Of a stretch of DNA of 60,513 nt, positions 1-60,513 are shown one piece after another (position 1 is the first letter of the stretch; every line of letters starts with the position of its first letter). The position numbers and the translations under genes were made by a program. The notes under the pieces were generated by a model. It was not told where the DNA came from. It searched no databases and saw only the letters and a program-made list of their open reading frames with translations. The stretch comes from a bacterium (GTDB lineage Bacteria; Eisenbacteria; RBG-16-71-46; CAIMUX01): positions 1 to 60,513 of the forward strand of contig JAUIHP010000029.1 of the NCBI GenBank assembly GCA_030431975.1, in the 5' to 3' direction.

Positions 1-350
1 GGATCGTCACCGCCGTCATCACCGCCGTCATCACCGCCGTCGGGATCGTCTCCGCCGTCGTCCCCACCGTCGGGATCATCTCCTCCGTCGTCCCCACCGT
101 CGGGATCGTCACCGCCGTCATCACCGCCGTCGGGATCATCTCCGCCGTCGTCCCCACCGTCGGGATCGTCGCCGCCGTCATCTCCACCGTCGGGATCGTC
201 GCCGCCGTCGTCCCCACCGTCGGGGTCATCTCCGCCGTCGTCCCCACCGTCGGGGTCATCGCCGCCGTCGTCCCCACCGTCGGGATCGTCGCCACCGTCG
301 TCCCCACCGTCAGGATCGTCCCCGCCGTCGTCTCCACCGTCGGGGTCATC
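1..350 (-). repeat. 30-bp tandem repeat encoding DGGDDGGDDP
   Basis: About eleven imperfect copies of a 30-nt unit lie in frame at the 3' side of the secreted protein and continue beyond base 1. On the minus strand the unit reads D-G-G-D-D-G-G-D-D-P. Near the window edge it changes to a longer D-G-G-D run. Variation is mostly at third codon positions, so the protein repeat is more conserved than the DNA. Its role is not known; an acidic, possibly cation-binding linker or stalk is an inference. Confidence 0.9.
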
Positions 351-3300
351 CTCGACGATGTCCGAGGTCACGATGACAACCACGTTGGAAAGCGGTCCCA
401 GTCGGCCTGCGTCGTCTACAGCCCGAACGGAAAGCCCGTAGCTCCGGTTCGGGCTCAGGTTCGTCCATTCGAAACTCTCTGACTCACCCGGATCGTTTGC
501 GCCGGAGACGACGGAGACTTTTGCCGCATTCCAGTCACCCTCGTCTTCGATTGCGCCATCGCCGAGGAGTCCCAGTCGGTATCCACTGACCGCCGCCAGG
601 GTCACGGAGTCTGCCGGCGCCGTCCACGTGACCGCGACAGCGTTGGAGAGGATCTCCGTCGCTTGCAGGTCGAGAATGGCTTTGGGCGGATAGGTTTCGG
701 GATCGACGTCCGTGCGGAACTCACTTCCGGGCACGATCTCTGACCAGTTGCCGGCTTCGTCGACTGCGCGAACTGCGACTCCGTACATCGTGTCCGCGTT
801 CAGTCCTTCGATCGTTCGCTCCATCCACTCACCGGCCGGCGGGAACGGAATCGGGATGGGGTGCTTCTCGGCAGCGACCCAGTCGGTCTGCTCCTCGATC
901 AACGCGTCCTCCAGGACCGCCACCCAATAGGCGGAGGGAAGGCCTTGGTCCAAGTCATCGCCGACGGCGTACCAACCAACCGTCGCAGCGTCCGGTCCCT
1001 TGACGTCGACGGACTCGACGGAAATGGGCGAAGGCGGATAGCTGTCGTGCGGCGGCGGGGGCGGTGGTTCATCACCGGTGGCAAAGGTCACGAGATTACT
1101 CGCGTCGCTTCGGTTCCCCGCGTCGTCCTCGGTGATCACCCAGGCTTGATAGTTCGTACTGGCGAGAAGTGGAGAAAGAACCCGGGACTCGGACTCACCG
1201 CCGGCCGCGGGGTCTTCGTAGACGACGGAATCTGGATCGGCGCCAAGCGGACCGTAATAGAGAATGACGGAGCTGGCCTGTCCAGTCGCGCCGTCGTCAC
1301 CGGCAGCGGTCCAGAAAAGCCTGGCCTCGTTCACTTCGACGTCGGCTGCAGCCAGGTCGTCGACGGTCTCCGGAGGAGTCGTGTCCTCCGGCGGCGGGGG
1401 CGGAGTCTCGGTTTCAAAGACGGCAAGGTTGCTCGGTTCGCTGCGGTTGCCCGCTTCGTCCTCGACCACGACAAATGCTTCGTACGCGGTTGCCTGCTCC
1501 AGTCCGTCGATCGTTCGGGACTCGGTCGAACCGCCCGAAAGCGGATCGTCGAAAACAAGCGAGTCCGGCGCGGCGTCGGGAACTCCGAAGTAGAGGACGA
1601 GACGAGTCGCAGTGCCGGAACTTCCGTCGTCCCCGCTGGCCGTCCAGCTCAGGACTGCACTGTCGAGGCCGATGTCCGTTGCAGCCAGGTCATCGACCGT
1701 CGCCGGCGGTGTCGTGTCCGATGGGGGAGGAGGCGGATCGTCTTCGGCCTCCAAGGTTGTCGCATGGACCGGGTCGCTGATATCCGACCAAAGCGTGTCG
1801 GCGTCCACGGATCGAATCGCGAAGCCGTGTAGGGTTCCCGGGTCGAGGTCGCTCACCCAGAAAGACTCGATGGTGCCCGGACGCTCCGGCTGCGCCGGAC
1901 CCGGAACGATCAGGGCGTCGTCCCAGTCATCCGGAACATGCAGGGAGTCGCCCGCCAGGATCGCGATCTCGTACGCGACGACAGCGTCCTCCTCACCGTC
2001 ATCCGGAGCGGTCCATCGCAGGAGCACCGCGGTCGTGTCGATACCGGCGATGAAGAGGTCGTCCACCGCCTCCGGTGGAATCGGATCGTCCGGCGGCGGA
2101 GGCGGCGGCGGGTCGTCCGGATCGTCATCCGACTCCAGAGTCGTCTCGGTCGGAGAATTCCAACTCGTCGCGATCAGGCCCCCGTCGTCGATGGCGCGGA
2201 CGGCGAAACCGTAGAGTGTCCCCGGCTGCAGTCCGTCGAAGACGAATCGTTCCGTGGTACCGGGAAGTCCGGGTTCCGGCATCGCTGTCGCAGGAAGAAA
2301 GGATCCGTTCCAGTCCGTCTTTGTGACGATGGACCCGCCCGCGAGTGCGCGAATCTCATAGGCTGTCGCGCTTCCGCCGCCTTCGCCGTCGTCTCCGACC
2401 GCGGTCCACTCCAACTCCACACTGACACTGTCGACCCAGACGACCTCGAGATCGTCGATACCTGCCGGCGGTGTGTTGTCGATCTGCGGCGGGGGGCTTC
2501 CGTCCGTGAGTACCGTGAACGGATTGGAAACGGGGCCCATGTTGCCGTACTCATCGATGGCGCGGATGGCCACGGCCTGCACGGTGCCGGAAGCGAGTCC
2601 CGTGATGGTCAGTTCTTCATCCGTTCCGGACGAAGCAGGCGCGGGAATGGCGTCACCGATCGGTTCTGCCTCGCTCCAGTCCGACTCATCGAGGATCGCG
2701 CCGCCGTGGCGGGTTCGAACCGCGTACACCGCGGCCTGGCCGGTATCGCCGTCATCACCGGTGGCGGTCCAGCGAACCGTCGCTTCGTGCTCACCGACGA
2801 GAAGGACGGAAACGTCGTCGATCGCCGCCGGCTCCTCGGAGTCCGGGACGTCCGAACCCGTCAGCGCGGTATCGACGTTCGAGAGCTGCGCACTTTCCCA
2901 CTGGTGAACGTGGTTCTTGATCGCAAAGTGATAGGTGCGGTTCGGCTGCAAGGAGTGGACGAGCACGGTGACATGAGCGCCGGGAGCGGGTGCGAGCGCC
3001 TCCGGCCACACCGTGGCCTCGTCCCAGTTGTCCGCATTGATCGGGGACGTCGAGTAACGAAGTTCCTGCCCCGTCACGTCGGAATCGGTCGGCGCGGTGT
3101 AGGTGACGCGCACGGCCGTTCCACCTGCCGACTCTGCGACCAGATCTTCGACCGGACTCCACCAACTGAACCGGGCCGACTCCGCGAGGATGCCGTGAAC
3201 GAGGGCTTCGTTCGGGTTGACCTCGACCATTCCGTCATCGAAGCGGCGCACGTACACCGAGTCCGGCCCCGACTCGCCGGCAAAGGTCTCGACCCAGTAG

Positions 3301-4478
3301 TCTTCGACAGGGCGCCCGAAGTCCCACTCGTACTCGGGTTGCCACTCCGGAACTTCCTGCGCCGTCGAGGCCATGAAGTAGCCGTTGCCGAGCATGGAGG
3401 TACCCAGGCCGAATCGGCGGCGTCGTTCAAAGTCGGATGGGGCCCAGTTCTTGATCTTGAGTTGGATCCAACTCTGGTCCCAGCCGTCCCGATCGTCCTC
3501 ACCGGTTCGATGCAGGTTGTACTCTGCCCACCGGTATCCCATTTCCCAGTCTTCGGTCCCGCCGTAGTCGTGGAGGTTGTGGAAGAAATCCCACCAGTCC
3601 TGCCAAACCGGGAAGGGAGGGTAGCTGTACCAGCCCTCGATCTTGATTCCGTTGAACTGGGTCTGCCATGGGGGATTGATGCACTGATTCGTGCCGTTGA
3701 TGATCATCGTCATGTCGTCCGGGACGGCGTCGAACAGGGCCGGTCCGAACCACTCGTTGACTTCCTTCATCTTGAGACTGAGCGGGTCCTCGCCGCCGCC
3801 GGAACAACAGCCGCCATAGACCCCCTCCGCGATTCCGTCGCGGTCGGGGTCGGCGTCGGCGAAGAGCTGCCATCCGAAGGAACCGAAACAGTCCGACAGC
3901 ACTTCGAAGTGCATGCCCTGATAGGAACTGCTTCCCGGTCCCCAAGCTTCCCAGTCTTCGTTCCCGTGGACGTATGTAGGGATGGCGACTTCAGCCAGCC
4001 ATTCCGCGTAGGTCATACCGACCGAGGTTCCGTAGGTGCCGACCGGACAGTCTTCGGTCCAGTTTGCAATCCACGAGTTCCAAAGTCCGATCCGCTCACC
4101 GTTCGTGTCGTAGAGAAACCAGTCGTTTTCCAGGGCATAGAGCTGGGTTAGACGGGCCAGACTCCATGTCGTGTCGGCATGCCAAAAGGTCTCGTCTTCG
4201 CTCCAGTCGACGATGAACTGGGGCATCCAGATCCAAAGGAGCTCGATATCGGGATTGCGGCCGCGGATTTCTTCGACGATGGCAGGAGGCTGGTTGAAAC
4301 AGACGAGGTCATAGAAGGCGAGGGAGTCTTTTTGCGCCTCGCTGAAGTTTCCGACGCTGCTCACGATCTGACCGACTCGCGGGTACGAGGGACCGTCGGC
4401 GTGGGCGACGGAAACGCACGCAAGTAGGAGCAGGAGCACCCCGATGCTCCGCTGGAACGGACCCAAGACCCGATTCAT
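1..4478 (-). CDS. Secreted multidomain protein: putative glycoside-hydrolase-like domain plus FN3 repeats (partial, 3' end off window)
   Basis: The frame opens at ATG 4478 and stays open to base 1, about 1,490 residues, with no stop inside the window. Residues 1-26 form a signal peptide (basic start, LLLLLACVSVAHA). The next ~400 residues are rich in Trp and Asp (WIWMPQFIVDWSED, GYRWAEYN) and resemble the bacterial putative glycoside hydrolase (GHL-type) proteins; I see no certain catalytic pair, so this is tentative. About eight fibronectin-III-like repeats follow, recognised by PP..(V/I)DDL..., VxWTAxGDDG and ExxxxxGLxPxTxYxxAVRAxD patterns. Pro-rich linkers separate several of them. The end is an Asp/Gly repeat. 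The architecture suggests an exported, possibly surface-attached carbohydrate-active or adhesive protein. Long open frames on the other strand are shadows of this gene. Confidence 0.8.
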   Translation of the reverse strand, partial: MNRVLGPFQRSIGVLLLLLACVSVAHADGPSYPRVGQIVSSVGNFSEAQKDSLAFYDLVCFNQPPAIVEEIRGRNPDIELLWIWMPQFIVDWSEDETFWHADTTWSLARLTQLYALENDWFLYDTNGERIGLWNSWIANWTEDCPVGTYGTSVGMTYAEWLAEVAIPTYVHGNEDWEAWGPGSSSYQGMHFEVLSDCFGSFGWQLFADADPDRDGIAEGVYGGCCSGGGEDPLSLKMKEVNEWFGPALFDAVPDDMTMIINGTNQCINPPWQTQFNGIKIEGWYSYPPFPVWQDWWDFFHNLHDYGGTEDWEMGYRWAEYNLHRTGEDDRDGWDQSWIQLKIKNWAPSDFERRRRFGLGTSMLGNGYFMASTAQEVPEWQPEYEWDFGRPVEDYWVETFAGESGPDSVYVRRFDDGMVEVNPNEALVHGILAESARFSWWSPVEDLVAESAGGTAVRVTYTAPTDSDVTGQELRYSTSPINADNWDEATVWPEALAPAPGAHVTVLVHSLQPNRTYHFAIKNHVHQWESAQLSNVDTALTGSDVPDSEEPAAIDDVSVLLVGEHEATVRWTATGDDGDTGQAAVYAVRTRHGGAILDESDWSEAEPIGDAIPAPASSGTDEELTITGLASGTVQAVAIRAIDEYGNMGPVSNPFTVLTDGSPPPQIDNTPPAGIDDLEVVWVDSVSVELEWTAVGDDGEGGGSATAYEIRALAGGSIVTKTDWNGSFLPATAMPEPGLPGTTERFVFDGLQPGTLYGFAVRAIDDGGLIATSWNSPTETTLESDDDPDDPPPPPPPDDPIPPEAVDDLFIAGIDTTAVLLRWTAPDDGEEDAVVAYEIAILAGDSLHVPDDWDDALIVPGPAQPERPGTIESFWVSDLDPGTLHGFAIRSVDADTLWSDISDPVHATTLEAEDDPPPPPSDTTPPATVDDLAATDIGLDSAVLSWTASGDDGSSGTATRLVLYFGVPDAAPDSLVFDDPLSGGSTESRTIDGLEQATAYEAFVVVEDEAGNRSEPSNLAVFETETPPPPPEDTTPPETVDDLAAADVEVNEARLFWTAAGDDGATGQASSVILYYGPLGADPDSVVYEDPAAGGESESRVLSPLLASTNYQAWVITEDDAGNRSDASNLVTFATGDEPPPPPPHDSYPPSPISVESVDVKGPDAATVGWYAVGDDLDQGLPSAYWVAVLEDALIEEQTDWVAAEKHPIPIPFPPAGEWMERTIEGLNADTMYGVAVRAVDEAGNWSEIVPGSEFRTDVDPETYPPKAILDLQATEILSNAVAVTWTAPADSVTLAAVSGYRLGLLGDGAIEDEGDWNAAKVSVVSGANDPGESESFEWTNLSPNRSYGLSVRAVDDAGRLGPLSNVVVIVTSDIVEDDPDGGDDGGDDPDGGDDGGDDPDGGDDGGDDPDGGDDGGDDPDGGDDGGDDPDGGDDGGDDPDGGDDGGDDPDGGDDGGDDPDGGDDGGDDPDGGDDGGDDPDGGDDGGDDGGDD

Positions 4479-4773
4479 ACGCGAACGACGCGCAAGGATG
4501 ATGCCACTCACAAGGTTGCTAGGGTGACGGGTTCTGCCCCTGAGCGCGGACCATAGCGCCGCAGGAATTTGGGCGAAAGACGAATCTGTCCGATATGGAC
4601 CGGACTCGTCCTTCGAAGGCCGGAATGGCTGCTTTTCGCTGCAATTCGCCCGGATAGGGAACGCGTTCTGCAACGTAGGTGTTCTCGCTTCAAGCAGATG
4701 AAAGAAGTGGTTTCCAACCCCAATGCGGCCCGGTACAGTCTTCTTTTGGCGGAACCGTGGCAAAGGGAGGTCG

Positions 4774-6069
4774 ATGAGCACGGATCGCCCGCGGGCCAAG
4801 CACTTGGCCGGTTCCAGCACTGCGGCCTGGATGCTCGTGTTTTTCCTCGTTGGACTCTTCGGGAGCTACGTCTACTTCGACTGGAAGAGCGGACGGAGGC
4901 CCGGACCTACCGACCTGCCCGGTAGTGGGCAATCCATCCGCGGAGACGGAGCGGGAGCAACTCCGATTCGGTCGGGAGGGAACGACGGTCTGGTTGCCGA
5001 CGCGATCGGGGCGTCGCAGCAATCCGCCATCGTGACCGCCGCCGAGTCCGCCGCAGCCTCCGTCGTCTCGGTCATCGCGTACGTTCCGACGGGCCAACCG
5101 GCGCCGGTGCGGAGCCGACTGTACGGTAACGCCGTCCGGGATCCCATTTTTGGAAGAGCGGTCGAGCCGAACACGGCCAGCGGATTCATCGTCGATGAGT
5201 CCGGGATCATTCTCACCAACGAACATGTGATCCGGGATGCCGCGCAGCTACAGGTCGTCCTGGATGACGGGCGGCTCCTGACCGCCGAACTGGCCGGATC
5301 GGACGTCGGCTACGACCTCGCTGTGCTCAAGGTCGAGTCGGACGAACCGCTCCCACCGGTGAAGATCGGTGACCCTTCGATCCTCAAGGTGGGGGAATGG
5401 GCCATCGCGATCGGCAATCCCTTCGGTCTTATCTATAACGACACGCAGAACACGGTGACGGTCGGCGTCATCTCGGCTCTCCACCGGGATGTCAACTACG
5501 TGGCGGCGACTCCGGAGGCCAACGCCGTCTACAAGGACATGATCCAGACCGACGCGGCGATCAACCCCGGCAACTCCGGCGGCCCGCTCCTCAACCAGCA
5601 TGGGGAAGTCGTTGGGATCAACACCTTCATTCTGAGTTCCGGCGGCGGCTCGGTCGGTATCGGTTTCGCGATGCCGATTGATACCGCCGTTCGCGTGGCC
5701 CGCGAGATCATCCAGTACGGAGAGGTCCAGGAGATCGTCACCGGCATCCGAGTCGTCGAGATCAACCCGGTTCTCGCCGCCAAGCTTCGGATCCGCGACA
5801 TGCGTGGATTGTTCGTCCATGTCATCGAATCCGGTTCTCCGGGAGAGCGCGCCGGGATTCAGGCCTACGACATCATTCGAAAGATCGAAGATCAGCAGGT
5901 CTCTTCCCGTCACGAGGCGTCCCGAATCCTCTTCGGTACGCAGCCCGGGCAGGTCCTTACGTTCACCGTTGAGCGGGACGGCGAAATCCTGGAGATTCCG
6001 GTCAGAGCGCAACGAAAAGTCAAAGACTCGACGGATGGCAGTCGTGATGCAGAAGGAATCGAACCGTGA
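4774..6069 (+). CDS. htrA: HtrA/Deg-type periplasmic serine protease (S1C family) with one PDZ domain
   Basis: A 431-residue protein with a single N-terminal membrane segment (residues ~14-32, AAWMLVFFLVGLFGSYVYF), so it is probably an inner-membrane-anchored periplasmic protease. The trypsin-like triad is visible as H151 (TNEHVI), D181 (GYDLAVLKV) and S268 (NPGNSGGPL). One PDZ domain follows from about residue 340 (GLFVHVIESGSPGERAGI). I chose ATG 4774 because AAAGGGAGG lies just upstream; an earlier in-frame ATG at 4723 lacks this. Its role is envelope protein quality control. The stop overlaps the GTG of purB by four bases. The 295 bases upstream, between this gene and the divergent secreted protein, show no feature I can name. 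Confidence 0.93.
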   Translation: MSTDRPRAKHLAGSSTAAWMLVFFLVGLFGSYVYFDWKSGRRPGPTDLPGSGQSIRGDGAGATPIRSGGNDGLVADAIGASQQSAIVTAAESAAASVVSVIAYVPTGQPAPVRSRLYGNAVRDPIFGRAVEPNTASGFIVDESGIILTNEHVIRDAAQLQVVLDDGRLLTAELAGSDVGYDLAVLKVESDEPLPPVKIGDPSILKVGEWAIAIGNPFGLIYNDTQNTVTVGVISALHRDVNYVAATPEANAVYKDMIQTDAAINPGNSGGPLLNQHGEVVGINTFILSSGGGSVGIGFAMPIDTAVRVAREIIQYGEVQEIVTGIRVVEINPVLAAKLRIRDMRGLFVHVIESGSPGERAGIQAYDIIRKIEDQQVSSRHEASRILFGTQPGQVLTFTVERDGEILEIPVRAQRKVKDSTDGSRDAEGIEP

Positions 6070-7376
6070 TCCCAAGGTACACCCGCCCCGAACTCCGGTC
6101 ACTCTTCGCCGATGAGAATCGCTTCGGGGTCTGGCTCGAGGTCGAGTTGGCGCACCTGGAAACTTTGGAGAACCATGGCATCGCGCCTGCAGGTTCGACG
6201 GAACGCGCTCGGGCCAAGGCCACGTTTCAGATCGAACGCATCGACGAACTCGAAAGAGAACTGCATCACGACGTCGTCGCCTTTCTGACCAATGTTGGCG
6301 AGTCGTTGGGTGAGGACAAGACGTACCTCCATTACGGCATGACCTCATCGGATTTGGTCGACACGTCTCAGGCGCTACTCGTCCAACGGTCGCGAGGGCC
6401 GATCGAAACGACGTTGAAAGAGATCGGCGCACGACTTCGCGAGTTGGCCGCGGAACATCGGGAAACAGTTTGCGTGGGCCGAACTCATGGAGTTCAGGCG
6501 GAGCCCAGCAGTTTCGGTTGTAAGGCACTGTCTTGGTACTCCGAGATGGGAAGGCAGTATTCCCGCCTCAACACCGCCTTCGACCAGATGCGCTACGGGA
6601 AGATTTCAGGGGCCGTGGGTACTGCGGCTCATCTTCCCCCGGAATTCGAAACCGAAACGTTGAACCGTCTCGGTCTTCAAGCCGAGCCGATCGCGACGCA
6701 GGTCGTCCCGCGTGACCGGCTGGCAGAACTGCTCGGCGCCGTGGCCAATCTCGGCGCCTCCATGGAACGAGTTGCCGTGGAGATCCGACATCTGCAGCGC
6801 AGTGAGGTTCGCGAAGCGGAGGAACCGTTCGCTCGCGGACAGAAGGGTTCTTCGGCCATGCCGCACAAGCGGAACCCGATTCTCTGCGAACGCATCACGG
6901 GATTGGCGCGCGTCTTTCGTGGCAACGCACATGCCGCGCTGGAAAACGTCGCTCTTTGGCATGAGCGGGACATCAGTCACAGCTCGGTCGAGCGCGTCAT
7001 CGTGCCCGACAGTCTGCAGCTGGTCGACTACGTCCTCGACAAACTGAAGTTCGTCCTGTCCGGGCTTCGCGTCTTTCCGGAGAGGATGCGCGCGAACCTG
7101 GAAAGCACCGGAGGACTGGTCTATTCGCAACGAGTCCTTCTTGCGCTGACCGAAGCGACGGGAAGCCGGGAGACGGCCTACCGCATCGTTCAATCACATG
7201 CCATGAAGACATGGGAGGAGGGCGGCACCTTCCTCGAACGATTGAGTGCCGACGAAGAAGTGCGCGGTTTTCTGAGTCCGGAGCAACTGAGGGATCTCTT
7301 TGATCCGCATCACTATCTAAAGAACCTGGATGCCATCTACGAACGCACCCTGGCGGTGCGTTGGGAGGACGCGTGA
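6066..7376 (+). CDS. purB: Adenylosuccinate lyase
   Basis: A 436-residue fumarase/aspartase-superfamily enzyme. It cleaves SAICAR to AICAR and adenylosuccinate to AMP. The superfamily signature GSSAMPHKRNP lies near residue 262. The N-terminus MIPRYTRPELRSLF and the motif YGMTSSDLVDTSQA are typical of short bacterial PurB. The gene starts at GTG 6066 inside the stop of the protease gene (GTGA) and ends with another GTGA overlap into purL, so translational coupling across the three genes is likely. The pairing with purL and purQ supports a purine-synthesis role. Confidence 0.96.
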   Translation: MIPRYTRPELRSLFADENRFGVWLEVELAHLETLENHGIAPAGSTERARAKATFQIERIDELERELHHDVVAFLTNVGESLGEDKTYLHYGMTSSDLVDTSQALLVQRSRGPIETTLKEIGARLRELAAEHRETVCVGRTHGVQAEPSSFGCKALSWYSEMGRQYSRLNTAFDQMRYGKISGAVGTAAHLPPEFETETLNRLGLQAEPIATQVVPRDRLAELLGAVANLGASMERVAVEIRHLQRSEVREAEEPFARGQKGSSAMPHKRNPILCERITGLARVFRGNAHAALENVALWHERDISHSSVERVIVPDSLQLVDYVLDKLKFVLSGLRVFPERMRANLESTGGLVYSQRVLLALTEATGSRETAYRIVQSHAMKTWEEGGTFLERLSADEEVRGFLSPEQLRDLFDPHHYLKNLDAIYERTLAVRWEDA

Positions 7377-9721
7377 TCGTATCCATCGAAGGACGCAGCG
7401 ACGCGGAGATTCGCGAAGAGACGGCGAAGGCCGGTCTCACGCTTTCGCCCGAGGAGTGGAGAGGCCTGGTTTCCCGACTCGGGCGCAACCCGACCCTTCC
7501 CGAAGCGTTCCTGTTGGACGTGTCTCTGAGTGAACACTGCTCCTACAAGAGCAGTCGTCCCCTCTTGAAGAAGTATCTGCCCCCGATGGCGCCACACGTC
7601 ATCCTGGGCCCTGGGGAAGATGCGGGCATTGTGTCGCTGGGCGAGTGGAACGGTGAGGAGTGGGGATTGGTGGTGGCGCACGAAAGCCATAACCATCCTT
7701 CGCAGGTTCTTCCCGTTGAAGGCGCGGCCACCGGCATCGGTGGAATCGTTCGTGACGTCTACTGCATGGGCTGTGATGTCGCCGGAGTTCTGGATCCACT
7801 TCGCTTCGGAGATCCGTACGGAGAAGACGGGCCGCACGTGCAGTCGATTGCCCGTGGCGCCGTGCAGGGTATTGCGGAGTACGGAAACGCGCTCGGCGTC
7901 CCGAACCTGGGCGGCGACGTCTACTTCGACGGCGGCTTCGACGACAACTGCCTGGTCAATGTCGTCGCCTTCGGCGCCATGCGCCGGTCCCGGATCATTC
8001 GCAGTCGGGTCCCGGAAGTCGCTCGCACCGAACCCTACGTCGTCGTTCTCGTCGGCAAACCGAATGACTCGACGGGACTGGGCGGGGCCTCCTTCGCCTC
8101 GCAGATTCTCGATGAAGAGGAAGCGGCAGAGAATCGCGGCGCCGTTCAGGTCCACGACCCGTTTCTCAAACGCGTGCTCGTCGAGGCCACGAAGGATGTA
8201 TGGGCGCTGGCCGAAGCGGAAGGTGTCCCGATCGGATGCAAAGACCTCGGAGCGGGCGGACTCGGCGGTGCTTCCTCCGAATTGGTCCTGGCCGGTGGTT
8301 TCGGATTGGAGATCAACCTCGAAGCGGTCCCGACCGGTGAGGCCGGGATGGAGCCGCACCAAATCCTTTGCGGAGAGACCCAGGAACGGTTCGCCTGGGC
8401 CATTCCCGAGGGCTGGGCCGACAAAGTGTGCCGTATCTTCAACGAAGACTACGAACTCTCGCGGACCTATCCCGGAGCGCGCGCGGCCGTCATCGGCCGG
8501 GTCCTTCCGGAACCGGTCTATCGCTGCGTTTGGAAAGGCGAGACCGTCGTCGACCTTCGCGGAGACCTGCTGGAAGATGCGCCGATCGAAGAACGCCCCA
8601 GGGCGCCGCGCACACAAACCCCGCCGGTGGCCGACCCGGTTGCGCCGCAGGACTGGTCGGACTGGGCCGTCAAAGAAGTCTCGAAGGTAAACCGCGCCAG
8701 CCGCGCACCCATCTTTCGAGGTTACGACCAGGAAGTGCGCGGTCAGGCCTTCCTTCGACCAGGTGAGTCCGATGCCGGAGTTTGTCGTCCCATTCCCGGC
8801 GCCCGCCTCGGGCTGGCCGTGAGCGTCGACGGCAATCCGGACTACGGACGACTCGATCCCTACTGGGGCGGTGCATCGGCCATCCTCGAGTCGGCGCGGA
8901 ACGTCGCAGCCACCGGTGCCCGGCCGATCGCGATCACGGACTGTCTCAACTTCGGCAACCCGGAGGATCCCGTCGCTCTGGGAGAGATGGAACAGTCGCT
9001 TCGGGGAATGTCCGAAGCGTGTGCGGCGCTGGGCGAGGCCTTGCAGATTCCGGGGGCCGAAAAAGGTTCCTATGCGGCCCTTCCTATCGTTTCCGGAAAC
9101 GTTTCTCTCTACAACCAGTCACAACGAGGGCGAGCCATCCCGCCGTCTCCGATCGTCGCCTGCTTTGGCGTTCTGGACGACTATGGCAATGCGAGCACGC
9201 CGCGTCTCGGTACGCCCGGTTCGAAGTTGATTCTGGTCGGGCAGCGTCAGCGGCATTGGGGCCGTCCCACCGACGCGATCGGAGGACGGAGTCCGGATCG
9301 TCCCCTGCAATCGCAGGCCGAGGAAATCGCGCGTGTGCTCGAATGGTCGAATGCGGGCCGGGTCCTCTCGGCCCACGATATCTCCGACGGAGGACTTCTT
9401 CAGGCGCTGTTCGAGATGATCATCGACGAAGACCGGCCGTCGGGGCTGGGTGTTCATCTTCGTCCGGCGGACGATGCGTTGGGTCTTCCTCTGCACGAGT
9501 GGTTGCTCAGTGAAACCCCCGGATTCGTTCTCGAAGTCGATGCGGACCGTGTTTCCGAGTTCCTTTCCGCGAAGGAGACCTTCGTCATCGGAGACGTCAC
9601 CGAGCGGCCCGAGTTCGTCGTCGAAGTTCCTGAGAGAACGGTCGAATTCGACGTTCCCGCCATGCATCAAGCCTGGTCTCAATCGCTGGCCGAGATCTTC
9701 GGAGGAGGAAGCGCACGATGA
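7373..9721 (+). CDS. purL: Phosphoribosylformylglycinamidine synthase subunit PurL (small type)
   Basis: A protein of about 782 residues, the length of the small PurL that works with separate PurQ and PurS subunits. It makes FGAM from FGAR, ATP and glutamine-derived ammonia. Visible motifs are SEHCSYKSSR, GPGEDAGIV and ESHNHPSQVLP with GAATGIGGIVRD, followed by two AIR-synthase-like halves (second half SAHDISDGGLLQAL). There is no C-terminal glutaminase domain. GTG 7373 overlaps the purB stop; TTG 7361 is an alternative start four codons earlier. The stop overlaps the ATG of purQ by four bases. Confidence 0.96.
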   Translation: MIVSIEGRSDAEIREETAKAGLTLSPEEWRGLVSRLGRNPTLPEAFLLDVSLSEHCSYKSSRPLLKKYLPPMAPHVILGPGEDAGIVSLGEWNGEEWGLVVAHESHNHPSQVLPVEGAATGIGGIVRDVYCMGCDVAGVLDPLRFGDPYGEDGPHVQSIARGAVQGIAEYGNALGVPNLGGDVYFDGGFDDNCLVNVVAFGAMRRSRIIRSRVPEVARTEPYVVVLVGKPNDSTGLGGASFASQILDEEEAAENRGAVQVHDPFLKRVLVEATKDVWALAEAEGVPIGCKDLGAGGLGGASSELVLAGGFGLEINLEAVPTGEAGMEPHQILCGETQERFAWAIPEGWADKVCRIFNEDYELSRTYPGARAAVIGRVLPEPVYRCVWKGETVVDLRGDLLEDAPIEERPRAPRTQTPPVADPVAPQDWSDWAVKEVSKVNRASRAPIFRGYDQEVRGQAFLRPGESDAGVCRPIPGARLGLAVSVDGNPDYGRLDPYWGGASAILESARNVAATGARPIAITDCLNFGNPEDPVALGEMEQSLRGMSEACAALGEALQIPGAEKGSYAALPIVSGNVSLYNQSQRGRAIPPSPIVACFGVLDDYGNASTPRLGTPGSKLILVGQRQRHWGRPTDAIGGRSPDRPLQSQAEEIARVLEWSNAGRVLSAHDISDGGLLQALFEMIIDEDRPSGLGVHLRPADDALGLPLHEWLLSETPGFVLEVDADRVSEFLSAKETFVIGDVTERPEFVVEVPERTVEFDVPAMHQAWSQSLAEIFGGGSAR

Positions 9722-10539
9722 CGGCGAGTGTGGCCATCATTCGATTCCCCGGCAGCAACTGTGAAGCGGAAAGCCTGGAAGCCGTCGAGCGCGCGGGCCT
9801 TTCCGGCCGCATCGTCCGGTGGAATGAGGACGTGCAAACGCTTCGTGGGTTCGATGCCTACTTCCTGCCCGGCGGATTCAGTTACCAGGATCGGATCCGC
9901 GCCGGAGCGGTCGCCGCACGCCTGCCCGTGGCAGATCTCCTGGTCGAGCGTGCAGAAGACGGCGCGCCGATTCTTGGAATCTGTAACGGCGCACAGATTC
10001 TGGTCGAGACGGGCCTGGTCCCGGGAACCGGAAGTGAAATCTCGGTCGCGCTGGGGCCGAACCGTTTACCGCATCGCTCGGGATACTTCACGCGCTGGGT
10101 CTGGTTGGCCCCAGGTCCGCATGCCGACCACTGCCTGTTCACCGCCGGATGGACCGAAGCGCTGCCCATGCCGACGGCTCACGCCGAGGGACGGTTCTGC
10201 GCCTTCGAAGCTTCGGGGAAGAACTCCCTCGAACGACAGAGCTGCCTGCGTTTCTCCGGAGACGACGGGAAGCCCGCGGGTGACTTCCCGCTGTTGCCGA
10301 ACGGAAGTGAGTTCGGAACGGCAGGGCTCTGCAACGATCGCGGAAACGTTCTCGCACTGATGCCCCATCCGGATCGCGCGCTGCGGCTGGCCCAGGTTCC
10401 GGAGTGGCTGCCGGGTCCGTGGGGGGACAAACGCCGTGCGGCGCGGGACACGAGGGCCCTGGAGGGCGACGGTCCGGGAATGGCGCCGTTCCGCAGCCTG
10501 GCCCGTCACTTCGGCGTCGTCGCCACGGAAGGAGAGTGA
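9718..10539 (+). CDS. purQ: Phosphoribosylformylglycinamidine synthase glutaminase subunit PurQ
   Basis: A 273-residue class I glutamine amidotransferase that supplies ammonia to PurL. The nucleophile is C89 in GICNGAQ. The N-terminus IIRFPGSNCEAES and the motif FLPGGFSYQDRIRAGAVAA are diagnostic. The catalytic His lies in LMPHPDRAL; the acid that follows is Asp where most PurQ proteins have Glu (PHPER), a conservative change. At about 273 residues it is longer than the ~225-residue Bacillus type and closer to the ~260-residue variants. It begins with ATGA overlapping purL. Confidence 0.95.
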   Translation: MTASVAIIRFPGSNCEAESLEAVERAGLSGRIVRWNEDVQTLRGFDAYFLPGGFSYQDRIRAGAVAARLPVADLLVERAEDGAPILGICNGAQILVETGLVPGTGSEISVALGPNRLPHRSGYFTRWVWLAPGPHADHCLFTAGWTEALPMPTAHAEGRFCAFEASGKNSLERQSCLRFSGDDGKPAGDFPLLPNGSEFGTAGLCNDRGNVLALMPHPDRALRLAQVPEWLPGPWGDKRRAARDTRALEGDGPGMAPFRSLARHFGVVATEGE

Positions 10540-10540
10540 G

Positions 10541-11146
10541 TTGATCGCACAGATCCTGTTGGCGCCCAAAGGAACCGACGCCGTCGCACTGACGGCGCAG
10601 GAAGCCATCCGTACGTTGTTGGGCTACGGCGATGCTTTGCAGACTCTCTACCGGTATCAGCTTCTCGAGGTCGAAGCCGATGCCGACCGGAGCGTCGATC
10701 TGAAGAGTTACCTCGGTCGTACCTTCGAACTGTGGAACTCGAACAAGGAACGTTGTTGGCTGCGCACCGAGGGCGGACAGTGGGAAATCTCTCCCGGTTC
10801 GGATCCTCGTCCGGTGCCCGAGGTTCCCGGACTTTCAGGTCCCAGGGTCGACCACATCGTGCTGTGGCCCCGTAGCGATTCGTCCGCCCTGGGATCCGCT
10901 CAGGAAGACGCCCCCATGGCCGGCCTGGGACGGCCGCGAGATTTTCCCGACGGCGTTTCGGTCCGGCGTTCGGGGATCTACACCCTGGTCTGGTCGACCG
11001 ACATGGCTCCGGCCGAGCGCGACCAAAGAGTCGAGGGTGTGGCCGCGGTTCGTCATCGCGGGGAAGGACTTCTCGTGCAGCCGCAGTACCAGGCGCATCG
11101 CCTCTTTCGGTCGGATCTGAGACTTCCGCTCTTTGCCAGCGTCTGA
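10541..11146 (+). CDS. Uncharacterised protein of the pur cluster, possible divergent PurS with a C-terminal extension
   Basis: About 201 residues starting at TTG 10541, one base after purQ, with GGAGAG four bases upstream. The first ~80 residues (AQILLAPKGTDAVALTAQEA, then LGYGDALQTLYRYQLLEVEA) follow the layout of PurS: strand, helix of an xxA(I/V)xxxL type, then a strand ending near an acidic patch. PurS is otherwise missing between purB and purF, and small-type PurL needs it. The remaining ~120 residues (HIVLWPRSDSS, SGIYTLVWSTDM) match nothing I recognise. The PurS reading rests mainly on context and a faint match. It could also be an unrelated purine-cluster protein. Confidence 0.45.
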   Translation: MIAQILLAPKGTDAVALTAQEAIRTLLGYGDALQTLYRYQLLEVEADADRSVDLKSYLGRTFELWNSNKERCWLRTEGGQWEISPGSDPRPVPEVPGLSGPRVDHIVLWPRSDSSALGSAQEDAPMAGLGRPRDFPDGVSVRRSGIYTLVWSTDMAPAERDQRVEGVAAVRHRGEGLLVQPQYQAHRLFRSDLRLPLFASV

Positions 11147-11256
11147 AAGGGTAGCCAGTGAGTTCGATCGTGTTAGTGTCCGGGTTTCCGAGTCTCGCCG
11201 ACTGCGTTCGGCGGATCGGTTCTTGTCGTTGGCGCACTGAAAGGAAGGCCTAGAAC

Positions 11257-12669
11257 GTGCAGCGTCCGTTGGAACAAGAGGATGGTTTTCGCGAGAAGTG
11301 CGGACTCTTCGGAATCTACGGAGAGGGAAACATCGTCGACCTCATCTACTACGGCCTCTATGCGCTCCAGCACCGGGGGCAGCAGGGCGCCGGGATCTGT
11401 GTCCACAACGGGAAGAAGACCTGGGTCATCAAAGGCCTCGGGTTGGTCAGCGAAGCTCTCAACGACGACAAGCGCTCCACCGTGTCGGGTCACATGGGGA
11501 TCGGGCACAACCGCTACGCCACGACCGGGCGATCGACAAAGCTGCGGAATGTCCAGCCCCTGCTCGTCGACTACAAGGGCGGCAAGTTGGCCATTGCCCA
11601 CAACGGCAATCTGACCAATGTCGGCGCCATTCGACGGCACATGGAAGAGACCGGCTCGATCTTCCAAACGACGACCGATTCCGAGATCGTTCTGCATCTC
11701 ATCGCGCGTTCGAAACAGCCGACCCTGGTCGAGCGGATCAAGGAAGCGGTCGCTCCCTTGGAGGGTGCGCTGACCTGCCTGTTCATGAGCGAGGACTCGA
11801 TCATCGGATATCGCGATCCTTCGGGTGTCCGTCCGCTCTCTCTGGGAGACGTCGACGGGATGACCGTCATGGCATCCGAGTCCTGTGCCTTCGACCTCAT
11901 CGGCGCGCGTTTCATCCGCGACGTCGAACCGGGTGAACTCATCATCGTGAACAAGGACGGGGTGACGTCGCAGTCGGTGGGCCGGGCTCCGAAGCGGGCC
12001 CAGTGCATGTTCGAACTCGTCTACTTTTCCCGTCCTGACAGTACGGTCTACGGCGAGCCGGTGAACGAAGCGCGTCGCAAGATGGGGCAGGCATTGGCCC
12101 GCCGTCACGAGGTGGATGCCGATGTCGTCATCGCCATTCCCGACAGCTCCAACTCCGCTGCCCAGGGCTATGCCGAAGAAGCCGGGATTCCCTTCGAACT
12201 GGGATTGATCCGGAATCACTACGTCGGTCGAACCTTCATCGGCCCGGACCAGGCGGCCCGTGTCGACGCGGTCAGTGTGAAGTTCAATCCGGTGAGGAGC
12301 ATCCTCGAAGGGAAACGCGTTGTTGCCGTCGACGACTCGATCGTTCGCGGGACGACAAGCCGACGACTGGTCGAACTCCTCTACCGTGCCGGCGCCAAGG
12401 AAGTCCACTTTCGTGTTTCGTCCCCGCCCGTGACCCATCCGTGTCACTACGGCATCGACACGCCCAGCCGCGAGGAACTGATCGCGAGCGCCCACGAAAT
12501 GGAAGAGATTCGGAAGTACATCGGAGCGACGACTCTGGGGTACCTGGAACTCGACGACCTCGAGAACTGCGTCCGCCAACCGTCCGAGTTCTGCTACGCC
12601 TGCTGGACCGGCGACTATCCGATCGAGGCTCCGGAGCTCGCCACCTCGGTTCCTTTCGACATCGACTGA
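11257..12669 (+). CDS. purF: Amidophosphoribosyltransferase
   Basis: A 470-residue enzyme for the first committed step of purine synthesis (PRPP plus glutamine to phosphoribosylamine). The Ntn glutaminase nucleophile is C15 (EKCGLFGI), so a 14-residue propeptide must be removed. Further motifs are LQHRGQQGAGI and GHNRYATTG. The phosphoribosyltransferase half carries the PRPP loop VVAVDDSIVRGTTSRR. Cysteines in QCMFELVYF, THPCHYG and FCYACW match the four ligands of the Bacillus-type [4Fe-4S] enzyme, so this is probably the Fe-S, oxygen-labile class. It starts at GTG with GGAAGG upstream. A 110-base gap separates it from the preceding pur gene. Confidence 0.96.
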   Translation: MQRPLEQEDGFREKCGLFGIYGEGNIVDLIYYGLYALQHRGQQGAGICVHNGKKTWVIKGLGLVSEALNDDKRSTVSGHMGIGHNRYATTGRSTKLRNVQPLLVDYKGGKLAIAHNGNLTNVGAIRRHMEETGSIFQTTTDSEIVLHLIARSKQPTLVERIKEAVAPLEGALTCLFMSEDSIIGYRDPSGVRPLSLGDVDGMTVMASESCAFDLIGARFIRDVEPGELIIVNKDGVTSQSVGRAPKRAQCMFELVYFSRPDSTVYGEPVNEARRKMGQALARRHEVDADVVIAIPDSSNSAAQGYAEEAGIPFELGLIRNHYVGRTFIGPDQAARVDAVSVKFNPVRSILEGKRVVAVDDSIVRGTTSRRLVELLYRAGAKEVHFRVSSPPVTHPCHYGIDTPSREELIASAHEMEEIRKYIGATTLGYLELDDLENCVRQPSEFCYACWTGDYPIEAPELATSVPFDID

Positions 12670-12682
12670 CAGACGGACATCT

Positions 12683-13921
12683 ATGTACGAGTTCTTCGTC
12701 GCCAAGAGATACCTCATGCCGAAACGGGGGAGAGGTTTCCTCTCCCTCATCACCTGGATCTCGATCGGTGGGGTCTTCCTCGGCGTCCTGGCGCTGGTTG
12801 TCGTGCTTGCGGTCATGAACGGCTTCGAGAACGAAGTGAAGACGCGCATCGTCGGGACCCATGCCCACGCATTCATTCTTCGTGTCGGCACGCAGGGAAT
12901 CCAGGAACCTGCCAAGGTCCTGGAGGCGGCACGTGCCCACGAGGAAGTCGTGGCCGCGAGCCCTTTCGTCTACGGGAAGGCCATGGTCAGTCAGGGCAAG
13001 GACTCGGACGGTGCGGCCATCAAGGGAATCGATCTCGACAACGAGACGGAAGTCACGGACCTGCTCGAGTACGTCACGAAAGCCCCCGGCGCCCCGCTCT
13101 CGCTGAAGCCCGACGAGTCCGGTCGACCGGGAATCATCCTCGGCGTTCATGTTGCCCGCGCCATCGACGCGCGTTTCGGGGACACGGTGCAGGTCTCGTC
13201 ACCGAGCGGCTCGAACTCACCGTTCGGTTACGTCCCGCGTGTTCGCAACTTCCGTTTGGCTGGACTCTTCGAGTCGGGGATGTACGAATACGACGCATCC
13301 TTTGCCTACGTGGACCTGCTGCAGGCTCAGTCCCTCTTCGGAATGGGAGAGAGAGTGACTGGAGTCGAGCTGCGAGTGGCCGACATGTACCGGGCGCCGG
13401 ATGTGGCGGCTGGGGTCCTGGAAACGCTTGGAGGTTTTCCCTACCAGTCCAACGACTGGATTCGGATGAACGCGAACCTCTTCGCGTGGATGCAGACCGA
13501 GAAGCGGGTCATGTTCGTCATCCTGGCCCTCATCGTTCTGATCGCGGCCTTCAACATCATGGGCGCCCTCATCATGCTGGTCATGGAGAAGAAACGGGAC
13601 ATCGGCATCCTGCGATCGCTGGGAGCGACGGCCAATGAGGTCCGCACCATCTTCGTGTTGGAAGGGGCGGTCATCGGTGGGATCGGAATGGCTCTGGGAA
13701 CCGTCGGCGGACTTCTTCTCTGCTACCTACTCGAGAAGTACGAGTTCATCAAGTTGCCCGGGGACGTCTACTTCATCGATACGCTGCCCATTCAGGTCCA
13801 AATGGGTGACGTCTTCGCCGTCCTCTTCGCGGTGCTGATCATCATCCTGTTGGCGACGATCTATCCGGCCTGGAGCGCAGCGCGTCTCGATCCGGTGGAA
13901 GCGATTCGGTATGAGGCCTGA
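12683..13921 (+). CDS. lolC: LolC/LolE-family lipoprotein-release ABC permease
   Basis: A 412-residue inner-membrane protein of the FtsX/LolCE type. One N-terminal membrane segment (ISIGGVFLGVLALVVVLAVM, residues ~26-45) is followed by a large periplasmic domain. Three C-terminal segments then surround EKKRDIGILRSLGAT, the cytoplasmic loop characteristic of the family. With LolD it would extract outer-membrane lipoproteins from the inner membrane. Only one permease is present, so it may homodimerise as LolF-type proteins do. It lies 13 bases after purF and overlaps lolD by 11 bases. Confidence 0.92.
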   Translation: MYEFFVAKRYLMPKRGRGFLSLITWISIGGVFLGVLALVVVLAVMNGFENEVKTRIVGTHAHAFILRVGTQGIQEPAKVLEAARAHEEVVAASPFVYGKAMVSQGKDSDGAAIKGIDLDNETEVTDLLEYVTKAPGAPLSLKPDESGRPGIILGVHVARAIDARFGDTVQVSSPSGSNSPFGYVPRVRNFRLAGLFESGMYEYDASFAYVDLLQAQSLFGMGERVTGVELRVADMYRAPDVAAGVLETLGGFPYQSNDWIRMNANLFAWMQTEKRVMFVILALIVLIAAFNIMGALIMLVMEKKRDIGILRSLGATANEVRTIFVLEGAVIGGIGMALGTVGGLLLCYLLEKYEFIKLPGDVYFIDTLPIQVQMGDVFAVLFAVLIIILLATIYPAWSAARLDPVEAIRYEA

Positions 13922-14663
13922 GCATCCGTCGAGCGACAGATCCGAGCCCGTCGCGGTGACGGGGCGGGAACTGGGCCCGGTGCTGCTCCGCGCGGAAGGC
14001 ATCGAGAAGACCTACAGCGGCATTCGGGAAGATTTGCACATCCTCCGGGGCATCGACCTTGTCCTGCACGAGGGTGAGATGCGGGCTGTGACCGGCGCCT
14101 CCGGGTCGGGAAAGAGCACCCTGCTGCACGTTCTGGGAACGCTCGACCGTCCCAACTCCGGGCGGGTCGTTTTTGACGGTAAGGATCTTTTTGCCATGGG
14201 CGAGGCCGAACTGGCCCGCTTCCGGAATCGGAACCTTGGGTTCGTTTTCCAGTTTCACCATCTTCTTCCGGAATTTACCGCCCTCGAGAACGTGATGATG
14301 CCGGGGATGATCCAGCGAATGAACCGTCAGGAGACCGAATCGCGGGCCCGAGACCTCCTGTCCGAGGTCGGACTCAGCGAGCGGGCCGATCACAAGCCGG
14401 ACGAATTGTCCGGAGGGGAGCAGCAGCGGGTGGCCCTGGCCCGGGGCCTTTTCTCCAAGCCCCGCTTGGTTCTGGCCGACGAACCCTCGGGAAATCTCGA
14501 CCCGGAGTCCGCTCGCCGCCTCCATGAACTCATGTATACTCTGGCCAGCCGGCACCGTCAGTCCTGGGTTGTCGTTACGCACAATGAAGAGCTTGCGCGA
14601 ATGGCCGATACTCATTGCAGGCTCCAGGACGGGCGGCTCGCAGAGTCCAGGAAGGACGACTGA
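13911..14663 (+). CDS. lolD: LolD-type ABC transporter ATP-binding protein
   Basis: A 250-residue ATPase with Walker [10 protein letters not shown] near residue 62, signature [15 protein letters not shown], and Walker [13 protein letters not shown]. The phrase [21 protein letters not shown] is typical of LolD/MacB ATPases. The first ~24 residues are extra, so the functional start could be further in. It overlaps the end of the permease gene and would power lipoprotein release from the inner membrane. Confidence 0.93.
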
Positions 14664-14708
14664 GCGCCCCGGGGCAGTGCCGCACAAACATATCGGAGTT
14701 TTTCAAGG

Positions 14709-15251
14709 ATGAAGTGCCAGAGGTGCAGCGATAAAGACGCCACGGTTCATCTGAAAGAGGTGAGCGGCGGAGAGCTGCGCGAAATCCATCTCTGCGAATC
14801 CTGCGCGAACGAAAAAGGCTTTCACCTGGTGATCGAGCACAACAAGCTCTCGATCGCCTCCCAGTTCATCTGGATGGCCGAGAACCTCTATCCCGAGAGT
14901 TCCGGGAAAGTCGGCGCCGTTCAGTGCTCGGGCTGCGGGATGCGCTACAGCCAATTCAGCCGGGCCGGACGCGTCGGCTGCGAAGCCTGTTATGACGCCT
15001 TCCAGCCCCAGTTGCAGAAGATTCTCGTCCGCGTTCACGGCGCCACCCGACACAAGGGAAGAACGCCCGGATCCCTAGGGGACGCCGCAACCGCTGTGGA
15101 AACGGCAGCGCCTCCGGGACCGCGCATTTCTGATCTGCGGGAAAAGCTCCGGCGCGCCATCCAAAACGAAGAATACGAATCCGCCGCCACGATCCGTGAT
15201 CAGATTCGCGAGTTGGAGCGGGAGACCGGCCGGCCAGAGGAGGACGCGTGA
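14709..15251 (+). CDS. mcsA: McsA-like zinc-finger/UVR protein, activator of McsB
   Basis: A 180-residue protein with two CxxC pairs at the N-terminus (KCQRC and LCESC), a second set in the middle (QCSGCGM and GCEAC), and a C-terminal UvrB/UvrC-type motif (KLRRAIQNEEYESAA). This is the McsA layout. In Firmicutes McsA binds and activates the arginine kinase McsB within the ClpCP stress system. It starts at ATG 14709. Its stop overlaps the GTG of mcsB by four bases, so the two are coupled. Confidence 0.92.
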   Translation: MKCQRCSDKDATVHLKEVSGGELREIHLCESCANEKGFHLVIEHNKLSIASQFIWMAENLYPESSGKVGAVQCSGCGMRYSQFSRAGRVGCEACYDAFQPQLQKILVRVHGATRHKGRTPGSLGDAATAVETAAPPGPRISDLREKLRRAIQNEEYESAATIRDQIRELERETGRPEEDA

Positions 15252-16324
15252 TTCCGATCCTCGACATGGTGACCGGTCCGGTCGGATGGCTCTCCGGAGA
15301 CGCCCCTTCCGCCGATCGGGTGCTTTCGACTCGGGTTCGAATGGCCCGCAATGCCAAGGGAGTTCGTTTCGTCGGAAAGGCGCTCCCCGCAGAACTCGAA
15401 TCGCTTCGCGAGCAGATCGCCGAACGGCTCATGGAGACGGAAGCCTTCGCCGACGGCCACTTCGTCAAGCTTGCCGAGCTTCCGATCCTGGACCGGCAGT
15501 TTCTCCTCGAACGACATCTCGTCAGCCACGACCTGACCGGCGACGCCGGGGCCCGTGGCCTCGTTCTGGCGCCGGACGAGAAGTGCTCCGTCCTTCTGAA
15601 CGAAGAAGACCATGTCCGCATTCAGGCCATGGCCCCCGGCCTCCAGCTCAAGGCTTCCTTCGAGGCCGCGCGGGAGATCGACCAGTCTCTGGAAGAAAAG
15701 ATCGACTACGCGGTCCACGACGAGCTGGGCTACATCACCGCGTGCCCGACCAACATCGGGACGGGGATGCGCGCCTCGATACTGATCCACCTTCCGGCCC
15801 TCGTGCTCAGCCAGCGGATCAAAAAGATCCTCACCGGGATCCAGCAGGTCGGACTGACCGTGCGCGGCTTCTACGGCGAGGGCAGTGAGGTCGTCGGCAA
15901 TTTCTTCCAGATCTCGAACCAGGTCACTCTAGGTGAGACCGAGGAAGAGACCCTGACCAAGTTGGAGCGGATCGTCGAGCAGCTTGTCGATTGGGAAGAG
16001 AAGGCCCAGGAGGTCCTCCTTCGTGACGCTCAACTACAGGTCGAGGACAAGATCCTAAGGGCCCTGGGTACGCTCAAGTACTCGAGGCTGCTTGGATCCC
16101 AGGAAATGATCGGTTTGCTTTCGGCGGTCCGGTTCGCCCACACGCTGGGACTTCGGAACGTTCCGCCGATTCCGGTGTTGAATGACCTACTTCTCCGTTG
16201 CCAGCCGGCCCATTTGCAAAGACGGGCCGGCAAGGAAATGACCTCGGAGGAGCGAAACGCCTTCCGGGCCCACACCGTCCAAGAAGCGTTGGGAGTCCAG
16301 GACGTTCCCAGCCGCGAGGGCTAA
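15248..16324 (+). CDS. mcsB: Protein arginine kinase McsB
   Basis: A 358-residue phosphagen-kinase-fold enzyme that phosphorylates arginine on proteins and marks them for ClpC-ClpP. The N-terminal motif STRVRMARN, the NEEDH loop (residues 118-122) and ACPTNIGTGMRAS with C166 are the family hallmarks; C166 corresponds to the active-site Cys near position 167 of the Bacillus protein. The gene sits between mcsA and clpC as in Firmicutes. No CtsR-like repressor gene is present before mcsA; lolCD is there instead. Confidence 0.95.
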   Translation: MIPILDMVTGPVGWLSGDAPSADRVLSTRVRMARNAKGVRFVGKALPAELESLREQIAERLMETEAFADGHFVKLAELPILDRQFLLERHLVSHDLTGDAGARGLVLAPDEKCSVLLNEEDHVRIQAMAPGLQLKASFEAAREIDQSLEEKIDYAVHDELGYITACPTNIGTGMRASILIHLPALVLSQRIKKILTGIQQVGLTVRGFYGEGSEVVGNFFQISNQVTLGETEEETLTKLERIVEQLVDWEEKAQEVLLRDAQLQVEDKILRALGTLKYSRLLGSQEMIGLLSAVRFAHTLGLRNVPPIPVLNDLLLRCQPAHLQRRAGKEMTSEERNAFRAHTVQEALGVQDVPSREG

Positions 16325-16350
16325 GGAAAGATCCGGACAGGGAGCTTCAG

Positions 16351-18807
16351 ATGCACGACAAGTTCACGGAAAGAGTTCGCAAAGTCATCTTCCTCGCCCG
16401 CGAGGAGGCCAGTCGTCTCCAGCACGACTCGATCGGAACGGAGCACCTGCTTCTCGGCCTCCTACGCGAGGGCGAAGGGATTGCGGCGACCGTTCTCTCG
16501 AACCTCGGACTGGATCTCGACCAGATTCGGCAGGCGGTCGAGAGCATGGTGGCTCAGACGGGCGGCACCCTGACCATCGGGGAGATTCCGTTCACGTCGA
16601 ATGCCAAACGGGTTCTCGAGCTTTCCGTCGAGGAAGCCCGCCAGCTCGGTCACAACTACGTCGGAACCGAGCATCTGCTGCTCGGACTCATCCGCGAGGG
16701 TGAGGGCGTAGCGGCCAAGGTCCTGGGTGACATGGGCGTGGACCGGAAGAAGGTCCGTGAAGAGACCCTGAAGCTCCTGGGCGGCCATCCCCAGCAGCAG
16801 CAGTCCGAAGGGGAGGAGAAGGCGGATACGCCGTCCCTCAACCAGTTTGGTCGCGACCTGACCCAGCTGGCCCGGGAGAGCAAACTGGATCCGATCTTCG
16901 GCCGGGAGACGGAAATCGAACGCGTCGTTCAGATTCTCTGCCGCCGGAAGAAGAACAACCCGATCCTCATCGGCGAGCCTGGGGTCGGCAAGACCGCCAT
17001 CGCCGAGGGACTGGCCCAGCGCATCGTCGAGGGCAAGGTCCCCGAACTCCTCCGCAACTACCGGCTCATTACGCTGGATCTCGCATCTGTCGTCGCCGGA
17101 ACGAAATACCGCGGTCAGTTCGAAGAGCGCCTCAAGAACATCATGAACGAGATCCGCGAATCTCAGGACACGATCATCTTCATTGATGAGCTTCACACCA
17201 TCGTCGGGGCCGGCGGCGCGGAAGGCGCCATCGATGCCTCCAACATGCTGAAGCCGGCCCTGGCCCGCGGCGAACTGCAGTGCATCGGGGCCACGACACT
17301 CGATGAGTACCGCAAGTACATCGAGAAGGACGGAGCCCTCGAGCGAAGGTTCCAGACCGTCATGGTCGATCCGCCGAGCCTTGAAACGACGACGCAGATC
17401 CTCCTCGGTCTCCGCGACAAGTACGAGGCCCACCACCGGGTCCAGTACACCGAACCGGCGCTGAATGCGGCGGTCAAGCTTTCCGACCGTTTCATCGCAG
17501 ACCGGCACCTTCCGGACAAGGCCATCGACGTCATCGACGAGGCCGGCGCACGCGCCCGGCTTTCCGTCTCGACCCTGCCGAACGAGCTTCGCGATCTCGA
17601 CGCCAAGATCGAAAAGGTCGCCTCCGAGAAGGAAGCCTCCATCCGGGCCCAGGAATTCGAGAAGGCGGCCTCGTTCCGGGACCGGGAGAAGGAACTCCGC
17701 CAGGAGTACTACCGTCTGAAGAAAGAGTGGAACGAGTCGAAGTCGACCCGGCGGATCGAAGTCACCGAAGACGACATCGCTGCTGTCGTGTCCAGCATGA
17801 CCAAGATTCCGGTGACCCGGCTGGAAGAGAAGGAACAGCAGAAGCTCGTCCGGATGGAAGAAGAGTTGGGTGGCCACATCATCGGGCAGGACGAAGCCGT
17901 TCAGGCCATCGCGCGGGCAGTGCGTCGCAACCGGGCCGGTCTCCGCGATCCCATGCGTCCGATCGGGACGTTCATCTTCCTCGGCCCTACGGGTGTCGGG
18001 AAGACCGAACTGGCCCGAGTCATCGCGCGATTCCTCTTCGACGACCCGGACTCTCTGATCCGGATCGACATGTCCGAGTACATGGAGAAATTCTCGGTCA
18101 GCCGCCTGGTCGGGGCTCCTCCCGGATACGTCGGCTACGAAGAGGGTGGCCAGCTCACCGAGAAAGTCCGCCGGAAGCCGTACTCGGTCGTCCTTTTGGA
18201 CGAGATCGAGAAGGCCCACCCGGACGTCTTCAACATCCTGCTGCAGGTGTTCGAGGATGGAATGCTCACCGACTCGCTGAAGCGGAAGGTCAGCTTCAAG
18301 AACACCGTCATCATCATGACCTCGAACATCGGGGCGCGGCAGATTCGCGGCAAGGGCAAGCTCGGGTTCTCCAAGCAGGATGCGGACATCCAGTACGGAT
18401 CGATCAAAGACACGGTCATGGACGAGGTCAAAAAGGTCTTCAATCCCGAGTTCCTGAACCGGATCGACGAGCTCATCGTCTTCCGTCCGCTGGAGAAGTC
18501 CCACATCGAGCAGATCGTGGAAATCCTCCTCGGTCACGTTCGGGCCCGCCTGGCCGAGCAGGAAATGACCATGTCCGTCACCGCAGGGGCCATGGGCATT
18601 CTCATCGATCAGGGGTATGATCCCGATCTCGGAGCGCGTCCGCTGCGTCGGGCCATCCAAAAGCTGATCGAGGACCCGTTGGCCGAAATGGTGCTCATGG
18701 GGAAGATCAAAGCCGGCTCCGAGATCCGTGTTGTCAAGAAGGGCAACGAGATCGCGATCGAGGAACGGACTCCGGAGAGGACGCCGGAAGTGACCCACAA
18801 GGAGTAA
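16351..18807 (+). CDS. clpC: ATP-dependent Clp protease ATP-binding subunit ClpC
   Basis: An 818-residue class I Hsp100 ATPase. Two Clp-N repeats occupy residues 1-145 ([17 protein letters not shown]). AAA+ domain 1 has Walker [10 protein letters not shown] near 209. A UVR-containing middle domain ([17 protein letters not shown]) marks it as ClpC rather than ClpB or ClpA. AAA+ domain 2 has GPTGVGKTE near 546. I chose ATG 16351, with GGAG six bases upstream, over upstream starts inside mcsB. It unfolds substrates, including arginine-phosphorylated ones, for ClpP, which is not in this window. Confidence 0.97.
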
Positions 18808-18819
18808 CCCAGGGGAAAG

Positions 18820-21192
18820 ATGGATCGAATCAAACGACTGGCGAAGGCGGGGGTTGTCGCGGGGTTGTGTGGAGCTGTCCTTGGCCTCGTCGTCGGAGTG
18901 ACGCCCGCGTACTCGCAAGGCGCGTTCGCTCCGCCCGAAACGGCTCCAACCCGACCCAAGGCGCCCGACGATCCTCGTTGGGCGCTCCCTTTGTCAGAGT
19001 TTCGCATCGAGGGGAACGCCCGAGCCGAATCGCTGCTCATCGTCCGATCGACCGGTTTCGAGATCGGGCATCCGGCGAGCAAGGCGGCGGTGGCCAACGC
19101 GGCCAAAACTCTCTTCAAGTTGAGACTCTTCTCCGACGTCTCCTTCTACGACGACACTCCGGAGGACGCCGAGGGGCGCAGCCTCCGCTTGCGTGTAGTC
19201 GAGAACCCTCGAATCGAAAGCATCGCTTTCGAGGGCCACGACAAGATCGGCCAGGAAGACCTGAAGGCCGAGATCGACATCCGTGTCGGCGACCTCCTGT
19301 CCCGGCGAAAGATGTTTGCGGCCCGCAACGCTCTGCAAAGGTACTACCAGGACGAGGGGTACGCCTCGGCCGAAGCCTTGGCTCTGGTCGAAAAGGTGGG
19401 GAACGACAACAAAGTCGACCTCGTCTTTCAGGTGACCGAAGGCCCTCGGGTCAACATCAAGTCCATCACCTTTGCCGGCAACGAAGCGTTCAGCGATGAC
19501 GACCTTCGCGGCGAGTTGGAACTCAAGCCGAACAGCCTGTTCCGCAGAAAACGGTACACCGCGGAACGCATGCGCGAAGATGAACTCCGCATCGTCACCT
19601 ACTACCGGAACCACGGCTACCGCGACGCCGAAGTGACCGGGACCCAGGTCCGATTCTCCGAGGACAACAAGGACATCCATTTGGAGTTCGAGGTCGCCGA
19701 AGGGACCTTCTTCCAGTTCGGAGACCTGACCTGGATCGGAAACACGGAAGTCTCCACGGAGATGCTGGATCGCGCCGCGGAGATTCGGACCGGCGATCCG
19801 TTCAGCCAGGAGCGCATCGATCTCACCCTGAGCGAGGCCTACGGTCTGTACACGGAGAAGGGATATCTCGTCGACCTCGAGATCTTCCCGGCCGTCGACA
19901 TCGAACAGGACACGGTCAATGTGGCCTTCCAGATCCGTGAAGGGGTCCCGAGTTCCGTCAACGAACTCAAGATCGTCGGGAACACCCGCACGAAGGAACG
20001 GGTCATTCGGCGTGAGCTCACTCTGGTGCCCGGTGACCTGCTTCGTCGATCGACGTTGATGCGCAGTCAACGCGACGTCATGGCGCTCGGATTCTTCGAG
20101 GATGTCGCCATCGACTGGAACCTGGCCGGTGAAGGCTCGGACATCGACGTCATCATGGCGGTCAAGGAAAAGAGTTCAGGTACGGCAACCGCGGGCGCCG
20201 GGTTTTCCAGCGAAACCGGGATCACCGGATTCCTCGAGTTCGGACACAACAACCTGTTTGGAACCGGGAAGGCGCTAAACCTTCATTTGGAGCGCGGCTC
20301 ACGCCGGCGCACCTACGACATTTCCTTCACCGAGCCGTGGGCCTTCGGAACGCCGACCTCACTCGGTTTTCATGTCTTCGATACGACAAGGGACCTCGAC
20401 TTCTACGACGAAAAACGTCGCGGTTTCTCGATCAACGTCGGTCGTCCCTGGTTCTTCCGCACGCCCGACTACACCCGCGTCTTTGTCAGCTATGCCCTCG
20501 AAGATCTGGACTTCCGCGACTTCCAGGATCTGGACGAAACGAGCGAAGAGTTCCTGCGCGAGTCGAACGGGACGATCTCCCGAATGACCGTCTCGTTTTC
20601 GCGCAACAGTACGAACAATCCGTTCTATCCAACCGCGGGTAGTCGTTCGGTTCTCCGAACGGAGTTTGCCGGCGGACTCCTCGGCGGCGAGATCGAGTAT
20701 CTGAAGCCGACGCTCGATCACAGGAACTACCTCGTCCCGTTTTGGAAGCCGGCCCTCATGTTGCGCCACCGGTTGGGATACCTGCTCGGCTATTCGCGGG
20801 GCGCCTCCGTTCCCGGCAACGAGACGTTCCGGTTGGGTGGAACGCGAACCGACTATCTGCGCGGGTACGATGACTGGTACGTCGTACCCGAAGACAACAT
20901 CACCGTCGGTTCCAGTGGAAACGAGATCCGCTTCCCGGGCGGAAAGGTCATGTACAGCTTTACGGCCGAGTATCAGTTCAATCTGGTGAATCCCGTTCAT
21001 GGACTCTTCTTCTTCGACGCCGGAAACACGTGGAACTCTCCGCGTGACTTTTCGTTCTCCGATCTGAGAAAGGGTGTGGGGGCGGGAATTCGTCTGGAGA
21101 TTCCGCTGCTTGGCAACGTCGGTTTCGATTATGCCTATGGAATCGATCGTGGGGAGTGGCAGCCTCACCTGATCATCGGACCGGCATTCTGA
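18820..21192 (+). CDS. bamA: Outer membrane protein assembly factor BamA
   Basis: A 790-residue Omp85 protein. A signal peptide covers residues 1 to ~33 (AGLCGAVLGLVVGVTPAYSQ). About five POTRA domains follow, each with a GN.....EE(D/V)L pattern such as ITFAGNEAFSDDDLRGEL. The C-terminal barrel (from about residue 440) contains the lid-lock type region around GTRTDYLRGYDD and ends in Phe (GPAF), as outer-membrane barrels do. It inserts barrels into the outer membrane. Skp and the lpx genes follow directly. Confidence 0.96.
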   Translation: MDRIKRLAKAGVVAGLCGAVLGLVVGVTPAYSQGAFAPPETAPTRPKAPDDPRWALPLSEFRIEGNARAESLLIVRSTGFEIGHPASKAAVANAAKTLFKLRLFSDVSFYDDTPEDAEGRSLRLRVVENPRIESIAFEGHDKIGQEDLKAEIDIRVGDLLSRRKMFAARNALQRYYQDEGYASAEALALVEKVGNDNKVDLVFQVTEGPRVNIKSITFAGNEAFSDDDLRGELELKPNSLFRRKRYTAERMREDELRIVTYYRNHGYRDAEVTGTQVRFSEDNKDIHLEFEVAEGTFFQFGDLTWIGNTEVSTEMLDRAAEIRTGDPFSQERIDLTLSEAYGLYTEKGYLVDLEIFPAVDIEQDTVNVAFQIREGVPSSVNELKIVGNTRTKERVIRRELTLVPGDLLRRSTLMRSQRDVMALGFFEDVAIDWNLAGEGSDIDVIMAVKEKSSGTATAGAGFSSETGITGFLEFGHNNLFGTGKALNLHLERGSRRRTYDISFTEPWAFGTPTSLGFHVFDTTRDLDFYDEKRRGFSINVGRPWFFRTPDYTRVFVSYALEDLDFRDFQDLDETSEEFLRESNGTISRMTVSFSRNSTNNPFYPTAGSRSVLRTEFAGGLLGGEIEYLKPTLDHRNYLVPFWKPALMLRHRLGYLLGYSRGASVPGNETFRLGGTRTDYLRGYDDWYVVPEDNITVGSSGNEIRFPGGKVMYSFTAEYQFNLVNPVHGLFFFDAGNTWNSPRDFSFSDLRKGVGAGIRLEIPLLGNVGFDYAYGIDRGEWQPHLIIGPAF

Positions 21193-21319
21193 TGAACGCC
21201 GTCCGGGTCGCCGAATCCGGGTGCGTGAAGCTCGATCGATGTACGGTTCACCGACGCGGTCCGTCCCGTGCCGCAGTCAATCCGAACTCCGCGCTTCGAC
21301 GCGTAGGGAGAAGAGAGTC

Positions 21320-21844
21320 ATGACTCGTCCCATCCTTGCCGCCTTCCTCGGCGGCCTCTGCCTGGTCCTGGGGCTGGCTGTTTCGGCCTCAGCCCAGGAG
21401 ATCGCGTTCGTCGACTCCGAACGAATCCTCGAGGGGTACACCGAGGTGAAGAACGTTCAGGACAACTACCAGGCCGACATCCGGGCCTGGAACGAGCAGG
21501 CCCAGAACCTGAAGCGAGAGATTGATCGACTGGCCACGGAACTCGCGCAGCAGGGACCGGGTCTAAGCGATGAGAAGCGGCGGGAGAAGGAAGAGGACCA
21601 CCAGTCCAAGGTCTCCGAGTACGACCGTTTCGTGCAGAGCGTTTGGGGCCCGAACGGACTCGTCATCCAGAGAAACGAAGAGGTTATGAGACCCATCATC
21701 CGCCGGATTCAGACCATCCTTTCCGAGATCGGGGACGAGCGCGGCTACGACCTGATCTTGGATGCAGCTGATGGCAATATCCTGTATGCTGACCCGGCTC
21801 TGGACTTGACCGACGAGGTCATCGAGCGCCTGAACGGTAGTTAG
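21320..21844 (+). CDS. skp: OmpH/Skp-family periplasmic chaperone
   Basis: About 174 residues: a signal peptide (ILAAFLGGLCLVLGLAVSASA) followed directly by the OmpH-type start QEIAFVDSERILEGY. A long helical coiled-coil section (QDNYQADIRAWNEQAQNL) makes the tentacles, and a short C-terminal strand returns to the head (YDLILDAADGNILYADPALD). I prefer ATG 21320, which gives a clean signal peptide with GGGAG upstream, to an ATG 33 codons earlier. It would hold unfolded outer-membrane proteins on their way to BamA, its upstream neighbour. Confidence 0.93.
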   Translation: MTRPILAAFLGGLCLVLGLAVSASAQEIAFVDSERILEGYTEVKNVQDNYQADIRAWNEQAQNLKREIDRLATELAQQGPGLSDEKRREKEEDHQSKVSEYDRFVQSVWGPNGLVIQRNEEVMRPIIRRIQTILSEIGDERGYDLILDAADGNILYADPALDLTDEVIERLNGS

Positions 21845-21880
21845 CCCATCAGTTAGCCCCATCAGGAGGAAACACACCGG

Positions 21881-22966
21881 ATGCACCTTACGCTAGGTGA
21901 ACTCGCGGAGCGGCTCGATGCCGAACTCCACGGGAACGCCGACGTCGTAATCCGGAGCGTGGCCGGCATTCGCGAGGCTCGCGAGGGAGACATCACCTTC
22001 GTCGCCAACCGAAAGTACGAGGCCTACCTTTCCGACACGCAAGCCTCGGCCGTCATCGTCCCGCCCGGACTTCCTTCCGGCTCTATCCCGGCTCTCGAGA
22101 CCAAGGACCCGATGCGGACCTACCTCGAAGTCCTGCAGATTTTCGAGGACGAGCCCGATCGACCCGAGGCCGGAATCGACGCCACGGCGGTCATCGCAGA
22201 GAGTGCCCAGATCGGCGAGAACGTTGCCATCGGTGCACACGTCGTGGTGGAGGCCGGCGCCCGGATCGGAAACGGGGTCACGCTCATGGCCGGCGCCTAC
22301 GTCGGACATCGGACCATCGTCGGCGTGGACTGCCTTCTCTATCCCCATGTCGTTCTGCGGGAGGACGTGGAGATCGGGAATCGCTGCATCCTGCATCCCG
22401 GTGTCGTCATCGGGTCGGACGGTTTTGGATTCGCTCCGGGCCCGGACGGCCACATGAAGATTCCGCAGATCGGAAAGGTCATCGTCGGCGATGACGTCGA
22501 GATCGGAGCCAACAGCGCCATCGATCGGGCCACCACCGGAGTGACCCGAATCGGTCGCGGAACGAAGATCGACAATTTGGTCCACGTGGCGCACAATGTC
22601 GAGATTGGTTCGGATTCGATTCTTTGCGCGCAGGTCGGGATCTCCGGCAGCACCCGATTGGGTCGGCAGGTGACTCTGGCCGGGCAGGCCGGGTTGATCG
22701 GCCATATCGAGGTCGGCGATCGTGCTCGCGTCGGCGCCCAGGGGGGCGTCACGAAGTCGATTCCTCCTGAGGAAAGCGTCTCCGGATATCCGGCCATGAA
22801 TCATTCCCGCGCGCAGCGGGTCTACGCTTCGATGCGTCACCTTCCGGATCTTCTGAGGACGGTGCGTGACCTCGAGCGGCGTATCGCAGAGCTGGAGGGA
22901 GATGCCTCCATCGGAGCCACGGAAGGCACCGACGAAGGAACAGGGAACGGGAGAGTTCGTACTTGA
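21881..22966 (+). CDS. lpxD: UDP-3-O-acylglucosamine N-acyltransferase
   Basis: A 361-residue left-handed beta-helix acyltransferase adding the second acyl chain in lipid A synthesis. An N-terminal uridine-binding domain (ITFVANRKYEAYLSDTQASA) is followed by hexapeptide repeats. The conserved VHVAHNVEIGSD contains the likely catalytic His. AGGAGG lies ten bases before ATG 21881. The TGA is contained in the TTGA overlap with lpxC/fabZ. Confidence 0.96.
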   Translation: MHLTLGELAERLDAELHGNADVVIRSVAGIREAREGDITFVANRKYEAYLSDTQASAVIVPPGLPSGSIPALETKDPMRTYLEVLQIFEDEPDRPEAGIDATAVIAESAQIGENVAIGAHVVVEAGARIGNGVTLMAGAYVGHRTIVGVDCLLYPHVVLREDVEIGNRCILHPGVVIGSDGFGFAPGPDGHMKIPQIGKVIVGDDVEIGANSAIDRATTGVTRIGRGTKIDNLVHVAHNVEIGSDSILCAQVGISGSTRLGRQVTLAGQAGLIGHIEVGDRARVGAQGGVTKSIPPEESVSGYPAMNHSRAQRVYASMRHLPDLLRTVRDLERRIAELEGDASIGATEGTDEGTGNGRVRT

Positions 22967-24276
22967 GCGACCGGCAGCGCACGATCAAAGGTTCCGGATC
23001 CCTGACGGGAGTGGGACTTCACACCGGCGAAGAAAACACCGTTACGTTCAAGCCCGCGCCCGTCGACCACGGGATCGAGTTCGTTCGCGTCGACCTGGAA
23101 GGGTCTCCCCGGATTCGCGTATGTCCGGAGAATGCCCGTAAGGACATCAATTTCATGCGCAGGACGGTTCTTGGCTACGGCGACGCCGAAGTCCACACCG
23201 TCGAACATGTTCTGGGCACGGTGACCGGACTGGGCATCGACAACATCTCGATCGAGGTCAACGGAACCGAGATCCCGGAACCGACCGACGGAAGCGCCAA
23301 GGCTTGGGTCGACACGCTGCGAGAGGCTGGGATCGAGGAACAGGACTCTCCTCGCAACTACCTGCAGGTCGACCACCCGATTACGTTCGAGGATGAGACC
23401 GCGCGGATCATCGCCCTTCCGCACGACGGGTTCCAGATCAGCTTCACCATTGTTTACGACAACCCTCTTGTGGGTACACAGCACATCAGTCTCGACATCA
23501 CTCCGGACACATTCGTCGAACAGGTGGCTCCCGCTCGCACCTTTGCTCTCTATGAGGACATCAAGCGCCTCCAGGAGCGAGGCCTGATTCGGGGCGGGAC
23601 GTTGGACAACGCTGTGGTGGTCAAGGGTGACGAGGTCATGAACGAGGGGGGATTGCGATTCCCCGATGAGTTCGTTCGCCACAAGGTGCTCGATCTTCTC
23701 GGAGACCTCACGCTACTCGGACGGCCGCTTCGAGGGCACGTCCTGTCGCACCGGTCCGGTCACGTTTCGAACGTACGATTCGTGCACACGGTGAATGAGG
23801 CACTGAACGGTCCGTCGTCGTTCGACCGCCTGATTGGGGAGACGCACTACGACATCAACGCGATCTCCAAGATCATGCCGCATCGGTATCCGTTTCTGCT
23901 CGTCGACCGAATTCTTCGACTCGAGGAACGGAAGCGAGTCGTCGGGCTCAAGAACGTGACCATGAATGAGCCCTTCTTCGAGGGACATTTTCCCGGACAC
24001 CCGATCATGCCCGCGGTGCTCATACTCGAAGCCATGGCCCAGGTGGGCGGGGTGCTTCTTCTCAACACCGTCGACGATCCGGATTCCAAGCTCGTCTACT
24101 TCATGGGGATCGACAACGCCAAGTTCCGGAAGCCCGTTCTTCCGGGAGATACCCTCATCTTCGATCTGGAGTTGGTCCGCCTCCGCCGGCGAATCTGCGT
24201 GATGAACGCGAAAGCCTATGTTCGCGGGAATCTCGTCGCCGAAGCGGATCTCAGCTCCACGATCGTCGATCGCTGA
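22963..24276 (+). CDS. lpxC/fabZ: Bifunctional LpxC-FabZ fusion (UDP-3-O-acyl-GlcNAc deacetylase / 3-hydroxyacyl-ACP dehydratase)
   Basis: A 437-residue fusion. Residues 1 to ~290 are LpxC, the zinc deacetylase that commits lipid A synthesis. HTVEH (residues 78-82) holds the catalytic Glu and a zinc His; FVRHKVLDLLGD carries the second His and the Asp ligand; HRSGH the general acid His. Residues ~295-437 are FabZ: PHRYPFLLVDRI and FFEGHFPGHP with H342, then the Glu in LILEAMAQ. Both halves keep their key residues, so both activities are expected. The start is TTG 22963 inside the lpxD stop. This fusion is known from Bacteroidetes-type genomes and is a lineage clue. Confidence 0.96.
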   Translation: MSDRQRTIKGSGSLTGVGLHTGEENTVTFKPAPVDHGIEFVRVDLEGSPRIRVCPENARKDINFMRRTVLGYGDAEVHTVEHVLGTVTGLGIDNISIEVNGTEIPEPTDGSAKAWVDTLREAGIEEQDSPRNYLQVDHPITFEDETARIIALPHDGFQISFTIVYDNPLVGTQHISLDITPDTFVEQVAPARTFALYEDIKRLQERGLIRGGTLDNAVVVKGDEVMNEGGLRFPDEFVRHKVLDLLGDLTLLGRPLRGHVLSHRSGHVSNVRFVHTVNEALNGPSSFDRLIGETHYDINAISKIMPHRYPFLLVDRILRLEERKRVVGLKNVTMNEPFFEGHFPGHPIMPAVLILEAMAQVGGVLLLNTVDDPDSKLVYFMGIDNAKFRKPVLPGDTLIFDLELVRLRRRICVMNAKAYVRGNLVAEADLSSTIVDR

Positions 24277-24287
24277 GGCGCGGGCAG

Positions 24288-25088
24288 ATGGAAGCGGCCG
24301 ACTCGAAGAAGAAAGAGACCTTCATCGATCCGACGGCACGGATCGAAGACGGAGCCGTCATCGGAGCCGGCGTTCACGTCGGTCCGTGGTGTCAGGTCGG
24401 CGCACAGGTCGAACTCGGCGACGGTTGCATCCTCGATTCCATGGTCAAGGTCGACGGCGAGACAACGCTCGGCACGGAGTGTCATCTGCATCACGGTGCG
24501 GTCGTCGGTTCGACCCCGCAGGATCTCAAGTATCGTGGGGACATCGGTACCGTTCGGGTCGGTTCCCGCACCGTCTTCCGCGAATACTCGACGGTCAACA
24601 TGCCGACGGCGGCGGGGGAGCTGACCGCGATCGGCAGTGACTGTCTGATCATGGCCTATGCACACGTTGCCCATAACTGTTTGCTCGGCGATCACGTCAT
24701 CCTCGCCAACTCGGTGAATTTGGCAGGCCATATCGAGATCGGCGACTATGCGATCATCGGGGGTGTGACTCCGGTTCATCAGTTCGTCAAGATCGGCGCC
24801 CACTCGATCATCGGTGGCGGCTCGCGCGTTCCAATGGACGTTGCGCCCTACCTCAAGGCGGCCGGCTCTCCTCTGAAAGTTTTTGGTCTCAACACCATTG
24901 GGATGCAGCGGCGCGGGTTCAGCGAGGAAGCACAGCAGGCTCTCAAGGACGTCTACCGGATTTTCTTCCGCACTTCGATGCTCAAGGAAGAAGCGCTGGA
25001 GGCCATCCGCGCCGAGGTTCCCGACCTCCCGGAAGTTCGCACCTTCGTCGAGTTCATCGAAAGCTCAGAGCGGGGCATCAACCGCTAA
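24288..25088 (+). CDS. lpxA: Acyl-ACP--UDP-N-acetylglucosamine O-acyltransferase
   Basis: A 266-residue hexapeptide-repeat enzyme for the first step of lipid A synthesis. The left-handed helix is visible as repeated (I/V)GxxxxI units. AYAHVAHNCLLGDH contains the catalytic His, and GVTPVHQFVKIG is the usual acyl-chain ruler region. The C-terminal helical part is NTIGMQRRGFSEEA. It starts 12 bases after lpxC/fabZ with no promoter visible between them, so it belongs to the same operon. A 229-base gap follows it. Confidence 0.96.
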   Translation: MEAADSKKKETFIDPTARIEDGAVIGAGVHVGPWCQVGAQVELGDGCILDSMVKVDGETTLGTECHLHHGAVVGSTPQDLKYRGDIGTVRVGSRTVFREYSTVNMPTAAGELTAIGSDCLIMAYAHVAHNCLLGDHVILANSVNLAGHIEIGDYAIIGGVTPVHQFVKIGAHSIIGGGSRVPMDVAPYLKAAGSPLKVFGLNTIGMQRRGFSEEAQQALKDVYRIFFRTSMLKEEALEAIRAEVPDLPEVRTFVEFIESSERGINR

Positions 25089-25317
25089 CCCGATCGATTC
25101 ATGAAGGTCTATGAAGGACTACCACGATGATGAATCGTCACCGCCGTAGGCCTTCGGGAACAGATCGGGCCGTGTCCTGCCAATTGAGACGGAAGGTTCG
25201 CGTTTTCTAGAGTCGACTGGGATCGGAACGAGTGCGCTTTCGGTCCAGGATCGTGACTCTACTCATTGCTTTGAACGACCAAGTCCGAAGGAAAGGACCT
25301 GAGGAAAGGACCTGCGG

Positions 25318-26469
25318 TTGGAACCGATTCCCGTTTCCGTCATCGGCTGTGGCCACTTGGGCACCTTCCACGCCCGACTCTATGCGAAGTCAGAAAAGGC
25401 CCGCCTCCTCGGCGTCTATGACCCGAGGAAGGACCGGGCCGAGGCGGTCGCTTCCGAACTGGGGACGCGCGCCTTTGCGTCGTTGGATGAGGCGGTGCAA
25501 GAGGCCGAAGCCGTTTCCGTCGCTTCGACCACGGTGACGCACCGGGAAGTGGCCAAGGCTTGTCTGGAAGCGGGATGTCACGTGCTGGTGGAGAAGCCGA
25601 TCGCCGACGGGCAGGCTGCGGGCCGCGAACTCGTGGAACAGGCCGCTTCTCTGGAGCGGGTTCTCGCGGTTGGACACGTCGAACGTTTCAGTCCGGCATT
25701 CCAGGCGGCGCGGGACGAGATCGTAGAGCCGCGCTACATCGAAGCTCACCGCCTCGCGCCGTTCGTGGCGCGTTCCCTCGATGTCGATGTCGTTCTGGAT
25801 CTCATGATTCACGACATCGATCTGACTTTGGCCACGGTCGGCGACGAAGTGGTCTCGATCGATGCTTCCGGTGTTCCGGTTCTGACCGGGGGAGCCGACA
25901 TTGCGAGCGCACGCATCCATTTTCGCAACGGCGCTGTCGCCAATCTGACCGCGAGTCGGGTTTCGCAGGACAAGGTCCGCAAGATCCGGTTCTTCGGGAA
26001 GGGACGCTATCACTCCCTCGATCTGTTCTCGGCAGAGGGCAAGAAGGTCATCCTGACCCAGGGAGACGGAGCCTCCTATCCATTGCCGGAGATCCTCACC
26101 GATCCGGTTGTTTCCAGCGAGACGGATGCTGCGGGTAACACACAGTCTTCGGGAGGCGGGAGACGCGGTCCGGGCGCCGAACCCGAGATGGACGCGGCGG
26201 CCGCGGTTCCGGAGTCCATGACCGACGCCGACCGGTCTGCCCTCCGTGCGTATCTGACTCACGCCGGTCTCACTCTGCAGTACGGGGCGATGGAGGTGGC
26301 GTCCCGCAACGCTCTCTTTGACGAGATCGAAGACTTTCTGGGGGCTGTCCGCGGTGCGGAGTTGCGTGGAGCCTCCGGCGCGGATGGCTTGGCCGCCCTG
26401 GCCGTGGCCGAAGAGATCCGGACGAAGGTGCGCGAGTCTCTTTCCCGCGTACTCGCCGACGCTCAATGA
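25318..26469 (+). CDS. Gfo/Idh/MocA-family NAD(P)-dependent oxidoreductase
   Basis: A 383-residue protein starting at TTG 25318 with GAGGAAAGG upstream. The Rossmann motif is VIGCGHLGTFHA. The EKP motif (HVLVEKPIA) and the catalytic-type helix with DLMIHDIDL are standard for the family. Genes of this family often sit between lpxA and lpxB. Related GnnA oxidises UDP-GlcNAc before amination to the 3-amino sugar of some lipid A. No GnnB aminotransferase is present here, so the substrate is left open. A Gly/Ser/Glu-rich stretch near residues 275-300 looks like an inserted linker. Its stop overlaps the ATG of lpxB (ATGA). Confidence 0.85.
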   Translation: MEPIPVSVIGCGHLGTFHARLYAKSEKARLLGVYDPRKDRAEAVASELGTRAFASLDEAVQEAEAVSVASTTVTHREVAKACLEAGCHVLVEKPIADGQAAGRELVEQAASLERVLAVGHVERFSPAFQAARDEIVEPRYIEAHRLAPFVARSLDVDVVLDLMIHDIDLTLATVGDEVVSIDASGVPVLTGGADIASARIHFRNGAVANLTASRVSQDKVRKIRFFGKGRYHSLDLFSAEGKKVILTQGDGASYPLPEILTDPVVSSETDAAGNTQSSGGGRRGPGAEPEMDAAAAVPESMTDADRSALRAYLTHAGLTLQYGAMEVASRNALFDEIEDFLGAVRGAELRGASGADGLAALAVAEEIRTKVRESLSRVLADAQ

Positions 26470-27596
26470 AACGAAGCGCGTTTCTCCTGGCCGGCGAGGC
26501 CTCCGGAGATCTGCAAGGCTCGCTGCTCGCGGAGCAACTTCGACGGGAGCGGCCGGATATCGAGCTTTACGGGGTCGGCGGCGATCGCATGGAAGCGGCG
26601 GGCGTCGAGCTCATCTTTCGAAGTGATGAGCTGGCCGTCGTCGGTCTCGTCGAAGTTCTTCGGATGTTGCCGCACATCTTTCAAGCGCTCGATCAGGTAC
26701 GCGACTTTCTGTCCGCGCGAAGGCCCGACGTCTTCATTCCGATCGACTATCCGGACTTCAACCTGCGCCTGCTCCCGCATGCCTACCGGCTCGGGATCCC
26801 CATCGTCTACTACATCGGGCCGCAGCTTTGGGCCTGGCGTCGCGAACGGCTCGATTGGTTGGCCCGTTATCTAACCCACATGATCGTGATCTTTCCCTTT
26901 GAAGAGGACCTCTACAAATCGAAGGGCGTGCCGGTGACCTGGGTTGGACATCCCCTGGTCGAGAAGGTTCCGGCGGACAAGAGCGCCTGGCGCCGCGAGC
27001 TTCGTACAGACGCCGGGCTCGATGACGCGAAGCCGGTCCTGGCTATTCTGCCGGGAAGCCGTCGTTCGGAGATTCGCCGCATCGCCCCCGTGCTTGCGGA
27101 CTCCGTCAGTCGCTTGCGTGAGACCCTCTCGCCGGCGCCGCAGCTGGTCGTCGGCCAGGCCTCTGGATTGAAGTTGGACGTGCGGGAGGTTCTCGGACTT
27201 CCGGAGGCGGCGGTGCTCGACGGCTTTGAGGCGTTGGGCTGCGCAGACATGGCGTGGGCCGCGTCCGGGACGGCAACGCTCGAAGCGCTTCTCGTAGAGA
27301 CACCGACCATCGTCGTCTACCGCGTGCAGGGACTGACGTATCAGATCGCGAAACGGGCCATTCGGGTTCCGCACATCGCCATGGCCAACCTCGTTGCCGG
27401 CGATCGTGTCTTTCCCGAACTCGTACAGGACGAAGCACGGCCCGAGACGGTGGCTTCGATCACGCGGGAGTGGCTGGAAAGCGAAAGCGTGTTGGCGGGA
27501 ATTCGGACCCGACTCGCGGCGGCCCGGGCGGCTCTCGGTGAGCCCGGCGCCATCGGGCGGGCCGCGCGTACCGTCCTGAAAGCGGCCGGCTTGTGA
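26466..27596 (+). CDS. lpxB: Lipid-A-disaccharide synthase
   Basis: A 376-residue GT19 glycosyltransferase that joins UDP-diacylglucosamine to lipid X. The N-terminus LLAGEASGDLQGS is diagnostic. FIPIDYPDFNLRL and YYIGPQLWAWRR are family signatures, and the C-terminal half has AASGTATLEALLVETP. It overlaps the genes on either side by four bases. An LpxH or LpxI, needed for the step just before, is not in the window. Confidence 0.96.
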   Translation: MKRSAFLLAGEASGDLQGSLLAEQLRRERPDIELYGVGGDRMEAAGVELIFRSDELAVVGLVEVLRMLPHIFQALDQVRDFLSARRPDVFIPIDYPDFNLRLLPHAYRLGIPIVYYIGPQLWAWRRERLDWLARYLTHMIVIFPFEEDLYKSKGVPVTWVGHPLVEKVPADKSAWRRELRTDAGLDDAKPVLAILPGSRRSEIRRIAPVLADSVSRLRETLSPAPQLVVGQASGLKLDVREVLGLPEAAVLDGFEALGCADMAWAASGTATLEALLVETPTIVVYRVQGLTYQIAKRAIRVPHIAMANLVAGDRVFPELVQDEARPETVASITREWLESESVLAGIRTRLAAARAALGEPGAIGRAARTVLKAAGL

Positions 27597-28282
27597 CGCC
27601 TCCGCCACGTCCGCAGACGGTCCATTCGACGCGGCAGCGTTTCGTTTGGGCAGGACGGGTCGGCGCCGCGGTCCTTCGCGCGCTCGGTCGAACCTGGCGT
27701 TTCGAGAAACGTTTGGCCCCCGGCGCGCAGGACCTGCTCGATACCGGCCGCCCGATGATCTACGCCTTCTACCACGAGAACATCCTGGGGATGGCCTACG
27801 GATTTCATGGCCGTCCCATCGCCGTCATGGTCAGCGAGAGCGAGGACGGGGAGTACATCTCCCAGATCATTCACCACCTCGGCTACGGAACGATTCGCGG
27901 GTCGAGCACGCGCGGCGGACTGCGTTCCTTGATGGAGGCGGCCAAGCTCGGAAAGCAAGGCCATCCACTGGGAATCACTCCGGACGGTCCGAAAGGCCCG
28001 CGAAGGACGGTGCAGGCGGGAGCGCTTTGGATCGCGGCCAAGTCCGGGTGCCCGATCGTCCCTTTCGCCGTCGGCGCGAGATCGAGCAAACGACTGGCCA
28101 GCTGGGACCGCTTTCAGATTCCGCGTCCGTTCACGCGCATCCTCATCCTGGCCGGAGATCCGATCCAGGTGCCGCCACGTCCCAGCGCCGAAGAGGTGGA
28201 AGAGATTCACAGCCCGCGTCTGCAGACTGCGCTCGACGAGCTCTACGCGCAAACGGATCGATTCGAGAGTGGGGCCTTGTGA
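27593..28282 (+). CDS. DUF374-type lysophospholipid acyltransferase family protein
   Basis: A 229-residue protein starting at GTG within the lpxB stop. The acyltransferase-like catalytic block is YAFYHENILGMAYG (an HxxxxG variant of the HX4D type), followed by GSSTRGGLRSLMEAA and PDGPKGPRRTVQAG, characteristic of the DUF374 family. Its place between lpxB and waaA suggests acylation of lipid A or Kdo-lipid A, comparable with LpxL, but the substrate is inferred from context only. The stop overlaps the start of waaA. Confidence 0.85.
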   Translation: MTPPPRPQTVHSTRQRFVWAGRVGAAVLRALGRTWRFEKRLAPGAQDLLDTGRPMIYAFYHENILGMAYGFHGRPIAVMVSESEDGEYISQIIHHLGYGTIRGSSTRGGLRSLMEAAKLGKQGHPLGITPDGPKGPRRTVQAGALWIAAKSGCPIVPFAVGARSSKRLASWDRFQIPRPFTRILILAGDPIQVPPRPSAEEVEEIHSPRLQTALDELYAQTDRFESGAL

Positions 28283-29832
28283 CCGCGGCCGTTCTCTTCC
28301 TGTACCGGGTGGCGACGGGGCTTCTCCTGATCCTGGCTTTGCCCTACGTCGTCTACCGCCGGCTTCGTCATCCGGCAGAGATGCAGGAGCGTTTCGGGAT
28401 CCGCCGGGAAGCGGACCGACACGCCGACAGGGACGGGACTCCGACAGTCTGGCTGCACGCGGCGTCTCTCGGAGAGGTGGAGGCGGTTCGGGCCTGGCTT
28501 GGGACCGAGCCTTGGGCCGTACCGGTCCGGATCCTTCTGACCGTGACATCGACTTCAGCCCGCCGTCAGGCGGCGGAACGTTTGGGGTCTGGCGTCGAAG
28601 TGCGATTCGTTCCGTTGGACTTCGACTTCGCGGTCCGGTCGTTCCTGGCCCGCGTTCAGCCCCGGCTCCTCCTGGTCGCGGAGACCGAGATCTGGCCGGT
28701 CCTTCTCGACCACTGTCGTCGTCGACAGATCCCGGTAGCGTTCATCAGTGCCCGCATCTCGGACCGGGCCTGGCCGCGGACGTCACGCTTCCGGGCCCTC
28801 TTCGCGGCCGTCGCGGCTGCGGTGGCTGCGGTGGCTGCCCAGTCGTCGAAGGACGCGGATCGTTTTCGTCGGCTGGGGTTCACGGACGTTCGGGTCTGCG
28901 GCAACGTCAAGTATGAGCTGCCATCGCCGATGGCCGACTCCGTTCGCGACTCACGCGGCTCCCGTACAGTCGACTCTCCTTCACCCGACTCGCGCGGTTC
29001 CCGTCCAGCCGACGCTGCTTCACCCGACTCGCGCGGTTCCCGTCCAGCCGACGCTGCTTCACCCGACTCGCGCGGTTCCCGTCCAGACGACTCTCCTTCA
29101 CCCGACTCGCGCGGTTCCCGTCCAGACGACTCTCCTTCACCCGACTCTGGTTCGCCCGACTCACCGGACTTGGTCCCGTCTCTCTCTGACTCAGGTGAAT
29201 TCCTTTGGGTCGTGGGTAGCCTGAGGAAGGGGGAGGAAGCTCTTCTGCGCGCCGTCGCTCGCGCCCGGGAAGAAGGTCTACACGTCGTCCTCGCCCCACG
29301 TCATCTGCGAGAACGGGAACACTGGGCAGAAGCCGTCCGGGCGGCGGGAATGGAGCCGTGCATGCGGAGCACTCTCAACGTCCCGATCGACTGGGAGCGA
29401 CCGATGGACTGGCTACGCGACGAGGTTGGACCCGATCGGCTCCTGGTCGTCGACGTTCACGGAGAGCTTCGGGCGTGGTACGGCCACGCGTCGGCGGCTT
29501 CGGTTGGAGGAACCTGGGTTCCGATCGGGGGACACAGCCTCTTCGAACCGGCAAGCCTCGGCGTCCCGGTTTCCTTCGGGCCGTTTACGGCCAACGTGGA
29601 AGATGTGGCCGAAGCCCTACTGGAAGAGGGTGGGGGAATGCGCTTCCGGGTTCCCGAGGACGTATGGAGCTGGATCCAGGGATTGCTCGATCCGGCAGAA
29701 GCGCAAAAAACGGAACGGTCCGCTCTCCGCGCGGCCAGGCGTCTGGCCAGTGCGGGGAAACGGACGCGCGCCTATCTCTTCGAACGACTGGGTTCGAAGG
29801 AAGGGGGCGGATGGTTCCGCCCCGAAAACTAG
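28279..29832 (+). CDS. waaA: 3-deoxy-D-manno-octulosonic acid (Kdo) transferase with an inserted repeat
   Basis: A 517-residue GT30 enzyme that adds Kdo to lipid A; usual length is about 420. It starts with an N-terminal membrane anchor (VATGLLLILALPYVVY). The N-terminal lobe carries VWLHAASLGEVEAVRAW and AETEIWPVLL. The C-terminal lobe has LAPRHLRERE, VVDVHGELRAWYGHA and GGHSLFEPASLG, normally GGHN. Between the lobes, residues 224-288 are five copies of a 13-residue Ser/Asp/Arg repeat, which accounts for most of the extra length. The start is GTG 28279 inside the previous stop. Its TAG shares a CTAG with the convergent lipoprotein gene. Confidence 0.93.
   Translation: MTAAVLFLYRVATGLLLILALPYVVYRRLRHPAEMQERFGIRREADRHADRDGTPTVWLHAASLGEVEAVRAWLGTEPWAVPVRILLTVTSTSARRQAAERLGSGVEVRFVPLDFDFAVRSFLARVQPRLLLVAETEIWPVLLDHCRRRQIPVAFISARISDRAWPRTSRFRALFAAVAAAVAAVAAQSSKDADRFRRLGFTDVRVCGNVKYELPSPMADSVRDSRGSRTVDSPSPDSRGSRPADAASPDSRGSRPADAASPDSRGSRPDDSPSPDSRGSRPDDSPSPDSGSPDSPDLVPSLSDSGEFLWVVGSLRKGEEALLRAVARAREEGLHVVLAPRHLREREHWAEAVRAAGMEPCMRSTLNVPIDWERPMDWLRDEVGPDRLLVVDVHGELRAWYGHASAASVGGTWVPIGGHSLFEPASLGVPVSFGPFTANVEDVAEALLEEGGGMRFRVPEDVWSWIQGLLDPAEAQKTERSALRAARRLASAGKRTRAYLFERLGSKEGGGWFRPEN
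28948..29142 (+). repeat. 39-bp tandem repeat inside waaA (five copies)
   Basis: Five head-to-tail 39-nt units encode D-S-R-G-S-R-P-x-D-x-x-S-P. Copies 2 and 3 are nearly identical, as are copies 4 and 5, which points to recent duplication by slippage or recombination. The array lies in the linker between the two GT-B lobes, where length change may be tolerated, and always stays in frame. Confidence 0.92.
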
Positions 29833-30380
29833 TTCGTAGAGTCGGCCCAGTTCGCGAAGTGAACCGGGATCCTCGTCTCGAAACTCAACGTGTTGTTCGA
29901 GTCGACCTCGCGGGCATGGAAGATGATCCGGGCCGTGGCCATGATCTCTCCTCCATAGGCGAGGGAGCTGACCGGCGGACTGGTCTTGACCGACGCCGGG
30001 ACGACCGTGATGTATCCGGTGAAGGTGTTGCGCACCGGCACCAGCCAACCGAGGCCACCGGAGAATCCTTCGATCTCCTCCTCGGACTCGTAGATCACCT
30101 CGTAGCTCTCGACGACGGTGTGCCGGTAGGCGACGTCCGTATTGACGATGCCGTCCCGAGCCTGGCTCCAGACGACGACCTCGACCTGGTCCTCGACGAT
30201 GTAGTCGTCATTCGACGCCACGCCGTCGACGCCGAAGTTGTAGACGTCACTGTTGACCGGAAGACCTTCGTTGATCTCCCAGACGTGGACCGTTTGCCGC
30301 ACGTTGTCGCTGCTGCAGCCCATGGCCAAGGCAAGGAGGCACACAGGAGCCACACTGATGAGAATCCGACGTACGTTCAT
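29829..30380 (-). CDS. Hypothetical outer-envelope lipoprotein
   Basis: A 183-residue protein. It has a type II signal peptide: basic MNVRRIL, a hydrophobic stretch, then lipobox LAMG with lipidated C22 (MGCSSD). The mature part is beta-rich and acidic (TVHVWEINEGLPVNSDVYNF) and matches no family I recognise. The stop codon shares CTAG with waaA on the other strand. It is a monocistronic unit facing the envelope cluster, with no clue to function beyond its location in the cell envelope. Confidence 0.8.
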   Translation of the reverse strand: MNVRRILISVAPVCLLALAMGCSSDNVRQTVHVWEINEGLPVNSDVYNFGVDGVASNDDYIVEDQVEVVVWSQARDGIVNTDVAYRHTVVESYEVIYESEEEIEGFSGGLGWLVPVRNTFTGYITVVPASVKTSPPVSSLAYGGEIMATARIIFHAREVDSNNTLSFETRIPVHFANWADSTN

Positions 30381-30506
30381 GATCTGGCGATCCTTCCCCT
30401 TCGGGCACCGGGAGGCCTCCAGCCCGTGGAGCCTTCCCCCTTCGTTCTCAGGAATCGACCGGCGCTTTCGGGCAGAAAGGCGCGCGGAAACGACTCAGTG
30501 AATCGT

Positions 30507-30535
30507 TTGTTCCCGTTATCGGCCTTCCGTATACT
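30507..30535 (+). promoter_or_regulatory. Sigma-70-like promoter upstream of nadB
   Basis: TTGTTC (30507-30512), a 17-base spacer, then TATACT (30530-30535), 45 bases before the nadB ATG. It lies in the 200-base divergent gap between the lipoprotein and nadB. Confidence 0.5.
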
Positions 30536-30580
30536 CGCCTGAAGCGGAAAGCCCGGTTGGGTTCCTTCCGCCCCAAGTCT

Positions 30581-32197
30581 ATGAAAAAGAGCAACTTCCT
30601 CGTTATCGGGTCCGGGCTTGCCGGACTCGTCTTTGCCCTGCGGGCCGCCGAGCACGGCGATGTCATCGTCGTGACCAAGCGCCTCCCCGCGGACACCAAT
30701 ACCGGCTACGCACAGGGCGGGATCGCCGCGGCCATCGGCGGGGAGGTCGATGTCGCCTCCCACATTTCCGACACCCTCGCGGCGGGGGGCGGGATCTGCG
30801 TCCCGGAGGTCGTGGAGAGCATCCTCGCCGAGGGGGCGGCCGCCGTGGAGCGGCTGGTGGCCCTCGGGGTTCCGTTCAGCCGCAACGAGAATGGGGTCTA
30901 CGAACTCGGCCGGGAGGGCGGTCACACCGAGCGCCGGGTTCTTCACGTCAAGGACCACACCGGGCGGGCCATCATCGAGCGGCTTCTGGCTGCGGTGGCG
31001 GCGCACCCGAAGATCCGGGTCCTGGCCGACCATTGCGCCGTGGATCTCATCGTCGAGAACAAGCGCGAGATCGATCCGACCCGGCGTCGCTGTTGGGGAG
31101 CCTACGTTCTGGACTCGGCCACGCGGAAGATCGACGCCTACGGCGCCGAGGTGACCTTCCTGGCCACGGGTGGAACCGGGAAGGCCTATCGCTACACCTC
31201 CAATTCGGACGTGGCCACCGGTGACGGCGTCGCCATGGCCTTTCGCGCCGGATGCCGGGTGGCCAATCTCGAGTTCGTGCAGTTTCATCCGACCTGTCTC
31301 TACCATCCCGATGCCAAGGACTTCCTCATCACCGAGGCAGTCCGCGGGGAAGGCGCGTTCCTGACCACGGTCGACGGCGCGCGACTGGAGATTCCGCATC
31401 CGATGGGAGATCTGGCGCCGCGCGATGTCGTCGCCCGGGCCATCGATCAGGCCATGAAGAGGGAAGGAGAGCACTCGGTCCTTCTCCACATGGAAGAGAT
31501 GGATGCGGAGATGGTGCGGGACCGGTTCCCGACCATCTACGAGACCTGCCTGCAGTACTCGATCGACCCGACGAAGCAGCCGATTCCTGTGGTGCCGGCA
31601 GCGCACTACCAATGCGGCGGGGTCGTGACCGACCTTCAGGGACGAACGGACCTTGCCGGGCTCCTGGCCGCGGGTGAGGTTGCCTACACGGGGCTGCACG
31701 GTGCGAACCGTTTGGCCTCGAACTCTCTGCTCGAGGCGGCGGTCATGGGGGAGCGGGCGGCCGCGGAGGCGATCGACATCGATCGCACCACGGTCCGAGT
31801 CCCCGAACTGGAACCATGGGATACCGGCCACGCCACGCTCCCGCGCGAAACCGTGCTCATCGACGCGCACTGGGACCTCGTTCGAACGATGATGTGGGAG
31901 TTCGTCGGCATCGTGCGTAACGACCATCGTCTCGATGTGGCCGCTCGCTATCTGGACATATTCCGCGCAAGCATCGAGTCGTACTATTGGGACTTCGTCC
32001 TCGATCACGATCTTGTCGAGCTACGTAATCTCGGGCTGGTCGCCGACCTCATCGTCAAGTCGGCGCAGACCCGCAAGGAGTCGCGGGGCCTTCACTTCAA
32101 CGAGGACTATCCGGATCGGCTGACCGAGAGCGGGCCGACCGTCCTATCGCCGTTCGAACAGGCCAGCCTTTCCATGAACATGGAGAGATCCCGATGA
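30581..32197 (+). CDS. nadB: L-aspartate oxidase
   Basis: A 538-residue flavoenzyme that oxidises L-aspartate to iminoaspartate for NAD synthesis. FAD-binding motifs are VIGSGLAGLVFALRAAEHG and LATGGTGKAYRYTSN. Active-site segments include HPTCLYHPDAK, EAVRGEGAFL and AHYQCGGV. GANRLASNSLLEAAVMG is characteristic of NadB and succinate dehydrogenase-type flavoproteins, and TNTGYAQGGIAAA separates it as NadB. I took ATG 30581 (MKKSNFLVIG) rather than a TTG eight codons earlier. nadA and nadC are not in the window. The stop overlaps the ATG of the next gene. Confidence 0.95.
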   Translation: MKKSNFLVIGSGLAGLVFALRAAEHGDVIVVTKRLPADTNTGYAQGGIAAAIGGEVDVASHISDTLAAGGGICVPEVVESILAEGAAAVERLVALGVPFSRNENGVYELGREGGHTERRVLHVKDHTGRAIIERLLAAVAAHPKIRVLADHCAVDLIVENKREIDPTRRRCWGAYVLDSATRKIDAYGAEVTFLATGGTGKAYRYTSNSDVATGDGVAMAFRAGCRVANLEFVQFHPTCLYHPDAKDFLITEAVRGEGAFLTTVDGARLEIPHPMGDLAPRDVVARAIDQAMKREGEHSVLLHMEEMDAEMVRDRFPTIYETCLQYSIDPTKQPIPVVPAAHYQCGGVVTDLQGRTDLAGLLAAGEVAYTGLHGANRLASNSLLEAAVMGERAAAEAIDIDRTTVRVPELEPWDTGHATLPRETVLIDAHWDLVRTMMWEFVGIVRNDHRLDVAARYLDIFRASIESYYWDFVLDHDLVELRNLGLVADLIVKSAQTRKESRGLHFNEDYPDRLTESGPTVLSPFEQASLSMNMERSR

Positions 32198-32556
32198 ATG
32201 AGTCGGAGAACCTTGCCCGCCTGGAAGCGGTGGCGACCGGCGGTCCCTATCACGTCTCCGCCTACTTGTGGGTGCTACGGGTGCTGGAGGAGACGCGTCG
32301 CAAGCTCGAGCGGGAAGATCACATCACTGCCGTCGAGCTTCTCGAGGGCAACCTGGAACTGGCGCGTCGCGAATTCGGTCCCATGGCCCTGGAAGTGTTT
32401 ACGCACTGGGGTCTGGAGACGACATCCGACATCGGATCCATCGTCTTCGAATTGGTCGAAAGCGGTTTTCTCCGGAAGACGGACGACGATTCGATCGATG
32501 ACTTCGACGACGTTCACGATCTGCAACAAGCACTCATCGATCAGTACGAGTGGTAG
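32194..32556 (+). CDS. Minf_1886 family protein
   Basis: A 120-residue soluble protein with the pattern of this small uncharacterised family: ELLEGNLELARREFGPMALE, then VFTHWGLETTSDIGSIVFEL and VESGFLRKTDDDS, and an acidic C-terminal part DDFDDVHDLQQAL. The family is known mainly from Planctomycetes and Verrucomicrobia and has no assigned function. It starts with ATGA inside the nadB stop, so it is probably co-translated with nadB. The next gene starts inside its end. Confidence 0.8.
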   Translation: MNESENLARLEAVATGGPYHVSAYLWVLRVLEETRRKLEREDHITAVELLEGNLELARREFGPMALEVFTHWGLETTSDIGSIVFELVESGFLRKTDDDSIDDFDDVHDLQQALIDQYEW

Positions 32557-33794
32557 AGCCTTTCGCGCCGCAGCGGGCCGACGGTGGGTACGGCGGGATG
32601 AGTTCCGGCTCGGGCTCGGACTCCGGCTTGGGCTCCGGTTCGGGCTCCGGCTCGGGCTCCGGCTCCGGCTCGGGCTCCGACTTGGGCTCCGGTCACGCTG
32701 GTCGACCGCACATTCTGGTGCTTCGTTTTCATTCGCTCGGGGATGTCATTCTGACGGCGGGCATCCTTCGCGCGTTGGGCGACCTGCCGTCCCGGCCATG
32801 CGTCGAGCTGGTGACGGAAGAACGATTCGCTTCTCTCTTCTCCGGCGCACCCTTCGTGTCGAGGATTCACGGACGAGGGGAGGCGATCCCAAGTCTCGGG
32901 GACTACTCCAGGGTTGTCGATTTGCAGGCGAGCCCGACGAGTCGTCGTTACTTGCGGTCCGCGGCGGGAGCTGACACTCGTTCCGTTCGCGTTCGTTCCG
33001 TTCGCACCCGCAGTTTGGAGCGGCGTCTTCTCGTCCTGACGGGAGGGCGCGCGCCCCGCCGGATTCCCGACGCGATCGGCCGTTATGCGGAAGCGGCGTT
33101 TCTTCCTGACGAGTTCGCGGGCCTGACAGACGCGGATCTGGCGCCGACACTCTTTGAGGACGAGAAGGGCCGGGCCGAGTGGTCCGTGCATCCGGCGGCA
33201 CAACTACCGGGCCCGCGGGTCGCGCTCATCACCGGCGCCTCGCGAAAAAGCAAAGCGCCGACGAGGGACACGTTCGCAACCGTCGGCCGGTCTTTCCAGG
33301 ATCGCGGTTGGAGTGTCCTTTGGGTGGAAGAAGACCGGGGGCAGGCCGGGGACGCTCCGGTCGGGACGCGGGTGGCGGTGTCCTTATCCGCGCTGAAGTC
33401 GGCGTTCGCCGGATGCGACCTCGTCGTCAGTGGGGATTCGGGGCCCATGCATCTGGCCACGGCCATGCGGACGCCGGTTGTGGCCGTGTTCGGCTCCTCC
33501 GTGCGCGGCTTCGGTTTCTTTCCCAGAGTCTCAGACGTCCGTGTACTGGAACACGATGTTTGGTGCCGGCCGTGTGGAGTCCATGGTCGCAACCATTGTT
33601 GGCGGGGAGGATTTCCCTGCCTCGACGTTTCGCCCCAACGTATCGTGGACGAGGGGATTCGTCTGGTGGACTCGGCGAAACGCCAATCGCAAAGGCCGGC
33701 GCAGCCGGGACAAAGACAGGATTTGGGACCAGGACAGGAGTCAGGTGAAGGTTTGGGACCAGGACTAGATCAGGTAAAGGACGGATCCTCGTGA
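32550..33794 (+). CDS. Glycosyltransferase family 9 (heptosyltransferase-like) protein
   Basis: A 414-residue protein from GTG 32550 (ATG 32598 is an alternative). After a Ser-Gly-rich leader the GT9 fold begins with ILVLRFHSLGDVILTAGILR. The C-terminal lobe has VALITGASRKSKAPT, then GCDLVVSGDSGPMHLATAMR and the sugar-nucleotide region VVAVFGSSVRGFGFFP. A Cys-rich VWCRPCGVHGRNHCWRG follows, as in ADP-heptose transferases. It probably builds the LPS core. The last ~35 residues are a Gln/Gly-rich low-complexity tail encoded by short direct repeats. It ends with GTGA overlapping mutL. Confidence 0.88.
   Translation: MVEPFAPQRADGGYGGMSSGSGSDSGLGSGSGSGSGSGSGSGSDLGSGHAGRPHILVLRFHSLGDVILTAGILRALGDLPSRPCVELVTEERFASLFSGAPFVSRIHGRGEAIPSLGDYSRVVDLQASPTSRRYLRSAAGADTRSVRVRSVRTRSLERRLLVLTGGRAPRRIPDAIGRYAEAAFLPDEFAGLTDADLAPTLFEDEKGRAEWSVHPAAQLPGPRVALITGASRKSKAPTRDTFATVGRSFQDRGWSVLWVEEDRGQAGDAPVGTRVAVSLSALKSAFAGCDLVVSGDSGPMHLATAMRTPVVAVFGSSVRGFGFFPRVSDVRVLEHDVWCRPCGVHGRNHCWRGGFPCLDVSPQRIVDEGIRLVDSAKRQSQRPAQPGQRQDLGPGQESGEGLGPGLDQVKDGSS
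32603..32690 (+). repeat. Hexanucleotide-based repeat encoding a Ser-Gly tract
   Basis: Alternating GGCTCC, GGCTCG and GGTTCG hexamers give a nearly pure Ser-Gly tract at residues ~18-48 of the GT9 protein, before the first beta strand of the fold. The purity suggests replication slippage. Confidence 0.85.
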
Positions 33795-35821
33795 GCGATC
33801 CTCGACCGGAGGTACGAAAACTCGATCCGAGAGTGATCTCCAAGATTGCGGCCGGCGAGATGATCCTGCGGCCGCTTTCGGTGGCCAAGGAACTCCTTGA
33901 AAACTCCGTAGACGCACGGTCACGCCGCATCGTCGTCGAGGTCGGGGAACGCCCGGACGCTTTGCTACAGGTCACGGACGATGGGATCGGGATGACCGAA
34001 GCCGACCTTCGTCTGGCTTTGGAAACGCACGCGACGAGCAAGCTTCGTTCGGAAGAAGACCTGCTTCGGGTCGGTTCGCTGGGCTTCCGCGGCGAGGCCG
34101 TCCCGTCGATCGGTCGCGTATCGCGAATGACGATCGAGACGGCTTCCGACGAGTCCGGGGCCGGATTCCGGGCCCGCGTCGAAGGTGGCACTCTGCGTGC
34201 GATCGAGCCCACGTCGCGCCGTCGCGGGACGACGGTGCGCGCCGAGGATCTCTTCTTCAACTCACCAGTTCGGAAGCGCTTTCTGAAGACTGCGGCGGGA
34301 GAGCGCAGGGCCATTCGCAAGATGGTGGAGACCTACGCCTATGCGTATCCGGATCTGCATCTGCGGCTGGTGGAGGGCGGGGTGGAGAAACTCGACCTGG
34401 CGCCCGCCGACGGTCTTGCCGAGCGAATGTCGCAGTTGGGCGGTGCCGGACAGTTGGAGCAACTGCTGGCCGTCGAAGATGCGGCGCCGCGCTTTCGTGT
34501 GCACGGATTCGTCGGAGTGCCGGAATTGGCTCGAGGCGGAACCCAACACCAGACGTTGCTCGTCAATCGGCGATGGGTCACGGCACCGTGGTTGAGCGCT
34601 GCGCTGCGTCAGGCATTCGGGGATCTGCTTCCTCCCGGAAAGAATCCGTTGGCCGTTCTGCTCCTCGACATTGATCCTTCGCGGATCGACGTCAATGTTC
34701 ACCCCACGAAGCGAGAGATCCGTTTCCTCGACGAAAGCGAGATCTTCGGGTGGCTGGTTCGCGTCGTGAAAGCGCAGGTGCAGACCCTCGTACCGACTTG
34801 GAACCTGGAGCCCGGCAACCGAGGTGGAGGTTGGTCACGCGCGGGAAGAGACTCGGCGTCCAAGATTCGGGAAGTAGCGCCGCTCATCGATGAACTGTAT
34901 CGCGGCCCGACGGTGCGGACTTCCGATGCGCTCACGCCCGGTGACTTCGACGGTCGCGGAGAGCACGGAGAGCACGGGGATCGAGGAGATCGCGGGGAGC
35001 ACGGAGATCGCGGAGATCTTGGAATTCATACGAGTCCGGGAGAGCGTTCCGATTCGAACACCCAGGCGCCCGAGTGGGTCCGAAACGATCCTTCGCTCGA
35101 AACACAGTTGCCATGGGAACGTTCGGACGCGGATGTCGCTTCCCACCCGGTGGACCCGGATGTCGCTATCGACCCGGCGGATTCGGCGAACCCGGCGAAC
35201 CCGCCGAACCTGCCGAACCCTGCGGATCCGGGGGACCCGGAGGCCTCTGCGAGCGATGCACGTGTTCTTTGGCAACTGCATCGTCGTTACATCCTCGCTC
35301 AAACCCAGCACGGCGCCCTCATCATCGATCAGCACGCAGCGCACGAACGCATCCTTTACGAGCAGACGCTGAAGAGATTCCGCACCGGGGGCTTTCCCGT
35401 GCAGCAGCTTCTCGCACCCCTGACCCTGACTCTGGAACCCGACGAGATGGAGTGCTTCCGCCGCTTCTCTGGTGAGTTCGCAGCGGTCGGTCTCGATGCG
35501 ACGGAGTTTGGAAACGACACGGTTCTCCTGCGCGGAGCGCCGACGTTTTGGTCGAAGGATCCCGAAGCGACCTTCCGGGATGTTCTTGCCGACCTCGGTT
35601 CGGGCATCGGTCGCCGCTTTGCCCGTCGTGAAGAACAACTGGCCGCGTCCTTCGCGTGTCGCAGCGCCATCAAGAGCGGACGGCCGTTGTCCCAGAGGGA
35701 AATGCAGCGGCTCGTACACGACCTCTTCGCCACCGACGTACCCCACGGCGACCCACACGGACGACCGACCTTCTTCGAGGTGGATCTCAATGACTTCGAC
35801 CGACGTTTCGGCCGGCACTGA
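33791..35821 (+). CDS. mutL: DNA mismatch repair protein MutL
   Basis: A 676-residue protein starting at GTG inside the GT9 stop. The GHKL ATPase has IAAGEMILRPLSVAKELLEN (usually AGEVI.RP), DDGIGM, THATSK and GFRGEA. The C-terminal domain has the endonuclease motif DQHAAHERILYE (from D513), so it is the nicking type of MutL. Its later motif is ACRSAIKSG, but the metal-binding CPHGRP reads DPHGRP (D654). The linker (residues ~385-495) contains a GEH/GDR triplet tract and a second Asn-Pro tract. No mutS is in the window. Its 3' end overlaps miaA by 32 bases. Confidence 0.95.
   Translation: MSDPRPEVRKLDPRVISKIAAGEMILRPLSVAKELLENSVDARSRRIVVEVGERPDALLQVTDDGIGMTEADLRLALETHATSKLRSEEDLLRVGSLGFRGEAVPSIGRVSRMTIETASDESGAGFRARVEGGTLRAIEPTSRRRGTTVRAEDLFFNSPVRKRFLKTAAGERRAIRKMVETYAYAYPDLHLRLVEGGVEKLDLAPADGLAERMSQLGGAGQLEQLLAVEDAAPRFRVHGFVGVPELARGGTQHQTLLVNRRWVTAPWLSAALRQAFGDLLPPGKNPLAVLLLDIDPSRIDVNVHPTKREIRFLDESEIFGWLVRVVKAQVQTLVPTWNLEPGNRGGGWSRAGRDSASKIREVAPLIDELYRGPTVRTSDALTPGDFDGRGEHGEHGDRGDRGEHGDRGDLGIHTSPGERSDSNTQAPEWVRNDPSLETQLPWERSDADVASHPVDPDVAIDPADSANPANPPNLPNPADPGDPEASASDARVLWQLHRRYILAQTQHGALIIDQHAAHERILYEQTLKRFRTGGFPVQQLLAPLTLTLEPDEMECFRRFSGEFAAVGLDATEFGNDTVLLRGAPTFWSKDPEATFRDVLADLGSGIGRRFARREEQLAASFACRSAIKSGRPLSQREMQRLVHDLFATDVPHGDPHGRPTFFEVDLNDFDRRFGRH
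34952..35031 (+). repeat. 9-bp repeat in the mutL linker encoding Gly-x-y triplets
   Basis: Units such as GGAGAGCAC and GGAGATCGC give seven collagen-like triplets (GEH, GDR, GDL) in the flexible linker of MutL. The array is in frame and imperfect. Confidence 0.8.
35179..35248 (+). repeat. Second 9-bp repeat in the mutL linker (Asn-Pro-Ala type)
   Basis: Repeats of CGAACCCGG-like units encode NPANPPNLPNPADPGDP just before the C-terminal domain of MutL. It is separate from the Gly-x-y tract about 150 bases upstream. Confidence 0.75.
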
Positions 35822-36752
35822 CGGCACGCTCGTCGGGTTTCTGACCGGTCCGACCGCCACGGGGAAGAGCACGGTCGCCGAATACCTGGCCGAGCGCTAC
35901 GACCTCGAGTTGCTCTCGATCGACAGCCGGCAACTCTACCGCGGCCTGGACCTGGGCACCGCCAAGCCGACTCGGGAGGAACGCGGTCGGTGCCGCTACC
36001 ACCTGCTCGACCTTCTTTCGCCCGATGAGTTCTCGAGCGCCGGCGGTTTTCAGCAATCGTTTCGAGCTGCGCTCGAGGACGTCGCGGCGCGGTCGCGCAG
36101 AGCCTTGGCCGTCGGAGGCACGGCACTCTACTGGGAAGCCTGCGCGTACGGCATGCATCCTCTGCCGCCGTCGTCCCCGGAGTTTCGCGCGAAGTGGGAA
36201 CGAGTCTGGAAAGAGCAAGGGCTGGAGGTCGTCTTCGATCGACTGGTGGAACTCGATCCGATAGGCGCCGAAGACGTCGAAAGGGACAACCCTCACCGGG
36301 TCCTACGTGCCCTGGAACTCGTGGAGACGACGGGGAAGACGCTTCGGGACCTGTACTCCGGACCGCGAGTTGGCGGACTCGACTCCGTGCCGCCCGAGGT
36401 GATCCTTCTACGTCCGCGGGAAGAAACCTATCGCAGGATCGAAGAGCGATGCGACGCGATGCTTGCCGCCGGATTGATCGATGAGTTGCGTTCTCTGCTG
36501 GACCAGGGCGTCTCGTCGGATGCACCCGGACTTCGAACGGTGGGCTACCGCGAGTTCCTTCCGTTCCTTGATGGCACCGCGTCGCTGGACGAGTGCAGGG
36601 AACTCTTTGTTCGCAACTCCAGACGCTACGCCAAACGTCAGGAGACCTGGTTTCAGAACCGAATGCCTGGTGCCCACCGGATCGAGCTGAGCCTTGGGAT
36701 GGAGCTGGGTGACATCGTGGGGGAGGTCGCGCGCTGCCTCCATCTCGCTTGA
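35790..36752 (+). CDS. miaA: tRNA dimethylallyltransferase
   Basis: A 320-residue enzyme that prenylates A37 of tRNAs reading UNN codons. The P-loop is GPTATGKST, followed by SIDSRQLYRGLDLGTAKPT, VGGTALYWEA and the C-terminal segment RYAKRQETWFQNR. I chose ATG 35790; it lies inside the last 32 bases of mutL in another frame, and an earlier in-frame ATG would overlap mutL by some 350 bases. The mutL-miaA order is common in bacteria. The TTGACA of the tRNA-Gly promoter overlaps its stop codon. Confidence 0.95.
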   Translation: MTSTDVSAGTDGTLVGFLTGPTATGKSTVAEYLAERYDLELLSIDSRQLYRGLDLGTAKPTREERGRCRYHLLDLLSPDEFSSAGGFQQSFRAALEDVAARSRRALAVGGTALYWEACAYGMHPLPPSSPEFRAKWERVWKEQGLEVVFDRLVELDPIGAEDVERDNPHRVLRALELVETTGKTLRDLYSGPRVGGLDSVPPEVILLRPREETYRRIEERCDAMLAAGLIDELRSLLDQGVSSDAPGLRTVGYREFLPFLDGTASLDECRELFVRNSRRYAKRQETWFQNRMPGAHRIELSLGMELGDIVGEVARCLHLA

Positions 36753-36776
36753 CAGAAAAGGGCCAGGTGGTACCGT
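36749..36776 (+). promoter_or_regulatory. Sigma-70-like promoter of tRNA-Gly
   Basis: TTGACA (36749-36754), a 16-base spacer and TACCGT (36771-36776), with the tRNA beginning 20 bases later. The -35 box covers the miaA stop codon. Confidence 0.6.
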
Positions 36777-36795
36777 TCCGGCACGAGTCTGAGGA

Positions 36796-36871
36796 GCGGG
36801 CATAACTCAGTTGGTAGAGTGTCAGCTTCCCAAGCTGAATGTCGCGGGTTCGAGTCCCGTTGCCCGCTCCA
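36796..36871 (+). tRNA. tRNA-Gly(CCC)
   Basis: A 76-nt cloverleaf. The acceptor stem GCGGGCA pairs with TGCCCGC; the anticodon stem TCAGC/GCTGA carries the loop TTCCCAA with anticodon CCC; the T arm contains GGTTCGAGTCC. CCA is encoded. Confidence 0.96.
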
Positions 36872-36909
36872 GTTTCCTCCGACCGTTTCGACGACATTGT
36901 CAGCTCAAA

Positions 36910-36938
36910 TTGACATTCCTCAACCATGCGACTACCCT
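36910..36938 (+). promoter_or_regulatory. Candidate promoter upstream of the DUF512 gene
   Basis: TTGACA (36910-36915), a 17-base spacer and TACCCT (36933-36938), 77 bases before the ATG of the DUF512 gene. It resembles the tRNA-Gly promoter about 160 bases upstream. Confidence 0.4.
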
Positions 36939-37014
36939 GACGGATTCGTGAGGTTCGCCACCTTGTCCGTCCGCGGGTCCGCAAGTCGGACGTCCACCGA
37001 GTCAAAGTGAAGTC

Positions 37015-38289
37015 ATGGTCCAAGTAGACGAAGTTGCCACCGGCTCCGAAGCCGAGTCCCTCGGGATTCGCCCCGGAGATCAGATCGTTCGCATCAACGG
37101 CGAACCGGTCCGCGACGTCCTGGACTTTCACTTTCGGGTCGCGGACGACGAACTCGAGATCGAGTTGTTCCGGGGCAAGGAGAAGCTCCGACTGGACGTC
37201 ATCCCTGAGGGTCCGCCCGATCTCGGAATCTCGCTCGTCCCGATGAAGGTTCGACTTTGCGGGAACGACTGCGTCTTCTGCTTCGTCCACCAGAATCCGG
37301 AGGGCATGCGGAAGACGATCTACGTTCAGGATGAGGACTACCGTCTGAGCTTCCTCTACGGAAACTTCGTCACCTTGTCCAACATGAAGGAATGGGAGAT
37401 CCGGCGCATCGTCGAACAGCGACTGAGTCCGATCTATCTCTCCATTCACTCCACGAATCCGGTGACTCGGCAACGCATGATCCGCGCCAAGCAGGACCGT
37501 GACATCCTTCCCATTCTCGACTACTTCGCCGAGAACGACATCACCATGCACACTCAGGTTGTCTTCGTCCCCGGCTACAACGAGGGGGAAGATCTGGCGC
37601 AGACGGTTCGCGACCTTGCGAGCTACTACCCGAAGATTGAGTCTCTGGCCGTGGTTCCACTGGGGATGACCATGCATCGGGAGGGACTGACCGAGCTGCA
37701 ACCGGTGACGGTCGAAATGGCCGAGGAGACCCTGTCTCTGGCTGCGGGGTTTCAGGACGAGTTCCAATCGAAGTGGGGTCTGCGCTGGCTCTACATGGCC
37801 GACGAGTGGTACCGCAAAGTCGGGCGACCCGTTCCGTCTGACGCGGAGTACGACGGGTTCCCGCAGCTCGAGAACGGCATCGGGATGACACGCTTCTTCA
37901 CGACACAGATGGAAGAAGCGGAGTCGCTGTTCCCCGACGCGAAAGAGAACGGTTTGCGGCGCGTCACCCTGGTCACCGGTGAACTCTTTCAGGAAACGTT
38001 GGAACCGATGGTGCGGGCGAAACTCGTAGAGACCGGTGAAGATCTCGATGTGCAGATCGTGGGTGTCGGAAACGAGTTCTTCGGTCGAACCGTCACGGTC
38101 GCGGGACTGCTCTCCGGCTCGGACATCCTTCGTGACCTGGCTTCTGTTCCCGATCTGGGAGACCGGATCTATCTTCCGCCCGCCGTCCTCAACGACGACG
38201 ATGTGTTTTTGGACGACGTGCCCTTGTCGGCCGTCGAGGAACGGTTCGGAGTCCCCGTGCAGGTGGGGTTCCGGGACCGGGTTTGGTGA
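37015..38289 (+). CDS. DUF512 family protein (PDZ-like plus radical-SAM-type domain)
   Basis: A 424-residue protein. Residues 1 to ~60 form a PDZ-like domain (GSEAESLGIRPGDQIVRING). A CxxxCxxC cluster follows at C82, C86 and C89 (CGNDCVFC), a radical-SAM-type iron-sulphur motif. Then come LSFLYGNFVTLSNM, IYLSIHSTNP and VVFVPGYNEGEDL, and the DUF512 C-terminal domain. Its biochemical role is not established. The gene stands next to der, its frequent neighbour, and overlaps it if the GTG start of der is used. It has a plausible promoter of its own. Confidence 0.9.
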   Translation: MVQVDEVATGSEAESLGIRPGDQIVRINGEPVRDVLDFHFRVADDELEIELFRGKEKLRLDVIPEGPPDLGISLVPMKVRLCGNDCVFCFVHQNPEGMRKTIYVQDEDYRLSFLYGNFVTLSNMKEWEIRRIVEQRLSPIYLSIHSTNPVTRQRMIRAKQDRDILPILDYFAENDITMHTQVVFVPGYNEGEDLAQTVRDLASYYPKIESLAVVPLGMTMHREGLTELQPVTVEMAEETLSLAAGFQDEFQSKWGLRWLYMADEWYRKVGRPVPSDAEYDGFPQLENGIGMTRFFTTQMEEAESLFPDAKENGLRRVTLVTGELFQETLEPMVRAKLVETGEDLDVQIVGVGNEFFGRTVTVAGLLSGSDILRDLASVPDLGDRIYLPPAVLNDDDVFLDDVPLSAVEERFGVPVQVGFRDRVW

Positions 38290-38294
38290 GTGCC

Positions 38295-39632
38295 ATGAGT
38301 CTTCCCGTCGTGGCCATCATCGGTCGGCCCAACGTAGGAAAGTCGACCCTCTTCAACCGCCTCATCGGAACGCGGCTGGCTGTCGTCGACAATCTTCCGG
38401 GGATCACGCGCGATCGCCTCTCCCGTCGGGCGGAGTGGACCGGGACGGAGTTCCACCTGGTCGACACCGGTGGATGGGTCCCGGACTCGGACGAGGCCAT
38501 GGATGGGCGCATTCTGCAGCAGGTCCTTCACGCCATGGGTGTGTGTGATCTGGCCATCCTCCTGGTCGATGCCCGGCAGGGTCTTCATCCGCACGATCAG
38601 ACCATCGCCCGCGAACTCTTTCGGGAGGGCATTCCCGTCCTCTTGGCGGCGAACAAGGTGGATCACGCCAAGCTCGAAGAAGACATTCCGGAGTTTCTTT
38701 CGCTCGGTTTCGAGAAGGCGTACCCCGTCTCGGCGGCGGAAGGAAGAGGCGTCGGGGATCTCCTCGACGAGGTCGTCTCGCGGCTGAAGGATCAGCCACG
38801 GCGGATCAAGAACCCTCGCGCGTCGGTCGGAGGTGAAGAGGGGATTCGGGTGGCCCTGGTTGGAAGGCCCAACGTGGGGAAGTCCTCACTGACGAATCTT
38901 CTTCTGGGTGAAGATCGGATGATCGTCGACGACAAGCCGGGGACGACGCGCGACGCCATTGACGCGCCGTTCAAGTTCCACGGGCAGAACCTGGTCTTGG
39001 TCGACACCGCCGGGATCCGCCGGAAGCTCGGCCATCACCCGGACTTCGAGTTCTATGCCACGCTTCGAGCGATGCGAGCCATCGACCGTTCCGACGTCGC
39101 CGTCCTCGTCCTCGACGCGACCCAGCCCATTCACAAGCAGGATGCCCGGATCGGATCCCTCATCGTCGAAGCGGGAGCGGCCGTGGTCATCGCGGTAAAC
39201 AAGTGGGACCTGCTCGACAAGACCGAGGGGACGATGGGCGAGTGGGTGCGGCGGATTCGCGACGACCTTCCGTTCCTGTCGCATGCGCCGCTGGTCTTCA
39301 TCTCCGCCGTGACGTCGCAGCGGATTCACAAGTTGCCCGAGGAGATCCTCCGCGTTCACGAGAACAACTCGCGCGAGATCCCGACGCCGCGCTGGAACGA
39401 AGTTCTGGCCAAGGCGATCGAGCACAACCCGCCGAAGTCGCGTGGCGGGGGACAGCGGCCGATCAAGATCTACTACGCCAATCAGATCAAGTCCGCGCCC
39501 CCGACGGTCGCGATCTGGGTCAGCGATCCACGACGTCTCGCACCGGAATACGGGCGTTATCTCCTCAACCGTTTCCGCGAGAACTTCGACTTCGAAGGGG
39601 CCCAGCTCCGGTTGGCCCTGAGAAAGAGTTAG
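38295..39632 (+). CDS. der: Ribosome biogenesis GTPase Der (EngA)
   Basis: About 445 residues with two tandem GTPase domains, each with G1 GRPNVGKS(T/S), a DT(A/G)G G3 motif (VDTGGW and VDTAGI) and an NK.D G4 (AANKVDH and VNKWDLL). A KH-like C-terminal domain follows (RPIKIYYANQIKSAPPTVAI). Der acts in late 50S subunit assembly. I list ATG 38295; GTG 38286, overlapping the previous stop as GTGA, is an equally possible start. Confidence 0.96.
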   Translation: MSLPVVAIIGRPNVGKSTLFNRLIGTRLAVVDNLPGITRDRLSRRAEWTGTEFHLVDTGGWVPDSDEAMDGRILQQVLHAMGVCDLAILLVDARQGLHPHDQTIARELFREGIPVLLAANKVDHAKLEEDIPEFLSLGFEKAYPVSAAEGRGVGDLLDEVVSRLKDQPRRIKNPRASVGGEEGIRVALVGRPNVGKSSLTNLLLGEDRMIVDDKPGTTRDAIDAPFKFHGQNLVLVDTAGIRRKLGHHPDFEFYATLRAMRAIDRSDVAVLVLDATQPIHKQDARIGSLIVEAGAAVVIAVNKWDLLDKTEGTMGEWVRRIRDDLPFLSHAPLVFISAVTSQRIHKLPEEILRVHENNSREIPTPRWNEVLAKAIEHNPPKSRGGGQRPIKIYYANQIKSAPPTVAIWVSDPRRLAPEYGRYLLNRFRENFDFEGAQLRLALRKS

Positions 39633-39637
39633 TCCGA

Positions 39638-40300
39638 ATGCTCTGGATGGTTCTGGCCTTTGCCGCGAGTTTCTTCCTAGGTTCGATCCCGCATGGACTC
39701 TGGGTGGGGCGTCTCGTTCGCGGCATCGACGTGCGCGAGCATGGCTCGAAGAATCTGGGCGCGACCAACGTCTACCGCGTTCTCGGTCCAAAGTGGGGTC
39801 TGCTCGTTCTCTTCCTCGATGCCGGAAAAGGCGCCGCGGCCGTTGCGCTCTCCGTTCTGTTGGCGCAGACGACGGACCTGGCCGGGACCAGCTGGCCCGG
39901 TCTCATCGGAATGCTGGGCGCGTTCCTCGGGCACATGTTCACGCCGCTGGCGGGCTTTCGAGGCGGGAAGGGAGTCGCGACGGGGGCCGGAGCCTGGGCG
40001 GCGCTGGTTCCGATGGCATTCCTCATCGCCCTCTCGGCCTGGATCTTCTTCTTCATGCTTCGGCGCATCGTATCGCTCGCTTCCATTGCCGCAGCCATCG
40101 TCCTACCGTTCGCGGTGGCAGCCACGATCCCGCCCCCGGTTCTCGGGGAACCGCTCTTCTGGTTGTCGGTCGTAACGTGTGGCTTCGTCGTCTGGCGACA
40201 CCGGGGGAACATGAGCCGCCTGATCCGGGGTGAGGAAAAGGCTCTGGCCCTCAAAGGTTCGAAATCGGGCGGCGCAGAATCCGGGGAAGGAACGCGCTGA
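39638..40300 (+). CDS. plsY: Acyl-phosphate glycerol-3-phosphate acyltransferase PlsY
   Basis: A 220-residue membrane protein with five or more hydrophobic segments. Family motifs are GSIPHGLWVGRL, the SKNLGATNVYRVLG block that binds phosphate, and GHMFTPLAGFRGGKGVATGAG. It transfers an acyl group from acyl-phosphate to glycerol-3-phosphate, the first step of phospholipid synthesis. I chose ATG 39638, five bases after der. gpsA, which makes its substrate, follows four bases later. Confidence 0.95.
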   Translation: MLWMVLAFAASFFLGSIPHGLWVGRLVRGIDVREHGSKNLGATNVYRVLGPKWGLLVLFLDAGKGAAAVALSVLLAQTTDLAGTSWPGLIGMLGAFLGHMFTPLAGFRGGKGVATGAGAWAALVPMAFLIALSAWIFFFMLRRIVSLASIAAAIVLPFAVAATIPPPVLGEPLFWLSVVTCGFVVWRHRGNMSRLIRGEEKALALKGSKSGGAESGEGTR

Positions 40301-40304
40301 GACC

Positions 40305-41303
40305 ATGGATCTGGAACAACCCATCACCGTATACGGCGCCGGAAGCTGGGGAACGACCCTGGCGATTCACCTGGCCCGGAAGGGCCTCCCGGTTCTTCTG
40401 TGGGGACGAAGCGAAGCCCACAGAGAAGAGATGAGTTCCGTCCGGGAGAACAGGAAGTATTTGCCGGGCATTCCTTTTCCTGGTTTTATTCACGTGGTGC
40501 CTGAAGGGAAGCCACCGGCGCCGAACGGTCCGTTGGCGGTCCTGGCGGTTCCTTCGGACGGGGTTCGTTCCTTTCTGGCGGACGTTCCCGGTCGGGACGA
40601 TGCCACCTGGGTCATCACGACGAAGGGAATCGAGGTCGAGACCGGGCACCGGATGAGTGAGGTGGTGGGAGAAGTCGCGGGAATCGGCCAGGAGCAGATC
40701 GTGACGTTGGCCGGCCCGAGCCTGGCCCAGGAGGTTGCGGAAGGAAAGCCGGCAGCGATTCTTGCGGCCTCGGTTTCCGAAGACGCGGCGGCTCAGGTCC
40801 AGGAAGTTTTCGCCTCCGACCGATTTCGGGTCTACCGGTCCCAGGATCCGGTTGGGGTCGAGTTGGCGACGTCGCTCAAGAATCCGATGGCCATTGCGGC
40901 CGGCGTGGTTGACGGTTTGGAACTCGGTCACAACGCGAGAGGGGCTCTCCTGACTCGGGGACTGGCGGAGATTACGAGATTGGGCACGGCTTTGGGCGGA
41001 CAGCGGGAGACGTTCCAGGGACTGGCCGGTGTGGGCGATCTGATCACGACCTGCACCAGTGCGCTCAGCCGGAACTACAAGCTCGGAAGCATGCTCGGTC
41101 AGGGCTTGAGCCTCGACGAGGCAATGTCGCGAATGACGATGGTGGCCGAAGGGGTCAAGACGACGAAGGCAGCGGTGAAGTTGGCTGACGCGGTGGAAGT
41201 CGAGGTTCCCATTTTGGAAAAGGTCTCCGAGATCCTCTTCCAGGGACTGGACCCGTCGGACGCTCTGGAATCGCTGATGACGAGACCGCTCCGCGCGGAG
41301 TAA
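40305..41303 (+). CDS. gpsA: NAD(P)-dependent glycerol-3-phosphate dehydrogenase
   Basis: A 332-residue enzyme reducing dihydroxyacetone phosphate to sn-glycerol-3-phosphate. The Rossmann motif is VYGAGSWGTTLAIHLA. Substrate-binding and catalytic segments are TTKGIE, LAGPSLAQEVAEGKP, TSLKNPMAIAAGVVDG with the catalytic Lys, and GVGDLITTCTS followed by SRNYKLG. It feeds PlsY upstream, so the pair forms a small phospholipid-precursor unit. Confidence 0.96.
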   Translation: MDLEQPITVYGAGSWGTTLAIHLARKGLPVLLWGRSEAHREEMSSVRENRKYLPGIPFPGFIHVVPEGKPPAPNGPLAVLAVPSDGVRSFLADVPGRDDATWVITTKGIEVETGHRMSEVVGEVAGIGQEQIVTLAGPSLAQEVAEGKPAAILAASVSEDAAAQVQEVFASDRFRVYRSQDPVGVELATSLKNPMAIAAGVVDGLELGHNARGALLTRGLAEITRLGTALGGQRETFQGLAGVGDLITTCTSALSRNYKLGSMLGQGLSLDEAMSRMTMVAEGVKTTKAAVKLADAVEVEVPILEKVSEILFQGLDPSDALESLMTRPLRAE

Positions 41304-41327
41304 CACAAGGTCGCTACCGAGGTAGGC

Positions 41328-41981
41328 ATGGTCGAGAAGAAGAAGCTTTATTACTCGATCAGCGAGGTGAGTCAACGCCTCGACGTGAAGCCCCATGTTC
41401 TGCGTTACTGGGAGTCGCAGTTTCGGATGCTGCGCCCCAAGAAGAACCGGGCGGGAAACCGGTCGTACCGCGACAAGGATCTGGAGATCCTGGAGCAGAT
41501 CAAAGAGCTGCTCTACGACCGTCGGTTTACCATCGAAGGCGCTCGGAAAGAGCTTCAGGATCGGCGCAAGAACGGGGGGGCCACGGAACTTTCCGACGCG
41601 GCCTCGGCTTCCGGCGACGGTTCGGTATCCGAGACTTCGGACCCTGCGGGGGCCACGCAGGCAGCGGGCCAGTCGTCCACATCTGCGGCCTCCACAGGCT
41701 CCTTGGGCTCTACACCCTCTACAAGCTCTACAGGCTCCACAGCCACCACGTCTTCTGCAGCATCCGCAGCGTCAACGGCCTCGGTGGCCTCTCCAGCTTC
41801 TGCGGAGTCGTCCACCGGGAATGGTTCGTCCTCGGCCCCTGAAGACCCAGCGGCGAACACGTCGCCAAGCACCTCGCCGGAGCCGGCAAAGGTTCTCGAT
41901 CTGGCCCCGATTCGTGAACTCCGTTCCGAGATCGTCGAGCTGAAAGAATGGCTCGAGAGTCGGCGCGGAGAATCCGCTTGA
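41328..41981 (+). CDS. MerR-family transcriptional regulator with a low-complexity linker
   Basis: A 217-residue protein. Residues 6 to ~75 form a MerR-type winged helix: YYSISEVSQRLDVKPHVLRY, then WESQFRMLRPKKNRAGNRSY and LEILEQIKELLYDRRFTIEG. About 100 residues of Ser/Thr/Ala-rich sequence follow (residues ~85-185). A short helix at the end (LRSEIVELKEWLESRR) could dimerise. No Cys-rich sensor motif is visible, so an effector cannot be named. It resembles the MerR-like genes often found beside tRNA-Pro in such genomes. It lies 24 bases after gpsA. Confidence 0.88.
   Translation: MVEKKKLYYSISEVSQRLDVKPHVLRYWESQFRMLRPKKNRAGNRSYRDKDLEILEQIKELLYDRRFTIEGARKELQDRRKNGGATELSDAASASGDGSVSETSDPAGATQAAGQSSTSAASTGSLGSTPSTSSTGSTATTSSAASAASTASVASPASAESSTGNGSSSAPEDPAANTSPSTSPEPAKVLDLAPIRELRSEIVELKEWLESRRGESA
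41605..41880 (+). repeat. Ser/Thr/Ala low-complexity tract inside the MerR gene
   Basis: Short degenerate repeats such as CTCTACAAG, CTCTACAGG and CTCCACAGG code for a nearly pure Ser-Thr-Ala-Gly linker. The core 41690-41750 is the most regular part. Confidence 0.7.
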
Positions 41982-42007
41982 ACCACGGATCGAACTGACC
42001 GTAGTTT
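41978..42007 (+). promoter_or_regulatory. Candidate promoter of tRNA-Pro(GGG)
   Basis: TTGAAC (41978-41983), an 18-base spacer and TAGTTT (42002-42007), ending 21 bases before the tRNA. The -35 box covers the stop of the MerR gene, as at tRNA-Gly. Confidence 0.45.
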
Positions 42008-42028
42008 CTGGGTCGACACGCCTGCGGT

Positions 42029-42105
42029 CGGGGCGTGGCGCAGTCAGGTAGCGCACTTGCATGGGGGGCAAGTGGTCGCTGGTTCAAATCCAGTCGCCCC
42101 GACCA
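42029..42105 (+). tRNA. tRNA-Pro(GGG)
   Basis: A 77-nt cloverleaf with acceptor CGGGGCG/CGCCCCG, anticodon stem CTTGC/GCAAG, loop ATGGGGG with anticodon GGG, T arm GGTTCAAATCC and encoded CCA. Confidence 0.95.
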
Positions 42106-42180
42106 CCTTCTCGAGAAGCCTTCCGACGTTTGTGCGGAAGGCTTCTCCATGTCCCTTCGAATCGACGAGGAGCCGAATAC

Positions 42181-42936
42181 GTGACCCTGCGAATTCTTCT
42201 CAGCAATGACGACGGCGTGAGGGCCACCGGGCTCTGGGCGCTGCATGATGCGTTCGCGGAGCATGCGGAGATCCTGGTCGTCGCCCCGGAACGAGAGCAG
42301 AGCGCCAGTAGCCACGCACTGACCCTTCACAACCCTCTTCGGATGCGTAAGGACCGGGACGGGGTCTATGCCGTCGACGGCACGCCCACCGACTGCGTTT
42401 TAATGGGAATCCGCGCCGTGGCCGAGCGCGAGGGGTTTCGGCCGGACTTCGTACTTTCCGGAATCAACCACGGTCCCAATCTGGGCGACGACGTCACCTA
42501 TTCCGGGACTGTGGCGGCGGCTTTTGAAGGGCACCTCCTCGGTTATCCCTCCATCGCGTTCTCCAACGTCAATGCGTCGGCCGGCTTTGAAAAGGCCGCG
42601 CAGGCGGCGCTGCAACTCGTGCAGCAGCTTTCGGAGCAGGACGTGCCTTCGGACCTGCTGCTCAATGTGAACTTTCCCGATATCGAGACCTTTCGGGGCT
42701 TCCGAATCTGCGGCCTCGGGCATCGGCGTTACGAGGACGTCGTCGAGGAACGGACCGACCCACGCGGTCGCAACTATTACTGGCTGGGAGGCCATCCGAC
42801 CTGGGACGACGGTGACGGCTCCGACATGGCCGCTTTGACGGCGGGATACGTTTCGGTGACCCCGATGCATTTGGCGCTGACCGACACCACGAAGATGCAG
42901 GCTCTGGAAGCATGGAATCTCAAACTCCCGAAGTAA
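42181..42936 (+). CDS. surE: 5'/3'-nucleotidase SurE
   Basis: A 251-residue metal-dependent phosphatase acting on nucleoside monophosphates. The N-terminal motif ILLSNDDGVRATG supplies the two metal-binding Asp residues. VVAPEREQSASSHALT, SGINHGPNLGDDVTYSGTVA and the C-terminal GYVSVTPMHLALTD are family signatures. I chose GTG 42181, preceded by GAGGAG; frames extended upstream run through tRNA-Pro and are not credible. pcm follows, as in many bacteria. Confidence 0.95.
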   Translation: MTLRILLSNDDGVRATGLWALHDAFAEHAEILVVAPEREQSASSHALTLHNPLRMRKDRDGVYAVDGTPTDCVLMGIRAVAEREGFRPDFVLSGINHGPNLGDDVTYSGTVAAAFEGHLLGYPSIAFSNVNASAGFEKAAQAALQLVQQLSEQDVPSDLLLNVNFPDIETFRGFRICGLGHRRYEDVVEERTDPRGRNYYWLGGHPTWDDGDGSDMAALTAGYVSVTPMHLALTDTTKMQALEAWNLKLPK

Positions 42937-42979
42937 GGGTCGTCGTCCCGTAGGCACACGAGCTTCACGAACGATACGA

Positions 42980-43648
42980 ATGGCATCTGACGCGGACGCA
43001 TCTCCCGGTTCCCGGGAGCGGATGGTGGAAGAGCAGCTCGAACGGCGCGGGATTTCCGACCCCCGGATTCTCGAGGCCATGCGAGAGATTCCGCGCGATG
43101 CTTTCGTCGACGAGGATCTGCGCGACGAAGCCTACAGCGACCGTGCCTTACCCATCGGCCTCGACCAGACGATCTCCCAACCGTACATGGTGGCGCTCAT
43201 GACGGAGCGGCTTGACATCCTTCCGCACGATCGCATTCTCGAGATCGGAACCGGATCCGGCTACCAGACTGCGATCCTGGCCCGACTCGTACGGCGGGTC
43301 TACACCGTGGAACGCCTGGTCGCTTTCGCCGGCCTTGCCGAGGAGCGGCTCCGGCGTCTGGGGCTCGACAACGTCGAGTACAGGACGGGGGACGGCAGTC
43401 TGGGTTGGCCGGAAGAAGCGCCGTTCGACGGAATCCTCGTCGCGGCCGGAGCCCCCGAACTGCCGGATTCGCTGGTGAGTCAGCTGCGATTGGGGTCTCG
43501 TCTGGTCATTCCTGTCGGTCCGATCGGGAAGCAGGGACTTCGGGTCTACGAGAAAGTTTCGGACGGGGAGTGTGTGCTGCTCGAGACCCTGCCCTGCGCT
43601 TTCGTGCCTTTGCGGGGTGCGGAGGCCTGGCCGGAGTCCGATTCCTGA
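42980..43648 (+). CDS. pcm: Protein-L-isoaspartate O-methyltransferase
   Basis: A 222-residue SAM-dependent repair enzyme for L-isoaspartyl residues in aged proteins. Motifs include [20 protein letters not shown], the family block [16 protein letters not shown]-binding [16 protein letters not shown], and [16 protein letters not shown]. The start at ATG 42980 lies 43 bases after surE, and the surE-pcm pair is common. Confidence 0.95.
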
Positions 43649-43698
43649 CTCGACCCTGCCGACATCGATGTCCGCAAGAATCCGATGGGATCGAGGGA

Positions 43699-43728
43699 TG
43701 GACATGCCGGTTTTCGTTTGTGTATATT
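43699..43728 (+). promoter_or_regulatory. Candidate promoter of tRNA-Pro(CGG)
   Basis: TGGACA (43699-43704), an 18-base spacer and TATATT (43723-43728), 28 bases before the tRNA. Confidence 0.45.
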
Positions 43729-43756
43729 CCTGGATCTGCGACCCAAGGGGATCGGT

Positions 43757-43833
<77 letters not shown>

Positions 43834-43981
43834 TTATTTTCCCCATCGTCAGCGCGCGGAATCCGGAAGCGGAAGCCGGAAGCCCGCGGGCTGGAATCTA
43901 CCCGGGCCGGTCTTCGGCCCGCACTTTGGTCGGTCCATTAGCTCGTCCTTCGTCCAGTCCGTCCTTTCGACGAGGTGAACC

Positions 43982-44509
43982 GTGTCCGAACTGGTCCAGA
44001 GACTTCGCTCCACCGTGCGCTCGATCCCAGATTTCCCCAAGCCCGGCATCCTGTTCCGTGACTTCACGCCGGTGCTGCTGGACGGCAAGCTCGTCGATGA
44101 CAGCCTGAAAGCCCTCTGGGCGCCCTTTGACGGGCAGGTCGACATCATCGCCGGAATCGAGTCGCGCGGCTTCATCCTCGGCGCCAGCATCGCCGTGCAG
44201 CGTCACATGCCCTTCGTTCCGATGCGGAAGCCGGGCAAGCTCCCGGGGGAGACGTATCAGGTTTCCTATGCCCTGGAGTACGGAAACGACGCCCTCGAGG
44301 TCCACAAGGACGCCATCCCCAAAGGCGCCCGGGTCCTCATCGTCGACGATCTGCTCGCGACCGGCGGTACGGCAGCCGCGTCGGCCCGTCTTGTCGAGCA
44401 GGCCGGCGGAGAGGTGGTCGGTCTCGGTTTCCTCATCGAACTCGCGCATTTGGGCGGGCGGGCTCAGCTTGGCGACCACCGGATCGAAAGCCTTCTGATC
44501 TACGAGTAG
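43982..44509 (+). CDS. apt: Adenine phosphoribosyltransferase
   Basis: A 175-residue purine-salvage enzyme making AMP from adenine and PRPP. Visible are [16 protein letters not shown] near the N-terminus, [27 protein letters not shown], and the PRPP loop [14 protein letters not shown]. The start is GTG 43982. It is convergent with the beta-helix gene, with 26 bases between the stops and no clear terminator there. Confidence 0.96.
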
Positions 44510-44535
44510 CCACCGGGCTGCGAACTTCCTTCTCG

Positions 44536-47148
44536 TCAGCGCACCCGAACGACGCGAGCGGTCGACGAACGACTCTCCGAATCCGCCCGCAGGAAGTAGA
44601 CGCCGGCCGGAGCGTCGGGAAGTTGGTCTTCCAAGTCGAGTTCGTGTCGTGACCATCCTGCATCTGCCCGCACCGTGAAGGCGGAGCCCATCCGACGGCC
44701 GGAGGCATCCATCCATTCGACCCGGATGTCGCGACCACCCGAAGGGTTGTAGAGGTCGACCTCGATGGGTCCGAAGCCGGGACTCGGGCCCTTCACCCGG
44801 AGCTGCACGACGTCACGTTCCGGCGTCGCGACAACCGCGGAGGCGGGGTCGCACGGGTCCGGCTCACAGGTTGAGCCCGCGCCGAAGAAGACGCCGATCC
44901 CAGCGCAATCGGCAGCGGTTCGAAGTTCGCAGGACGCATCCGACTGACAGCATGCGCCGCCCGGACTGGCTGGACACGGGACCTGTCCATCGGTCGAGAA
45001 GCCCAGGCTTCCCAGGTCGAAGATCGGCACTGCGACGCTGGGAACGCTGTCGTCCTGGAAGAACGCGCCGTGTTCGGGGTGCGGCACCAGGGACAGCAGT
45101 GAGCTGCCTCCGGAGTAACTGTAGGGAGCCAGCCAGACGGCCTCGACCGCGCTGCCGGACTGACCGTCGTTCCAGAAAACCTGCGTCCCTGATCCCGGGG
45201 CCGGCCACTCCGCGGACGGAAACTGGAAGTCTCCGCAGGATCCGGAGTCCACGATGAGGATGTCGTCGGTGTCGTAGTCGAGACCGAAGGTCACTCCCGC
45301 GACGGAAGACGGCGACTCTGGATCGAACAGTGCAAGGATACAGACCACCCGAGTCTCCAGACCGTCGATGCGGGCATTCACTTCCTCGCAGCGGGAGGGA
45401 AGGGCGTTTCCGCAGTAGCTGGTTTCGTCCGGGGTGTAGAGCACTCCCGGTTCGGTATGAAGGACGAGAACGCCTCCGTTGTTTCCGTTGCACGGCGCAT
45501 CGCAGATGGTTCCGTCTCCCAGGAAGAGTCCGGACGCTGCCAGGCACATCTCATCGGACTGGATCGTGCACGCACCCAGCACGCTGCAGCAGGCTCCCAG
45601 GGACTGGCAGGGCGAGTCGTCGCAGGTCGTGGCATCGCCGAGGTAGGCGCCACCGACCGTGTCGCAGCTTTCCTGTGTTTCGATCACGCAGCTTCCGTCG
45701 GGAAGACAGCAGGCGCCGAGAGGACCGCATCCCTGCCCGCGTGCACCAATCGGAACGCCGCACACATTGTTCTCTGGAAGGCAGGGCGAAGAGGCGGACA
45801 CGGTGTAGTCACCGAGGACCACCGCGGCGGAGTCGCATTCGACCGGGCCGCAGAAGAGCGGGTCGCTGACGATGGGAGGGCCGATGAACGTCACGTCGAC
45901 CGGTACTTGTTCCGGGTCGACGACGGTGCATTCGAACGAGATGTCTGCGGCTTCTGTGACGTCATTGAGTCCGGACGACGAGCAGTTGCCCCAGATCACG
46001 GAGTTGCGGACGGTCATGACGTTGTCGCTGAAGGAACGGAGCGCGCCGCCCTGGGTCGCTCCGAAGTTTCGGGTGACGGTGCAGCGCTCGACGAGGACGC
46101 TGCCGTCGTTGGCGAAGATGCCTCCCGTCCAGAGTCCGGAGTTGCCGTCGACAAGACAATCGCGGATCTCCATCGAGCAACTGTTGAGGCTGAGGGCCGC
46201 GCTCTGGGACGTCATCCCGCGGAAGTCCGTTCTCTCAATGACTCCTGTGGCGTCCGAGATGAGCGCTCCCTGGTAGAAGTGCCAGACCGGTGTCGTTAGA
46301 TGGAAAAGGCAGTCTTCCATCTTGAAGTTGGCGCACTCCTGTACAAAGAGACCGTAGTCACCGTTGTCCCGAAACTCGCAGTCGGTTACGTGCACGGAGT
46401 CCGCGGAGTACACCCGGAGCCCTTCGGCGCTCGCGTTGAAGAAGCCGCAGTCCCTCACGATGGCGCTGGACTCCTCTGCGCGGACGAGATCCCAACCCTG
46501 CGTCGATTGCTCGAAGATGGATCCGCTCAGGTCGAGCGGCGCCTGAAGGCTGACGGCCCGGATGGCCTGGCCGGGGCCGTGGGACTCGTTCTGCGAGAAG
46601 ATGGAGTCTTTGATTCGCAGCTCGCCGCCATCGGCGAGAATGGCGCCGCCCGTCGACAGCTGAAGGTGTCGGGCGTTGTTCTGCGAGAAGATGCAACCGC
46701 TGACGTCGACGACCGAACCAATGGACCGAATCGCGCCGCCACTGGACTCGTCTGCCGTGCCGGGTGCGAACCCGTTCCGTATGCGAACGTTCTCGAGTCT
46801 GAGTTCAGCCGATTCGAGGAGGAAGCCGCGCCGACGAAATGCCGCGTTGGCCTCGCAATCGATGGTGGTCGACGCGGCCGATCCGCTCTGGCTCCGGACG
46901 GTCAGTTGGATTCCGCTGATCAGGATGTCCCGGTTCCCGGGTCCGGTGAAGACGCCGTCGGTCAGTTCGACGGTGTCTCCGGTCACGGCAGCGGCGACGG
47001 CATCCGCGATGGTGGGAAAGTCACCCGTTCCATCCGGTGAAACGACATGGATGGCGGACTCCGACGTTGTCGCCCAGCAGATCGAGATGAACAGTGCGAA
47101 GCCTCGAAGCGTCAGCGAGGCTCTGCGTCGTTTCTGTTGCGTCTGCAT
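44536..47148 (-). CDS. Secreted right-handed beta-helix protein with Cys-rich repeats and a FlgD/T9SS-like C-terminal module
   Basis: An 870-residue protein. A signal peptide (FALFISICWATTSESA) is followed by HVVSPDGTGDFPTIADAVAA, a typical opening of parallel beta-helix proteins, and about 400 residues of helix rungs (CSMEIRDCLVDGNSGL). Three Cys-rich modules of the form GACC-x-x-DGSC, ESC and ATTC lie near residues ~480-560 and ~730-780. The C-terminal ~90 residues (VDLYNPSGGRDIRVEW, GVYFLRADS) resemble FlgD-like/T9SS type A sorting domains, so it is probably exported and surface-bound. GGAGAG lies just upstream of the ATG and can pair with CTCTCC 11 bases before it. Substrate unknown. Confidence 0.85.
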   Translation of the reverse strand: MQTQQKRRRASLTLRGFALFISICWATTSESAIHVVSPDGTGDFPTIADAVAAAVTGDTVELTDGVFTGPGNRDILISGIQLTVRSQSGSAASTTIDCEANAAFRRRGFLLESAELRLENVRIRNGFAPGTADESSGGAIRSIGSVVDVSGCIFSQNNARHLQLSTGGAILADGGELRIKDSIFSQNESHGPGQAIRAVSLQAPLDLSGSIFEQSTQGWDLVRAEESSAIVRDCGFFNASAEGLRVYSADSVHVTDCEFRDNGDYGLFVQECANFKMEDCLFHLTTPVWHFYQGALISDATGVIERTDFRGMTSQSAALSLNSCSMEIRDCLVDGNSGLWTGGIFANDGSVLVERCTVTRNFGATQGGALRSFSDNVMTVRNSVIWGNCSSSGLNDVTEAADISFECTVVDPEQVPVDVTFIGPPIVSDPLFCGPVECDSAAVVLGDYTVSASSPCLPENNVCGVPIGARGQGCGPLGACCLPDGSCVIETQESCDTVGGAYLGDATTCDDSPCQSLGACCSVLGACTIQSDEMCLAASGLFLGDGTICDAPCNGNNGGVLVLHTEPGVLYTPDETSYCGNALPSRCEEVNARIDGLETRVVCILALFDPESPSSVAGVTFGLDYDTDDILIVDSGSCGDFQFPSAEWPAPGSGTQVFWNDGQSGSAVEAVWLAPYSYSGGSSLLSLVPHPEHGAFFQDDSVPSVAVPIFDLGSLGFSTDGQVPCPASPGGACCQSDASCELRTAADCAGIGVFFGAGSTCEPDPCDPASAVVATPERDVVQLRVKGPSPGFGPIEVDLYNPSGGRDIRVEWMDASGRRMGSAFTVRADAGWSRHELDLEDQLPDAPAGVYFLRADSESRSSTARVVRVR

Positions 47149-47259
47149 GATGGATCTCTCCTTCGGACTTCCGGAGAGGGGGGCGAAGTCGCGGTTGGGT
47201 GGATGCCCCCGTCTCAGGGCGCATCCACGTACCTAATTTTCCGAACCGGCCGGCGCGGG

Positions 47260-47724
47260 CTAGTGCTTGTGAGCGTCTCCCATGTACGAATGGGCCAGGT
47301 CGTGGATGTAACGACGAAGCGCCTCCACGTGCTGTGTGTCCGTCGTCTGCTTCGCCTTCATCGCGTGAATGAGAATCTGGTGGCAGGCGGAGAGCTCGGT
47401 CATGTACTTGCGCAACGCGGCATTGTCTCCACCATCCGCCGGCTTGATCCGTTGCTGGAGGAAGTAGTAGGTGACGATGTGGGCCAGCTCGTCCGCATGG
47501 TCCTCTTTGTTCTCGACCCAGCGGACGACCTGATTCCAGTTGCCTTCCTTGGTCGCTTCGGCGATCTGAGCCATCGACTTCTCGATCGTCTGCACGTGCT
47601 CTTCCATGATCGTGAACCGCGTCTCGTCCCCATAGATCCCGCATGGAATCTGACAATGGGCGCGGAGGGAGGCCGGGGCGAGGAGGGCCAGGGCGGTGCA
47701 GGCAACGACGAACTTCCGAATCAT
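47260..47724 (-). CDS. sodN: Exported nickel superoxide dismutase
   Basis: About 154 residues. A Sec-type signal peptide (residues 1-22, FVVACTALALLAPASLRA) is followed at once by HCQIPCGIY, the nickel hook HCxxPCGxY whose His1, Cys2 and Cys6 bind Ni in SodN enzymes. The rest is helical (EEHVQTIEKSMAQIAEA, YYFLQQRIKP) like the four-helix bundle of the family. Cleavage at SLRA|H would expose His1, so signal peptidase could replace the dedicated SodX protease, which is not seen nearby. I chose ATG 47724, preceded by AAAGGATC; longer frames add no sensible sequence. It probably detoxifies superoxide in the periplasm. Confidence 0.88.
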   Translation of the reverse strand: MIRKFVVACTALALLAPASLRAHCQIPCGIYGDETRFTIMEEHVQTIEKSMAQIAEATKEGNWNQVVRWVENKEDHADELAHIVTYYFLQQRIKPADGGDNAALRKYMTELSACHQILIHAMKAKQTTDTQHVEALRRYIHDLAHSYMGDAHKH

Positions 47725-48018
47725 TCTCGATCCTTTCCTTTCCATGGATTTCAAAACTCCAGAATCAGATGATACCACCCGGCTCCATCCCGGCCGCATG
47801 TTTCAGGGACGCGCCGCGACACGCGAGAAGCGACACGCGGCCCGCGGCCCGCGGCAAGGCATGCCGGACGCGGATGGGACCCTCGTCGGGCTAGCCGCGC
47901 CTGGCCGGCAATCACCCAAACCTGGCCCCTGGGGCTTTGCGAATATTCCGGTCCGGGCGAAGCGAAGCCCGCCCGATTGACGTATCCTTGTCCCAGGCAT
48001 TTTTGACGGCGAGCCGCC

Positions 48019-48666
48019 GTGTCGGGCGCGTTTGCCGCCGCCTGGGGACTTCGTGAAACGCAGCAGGTGCCGTTGGTGGAGAATTCGGAGAGAAAGCCCA
48101 TCGAAGATATCGAGTCGACCCGCGACCTGCTGGCCCGCGTCAAGGGGGGCGACGACGCAGCCCATGAACGGGTCTACCGTCGGTTCGTCCCGGGGCTGAA
48201 AAGATGGGCGTCGGGCCGAATCCCGCCGCAGGCGAGGGGCCTCGTCGAGACGGAGGACATCGTCCAACTGTCGCTCATTCGGGCTCTGGGCCAGATCGAG
48301 CGCTTCGACCCCCGGCGACCCGGCGCGTTTCTGGCCTACCTGCATCAGATCCTCATCAATTGTGTACGCGACGAGATTCGGCGGGCCGGCCGGCGTCCAT
48401 CCGGAGACGAGATCAAAGACGACTTTCCGGATGACCGCAGAGCCATGCTCGAGGAAACGATGGGATCGAACCTCGTCGAGGTCTACGAACGCTCGCTGGC
48501 GCGCCTTCCGGAGAATCAGCAGGAATCCATCGTGCTGCGGGTTGAGTTCGGATTCACCTATCGGGAAATCAGTGAGGCTCTGGGACGGCCGTCACCCAAT
48601 GCTGTCCGGATGGAGATCACTCGCGGCCTGGCTCGGCTGGCCGAGGTCATGAACGAAGAGACCTAG
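48019..48666 (+). CDS. Sigma-70 family (ECF-like) RNA polymerase sigma factor
   Basis: A 215-residue protein with region 2 (FVPGLKRWASGRIP, then TEDIVQLSLIRALGQIERFD and FLAYLHQILINCVRDEIRR) and region 4 (LARLPENQQESIVLRVEFGF, then TYREISEALG). This is the layout of ECF-type factors. The N-terminus is uncertain: GTG 48019 is the longest choice, GTG 48067 gives a more typical start. No anti-sigma gene adjoins it. Its TAG shares CTAG with the convergent membrane protein gene. Confidence 0.88.
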   Translation: MSGAFAAAWGLRETQQVPLVENSERKPIEDIESTRDLLARVKGGDDAAHERVYRRFVPGLKRWASGRIPPQARGLVETEDIVQLSLIRALGQIERFDPRRPGAFLAYLHQILINCVRDEIRRAGRRPSGDEIKDDFPDDRRAMLEETMGSNLVEVYERSLARLPENQQESIVLRVEFGFTYREISEALGRPSPNAVRMEITRGLARLAEVMNEET

Positions 48667-50705
48667 TGGATGCCTGAGCGGCGGTCAGTATCGCCGTTTC
48701 GATGCACGTTCGCGGTCTCGAAGAATCGGATCTCGAAGTCGATCCCGCTGCGTGCCAGCCGGGCAGCGTCGAGCCCGGCAATCCCCCAGCGACCCGGCGA
48801 CAGAATGCGAACGGGAAAGCTGCGACCCTCCACCACAGCGCGCATCGGCGTAGCCGGGTGAATCTCGAGGTTCAGGTCACTCCCTTCCAGTACGAGCACC
48901 GGTCCCGAACTGGAACTCGATGCGCTGACGTCGAGATGGCTTCCTCCGGCCGTGGTCCAAACGGATCCCGGCCGAGTTTGAATGCTCAGCGTTTGGGCGA
49001 GAAAGAGGGACTGCGTCTGTTCGGCGCGGTTTCGCGGGGGCTGCCGCTCCCAGGTCGTCTCGTTGAAAACCGGACCGTGTGTCGTGGTGATGAGAGCACT
49101 CCGGGTGGGCCAGTCCTGCCAACCGGTGAGGGCAGCGGGGTCGAACGGCACGACGTCTTCCTGCGTATAGGGGAACAGGTCCACCAGGTGGTGCGGGCCG
49201 AGGTGATAGATCTCGTGGTAGATGTCGCCGGCCAGGGCGGCGTTTTCCGGAGCGGGGAAGCTCAGCAGGCCCCAGTTGACGAAGATCGGACGCACCTCGT
49301 ACCCCGACCGGGAGAGGGGCTCGAGGAACCTGCGGGCGGCGTTTTCCCGATAGGCGGGACCCAAGATGCGGGCGGCTTCCATTCCGATCGAGTACGGCGT
49401 TCCCGGCAGCCAGGCGGCCAGCACAAGCAGTGCGGCGGTGACCCAGACGATTCTCCGCGAGCGGCCGTGCGGGTCGGACTCCGACTCGGATTCGGGGTAG
49501 GACTTGGATTCGGATTCGGGGTCGGACTCGGGCTCGGGCTCGGGCTCGGCCTCGGACTCGGGCTCGGCCTCGGACTCGGACCCGGACCCGGGGTTGAGAC
49601 CGCGCAGGCGGGAAAAGATGGCTTCGAGTGCCGGGATGAGCAGACCCGCCGTGACCGGGGCCAGGAAGGCCAGATAGCGAACCTGTCGCAATGAGAATGC
49701 GTGGATGAGTACGACACACAGAATCCACGCCAAGGCGAAAGCGCGCTGAAGCCTGGACCCTCTCCAAGCCGTGAACAGCCCGAGGGGAACCAGGACCCAC
49801 GGAAGAACGCCGAAGGCGGGCGCATTCCGAAGGTAGACCCAGAGAGGCTGAGTCGACGTCTGCTCTCCCGCCTCAAACATCAGAAAGCGAACCTGTTGGG
49901 CGATGCGGTCGAAAAAGCCGAGTTCCGGGTAGGCCCCCGAGAGCACCACACCCAAGACAGCGACCGTGAGGACTCCGCTGCCGAGGGCTGCCAGGGCCAG
50001 CCCGCCGAACACGCGGAGTCGGCCGGACCGATCCGAGTGACTCCGATCGTCTCCATCTTGTGCCGGTTCGAAGAAGAGCAGGGTCGCCTCCACCGCGAGG
50101 ATGACGATCCAGAACAGTGCGTAGGTGTGCTTGATCAACGGAGCGGCCGCGCCCAGGAGAACCAGAACCCACCATGTGCTCCGGCGGTTTCGCTCCATGA
50201 ACGACCGGGCTCCCAGCAAGAGCCCGAGGAACAGCAGGCCGGGGAAGAGGTCGTGGCTGATGGTTCGCGCGTAGGTGAAGAAGACGAAGGTTGGAACCGC
50301 CGCGACGAAGGCGAGCCAGGTCACGTAGGAACGACCGAAGTGGCGGCGAAGGAGGACGTAGCTTCCAAGCAGGTACGCGCCATGGAGGAAGGCGAAGACC
50401 AGGTGGTGAACACGAACCTCGAGCGGGTGAAGCCCCAACTGCTCCTGCAACCACTGCGACGGAACGAGCAGTGCGCCGAAAAGAGGACCGCGCGTGGCGA
50501 TGTACGACTCTGCTCTTCCCAGGAAGTAACGCGCGTTGCTGGTGGCATCGTAGCCGTCGTAGTAATCGACACCGACGAGAAGGGCGGCAGCGAGCAGCCA
50601 GCCGAAGAGGAGGGCAAAGGTCGCGACCTCCAGGCGCTGCAGGTTCCTTGAACCCGCCACCGCAGCGAGGCCACCTCGCCTGGTCCCACGCGTCACTGCG
50701 ACCAT
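48663..50705 (-). CDS. Multi-spanning membrane protein, GT39/PMT-like glycosyltransferase (putative)
   Basis: About 680 residues. An N-terminal membrane segment is followed by a luminal loop with VDYYDGYDATSNARYFLGRA. An acidic pair of the DxD/DE type is usual here in GT-C enzymes; I see DYYDGYD. Some nine to eleven hydrophobic segments follow (FLGLLLGARSFM, WWVLVLLGAAAPLIKHTYAL). After a Glu-Ser/Pro repeat tract (residues ~375-415) and a last membrane segment, the C-terminal ~230 residues are soluble. The DHDLFPG-type motif SHDLFPGLLFLG recalls dolichol-phosphate-type mannosyltransferases. ATG 50705 overlaps the SGNH gene by 13 bases. The glycosyl acceptor is unknown. Confidence 0.7.
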   Translation of the reverse strand: MVAVTRGTRRGGLAAVAGSRNLQRLEVATFALLFGWLLAAALLVGVDYYDGYDATSNARYFLGRAESYIATRGPLFGALLVPSQWLQEQLGLHPLEVRVHHLVFAFLHGAYLLGSYVLLRRHFGRSYVTWLAFVAAVPTFVFFTYARTISHDLFPGLLFLGLLLGARSFMERNRRSTWWVLVLLGAAAPLIKHTYALFWIVILAVEATLLFFEPAQDGDDRSHSDRSGRLRVFGGLALAALGSGVLTVAVLGVVLSGAYPELGFFDRIAQQVRFLMFEAGEQTSTQPLWVYLRNAPAFGVLPWVLVPLGLFTAWRGSRLQRAFALAWILCVVLIHAFSLRQVRYLAFLAPVTAGLLIPALEAIFSRLRGLNPGSGSESEAEPESEAEPEPEPESDPESESKSYPESESESDPHGRSRRIVWVTAALLVLAAWLPGTPYSIGMEAARILGPAYRENAARRFLEPLSRSGYEVRPIFVNWGLLSFPAPENAALAGDIYHEIYHLGPHHLVDLFPYTQEDVVPFDPAALTGWQDWPTRSALITTTHGPVFNETTWERQPPRNRAEQTQSLFLAQTLSIQTRPGSVWTTAGGSHLDVSASSSSSGPVLVLEGSDLNLEIHPATPMRAVVEGRSFPVRILSPGRWGIAGLDAARLARSGIDFEIRFFETANVHRNGDTDRRSGIH
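49470..49593 (-). repeat. Hexanucleotide-type repeat encoding Glu-Ser/Glu-Pro
   Basis: Alternating GAGTCC-, GAGCCC- and GAATCC-like hexamers on the minus strand encode SESEAEPESEAEPEPEPES and on to SESESDPHG. The tract lies between two membrane segments of the GT39-like protein and is in frame. Confidence 0.85.
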
Positions 50706-51739
50706 CCTCGCTTCGAGAGTTCCGTTGCGATGGCATCTGCCGCCAGTTCGTGGGCCAGGGCGTTGGGATGCTGATCGGTCGGATGAGCCCACAGGGTCGC
50801 CGCAGGCCGACCCCGGTAGGTTTCCAGCAGGTCGAGTACCGGGAGGCCCGCCGCTGCGCACGCGTCGGTCACGGTCTCATGGAGGTCGGTGAACGGATAG
50901 TTTTCGTCCAGTTCCCAGAACAGCGGGAAGATCACGACCAGAATGGGGATGCCTTCGTTTCGCGTCGTTTCTGCAAGCATGGAGAAGGCCTGTTGGCAGA
51001 ATTGCCACTCCTGCGACGACTCCGTGAAGCTTTCGCGGGTCGTCCGGACGTACTCCTGTTGAAGGCGGGCTCGTTTCAAGATGGTCTCTGGAAGCCCGAC
51101 GATACGAAGCCGCCGGCCCAACGCCGAGACGGGGACGTCGCGTAGCTGCTCATGCATCGCGATGGTGCGGGCTCCGTCCGTCGCGTCATTGAGGACGAAT
51201 CCGACCAGAACCAGGTCGGGATCGATCGGCTGCAAACGTTGCAGCAACATCGTCTCGAGTCTCGTCCCGAAGGCCTGGACGCCCGCATTGATGACCTCGA
51301 CCCGCGTTTCGCCTCCCGGCGGCCCGATCCGGTCCTCAATCCGAGCGGGGTAGGAGTCCTCCTCCTTAACGCCCTCGCCGAAGGTGAACGAGTCTCCGAG
51401 ACAGAGTACGCGGTAGGTCCCGACGGGCTTGCGGGGCTCGAAGTCCGCGCCGCGGAGACCGAACCCGTTCATCCGGTACGTAATCCTGCCCTCGGGTCCG
51501 AAGTATCCGTCCGGATCACCCTGCGGATCGTAGAGGGCGGTGAACGTCGAATTCGGCTTGTAGGTGAAGAGAGGCCCTCCGAGCGGCTGAATCTCGATGG
51601 GATCTTCGGCGTCGATTTGCATCGGGGTGAGTCGAAGTGGCATCGGCAGGAGTCCGGGAATCCGCAAGGCGATCTCGCCGATCGCCAAGGCCACGAACAC
51701 ACCGAGGCTGACGCGAAGGATGCGTTGCCGGCCCTTCAT
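50693..51739 (-). CDS. SGNH/GDSL hydrolase family protein with membrane anchor
   Basis: About 348 residues. An N-terminal hydrophobic segment (LRVSLGVFVALAIGEIAL) is followed by a variable domain, then block I CLGDSFTFGEGV with the presumed nucleophile S117, the VINAGVQAFGT block, VGFVLNDATDG, and the C-terminal DQHPNALAHELAA with the catalytic Asp-His pair. Membrane-anchored SGNH proteins near glycosyltransferases often act on O-acetyl groups of surface sugars; that role is inferred. I chose ATG 51739, which puts the membrane segment close to the N-terminus. Coupled to the downstream GT39-like gene. Confidence 0.85.
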   Translation of the reverse strand: MKGRQRILRVSLGVFVALAIGEIALRIPGLLPMPLRLTPMQIDAEDPIEIQPLGGPLFTYKPNSTFTALYDPQGDPDGYFGPEGRITYRMNGFGLRGADFEPRKPVGTYRVLCLGDSFTFGEGVKEEDSYPARIEDRIGPPGGETRVEVINAGVQAFGTRLETMLLQRLQPIDPDLVLVGFVLNDATDGARTIAMHEQLRDVPVSALGRRLRIVGLPETILKRARLQQEYVRTTRESFTESSQEWQFCQQAFSMLAETTRNEGIPILVVIFPLFWELDENYPFTDLHETVTDACAAAGLPVLDLLETYRGRPAATLWAHPTDQHPNALAHELAADAIATELSKRGWSQ

Positions 51740-52144
51740 TGCGTGGCCGTCCGAGTCCGTTCGTTGGGACGTTCCGCAAGCAGCCGACCCGGGAAAATTA
51801 GGGTCGAAACGGTCCCGCGCATTGCGCAAGTTGGTTGAGTGGCGAAGCGTAAGTGACGACTTGCGGACAGCTTAGGGAGCCGCCTAAAGGGCGCGTATGC
51901 CTCGGTCGGTTGGCTCGATCTCGGACTCTGTGCCACTGGGCTCCCCATACGTTGAACTCTCTGCGACGCGACCATCGCATTCGCGAAGAGCGGACGCAAA
52001 CGAAGGAGACCGCCGGCTTCGACCCATCGAAGTCGCGGTCGAACAGTCCCACTCGCGGGTGAATGATGCTTTCCGGAAGGCCATCCCGCCAGTCGAGATT
52101 CGCGCTCGCCAGGGTTGGGTACGGGTCATCCGATCGAGTGCGGG

Positions 52145-52191
52145 AAACCCGAAACTCGTCAGATCCCTCCGGGCCTATTTTTTTCGGGTTT
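52145..52191 (+). terminator. Inverted repeat with T-rich arm, terminator- or attenuator-like
   Basis: AAACCCGAAA (52145-52154) pairs perfectly with TTTCGGGTTT (52182-52191) around a 27-base loop, and a further TTG follows. It lies before the HU promoter candidate, so it could insulate HU from upstream transcription. Confidence 0.4.
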
Positions 52192-52205
52192 TTGTGACTT
52201 CGCTC

Positions 52206-52234
52206 TTCGCAGCAATACGAAAAGACCCTATATT
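52206..52234 (+). promoter_or_regulatory. Candidate promoter of the HU gene
   Basis: TTCGCA (52206-52211), a 17-base spacer and TATATT (52229-52234), 75 bases before the ATG. The -10 box stands out in GC-rich surroundings; the -35 box is weak. Confidence 0.4.
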
Positions 52235-52309
52235 ATCGGTGCCGCAAGCGTCGGGCGCTTTCCTGACCCGTCGTAGGCAAGGAAAACTGGTTACTCCATG
52301 GAGGGCTAA

Positions 52310-52648
52310 ATGGCCAAGAAGAAGACGTCGGCAGTAAAGCAGCCGATGACGAAGACGGAAGTGATCACCACGATCGCCGACAACACGGGCCTCGCGAAGA
52401 AGGAAGTGAAGGCCGTGTTCGAGGAGTTGAGCACTGTCGTCGAACGCCACGTGAAGAAGGGATCCTGCGGTCAGTTCTCGCTGCCGGGACTCCTCAAGAT
52501 CAAGACCGTGAAGAAGCCGGCCCGCAAGGCCCAGAAGAACGTTCCGAACCCGTTCCGTCCGGGCGAGATGATGGACATTGCCGCCAAGCCGGCGACGACC
52601 AAGGTCAAGGTCCTCCCGCTGAAGAAGCTGAAGGACATGGCCCTCTAA
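52310..52648 (+). CDS. HU-family DNA-binding protein
   Basis: A 112-residue histone-like protein. After a basic leader (MAKKKTSAVKQP) the HU fold begins at MTKTEVITTIADNTGLAKKE and VKAVFEELSTVVERHVKKG. The strand region is FSLPGLLKIKTVKKPARKAQ. The DNA-clamping arm follows, where NPFRPGEMMDI replaces the usual RNPxTGE, and the C-terminus is Lys-rich. The protein is about 20 residues longer than classical HU. GGAGGG lies four bases before ATG 52310. It is monocistronic, with its own promoter candidate and a strong terminator, so it is probably highly expressed. Confidence 0.9.
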   Translation: MAKKKTSAVKQPMTKTEVITTIADNTGLAKKEVKAVFEELSTVVERHVKKGSCGQFSLPGLLKIKTVKKPARKAQKNVPNPFRPGEMMDIAAKPATTKVKVLPLKKLKDMAL

Positions 52649-52769
52649 GAACCGCGTATTTCTCGAGCGAACTCGTACGACCCGCAGTACGACGAGTTCG
52701 CCGTGAGTCCGCATTCCGGTCTTGGCTCGCACTTGGTGCGTTTCAAGCCGGCCAGGATCCGATACAGGG

Positions 52770-52805
52770 AGGCTCACCGACTGACAAAGATCGGTGAGCC
52801 TTTTT
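52770..52805 (+). terminator. Intrinsic terminator after the HU gene
   Basis: AGGCTCACCGA (52770-52780) and TCGGTGAGCCT (52791-52801) form a perfect 11-bp stem with a 10-base loop, followed by TTTTC. It lies 120 bases beyond the HU stop. Confidence 0.9.
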
Positions 52806-52877
52806 CGTGACCGCGCCTGCAGCCCGCGCCGTTCGTGACCATCCCGGCGAGCCGCACCCTTTTCCTGATCGTTCCCG

Positions 52878-54797
52878 CTAGCCGTCGATCGCACGCTCCC
52901 ACTGTTGGAAGAGTTCGTCCAACGACGCCTGCAGCCTCGTTGCCTGCTTCTGCAGCCTCTTTCCCAACTCGACGTCATTGTGCGTGAAGGCTTCGGCCAT
53001 TCTTGCTTCCAGCTCTTCCTTCTCCGTTTCCGCGGCCGAGATCTTGCGCTCGAGCAGTTCGATCTTGGGCGAAGCGGAACCCGAAGAAACCGAAGAACCG
53101 GAAGACGGCGCGCTGCCGGACGCCGCGGTCTGCTCTCGTTGTTTCCGGCGCTGGGAAGTGCGGCCGGAGGACTTTCGAACCGAAGGAATTCTCTTCGACT
53201 GCCAGTACTCCGAGAAGCTCCCTGGAAACGAGTGAAGCGAGGCGTCCCGGAATTCGACGACCCGATCGACGATCTTCTCCAGGAAGTAGCGGTCGTGGCT
53301 GACGACCAAAAGAGTGCCCTCGAAGTCCTGCAACGCTTCCTCGATGGCCTCGCGCGAGGGGATGTCCAGGTGGTTGGTCGGCTCGTCGAGGATGAGGAAG
53401 TTCGGCTGCGTGACCATCAGTTTGGCCAGCTGAAGGCGGTTCCGCTCGCCGCCGGAAAGATCCGCCACGCTCTTCCGTACGTCCTCGGCCGAGAAGGCGA
53501 GACGACTGAGCAGGGCAAAGGCCTGGCCATCGGTCATCGGGACCGTGGCTTTGATCTCGTCGAGCAGCGTTTCGCGAGCGTTCGGGAGCTCCTTCTCCTG
53601 TGCGCCGTAGCCGACGCGGAGGCTCGGTCCGATCTGAATCGTTCGCGAGTCCCAGGAGCCGTGTTCGACGATGTCCCGCAGGAGGGAAGTCTTTCCGCAA
53701 CCGTTCGGGCCGACCAACGCGACCCTTTCTCCACAGCTGATATCGAGTTCCGCACCCCGAAGAAGGGAGAGTTCCCCGAAGGACTTGTCGTACCCCCGGA
53801 TTCGAAGGGCGATGTCGGCGCGCGTCTTCTCGGATCCAAACTTCGTTCGAAGCTTCGGCGCCTCCAGCTCGGGACGGTCCACGGCCTGGGACTGTTCGCG
53901 CTCGAGCTGGGACCGGCGGGCTCGCAGTCGACGTCCCCAGGCTTTATCCGCGTGGACGCGCGCGATCTGTTCGAACTTCTTCACCAGCTGCTCCAGCCGC
54001 TCGAGCCGCTTCTGGTTGGCTGTGTAGTCGGCCTGCTGCGAGAGCAGGTTCCGAAGCTTGGTCGAGCGGTATCTGGAGTACCCACCGTCGTAGTAGGTCA
54101 GCGCGCCACGCTCCAGCTCGAGGATCCCGTCGACCGTTCGATCGAGGAGATAGCGGTTGTGGGAAACCATGAGGATGGCGCCCTTGTGCTGGTTGAGAAA
54201 CGAGATGAGCCAGTCCAGACCCTGGTAGTCCAGATGGTTTCCGGGCTCGTCGAGAATCAGAAGGTCCGGCTCGGCTAACAAGGCCCGGGCCATGGCCACG
54301 ACGACCTTCTCGCCGCCGGACAGCTGAGCGACTTTCTGCTCGGCCCGATCCTGCAGTCCCAGAGCGTCGAGCATGGCCTCCGCCCGTTGAGGAATCTGGT
54401 CGCCGTCGATGGCGTCGTACTCCTCCCGCACCTTTTGGAAGCGGGCGAGAGCCGACTCGAAGTCGTCCTCGGAGGTTTCCCCCAGGCGGTCTTCCTCTGC
54501 GCGGAGCCGCTCGACGAGCTTTCGATAGTCCTGGAAGACGCAGTCCATGACGGTGTCCTCCGGCTCGAACTCGACGTGCTGAGGCACGTAGCCGATGCGC
54601 GCAGCTTTGGACAAACTGACCGACCCGGAGGTGGGTTCGATCTCTCCCAGAAGAAGGCGCAGAATGGTCGTCTTTCCGGCGCCGTTGTGTCCGATCAGAC
54701 CGAGTCGTTGGCCGGAAGAGAGCTTGAACGACGCTCCTTCGAGAATCGTTTGTGTGCCGTAGTGACAACCGGCGTCCTGGAGGCTGGCGATGAGCAT
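52878..54797 (-). CDS. ABC-F family ATP-binding protein
   Basis: About 639 residues with two ABC domains and no membrane segments. Domain 1 has Walker A GHNGAGKTT and LSGGEKVVVAMARALL; domain 2 has GPNGCGKTS and LSGGERNRLQLAKLM; both carry ILDEP(G/T)NHLD. A charged interdomain linker (KKFEQIARVHADKAWGRRLR) and a C-terminal coiled coil (from about 575) preceded by a Ser-Gly tract follow the ABC-F/Uup plan. ABC-F proteins act on ribosomes; the subfamily cannot be fixed here. I took ATG 54797 (MLIASLQDAG); a GTG nine codons earlier is also open. Confidence 0.92.
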   Translation of the reverse strand: MLIASLQDAGCHYGTQTILEGASFKLSSGQRLGLIGHNGAGKTTILRLLLGEIEPTSGSVSLSKAARIGYVPQHVEFEPEDTVMDCVFQDYRKLVERLRAEEDRLGETSEDDFESALARFQKVREEYDAIDGDQIPQRAEAMLDALGLQDRAEQKVAQLSGGEKVVVAMARALLAEPDLLILDEPGNHLDYQGLDWLISFLNQHKGAILMVSHNRYLLDRTVDGILELERGALTYYDGGYSRYRSTKLRNLLSQQADYTANQKRLERLEQLVKKFEQIARVHADKAWGRRLRARRSQLEREQSQAVDRPELEAPKLRTKFGSEKTRADIALRIRGYDKSFGELSLLRGAELDISCGERVALVGPNGCGKTSLLRDIVEHGSWDSRTIQIGPSLRVGYGAQEKELPNARETLLDEIKATVPMTDGQAFALLSRLAFSAEDVRKSVADLSGGERNRLQLAKLMVTQPNFLILDEPTNHLDIPSREAIEEALQDFEGTLLVVSHDRYFLEKIVDRVVEFRDASLHSFPGSFSEYWQSKRIPSVRKSSGRTSQRRKQREQTAASGSAPSSGSSVSSGSASPKIELLERKISAAETEKEELEARMAEAFTHNDVELGKRLQKQATRLQASLDELFQQWERAIDG

Positions 54798-54889
54798 GGC
54801 GAGGCGGATGGTAGCAGCAGGCACCCGTCAAGGCATCCGGCGTGGTTTCCTCTTCAACTCAGGGTAGACTGCGCGAAAAAGGAGATTCC

Positions 54890-55567
54890 GTGAGCGTTCG
54901 TCTGCAAGGGCTGGCCCTCTTCGCCTTCATCCCGATCGTCCTCATCCTGTTTCTGGCGCAGCCACTCGGAACGGTGGCCAGCCTTCTGATCGGAATCGTC
55001 CTCATGTTCGGACACCGTTTCGTCGCTGTCCCGTTCGTGCAGAAGCATCGTCACCAGCGGTGCCTGTGGTGCGGCCGGCCCGGTCAGATCGGTCCGGCCG
55101 GGGATCGCGCGGAACTGCGGGACTTCGAGGTGTTGTCGCCGGTCACCGGAAGCGGGACCTACGCCGTGTGCAGTCGGGGAGCCGGCCGTTCCTGTGCCTC
55201 CCGATGGGACGCGCTCTACACGCTCGCCGACCGCTTTCGGCTTCTGATTCGCTTGGGAATCGGAATTCCGGTCATCTATCTGCTGGGAAGCGAGCTCGTT
55301 CGCGGAACGACGGGCACAGAACTCTGGACGGGCTCCGCAACCACGGTTCAGATTTTCAAGGGAGTCGTCGCCCTCACCGTGGTCAGCATCTCAGTCGTCT
55401 ATCTGGCGTACCGACGGTCGGACGATTCGGTTTCTGGGGAAGCAGAGGGGAGAGTCCTGGCGGCCCCGGTGCACAACCTGGGTTTGCTTGGGGCCGGCTG
55501 GACACTTTGGATTTTTCGAGTCGTCGGCGTCTGGTGGTTGGTGAGGATTCTCTTCGGGCAACTCTGA
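54890..55567 (+). CDS. Hypothetical membrane protein with a zinc-ribbon-like Cys pattern
   Basis: About 225 residues from GTG 54890, with GGAG five bases upstream. Two hydrophobic segments occur near the N-terminus (LALFAFIPIVLILFLAQPLG and VASLLIGIVLMF). A Cys-containing part follows (CLWCGRPG and VCSRGAGRSC, four Cys suited to zinc), then three further membrane segments. I recognise no family. It stands alone between a divergent ABC-F gene and a convergent chemotaxis receptor. Confidence 0.7.
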   Translation: MSVRLQGLALFAFIPIVLILFLAQPLGTVASLLIGIVLMFGHRFVAVPFVQKHRHQRCLWCGRPGQIGPAGDRAELRDFEVLSPVTGSGTYAVCSRGAGRSCASRWDALYTLADRFRLLIRLGIGIPVIYLLGSELVRGTTGTELWTGSATTVQIFKGVVALTVVSISVVYLAYRRSDDSVSGEAEGRVLAAPVHNLGLLGAGWTLWIFRVVGVWWLVRILFGQL

Positions 55568-55578
55568 TCCACCCGAGG

Positions 55579-55619
55579 AGGGTTCCGGGTTCCCGTTCCC
55601 GGGAACCCGTTCCAACCCT
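55579..55619. terminator. Perfect hairpin between convergent genes
   Basis: GGGTTCCCG (55587-55595) and CGGGAACCC (55600-55608) form a 9-bp stem with loop TTCC, nested inside a second pair AGGGTT (55579-55584) and AACCCT (55614-55619). It lies between the membrane protein gene and the chemotaxis receptor gene. No T-run follows, so bidirectional termination is possible but not certain. Confidence 0.5.
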
Positions 55620-55639
55620 AGCCACACGGTCTCCGCGAA

Positions 55640-57307
55640 CTACGCGGCCTTGTCCCAGAACTTCAGCTTCGAGACGAGACCCTCGCCGGAGTTCCCGCCG
55701 CCTTCGACGACGTGGAGTCCGGAGTAGCCTCCGGAAGAGCCGGCGTGCGAGCCACCTCCGTCGCTACCGACCAGATCGCGCAACGTTTGAATCTGTTCTC
55801 CGATGGCTTCGGCCTGATCGCTCAACATGTTCGCCGCCGAGGATGCTTCCTCGGCGCTGGCGGCATTCTTCTGTGTGACCTGGTCGATCTGGTTGAGAGC
55901 CGATCTCACCTGAGCTGTCGTCTTGGACTGCTCGTCACTGGCGGCAGCGATTCCCTGGACAAGGTCAGTGGACGTCTGAACGGAGTGCTGGATCCGCTCG
56001 AGCCCTTCCGAGACGTCCTTCGCCGAGGCAGAGCCCTTCTTGGACATCTCCATGGATCGGCGAATGCGCTTGTCGGTATCGCTGGCCGCCTCGGCCGTTT
56101 TCTGCGCGAGGGTTCCCACTTCCTCGGCGACGACGGCGAAGCCTTTACCGGCTTCTCCGGCGCGGGCCGCCTCGACTCCTGCGTTGAGGGCGAGCAGCTT
56201 GGTCTGGAAGGCCACGGACTCGATGTTGTTGATGATCTCCGCCATCTCGTTCGAGGCTTCCTGAAGCTCACTCAGGAACTGGCGCATGTTCGTGGCGTCG
56301 GCCGCACCGGCGGCCGCTTCCTCCCGCGCTTTCAGTGCGGTGGAGTGAGCCTTCTGCGAGGTCGCGGCGTTTTCTTCTGCGGAGGAAGCCAGCTCGGTCA
56401 CGGCGGACGAGGTTTCCTCGAGTGAGGCCGCCTGGCGCGCGGAGCCTTCCGCCAGAGTGTCACTGTTCTGCCGGACAACACGGGCCTGAGCCTTCAGATC
56501 CGTGGCGATCTCAGTCAGCTGGTGGGATGCGCGGCGAATGCTGTCGACGAAGTGGCCGAGAGGACGACCGACGACGAAGCCGACGACCGCCACCGCGATG
56601 ACGAGAAAGCCGAAAGCCCACTTGATGATGGTCCAGGCCGTGGCCGTGGCTGCGGCCTGCACGGGCTCCAGGTCCGAGCGGATTGCGAACATTCCGCGGA
56701 GCATTCCGTCATGCCAGTTTTCCATCGGGTAGCCGAGGATGTCCTTCCCGTTGCCCCACGGACTCGTCTTGGGGTCCCCGTGACAGGTCAGGCATCCCTC
56801 GTTTGCGCTGAGATGAACCGGGCGCATGACCCAGAGCTCGTTCGCGTCCTCGTTCCTCCACGTGATCTGGTCCAGATTCGGGTCCCGCTCGAATTGGGAG
56901 AGGAACTCACGCTCCTTTGCAGTCGGCGTGTTCTTTTCGTTGCGGGGGTTGTTGGCCGCGATTCGGAACTCGTAGTGGTTCTCCTCGGCCCTGTCCGATC
57001 CGATCGACATCGACGCGACGATGGGAACGCTACGCAGAATCTGTTCCTTGGCATGACGGGGAAGATTCCCGTCCGGGTAGCTTTTGACCGCATCGGCCAT
57101 GAGAGCGTCCGCCGTGCCCTGCGTTGCAACGAACTTGCGGGCGGACTCCAAGCGAGAGAGGATGGCCTCACTTTTGGCTTCCAGCTCCTTGAGCTCGACT
57201 TTCTCCACCTGTTTGGTCGAAACCCAGGCCGCGCCTCCAGTACAGAAGAGACACGCCACTCCGACCGACACCAAGATTCTTTCCCGAAATCCAAAGCTGA
57301 AAGCCAC
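55640..57307 (-). CDS. Methyl-accepting chemotaxis protein with a periplasmic haem-motif (Tll0287-like) sensor
   Basis: About 555 residues from GTG 57307, with GGAGGAGG just upstream. A membrane segment ([18 protein letters not shown]) precedes a ~190-residue periplasmic domain with [17 protein letters not shown] and CLTCHGDP, a c-type haem CxxCH in the Tll0287/DUF3365-type domain. A second segment ([18 protein letters not shown]) leads to a HAMP-like part and the signalling helices with the hairpin [20 protein letters not shown] and [11 protein letters not shown]. It should report redox state or a haem-bound ligand to CheA/CheW. No other chemotaxis gene is in the window. Confidence 0.9.
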
Positions 57308-57762
57308 GACCGAGCCTCCTCCGAAATGACGCCTAACCCGAGTCCGGCTTAGGGATCGTCGTCGCCGAGGCGTCTCTTTAAGGATTCTGATCGATGCGGA
57401 AGGCAAAGATTTCCACGGGCGCGAGTGCGACCGTGCTCGCAGGCGCTCGTCCAGGTTCGGTTGGCGTCCGGTCCGGCTACCGGGGACGAGACGGGCTGCG
57501 GAGGGTGAGACTTTTCATTGTTCATCGGTCATGGGGTGGACGGGAGGTGGATGTGGGGAGGAAAAACGTGCCCCCGACAGGGATCGAACCTGTGGCCTAC
57601 GGTTTAGGAAGTCTCTACCCCCACCCTTGAAACCTAACGAGACACGTTCGGAGATCGCAGCAAGTTACGATGCCAACTGACGTTTCCTCCTCATAGTTCG
57701 CTTCTCTTCGATGTCCGGTTTCGCCGGATTTGGTGCCCGTTGGGCACGAAGAGGAGTCTTAA
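57308..57762. other. 455-base intergenic region with the chromosome/element junction
   Basis: The left part (57308-57568) shows no gene or RNA that I recognise. The tRNA-Arg fragment at 57569-57610 follows, then 150 bases of element DNA leading to the primase start. Short open frames here translate the tRNA fragment and are not genes. Confidence 0.7.
57569..57610 (-). other. 3' fragment of tRNA-Arg(CCT), probable attachment site
   Basis: On the minus strand the sequence runs from the anticodon loop TTCCTAA (57604-57610) through the 3' stem ACCGT, T arm ACAGG-TTCGATC-CCTGT, acceptor half CGGGGGC and A73. The 5' half is missing: bases upstream of the loop do not pair (GAGAC in place of ACGGT) and no D arm follows. 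A 3' tRNA piece next to a primase gene is the usual footprint of tyrosine-integrase insertion. CCA is not encoded here, unlike the three intact tRNAs in the window. Confidence 0.8.
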
Positions 57763-59973
57763 ATGCCGCACACGTCGCCGCACACGGCGAACCCGCGGCT
57801 TGCCTCTGCACTTGCGGCGGCAGCGCGCGGCTGGCCTGTCCTTCCGTTGGTTCCACGGGGGAAGGTGCCGGCGATTCAGGGCGGTCGAGGTGTCCACGAT
57901 GCGACGACCGACGCCGAGCAGATCCGAGAATGGTGGCGGTCCGATCCGGAACGCAACTACGGGATCGCGCTCGGAAGCGGACTTGTCGTCCTGGACATGG
58001 ACAAGCGACACAGCGGCCACCTCAACCTCGAGCGCTTGGAGGTGGAGCACGGAGCACTTCCGGATAGCGTCACGGTTGAGACTGCGGACGGCCGTCACTA
58101 CTACTTCGAAGCCCAACAGGTGGCTTCATGGGAGCCGGGGCCAGGCATGGAGCTCCGTGCGTCCGGCTCTTATGTCGTCGGCCCTGGCTCCATTCATCCG
58201 ACCGGCAAGCGCTACGACTTCGCGGAAGGTCGATCGCCACGAAGCGTCTCCCTTGCGGCTCTCCCGGACTGGCTTCGCAAGCCGGACAGGCCGAGTCGTC
58301 GGCAGGCCGCGGGGCCGGTCGATACTGAAGACGTTGCAAAGGCGCTCCGGGCGATCGAGGCCCTAAGTTCGTATCGCCGCGAGGACTATTCGCAGTGGCT
58401 CAAGGTCGGCCAGGCACTTCACTCCGTTGACGACAGCGCCGAGATGCTCGAGACGTGGGAAGAATGGTCCCGACCTTCAGACAAGTATGAGCCGGGAGCT
58501 TGCGAGAGGAAGTGGAACTCCTTCCGCCGCGATGGCGGCCTCGGCCTGGGCTCGCTGATCGCCTGGGCCAGAGATGACAGTCCGGGCTTTCAGCCCACAA
58601 CCCCGACGACACACGAGCCCCCAGGACAAAGAGTCTACTCCCTGACGGACATGGGCAACGGGCAACGGATGGCCGATCAGCATCGGGGCACGGTGCTCTA
58701 CTGCGACCCAATGAAGTGCTGGTTTTATTGGGATTCCCGCCGCTGGCGACTCGACCAGACCTGCGAAATTGATCGGCGCGCGAAGAGTACGGTCAGGCAG
58801 ATTGATCGCGAAGTTGCCGAGGCGTCGGACCCTGACAAACGCAAGAAACTGCGCGCTTGGGCGAGCCAATCGGAGAGCCTTCGGAGTCTCCGCGCCATGA
58901 TCGAGATGTGTCGGTCCGAGGCTGGGATTCAGGTTGAGCCGACGAACCTGGACCGAAGCCCTTGGTTGCTCACGGTCGAAAACGGGACCGTGAACCTGCA
59001 GACCGGAGAGCTTCGGCCACATCGGCAGGAAGACCGGATTACGAAGCTGGTTCCGGTGGCCTATGACCCTGAGGCCGAGTGTCCGCGCTGGCTTCAGTTC
59101 CTGGATGAGGTCACGGGCGGAGATGTGGAACTCGCGGACTATCTCCAGCGCGCGGTGGGGTATTCGCTCACCGGAGACACGCGGGAACACAAGCTCTTCT
59201 TCATGCATGGCGGGGGACGGAACGGCAAGAGCGTCTTCCAGAAGATCGTCCTGAAGATCTTGGGAGACTACGGCCAGCAGACACCCGCGGAGACACTTCT
59301 CGCCGGCGGCCAGAAGGCGGGAAGGGCCTCGCCAGAGCTGGCCCGATTCAAAGGCGTTCGCTTCGTCTCAGCCGTTGAGGCCGACCAGAACCGGCGCTTG
59401 GCCGAAGCACTGATCAAGCAGCTGACGGGCGGCGACACGATCGCAGCGCGTGACCTCTTCGCGAAGATGATCGAGTTCGCGATGGAGGCAAAGCTTTGGC
59501 TCGCGTCGAATCACAAGCCCAAGGTGCAGGGCCAGGACTTCGCCCTATGGAGCCGCATCCACCTCATTCCTTTTCGAGTTCGGTTCGAAGGCAGCAAGCA
59601 GGACAAGCAGCTGGCCGCAAAGCTGGAGCAGGAATTGCCGGGCATCCTCGCATGGGCAATCCAGGGAACCCTCGCTTGGCTTCGCGACGGACTCCAACCA
59701 CCTGACATCGTTCTCGAGGCAACGCAGACCTACCAAGCCGAGCAGGACGTTCTTGGGGCCTTTCTATCCGAACGGACGCAATCGGGAGGGAGCGCGAAGA
59801 AAACGGCCCTGTGGGATGCCTACAAGAGCTGGTGCCGCGACGCTGAAGAGAAGCCGCTGGCAAAGGCCAGCTTCTACGAATCACTTACGGAGAGAGGCTA
59901 CGAAGAGACGCGAACGAAGCAGTCTAGGCTCTTTGTCGGCCTTGAATTGATCGAGGACCAAACATGCTTCTGA
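57763..59973 (+). CDS. Phage/plasmid primase-helicase (Prim-Pol, D5_N, SF3 helicase)
   Basis: A 736-residue P4-family replication protein. The N-terminal ~170 residues form a bifunctional primase/polymerase domain (GWPVLPLVPRGKVPAIQGG, VVLDMDKRHSGH with the acidic pair, VGPGSIHPTGKRYDF). A PriCT-2-like helical part follows (YSQWLKVGQALHSVDDSAE). The D5_N segment (TVENGTVNLQTGELRPHRQE) leads to an SF3 helicase with Walker A HGGGRNGKSVF near residue 490 and sensor ASNHKPKVQG. The start is ATG 57763, with GAGGAG seven bases upstream. It would replicate the element after excision. Confidence 0.93.
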   Translation: MPHTSPHTANPRLASALAAAARGWPVLPLVPRGKVPAIQGGRGVHDATTDAEQIREWWRSDPERNYGIALGSGLVVLDMDKRHSGHLNLERLEVEHGALPDSVTVETADGRHYYFEAQQVASWEPGPGMELRASGSYVVGPGSIHPTGKRYDFAEGRSPRSVSLAALPDWLRKPDRPSRRQAAGPVDTEDVAKALRAIEALSSYRREDYSQWLKVGQALHSVDDSAEMLETWEEWSRPSDKYEPGACERKWNSFRRDGGLGLGSLIAWARDDSPGFQPTTPTTHEPPGQRVYSLTDMGNGQRMADQHRGTVLYCDPMKCWFYWDSRRWRLDQTCEIDRRAKSTVRQIDREVAEASDPDKRKKLRAWASQSESLRSLRAMIEMCRSEAGIQVEPTNLDRSPWLLTVENGTVNLQTGELRPHRQEDRITKLVPVAYDPEAECPRWLQFLDEVTGGDVELADYLQRAVGYSLTGDTREHKLFFMHGGGRNGKSVFQKIVLKILGDYGQQTPAETLLAGGQKAGRASPELARFKGVRFVSAVEADQNRRLAEALIKQLTGGDTIAARDLFAKMIEFAMEAKLWLASNHKPKVQGQDFALWSRIHLIPFRVRFEGSKQDKQLAAKLEQELPGILAWAIQGTLAWLRDGLQPPDIVLEATQTYQAEQDVLGAFLSERTQSGGSAKKTALWDAYKSWCRDAEEKPLAKASFYESLTERGYEETRTKQSRLFVGLELIEDQTCF

Positions 59974-59980
59974 GTCGAGG

Positions 59981-60080
59981 GGTGACAAAAGTGACAGTTT
60001 TAGACCCTAGTTGGACACCCTTCTCGCGCGCGTGGGAGGGAGGTGTACCTACCGACCTCAAAAGTGTCATTTCTGTCACC
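59981..60080. repeat. Inverted pair of GGTGACA-type 17-mers, candidate operator
   Basis: GGTGACAAAAGTGACAG (59981-59997) and, on the minus strand, GGTGACAGAAATGACAC (60080-60064) match at 14 of 17 positions and face each other across 66 bases. Each copy itself contains two TGACA pentamers 10 bases apart. The pair fills the gap between the primase stop and the next gene, suggesting a binding site for a dimeric regulator or a replication protein. Confidence 0.55.
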
Positions 60081-60094
60081 CGATGGAGGTTGCG

Positions 60095-60511
60095 ATGAGT
60101 GCAGATCCTCAGGAACTCCCAGAAAACAGGAAGAATCGCGGTGTGATGGAACTCCGCGGCTCCAAGCGCGCCGCCGAAGCCCTGGCCGAAGGCAAGAACT
60201 ACCAAGATGCCGCGCACCTGGCCGGGATCAACCGACGGACGCTCTTCGTGCGGCGACAGGATCCCGCGTTCATGGAGTACGTCCGCGAACGTCGCGCGGA
60301 CATGTTTGAGGCTACAGCCGGCAAGCTGACGGAGACATCGCAGGCCGCCGCGGACAAGCTGGCTGACCTGCTGGACTCCGAGTCGGAGCAGACCGCCCTG
60401 AGTGCCGCCCGCGCGATCCTGGAGCACGCAACGCGCCTTCGGGAGCTGCTGGAGATCGACGTGCGCCTGGCCGCCCTGGAGAAGGCCCTCGCGACGCAGG
60501 AAGAGCAATGA
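60095..60511 (+). CDS. Small helix-turn-helix protein, possibly terminase small subunit-like
   Basis: A 138-residue protein from ATG 60095, with GGAGGT four bases upstream; an earlier in-frame ATG (60011) would run through the repeat region. An HTH-like stretch (YQDAAHLAGINRRTLFVRRQ) lies near residues 43-62. A long helix follows (MFEATAGKLTETSQAAADKL). Size, HTH and position in a phage-type module resemble small terminase subunits, but an element regulator is equally possible. Its TGA overlaps an ATG at 60508, where the next gene (perhaps the large terminase) would begin off the window. Confidence 0.65.
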   Translation: MSADPQELPENRKNRGVMELRGSKRAAEALAEGKNYQDAAHLAGINRRTLFVRRQDPAFMEYVRERRADMFEATAGKLTETSQAAADKLADLLDSESEQTALSAARAILEHATRLRELLEIDVRLAALEKALATQEEQ

Positions 60512-60513
60512 CG

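Follow-up and report, generated by a model that had tools for sequence, protein, structure and literature searches.

The window, the whole stretch of DNA analysed here, is contig C29, 60,513 bp long, from a genome assembled into 59 contigs (6.19 Mb). Its right end contains a tRNA fragment, a primase-helicase gene, a candidate replication origin and a gene for a terminase-small-subunit-like (TerS-like) protein, and shares its last bases with the start of another contig of the same genome, C41. The features are as follows.

57568..57610, minus strand: 3' fragment of tRNA-Arg(CCT), the distal attachment site, with a 43-bp direct-repeat core 100% identical to C41:324-366
57611..60513, plus strand: element interior within the window, 2,903 bp; the rest is C41:128-323 (196 bp)
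57678..57689, plus strand: TGACGTTTCCTC, possible integrase arm-type site, with an inverted copy at C41:290-301 near the other element end
57763..59973, plus strand: primase-polymerase/helicase (Pri-Rep), 736 aa; Pfam Prim-Pol, PriCT_2 and D5_N, phrog_1156, TIGR01613
59980..60001, plus strand: left iteron arm of the candidate origin, GGGTGACAAAAGTGACAGTTTT; 22-nt inverted repeat, 86% complementary, 58-nt spacer
60060..60081, plus strand: right iteron arm of the candidate origin, AAAAGTGTCATTTCTGTCACCC; inverted repeat, same layout 3' of related primases
60095..60511, plus strand: TerS-like helix-turn-helix (HTH) protein, 138 aa; phrog_2538, likely start ATG at 60095
60387..60513, no strand: 127 bp identical to C41:1-127, an assembly-graph overlap (exact terminal match of the C29 right end and the C41 left end)
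60508..60513, continuing as C41:122-274, plus strand: 50-aa open reading frame (ORF) whose start overlaps the TerS-like stop (ATGA)

Integration into tRNA-Arg(CCT) and gene content

The initial annotation described a 3' half of tRNA-Arg(CCT) without a 5' half. We find this fragment at 57568-57610, 43 bp long and one base longer than described. ARAGORN called no tRNA at this position, as expected of a 3' half. The sole other perfect copy of the fragment in the genome is located at C41:324-366 (100% identity, E 8e-16), inside an intact tRNA-Arg(CCT) on the minus strand (C41:324-398) that begins 324 bp from the C41 start. Such an intact gene, sharing the segment and lying to the right, was anticipated by the initial annotation. 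A third match in the whole-genome search, at 86%, is a separate tRNA-Arg(TCT). The block common to both copies covers tRNA nucleotides 33-75, from the anticodon loop to the 3' end, and both copies are on the same strand. Elements that integrate into the 3' half of a tRNA gene classically leave such a footprint: a direct repeat of the 3' part, with the element lying between the fragment and the intact copy. The 43-bp repeat, the intact same-strand tRNA at the other element end and a geometry as expected thus confirm that the element is integrated in the 3' half of tRNA-Arg(CCT), as first proposed. The initial annotation also expected a tyrosine integrase beside the intact tRNA and took its absence as an argument against integration. 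No integrase is present in the 3,099 bp of the element, but this does not overturn integration, since the repeat and the intact tRNA show it independently.

Near the element ends, TGACGTTTCCTC and its inverted copy form a perfect 12-bp inverted match, a value reached by 4 of 2000 shuffles. We suggest that the pair could be integrase arm sites. An empty site was sought in relatives via the flanking exchanger gene; the relatives were too diverged, and no tRNA adjoined that gene in them. A chemoreceptor gene with a Tll0287-like (probable haem-binding) sensor domain (window 55640-57406) adjoins the integration site.

The gene directly after the tRNA fragment encodes an intact primase-helicase, in agreement with its first description as P4-type. 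It matches the TIGR01613 "P4 family" (E 4e-88), Prim-Pol (E 4e-41), D5_N (E 7e-35) and phrog_1156 (E 4.5e-168), and its primase catalytic and Walker motifs are intact (LDMD, GRHY, Walker A GGGRNGKS, AVEAD and SNH). A single-sequence search of viral contigs returned no close relatives of this primase or of the TerS-like protein.

The HTH protein was initially regarded as a possible terminase subunit, and its best family is indeed a terminase small subunit (phrog_2538, E 2.9e-9), although this is a remote profile match. Five homologues (L176, L107, L166, L229 and L236) were tested, and terminase small subunit is the best family for four of them; L236 is the exception, with excisionases matching first. 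L244 and L250, which match the profile more distantly, are clearly terminase small subunits. The predicted structure contains an HTH and a long helical hairpin (pLDDT 78). A Foldseek search of solved structures with this model gave no match at E<=0.001. The VIA-align rows for the model are unrelated helical hairpins, and TerS is not among the rows listed, which excludes nothing. The protein has one weak match in phage records and one weak, interrupted match in the 98 other genomes of the relatives' set, and phrog_2538 has a few weak matches across the 47 genomes of the host class.

Only three ORFs with support are found in the 3,099-bp element. The third, of 50 aa, matches no family, and none of the ORFs in the relative loci examined is homologous to it. 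No regulator, excisionase, capsid-redirection or interference genes were found in the element, and a PADLOC defence search gave no match. Large terminase, portal and capsid genes are also absent from the 3.1-kb path, a result that holds only if there is no longer path.

A candidate origin behind the primase-helicase

A candidate origin lies immediately 3' of the primase gene and ahead of the TerS-like start codon; it consists of GTGACA repeats in two sets of opposite orientation. In a mismatch-tolerant test, its arm score was reached by 0 of 300 dinucleotide-preserving shuffles. Owing to mismatches in its arms, the same origin fails a test that requires exact 8-mers (p 0.26). The 58-nt spacer between the iteron sets is not AT-rich (36% AT).

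Related primases are followed by the same origin plan with other repeat words (GTACCC, GTACCGCAT, GTGATCC and GTGTAGG). Counting GTGACA failed as an origin test because the repeat differs between loci, and it was replaced by a test that counts exact 8-mers recurring in inverted orientation at a distance of 15-160 nt within the 250 bp 3' of the primase (p<=0.02). With this test, the opposed iteron layout was detected 3' of related primases at 55 of 86 loci, against 2/79 upstream, 1/86 inside the gene and 2/60 at 1.5 kb further on. The viral contigs, counted after removal of near-identical ones, gave 29 of 51, against 1/50 upstream and 2/54 and 1/42 in the other two control regions. A GGACTT core in the origin spacers was also considered as a family rule and rejected, as the longer motif is common to only 4 loci.

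In phage-inducible chromosomal islands (PICIs), the origin consists of two iteron sets directly 3' of rep and is functional in a plasmid test, and this organisation was reported in no other known bacterial replicon (PMC6092414). The origins of SaPI Rep and SCCmec Cch2 occupy the same position, directly downstream of the gene (PMC7581432). Our survey (loci L135-L214 and L228-L307) places opposed iteron sets, called unique to PICIs in PMC6092414, directly behind most primase-helicases of this family, in many bacterial phyla and in viral contigs, with a repeat word that differs from locus to locus. The viral-contig result suggests that the two-iteron-set origin is not confined to PICIs and goes with the primase family. 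As the repeats are locus-specific, direct tests become possible of where the origins of these elements lie and of which enzyme part recognises the repeat.

Element size, contig junction and integrase

The right end of C29 and the left end of C41 share exactly 127 bases. Exact 127-base overlaps also occur at the C38/C24 and C44/C26 ends, and 127-base starts are shared by C9/C24 and C32/C9. We therefore take 127 as the assembler's k and C29 and C41 as graph neighbours. If the two contigs join, the element comprises 57611-60513 and C41:128-323, 3,099 bp in total. Its end then lies 196 bp past the window, in place of a search range of about 60 kb to the right, and the large and perhaps new cargo supposed off the right edge is absent if the join runs through the 127-bp overlap. 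The GC content of the element (61.8%) shows no difference from that of the host.

The main doubt concerns this junction. A contig ends at a graph vertex because some further edge exists; the junction is thus a branch, and a longer version of the element may be present in other cells. Some or most cells might carry a longer, integrase-bearing element; the 3.1-kb path would then represent either a variant with a deletion or a shortcut taken by the assembly at the C29/C41 branch. Related loci are consistent with this. L176 (Myxococcales) has a TerS-like gene after a related primase and, ~3.7 kb on, an integrase adjoining tRNA-Asn; the order in L149 is primase, HNH endonuclease, integrase and tRNA-Thr. 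These relatives place the integrase between the primase or TerS-like gene and the tRNA, a position that corresponds precisely to the C29/C41 junction. An integrase could be held by six short contigs in the bin (1.5-2.8 kb), which lie outside the searched sequence. On the other hand, an overlap of exactly k is what a simple branch would produce, and with a vertex of the simplest kind, where one edge enters and two leave or two enter and one leaves, the direct C29-C41 path would be real. A hidden loop between the contigs would require a repeat of exactly 127 bp. Moreover, the 127-mer occurs in no readable contig besides C29 and C41 (the same six short ones set aside), and C41 continues without a break past the element end into the chromosome, which leaves no second path rejoining there. 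Overall, we consider a longer element rather unlikely. Excision heterogeneity was rejected as the cause of the contig break, as it would be expected to break the assembly at the attachment core and not inside the TerS-like gene. The 47-bp pattern of the contig end was sought in viral contigs and was not found.

The missing integrase is explained by loss, by supply in trans or by a longer variant. A PF00589 search of the own genome returned three proteins, none near the element. Two appear Xer-like, as judged by length and sequence, and one lies on contig C18 beside a tmRNA. There, a second small element (C18:37806-43162, corresponding to L107:11807-17163) ends at the tmRNA and contains a TerS-like gene, a gene for a DUF3987 protein, a small AlpA-like HTH gene and a gene for a 502-aa tyrosine integrase. 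The TerS-like proteins of the two elements share 31% identity over 107 aa. Possible GGCGACA iterons lie behind the DUF3987 gene of the C18 element and are not significant alone. In the search for an attachment repeat at the tmRNA, the best match was at chance level and a left repeat was not found.

Relation to phage satellites

In PICIs, pri/rep is followed by an origin with two iteron sets and sometimes by terS, all in one direction (PMC6092414). The window element resembles PICIs and SaPIs in its fused primase-replicase, its opposed-iteron origin immediately 3' and a TerS-like gene next in the same direction; it is likewise bounded by attachment sites and has no structural genes (PMC6092414). 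The TerS homologue, optional in PICIs, is recognised here remotely, by profile. Unlike PICIs and SaPIs, the element has no int, stl/rpr or alpA regulator, excisionase, capsid or interference genes, is 3.1 kb long compared with the usual roughly 15 kb, and belongs to a different bacterial lineage. Its spacer also differs from the AT-rich melting region of PICI origins.

Other small elements share parts of this organisation. P4-like satellites have a P4-family primase-helicase and chromosomal integration in common with the window element, which, in contrast, lacks an integrase and sid/psu/delta and has a TerS-like gene and the PICI-type origin layout. PICMIs, minimal satellites of Vibrionaceae, are similar in their very reduced gene set with a dominant replication module; they differ in having three core excision/replication proteins, with AlpA as key regulator, a location next to fis and no terS (PMC10803314). 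The SCCmec Cch2 and SaPI5 Rep modules have a D5_N helicase gene with an iteron origin directly downstream (PMC7581432), as here, but with a separate polymerase or in a different element type. The C18 element shares the homologous TerS-like protein and differs in its tyrosine integrase, its AlpA-like HTH, its position at a tmRNA and a DUF3987 protein instead of a Prim-Pol primase.

These comparisons lead us to favour, as the probable explanation, a PICI-like phage satellite that sits at the tRNA-Arg(CCT) 3' half and has been reduced to a module for replication and packaging. Of the two kinds in the initial proposal, a satellite fits better than a phage, given the order of primase, PICI-type origin, TerS-like gene and attachment site and the absence of a large terminase or structural gene. 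The integrase-bearing C18 element with its homologous TerS-like protein, in the same genome, argues for the PICI-like reading. Arguing against it are the spacer that is not AT-rich, the remote TerS matches, the lack of a regulator and excisionase, the host-like GC content and the contig break, which indicates another graph branch.

Part of the same evidence would also fit the remnant of a tailed prophage, left with the early region for replication and the first part of a packaging operon. Primases of the same family occur in tailed phages. Phages usually have terS ahead of terL, and in the element the start codon of a further ORF overlaps the stop of the TerS-like gene. However, this 50-aa ORF is complete, shows no similarity to terL and is followed by the attachment site. 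The C18 element, in which no structural gene was recognised, also has a homologous TerS-like gene, and the order of origin and terS is that of PICIs. We regard a prophage remnant as unlikely.

For the favoured PICI-like satellite, the following course of events can be proposed. The repeats show that a circular element recombined with the anticodon-loop and 3' part of the tRNA gene, presumably through a tyrosine integrase. The 3' copy brought by the element rebuilt the tRNA on the right, and the fragment on the left is the chromosomal copy that it displaced. If the element were freed as a circle, the primase-helicase would, by the precedent of PICI, SaPI and Cch2, recognise both of the inverted GTGACA iteron sets, open the duplex there and initiate replication. 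The TerS-like protein would direct the large terminase of a helper phage to the satellite DNA. As integrase and regulator genes are absent from the assembled path, the element could leave only with an integrase supplied in trans. It is most likely a deletion derivative now fixed in place. The best name is a stripped derivative working like the replication-packaging half of a PICI, and it is probably immobile. If true, this shows how far a phage satellite can shrink with its replication and packaging genes intact.

A complete and functional mini-satellite, excised and re-integrated by the integrase of another element or phage, appears much more doubtful. Such a satellite of ~3.1 kb would live on a primase, an origin, a TerS-like gene and an attachment site, with integrase in trans from a co-resident element and packaging by a helper phage, which is possible but unsupported; it would be smaller than any chromosomal satellite known to us. 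The coding genes and both attachment ends are intact, the 12-bp inverted repeat at both ends resembles integrase arm sites, and integrase-lacking satellites packaged in virions (VEIMEs) have been reported (PMC10690885). However, integrase-less satellites in chromosomes usually look inactivated and are read as inactive, even though they occur in virions (PMC10690885). The 97%-complete genome contains no integrase for tRNA-Arg(CCT), its sole clearly mobile-type integrase lying beside the tmRNA, and no second copy of the element.

Several further elements were noted in this work. An ~8.3-kb element with a related primase in Verrucomicrobiaceae (L168:4491-12876) is flanked by copies of a 39-bp segment from the tRNA-Thr(CGT) 5' half, which points to integration into a tRNA 5' half. 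In Herbaspirillum (L162:7212-10722), a primase is followed 95 bp later by an integrase, possibly another very small element. The host genome also contains three large serine recombinases (C6:2-394, C6:8805-9263 and C24:66839-67297), two of them at contig ends, which probably mark further mobile elements. Within the window, two tRNA-Pro genes (GGG and CGG; 42029-42105 and 43757-43833) are located 1.7 kb apart.
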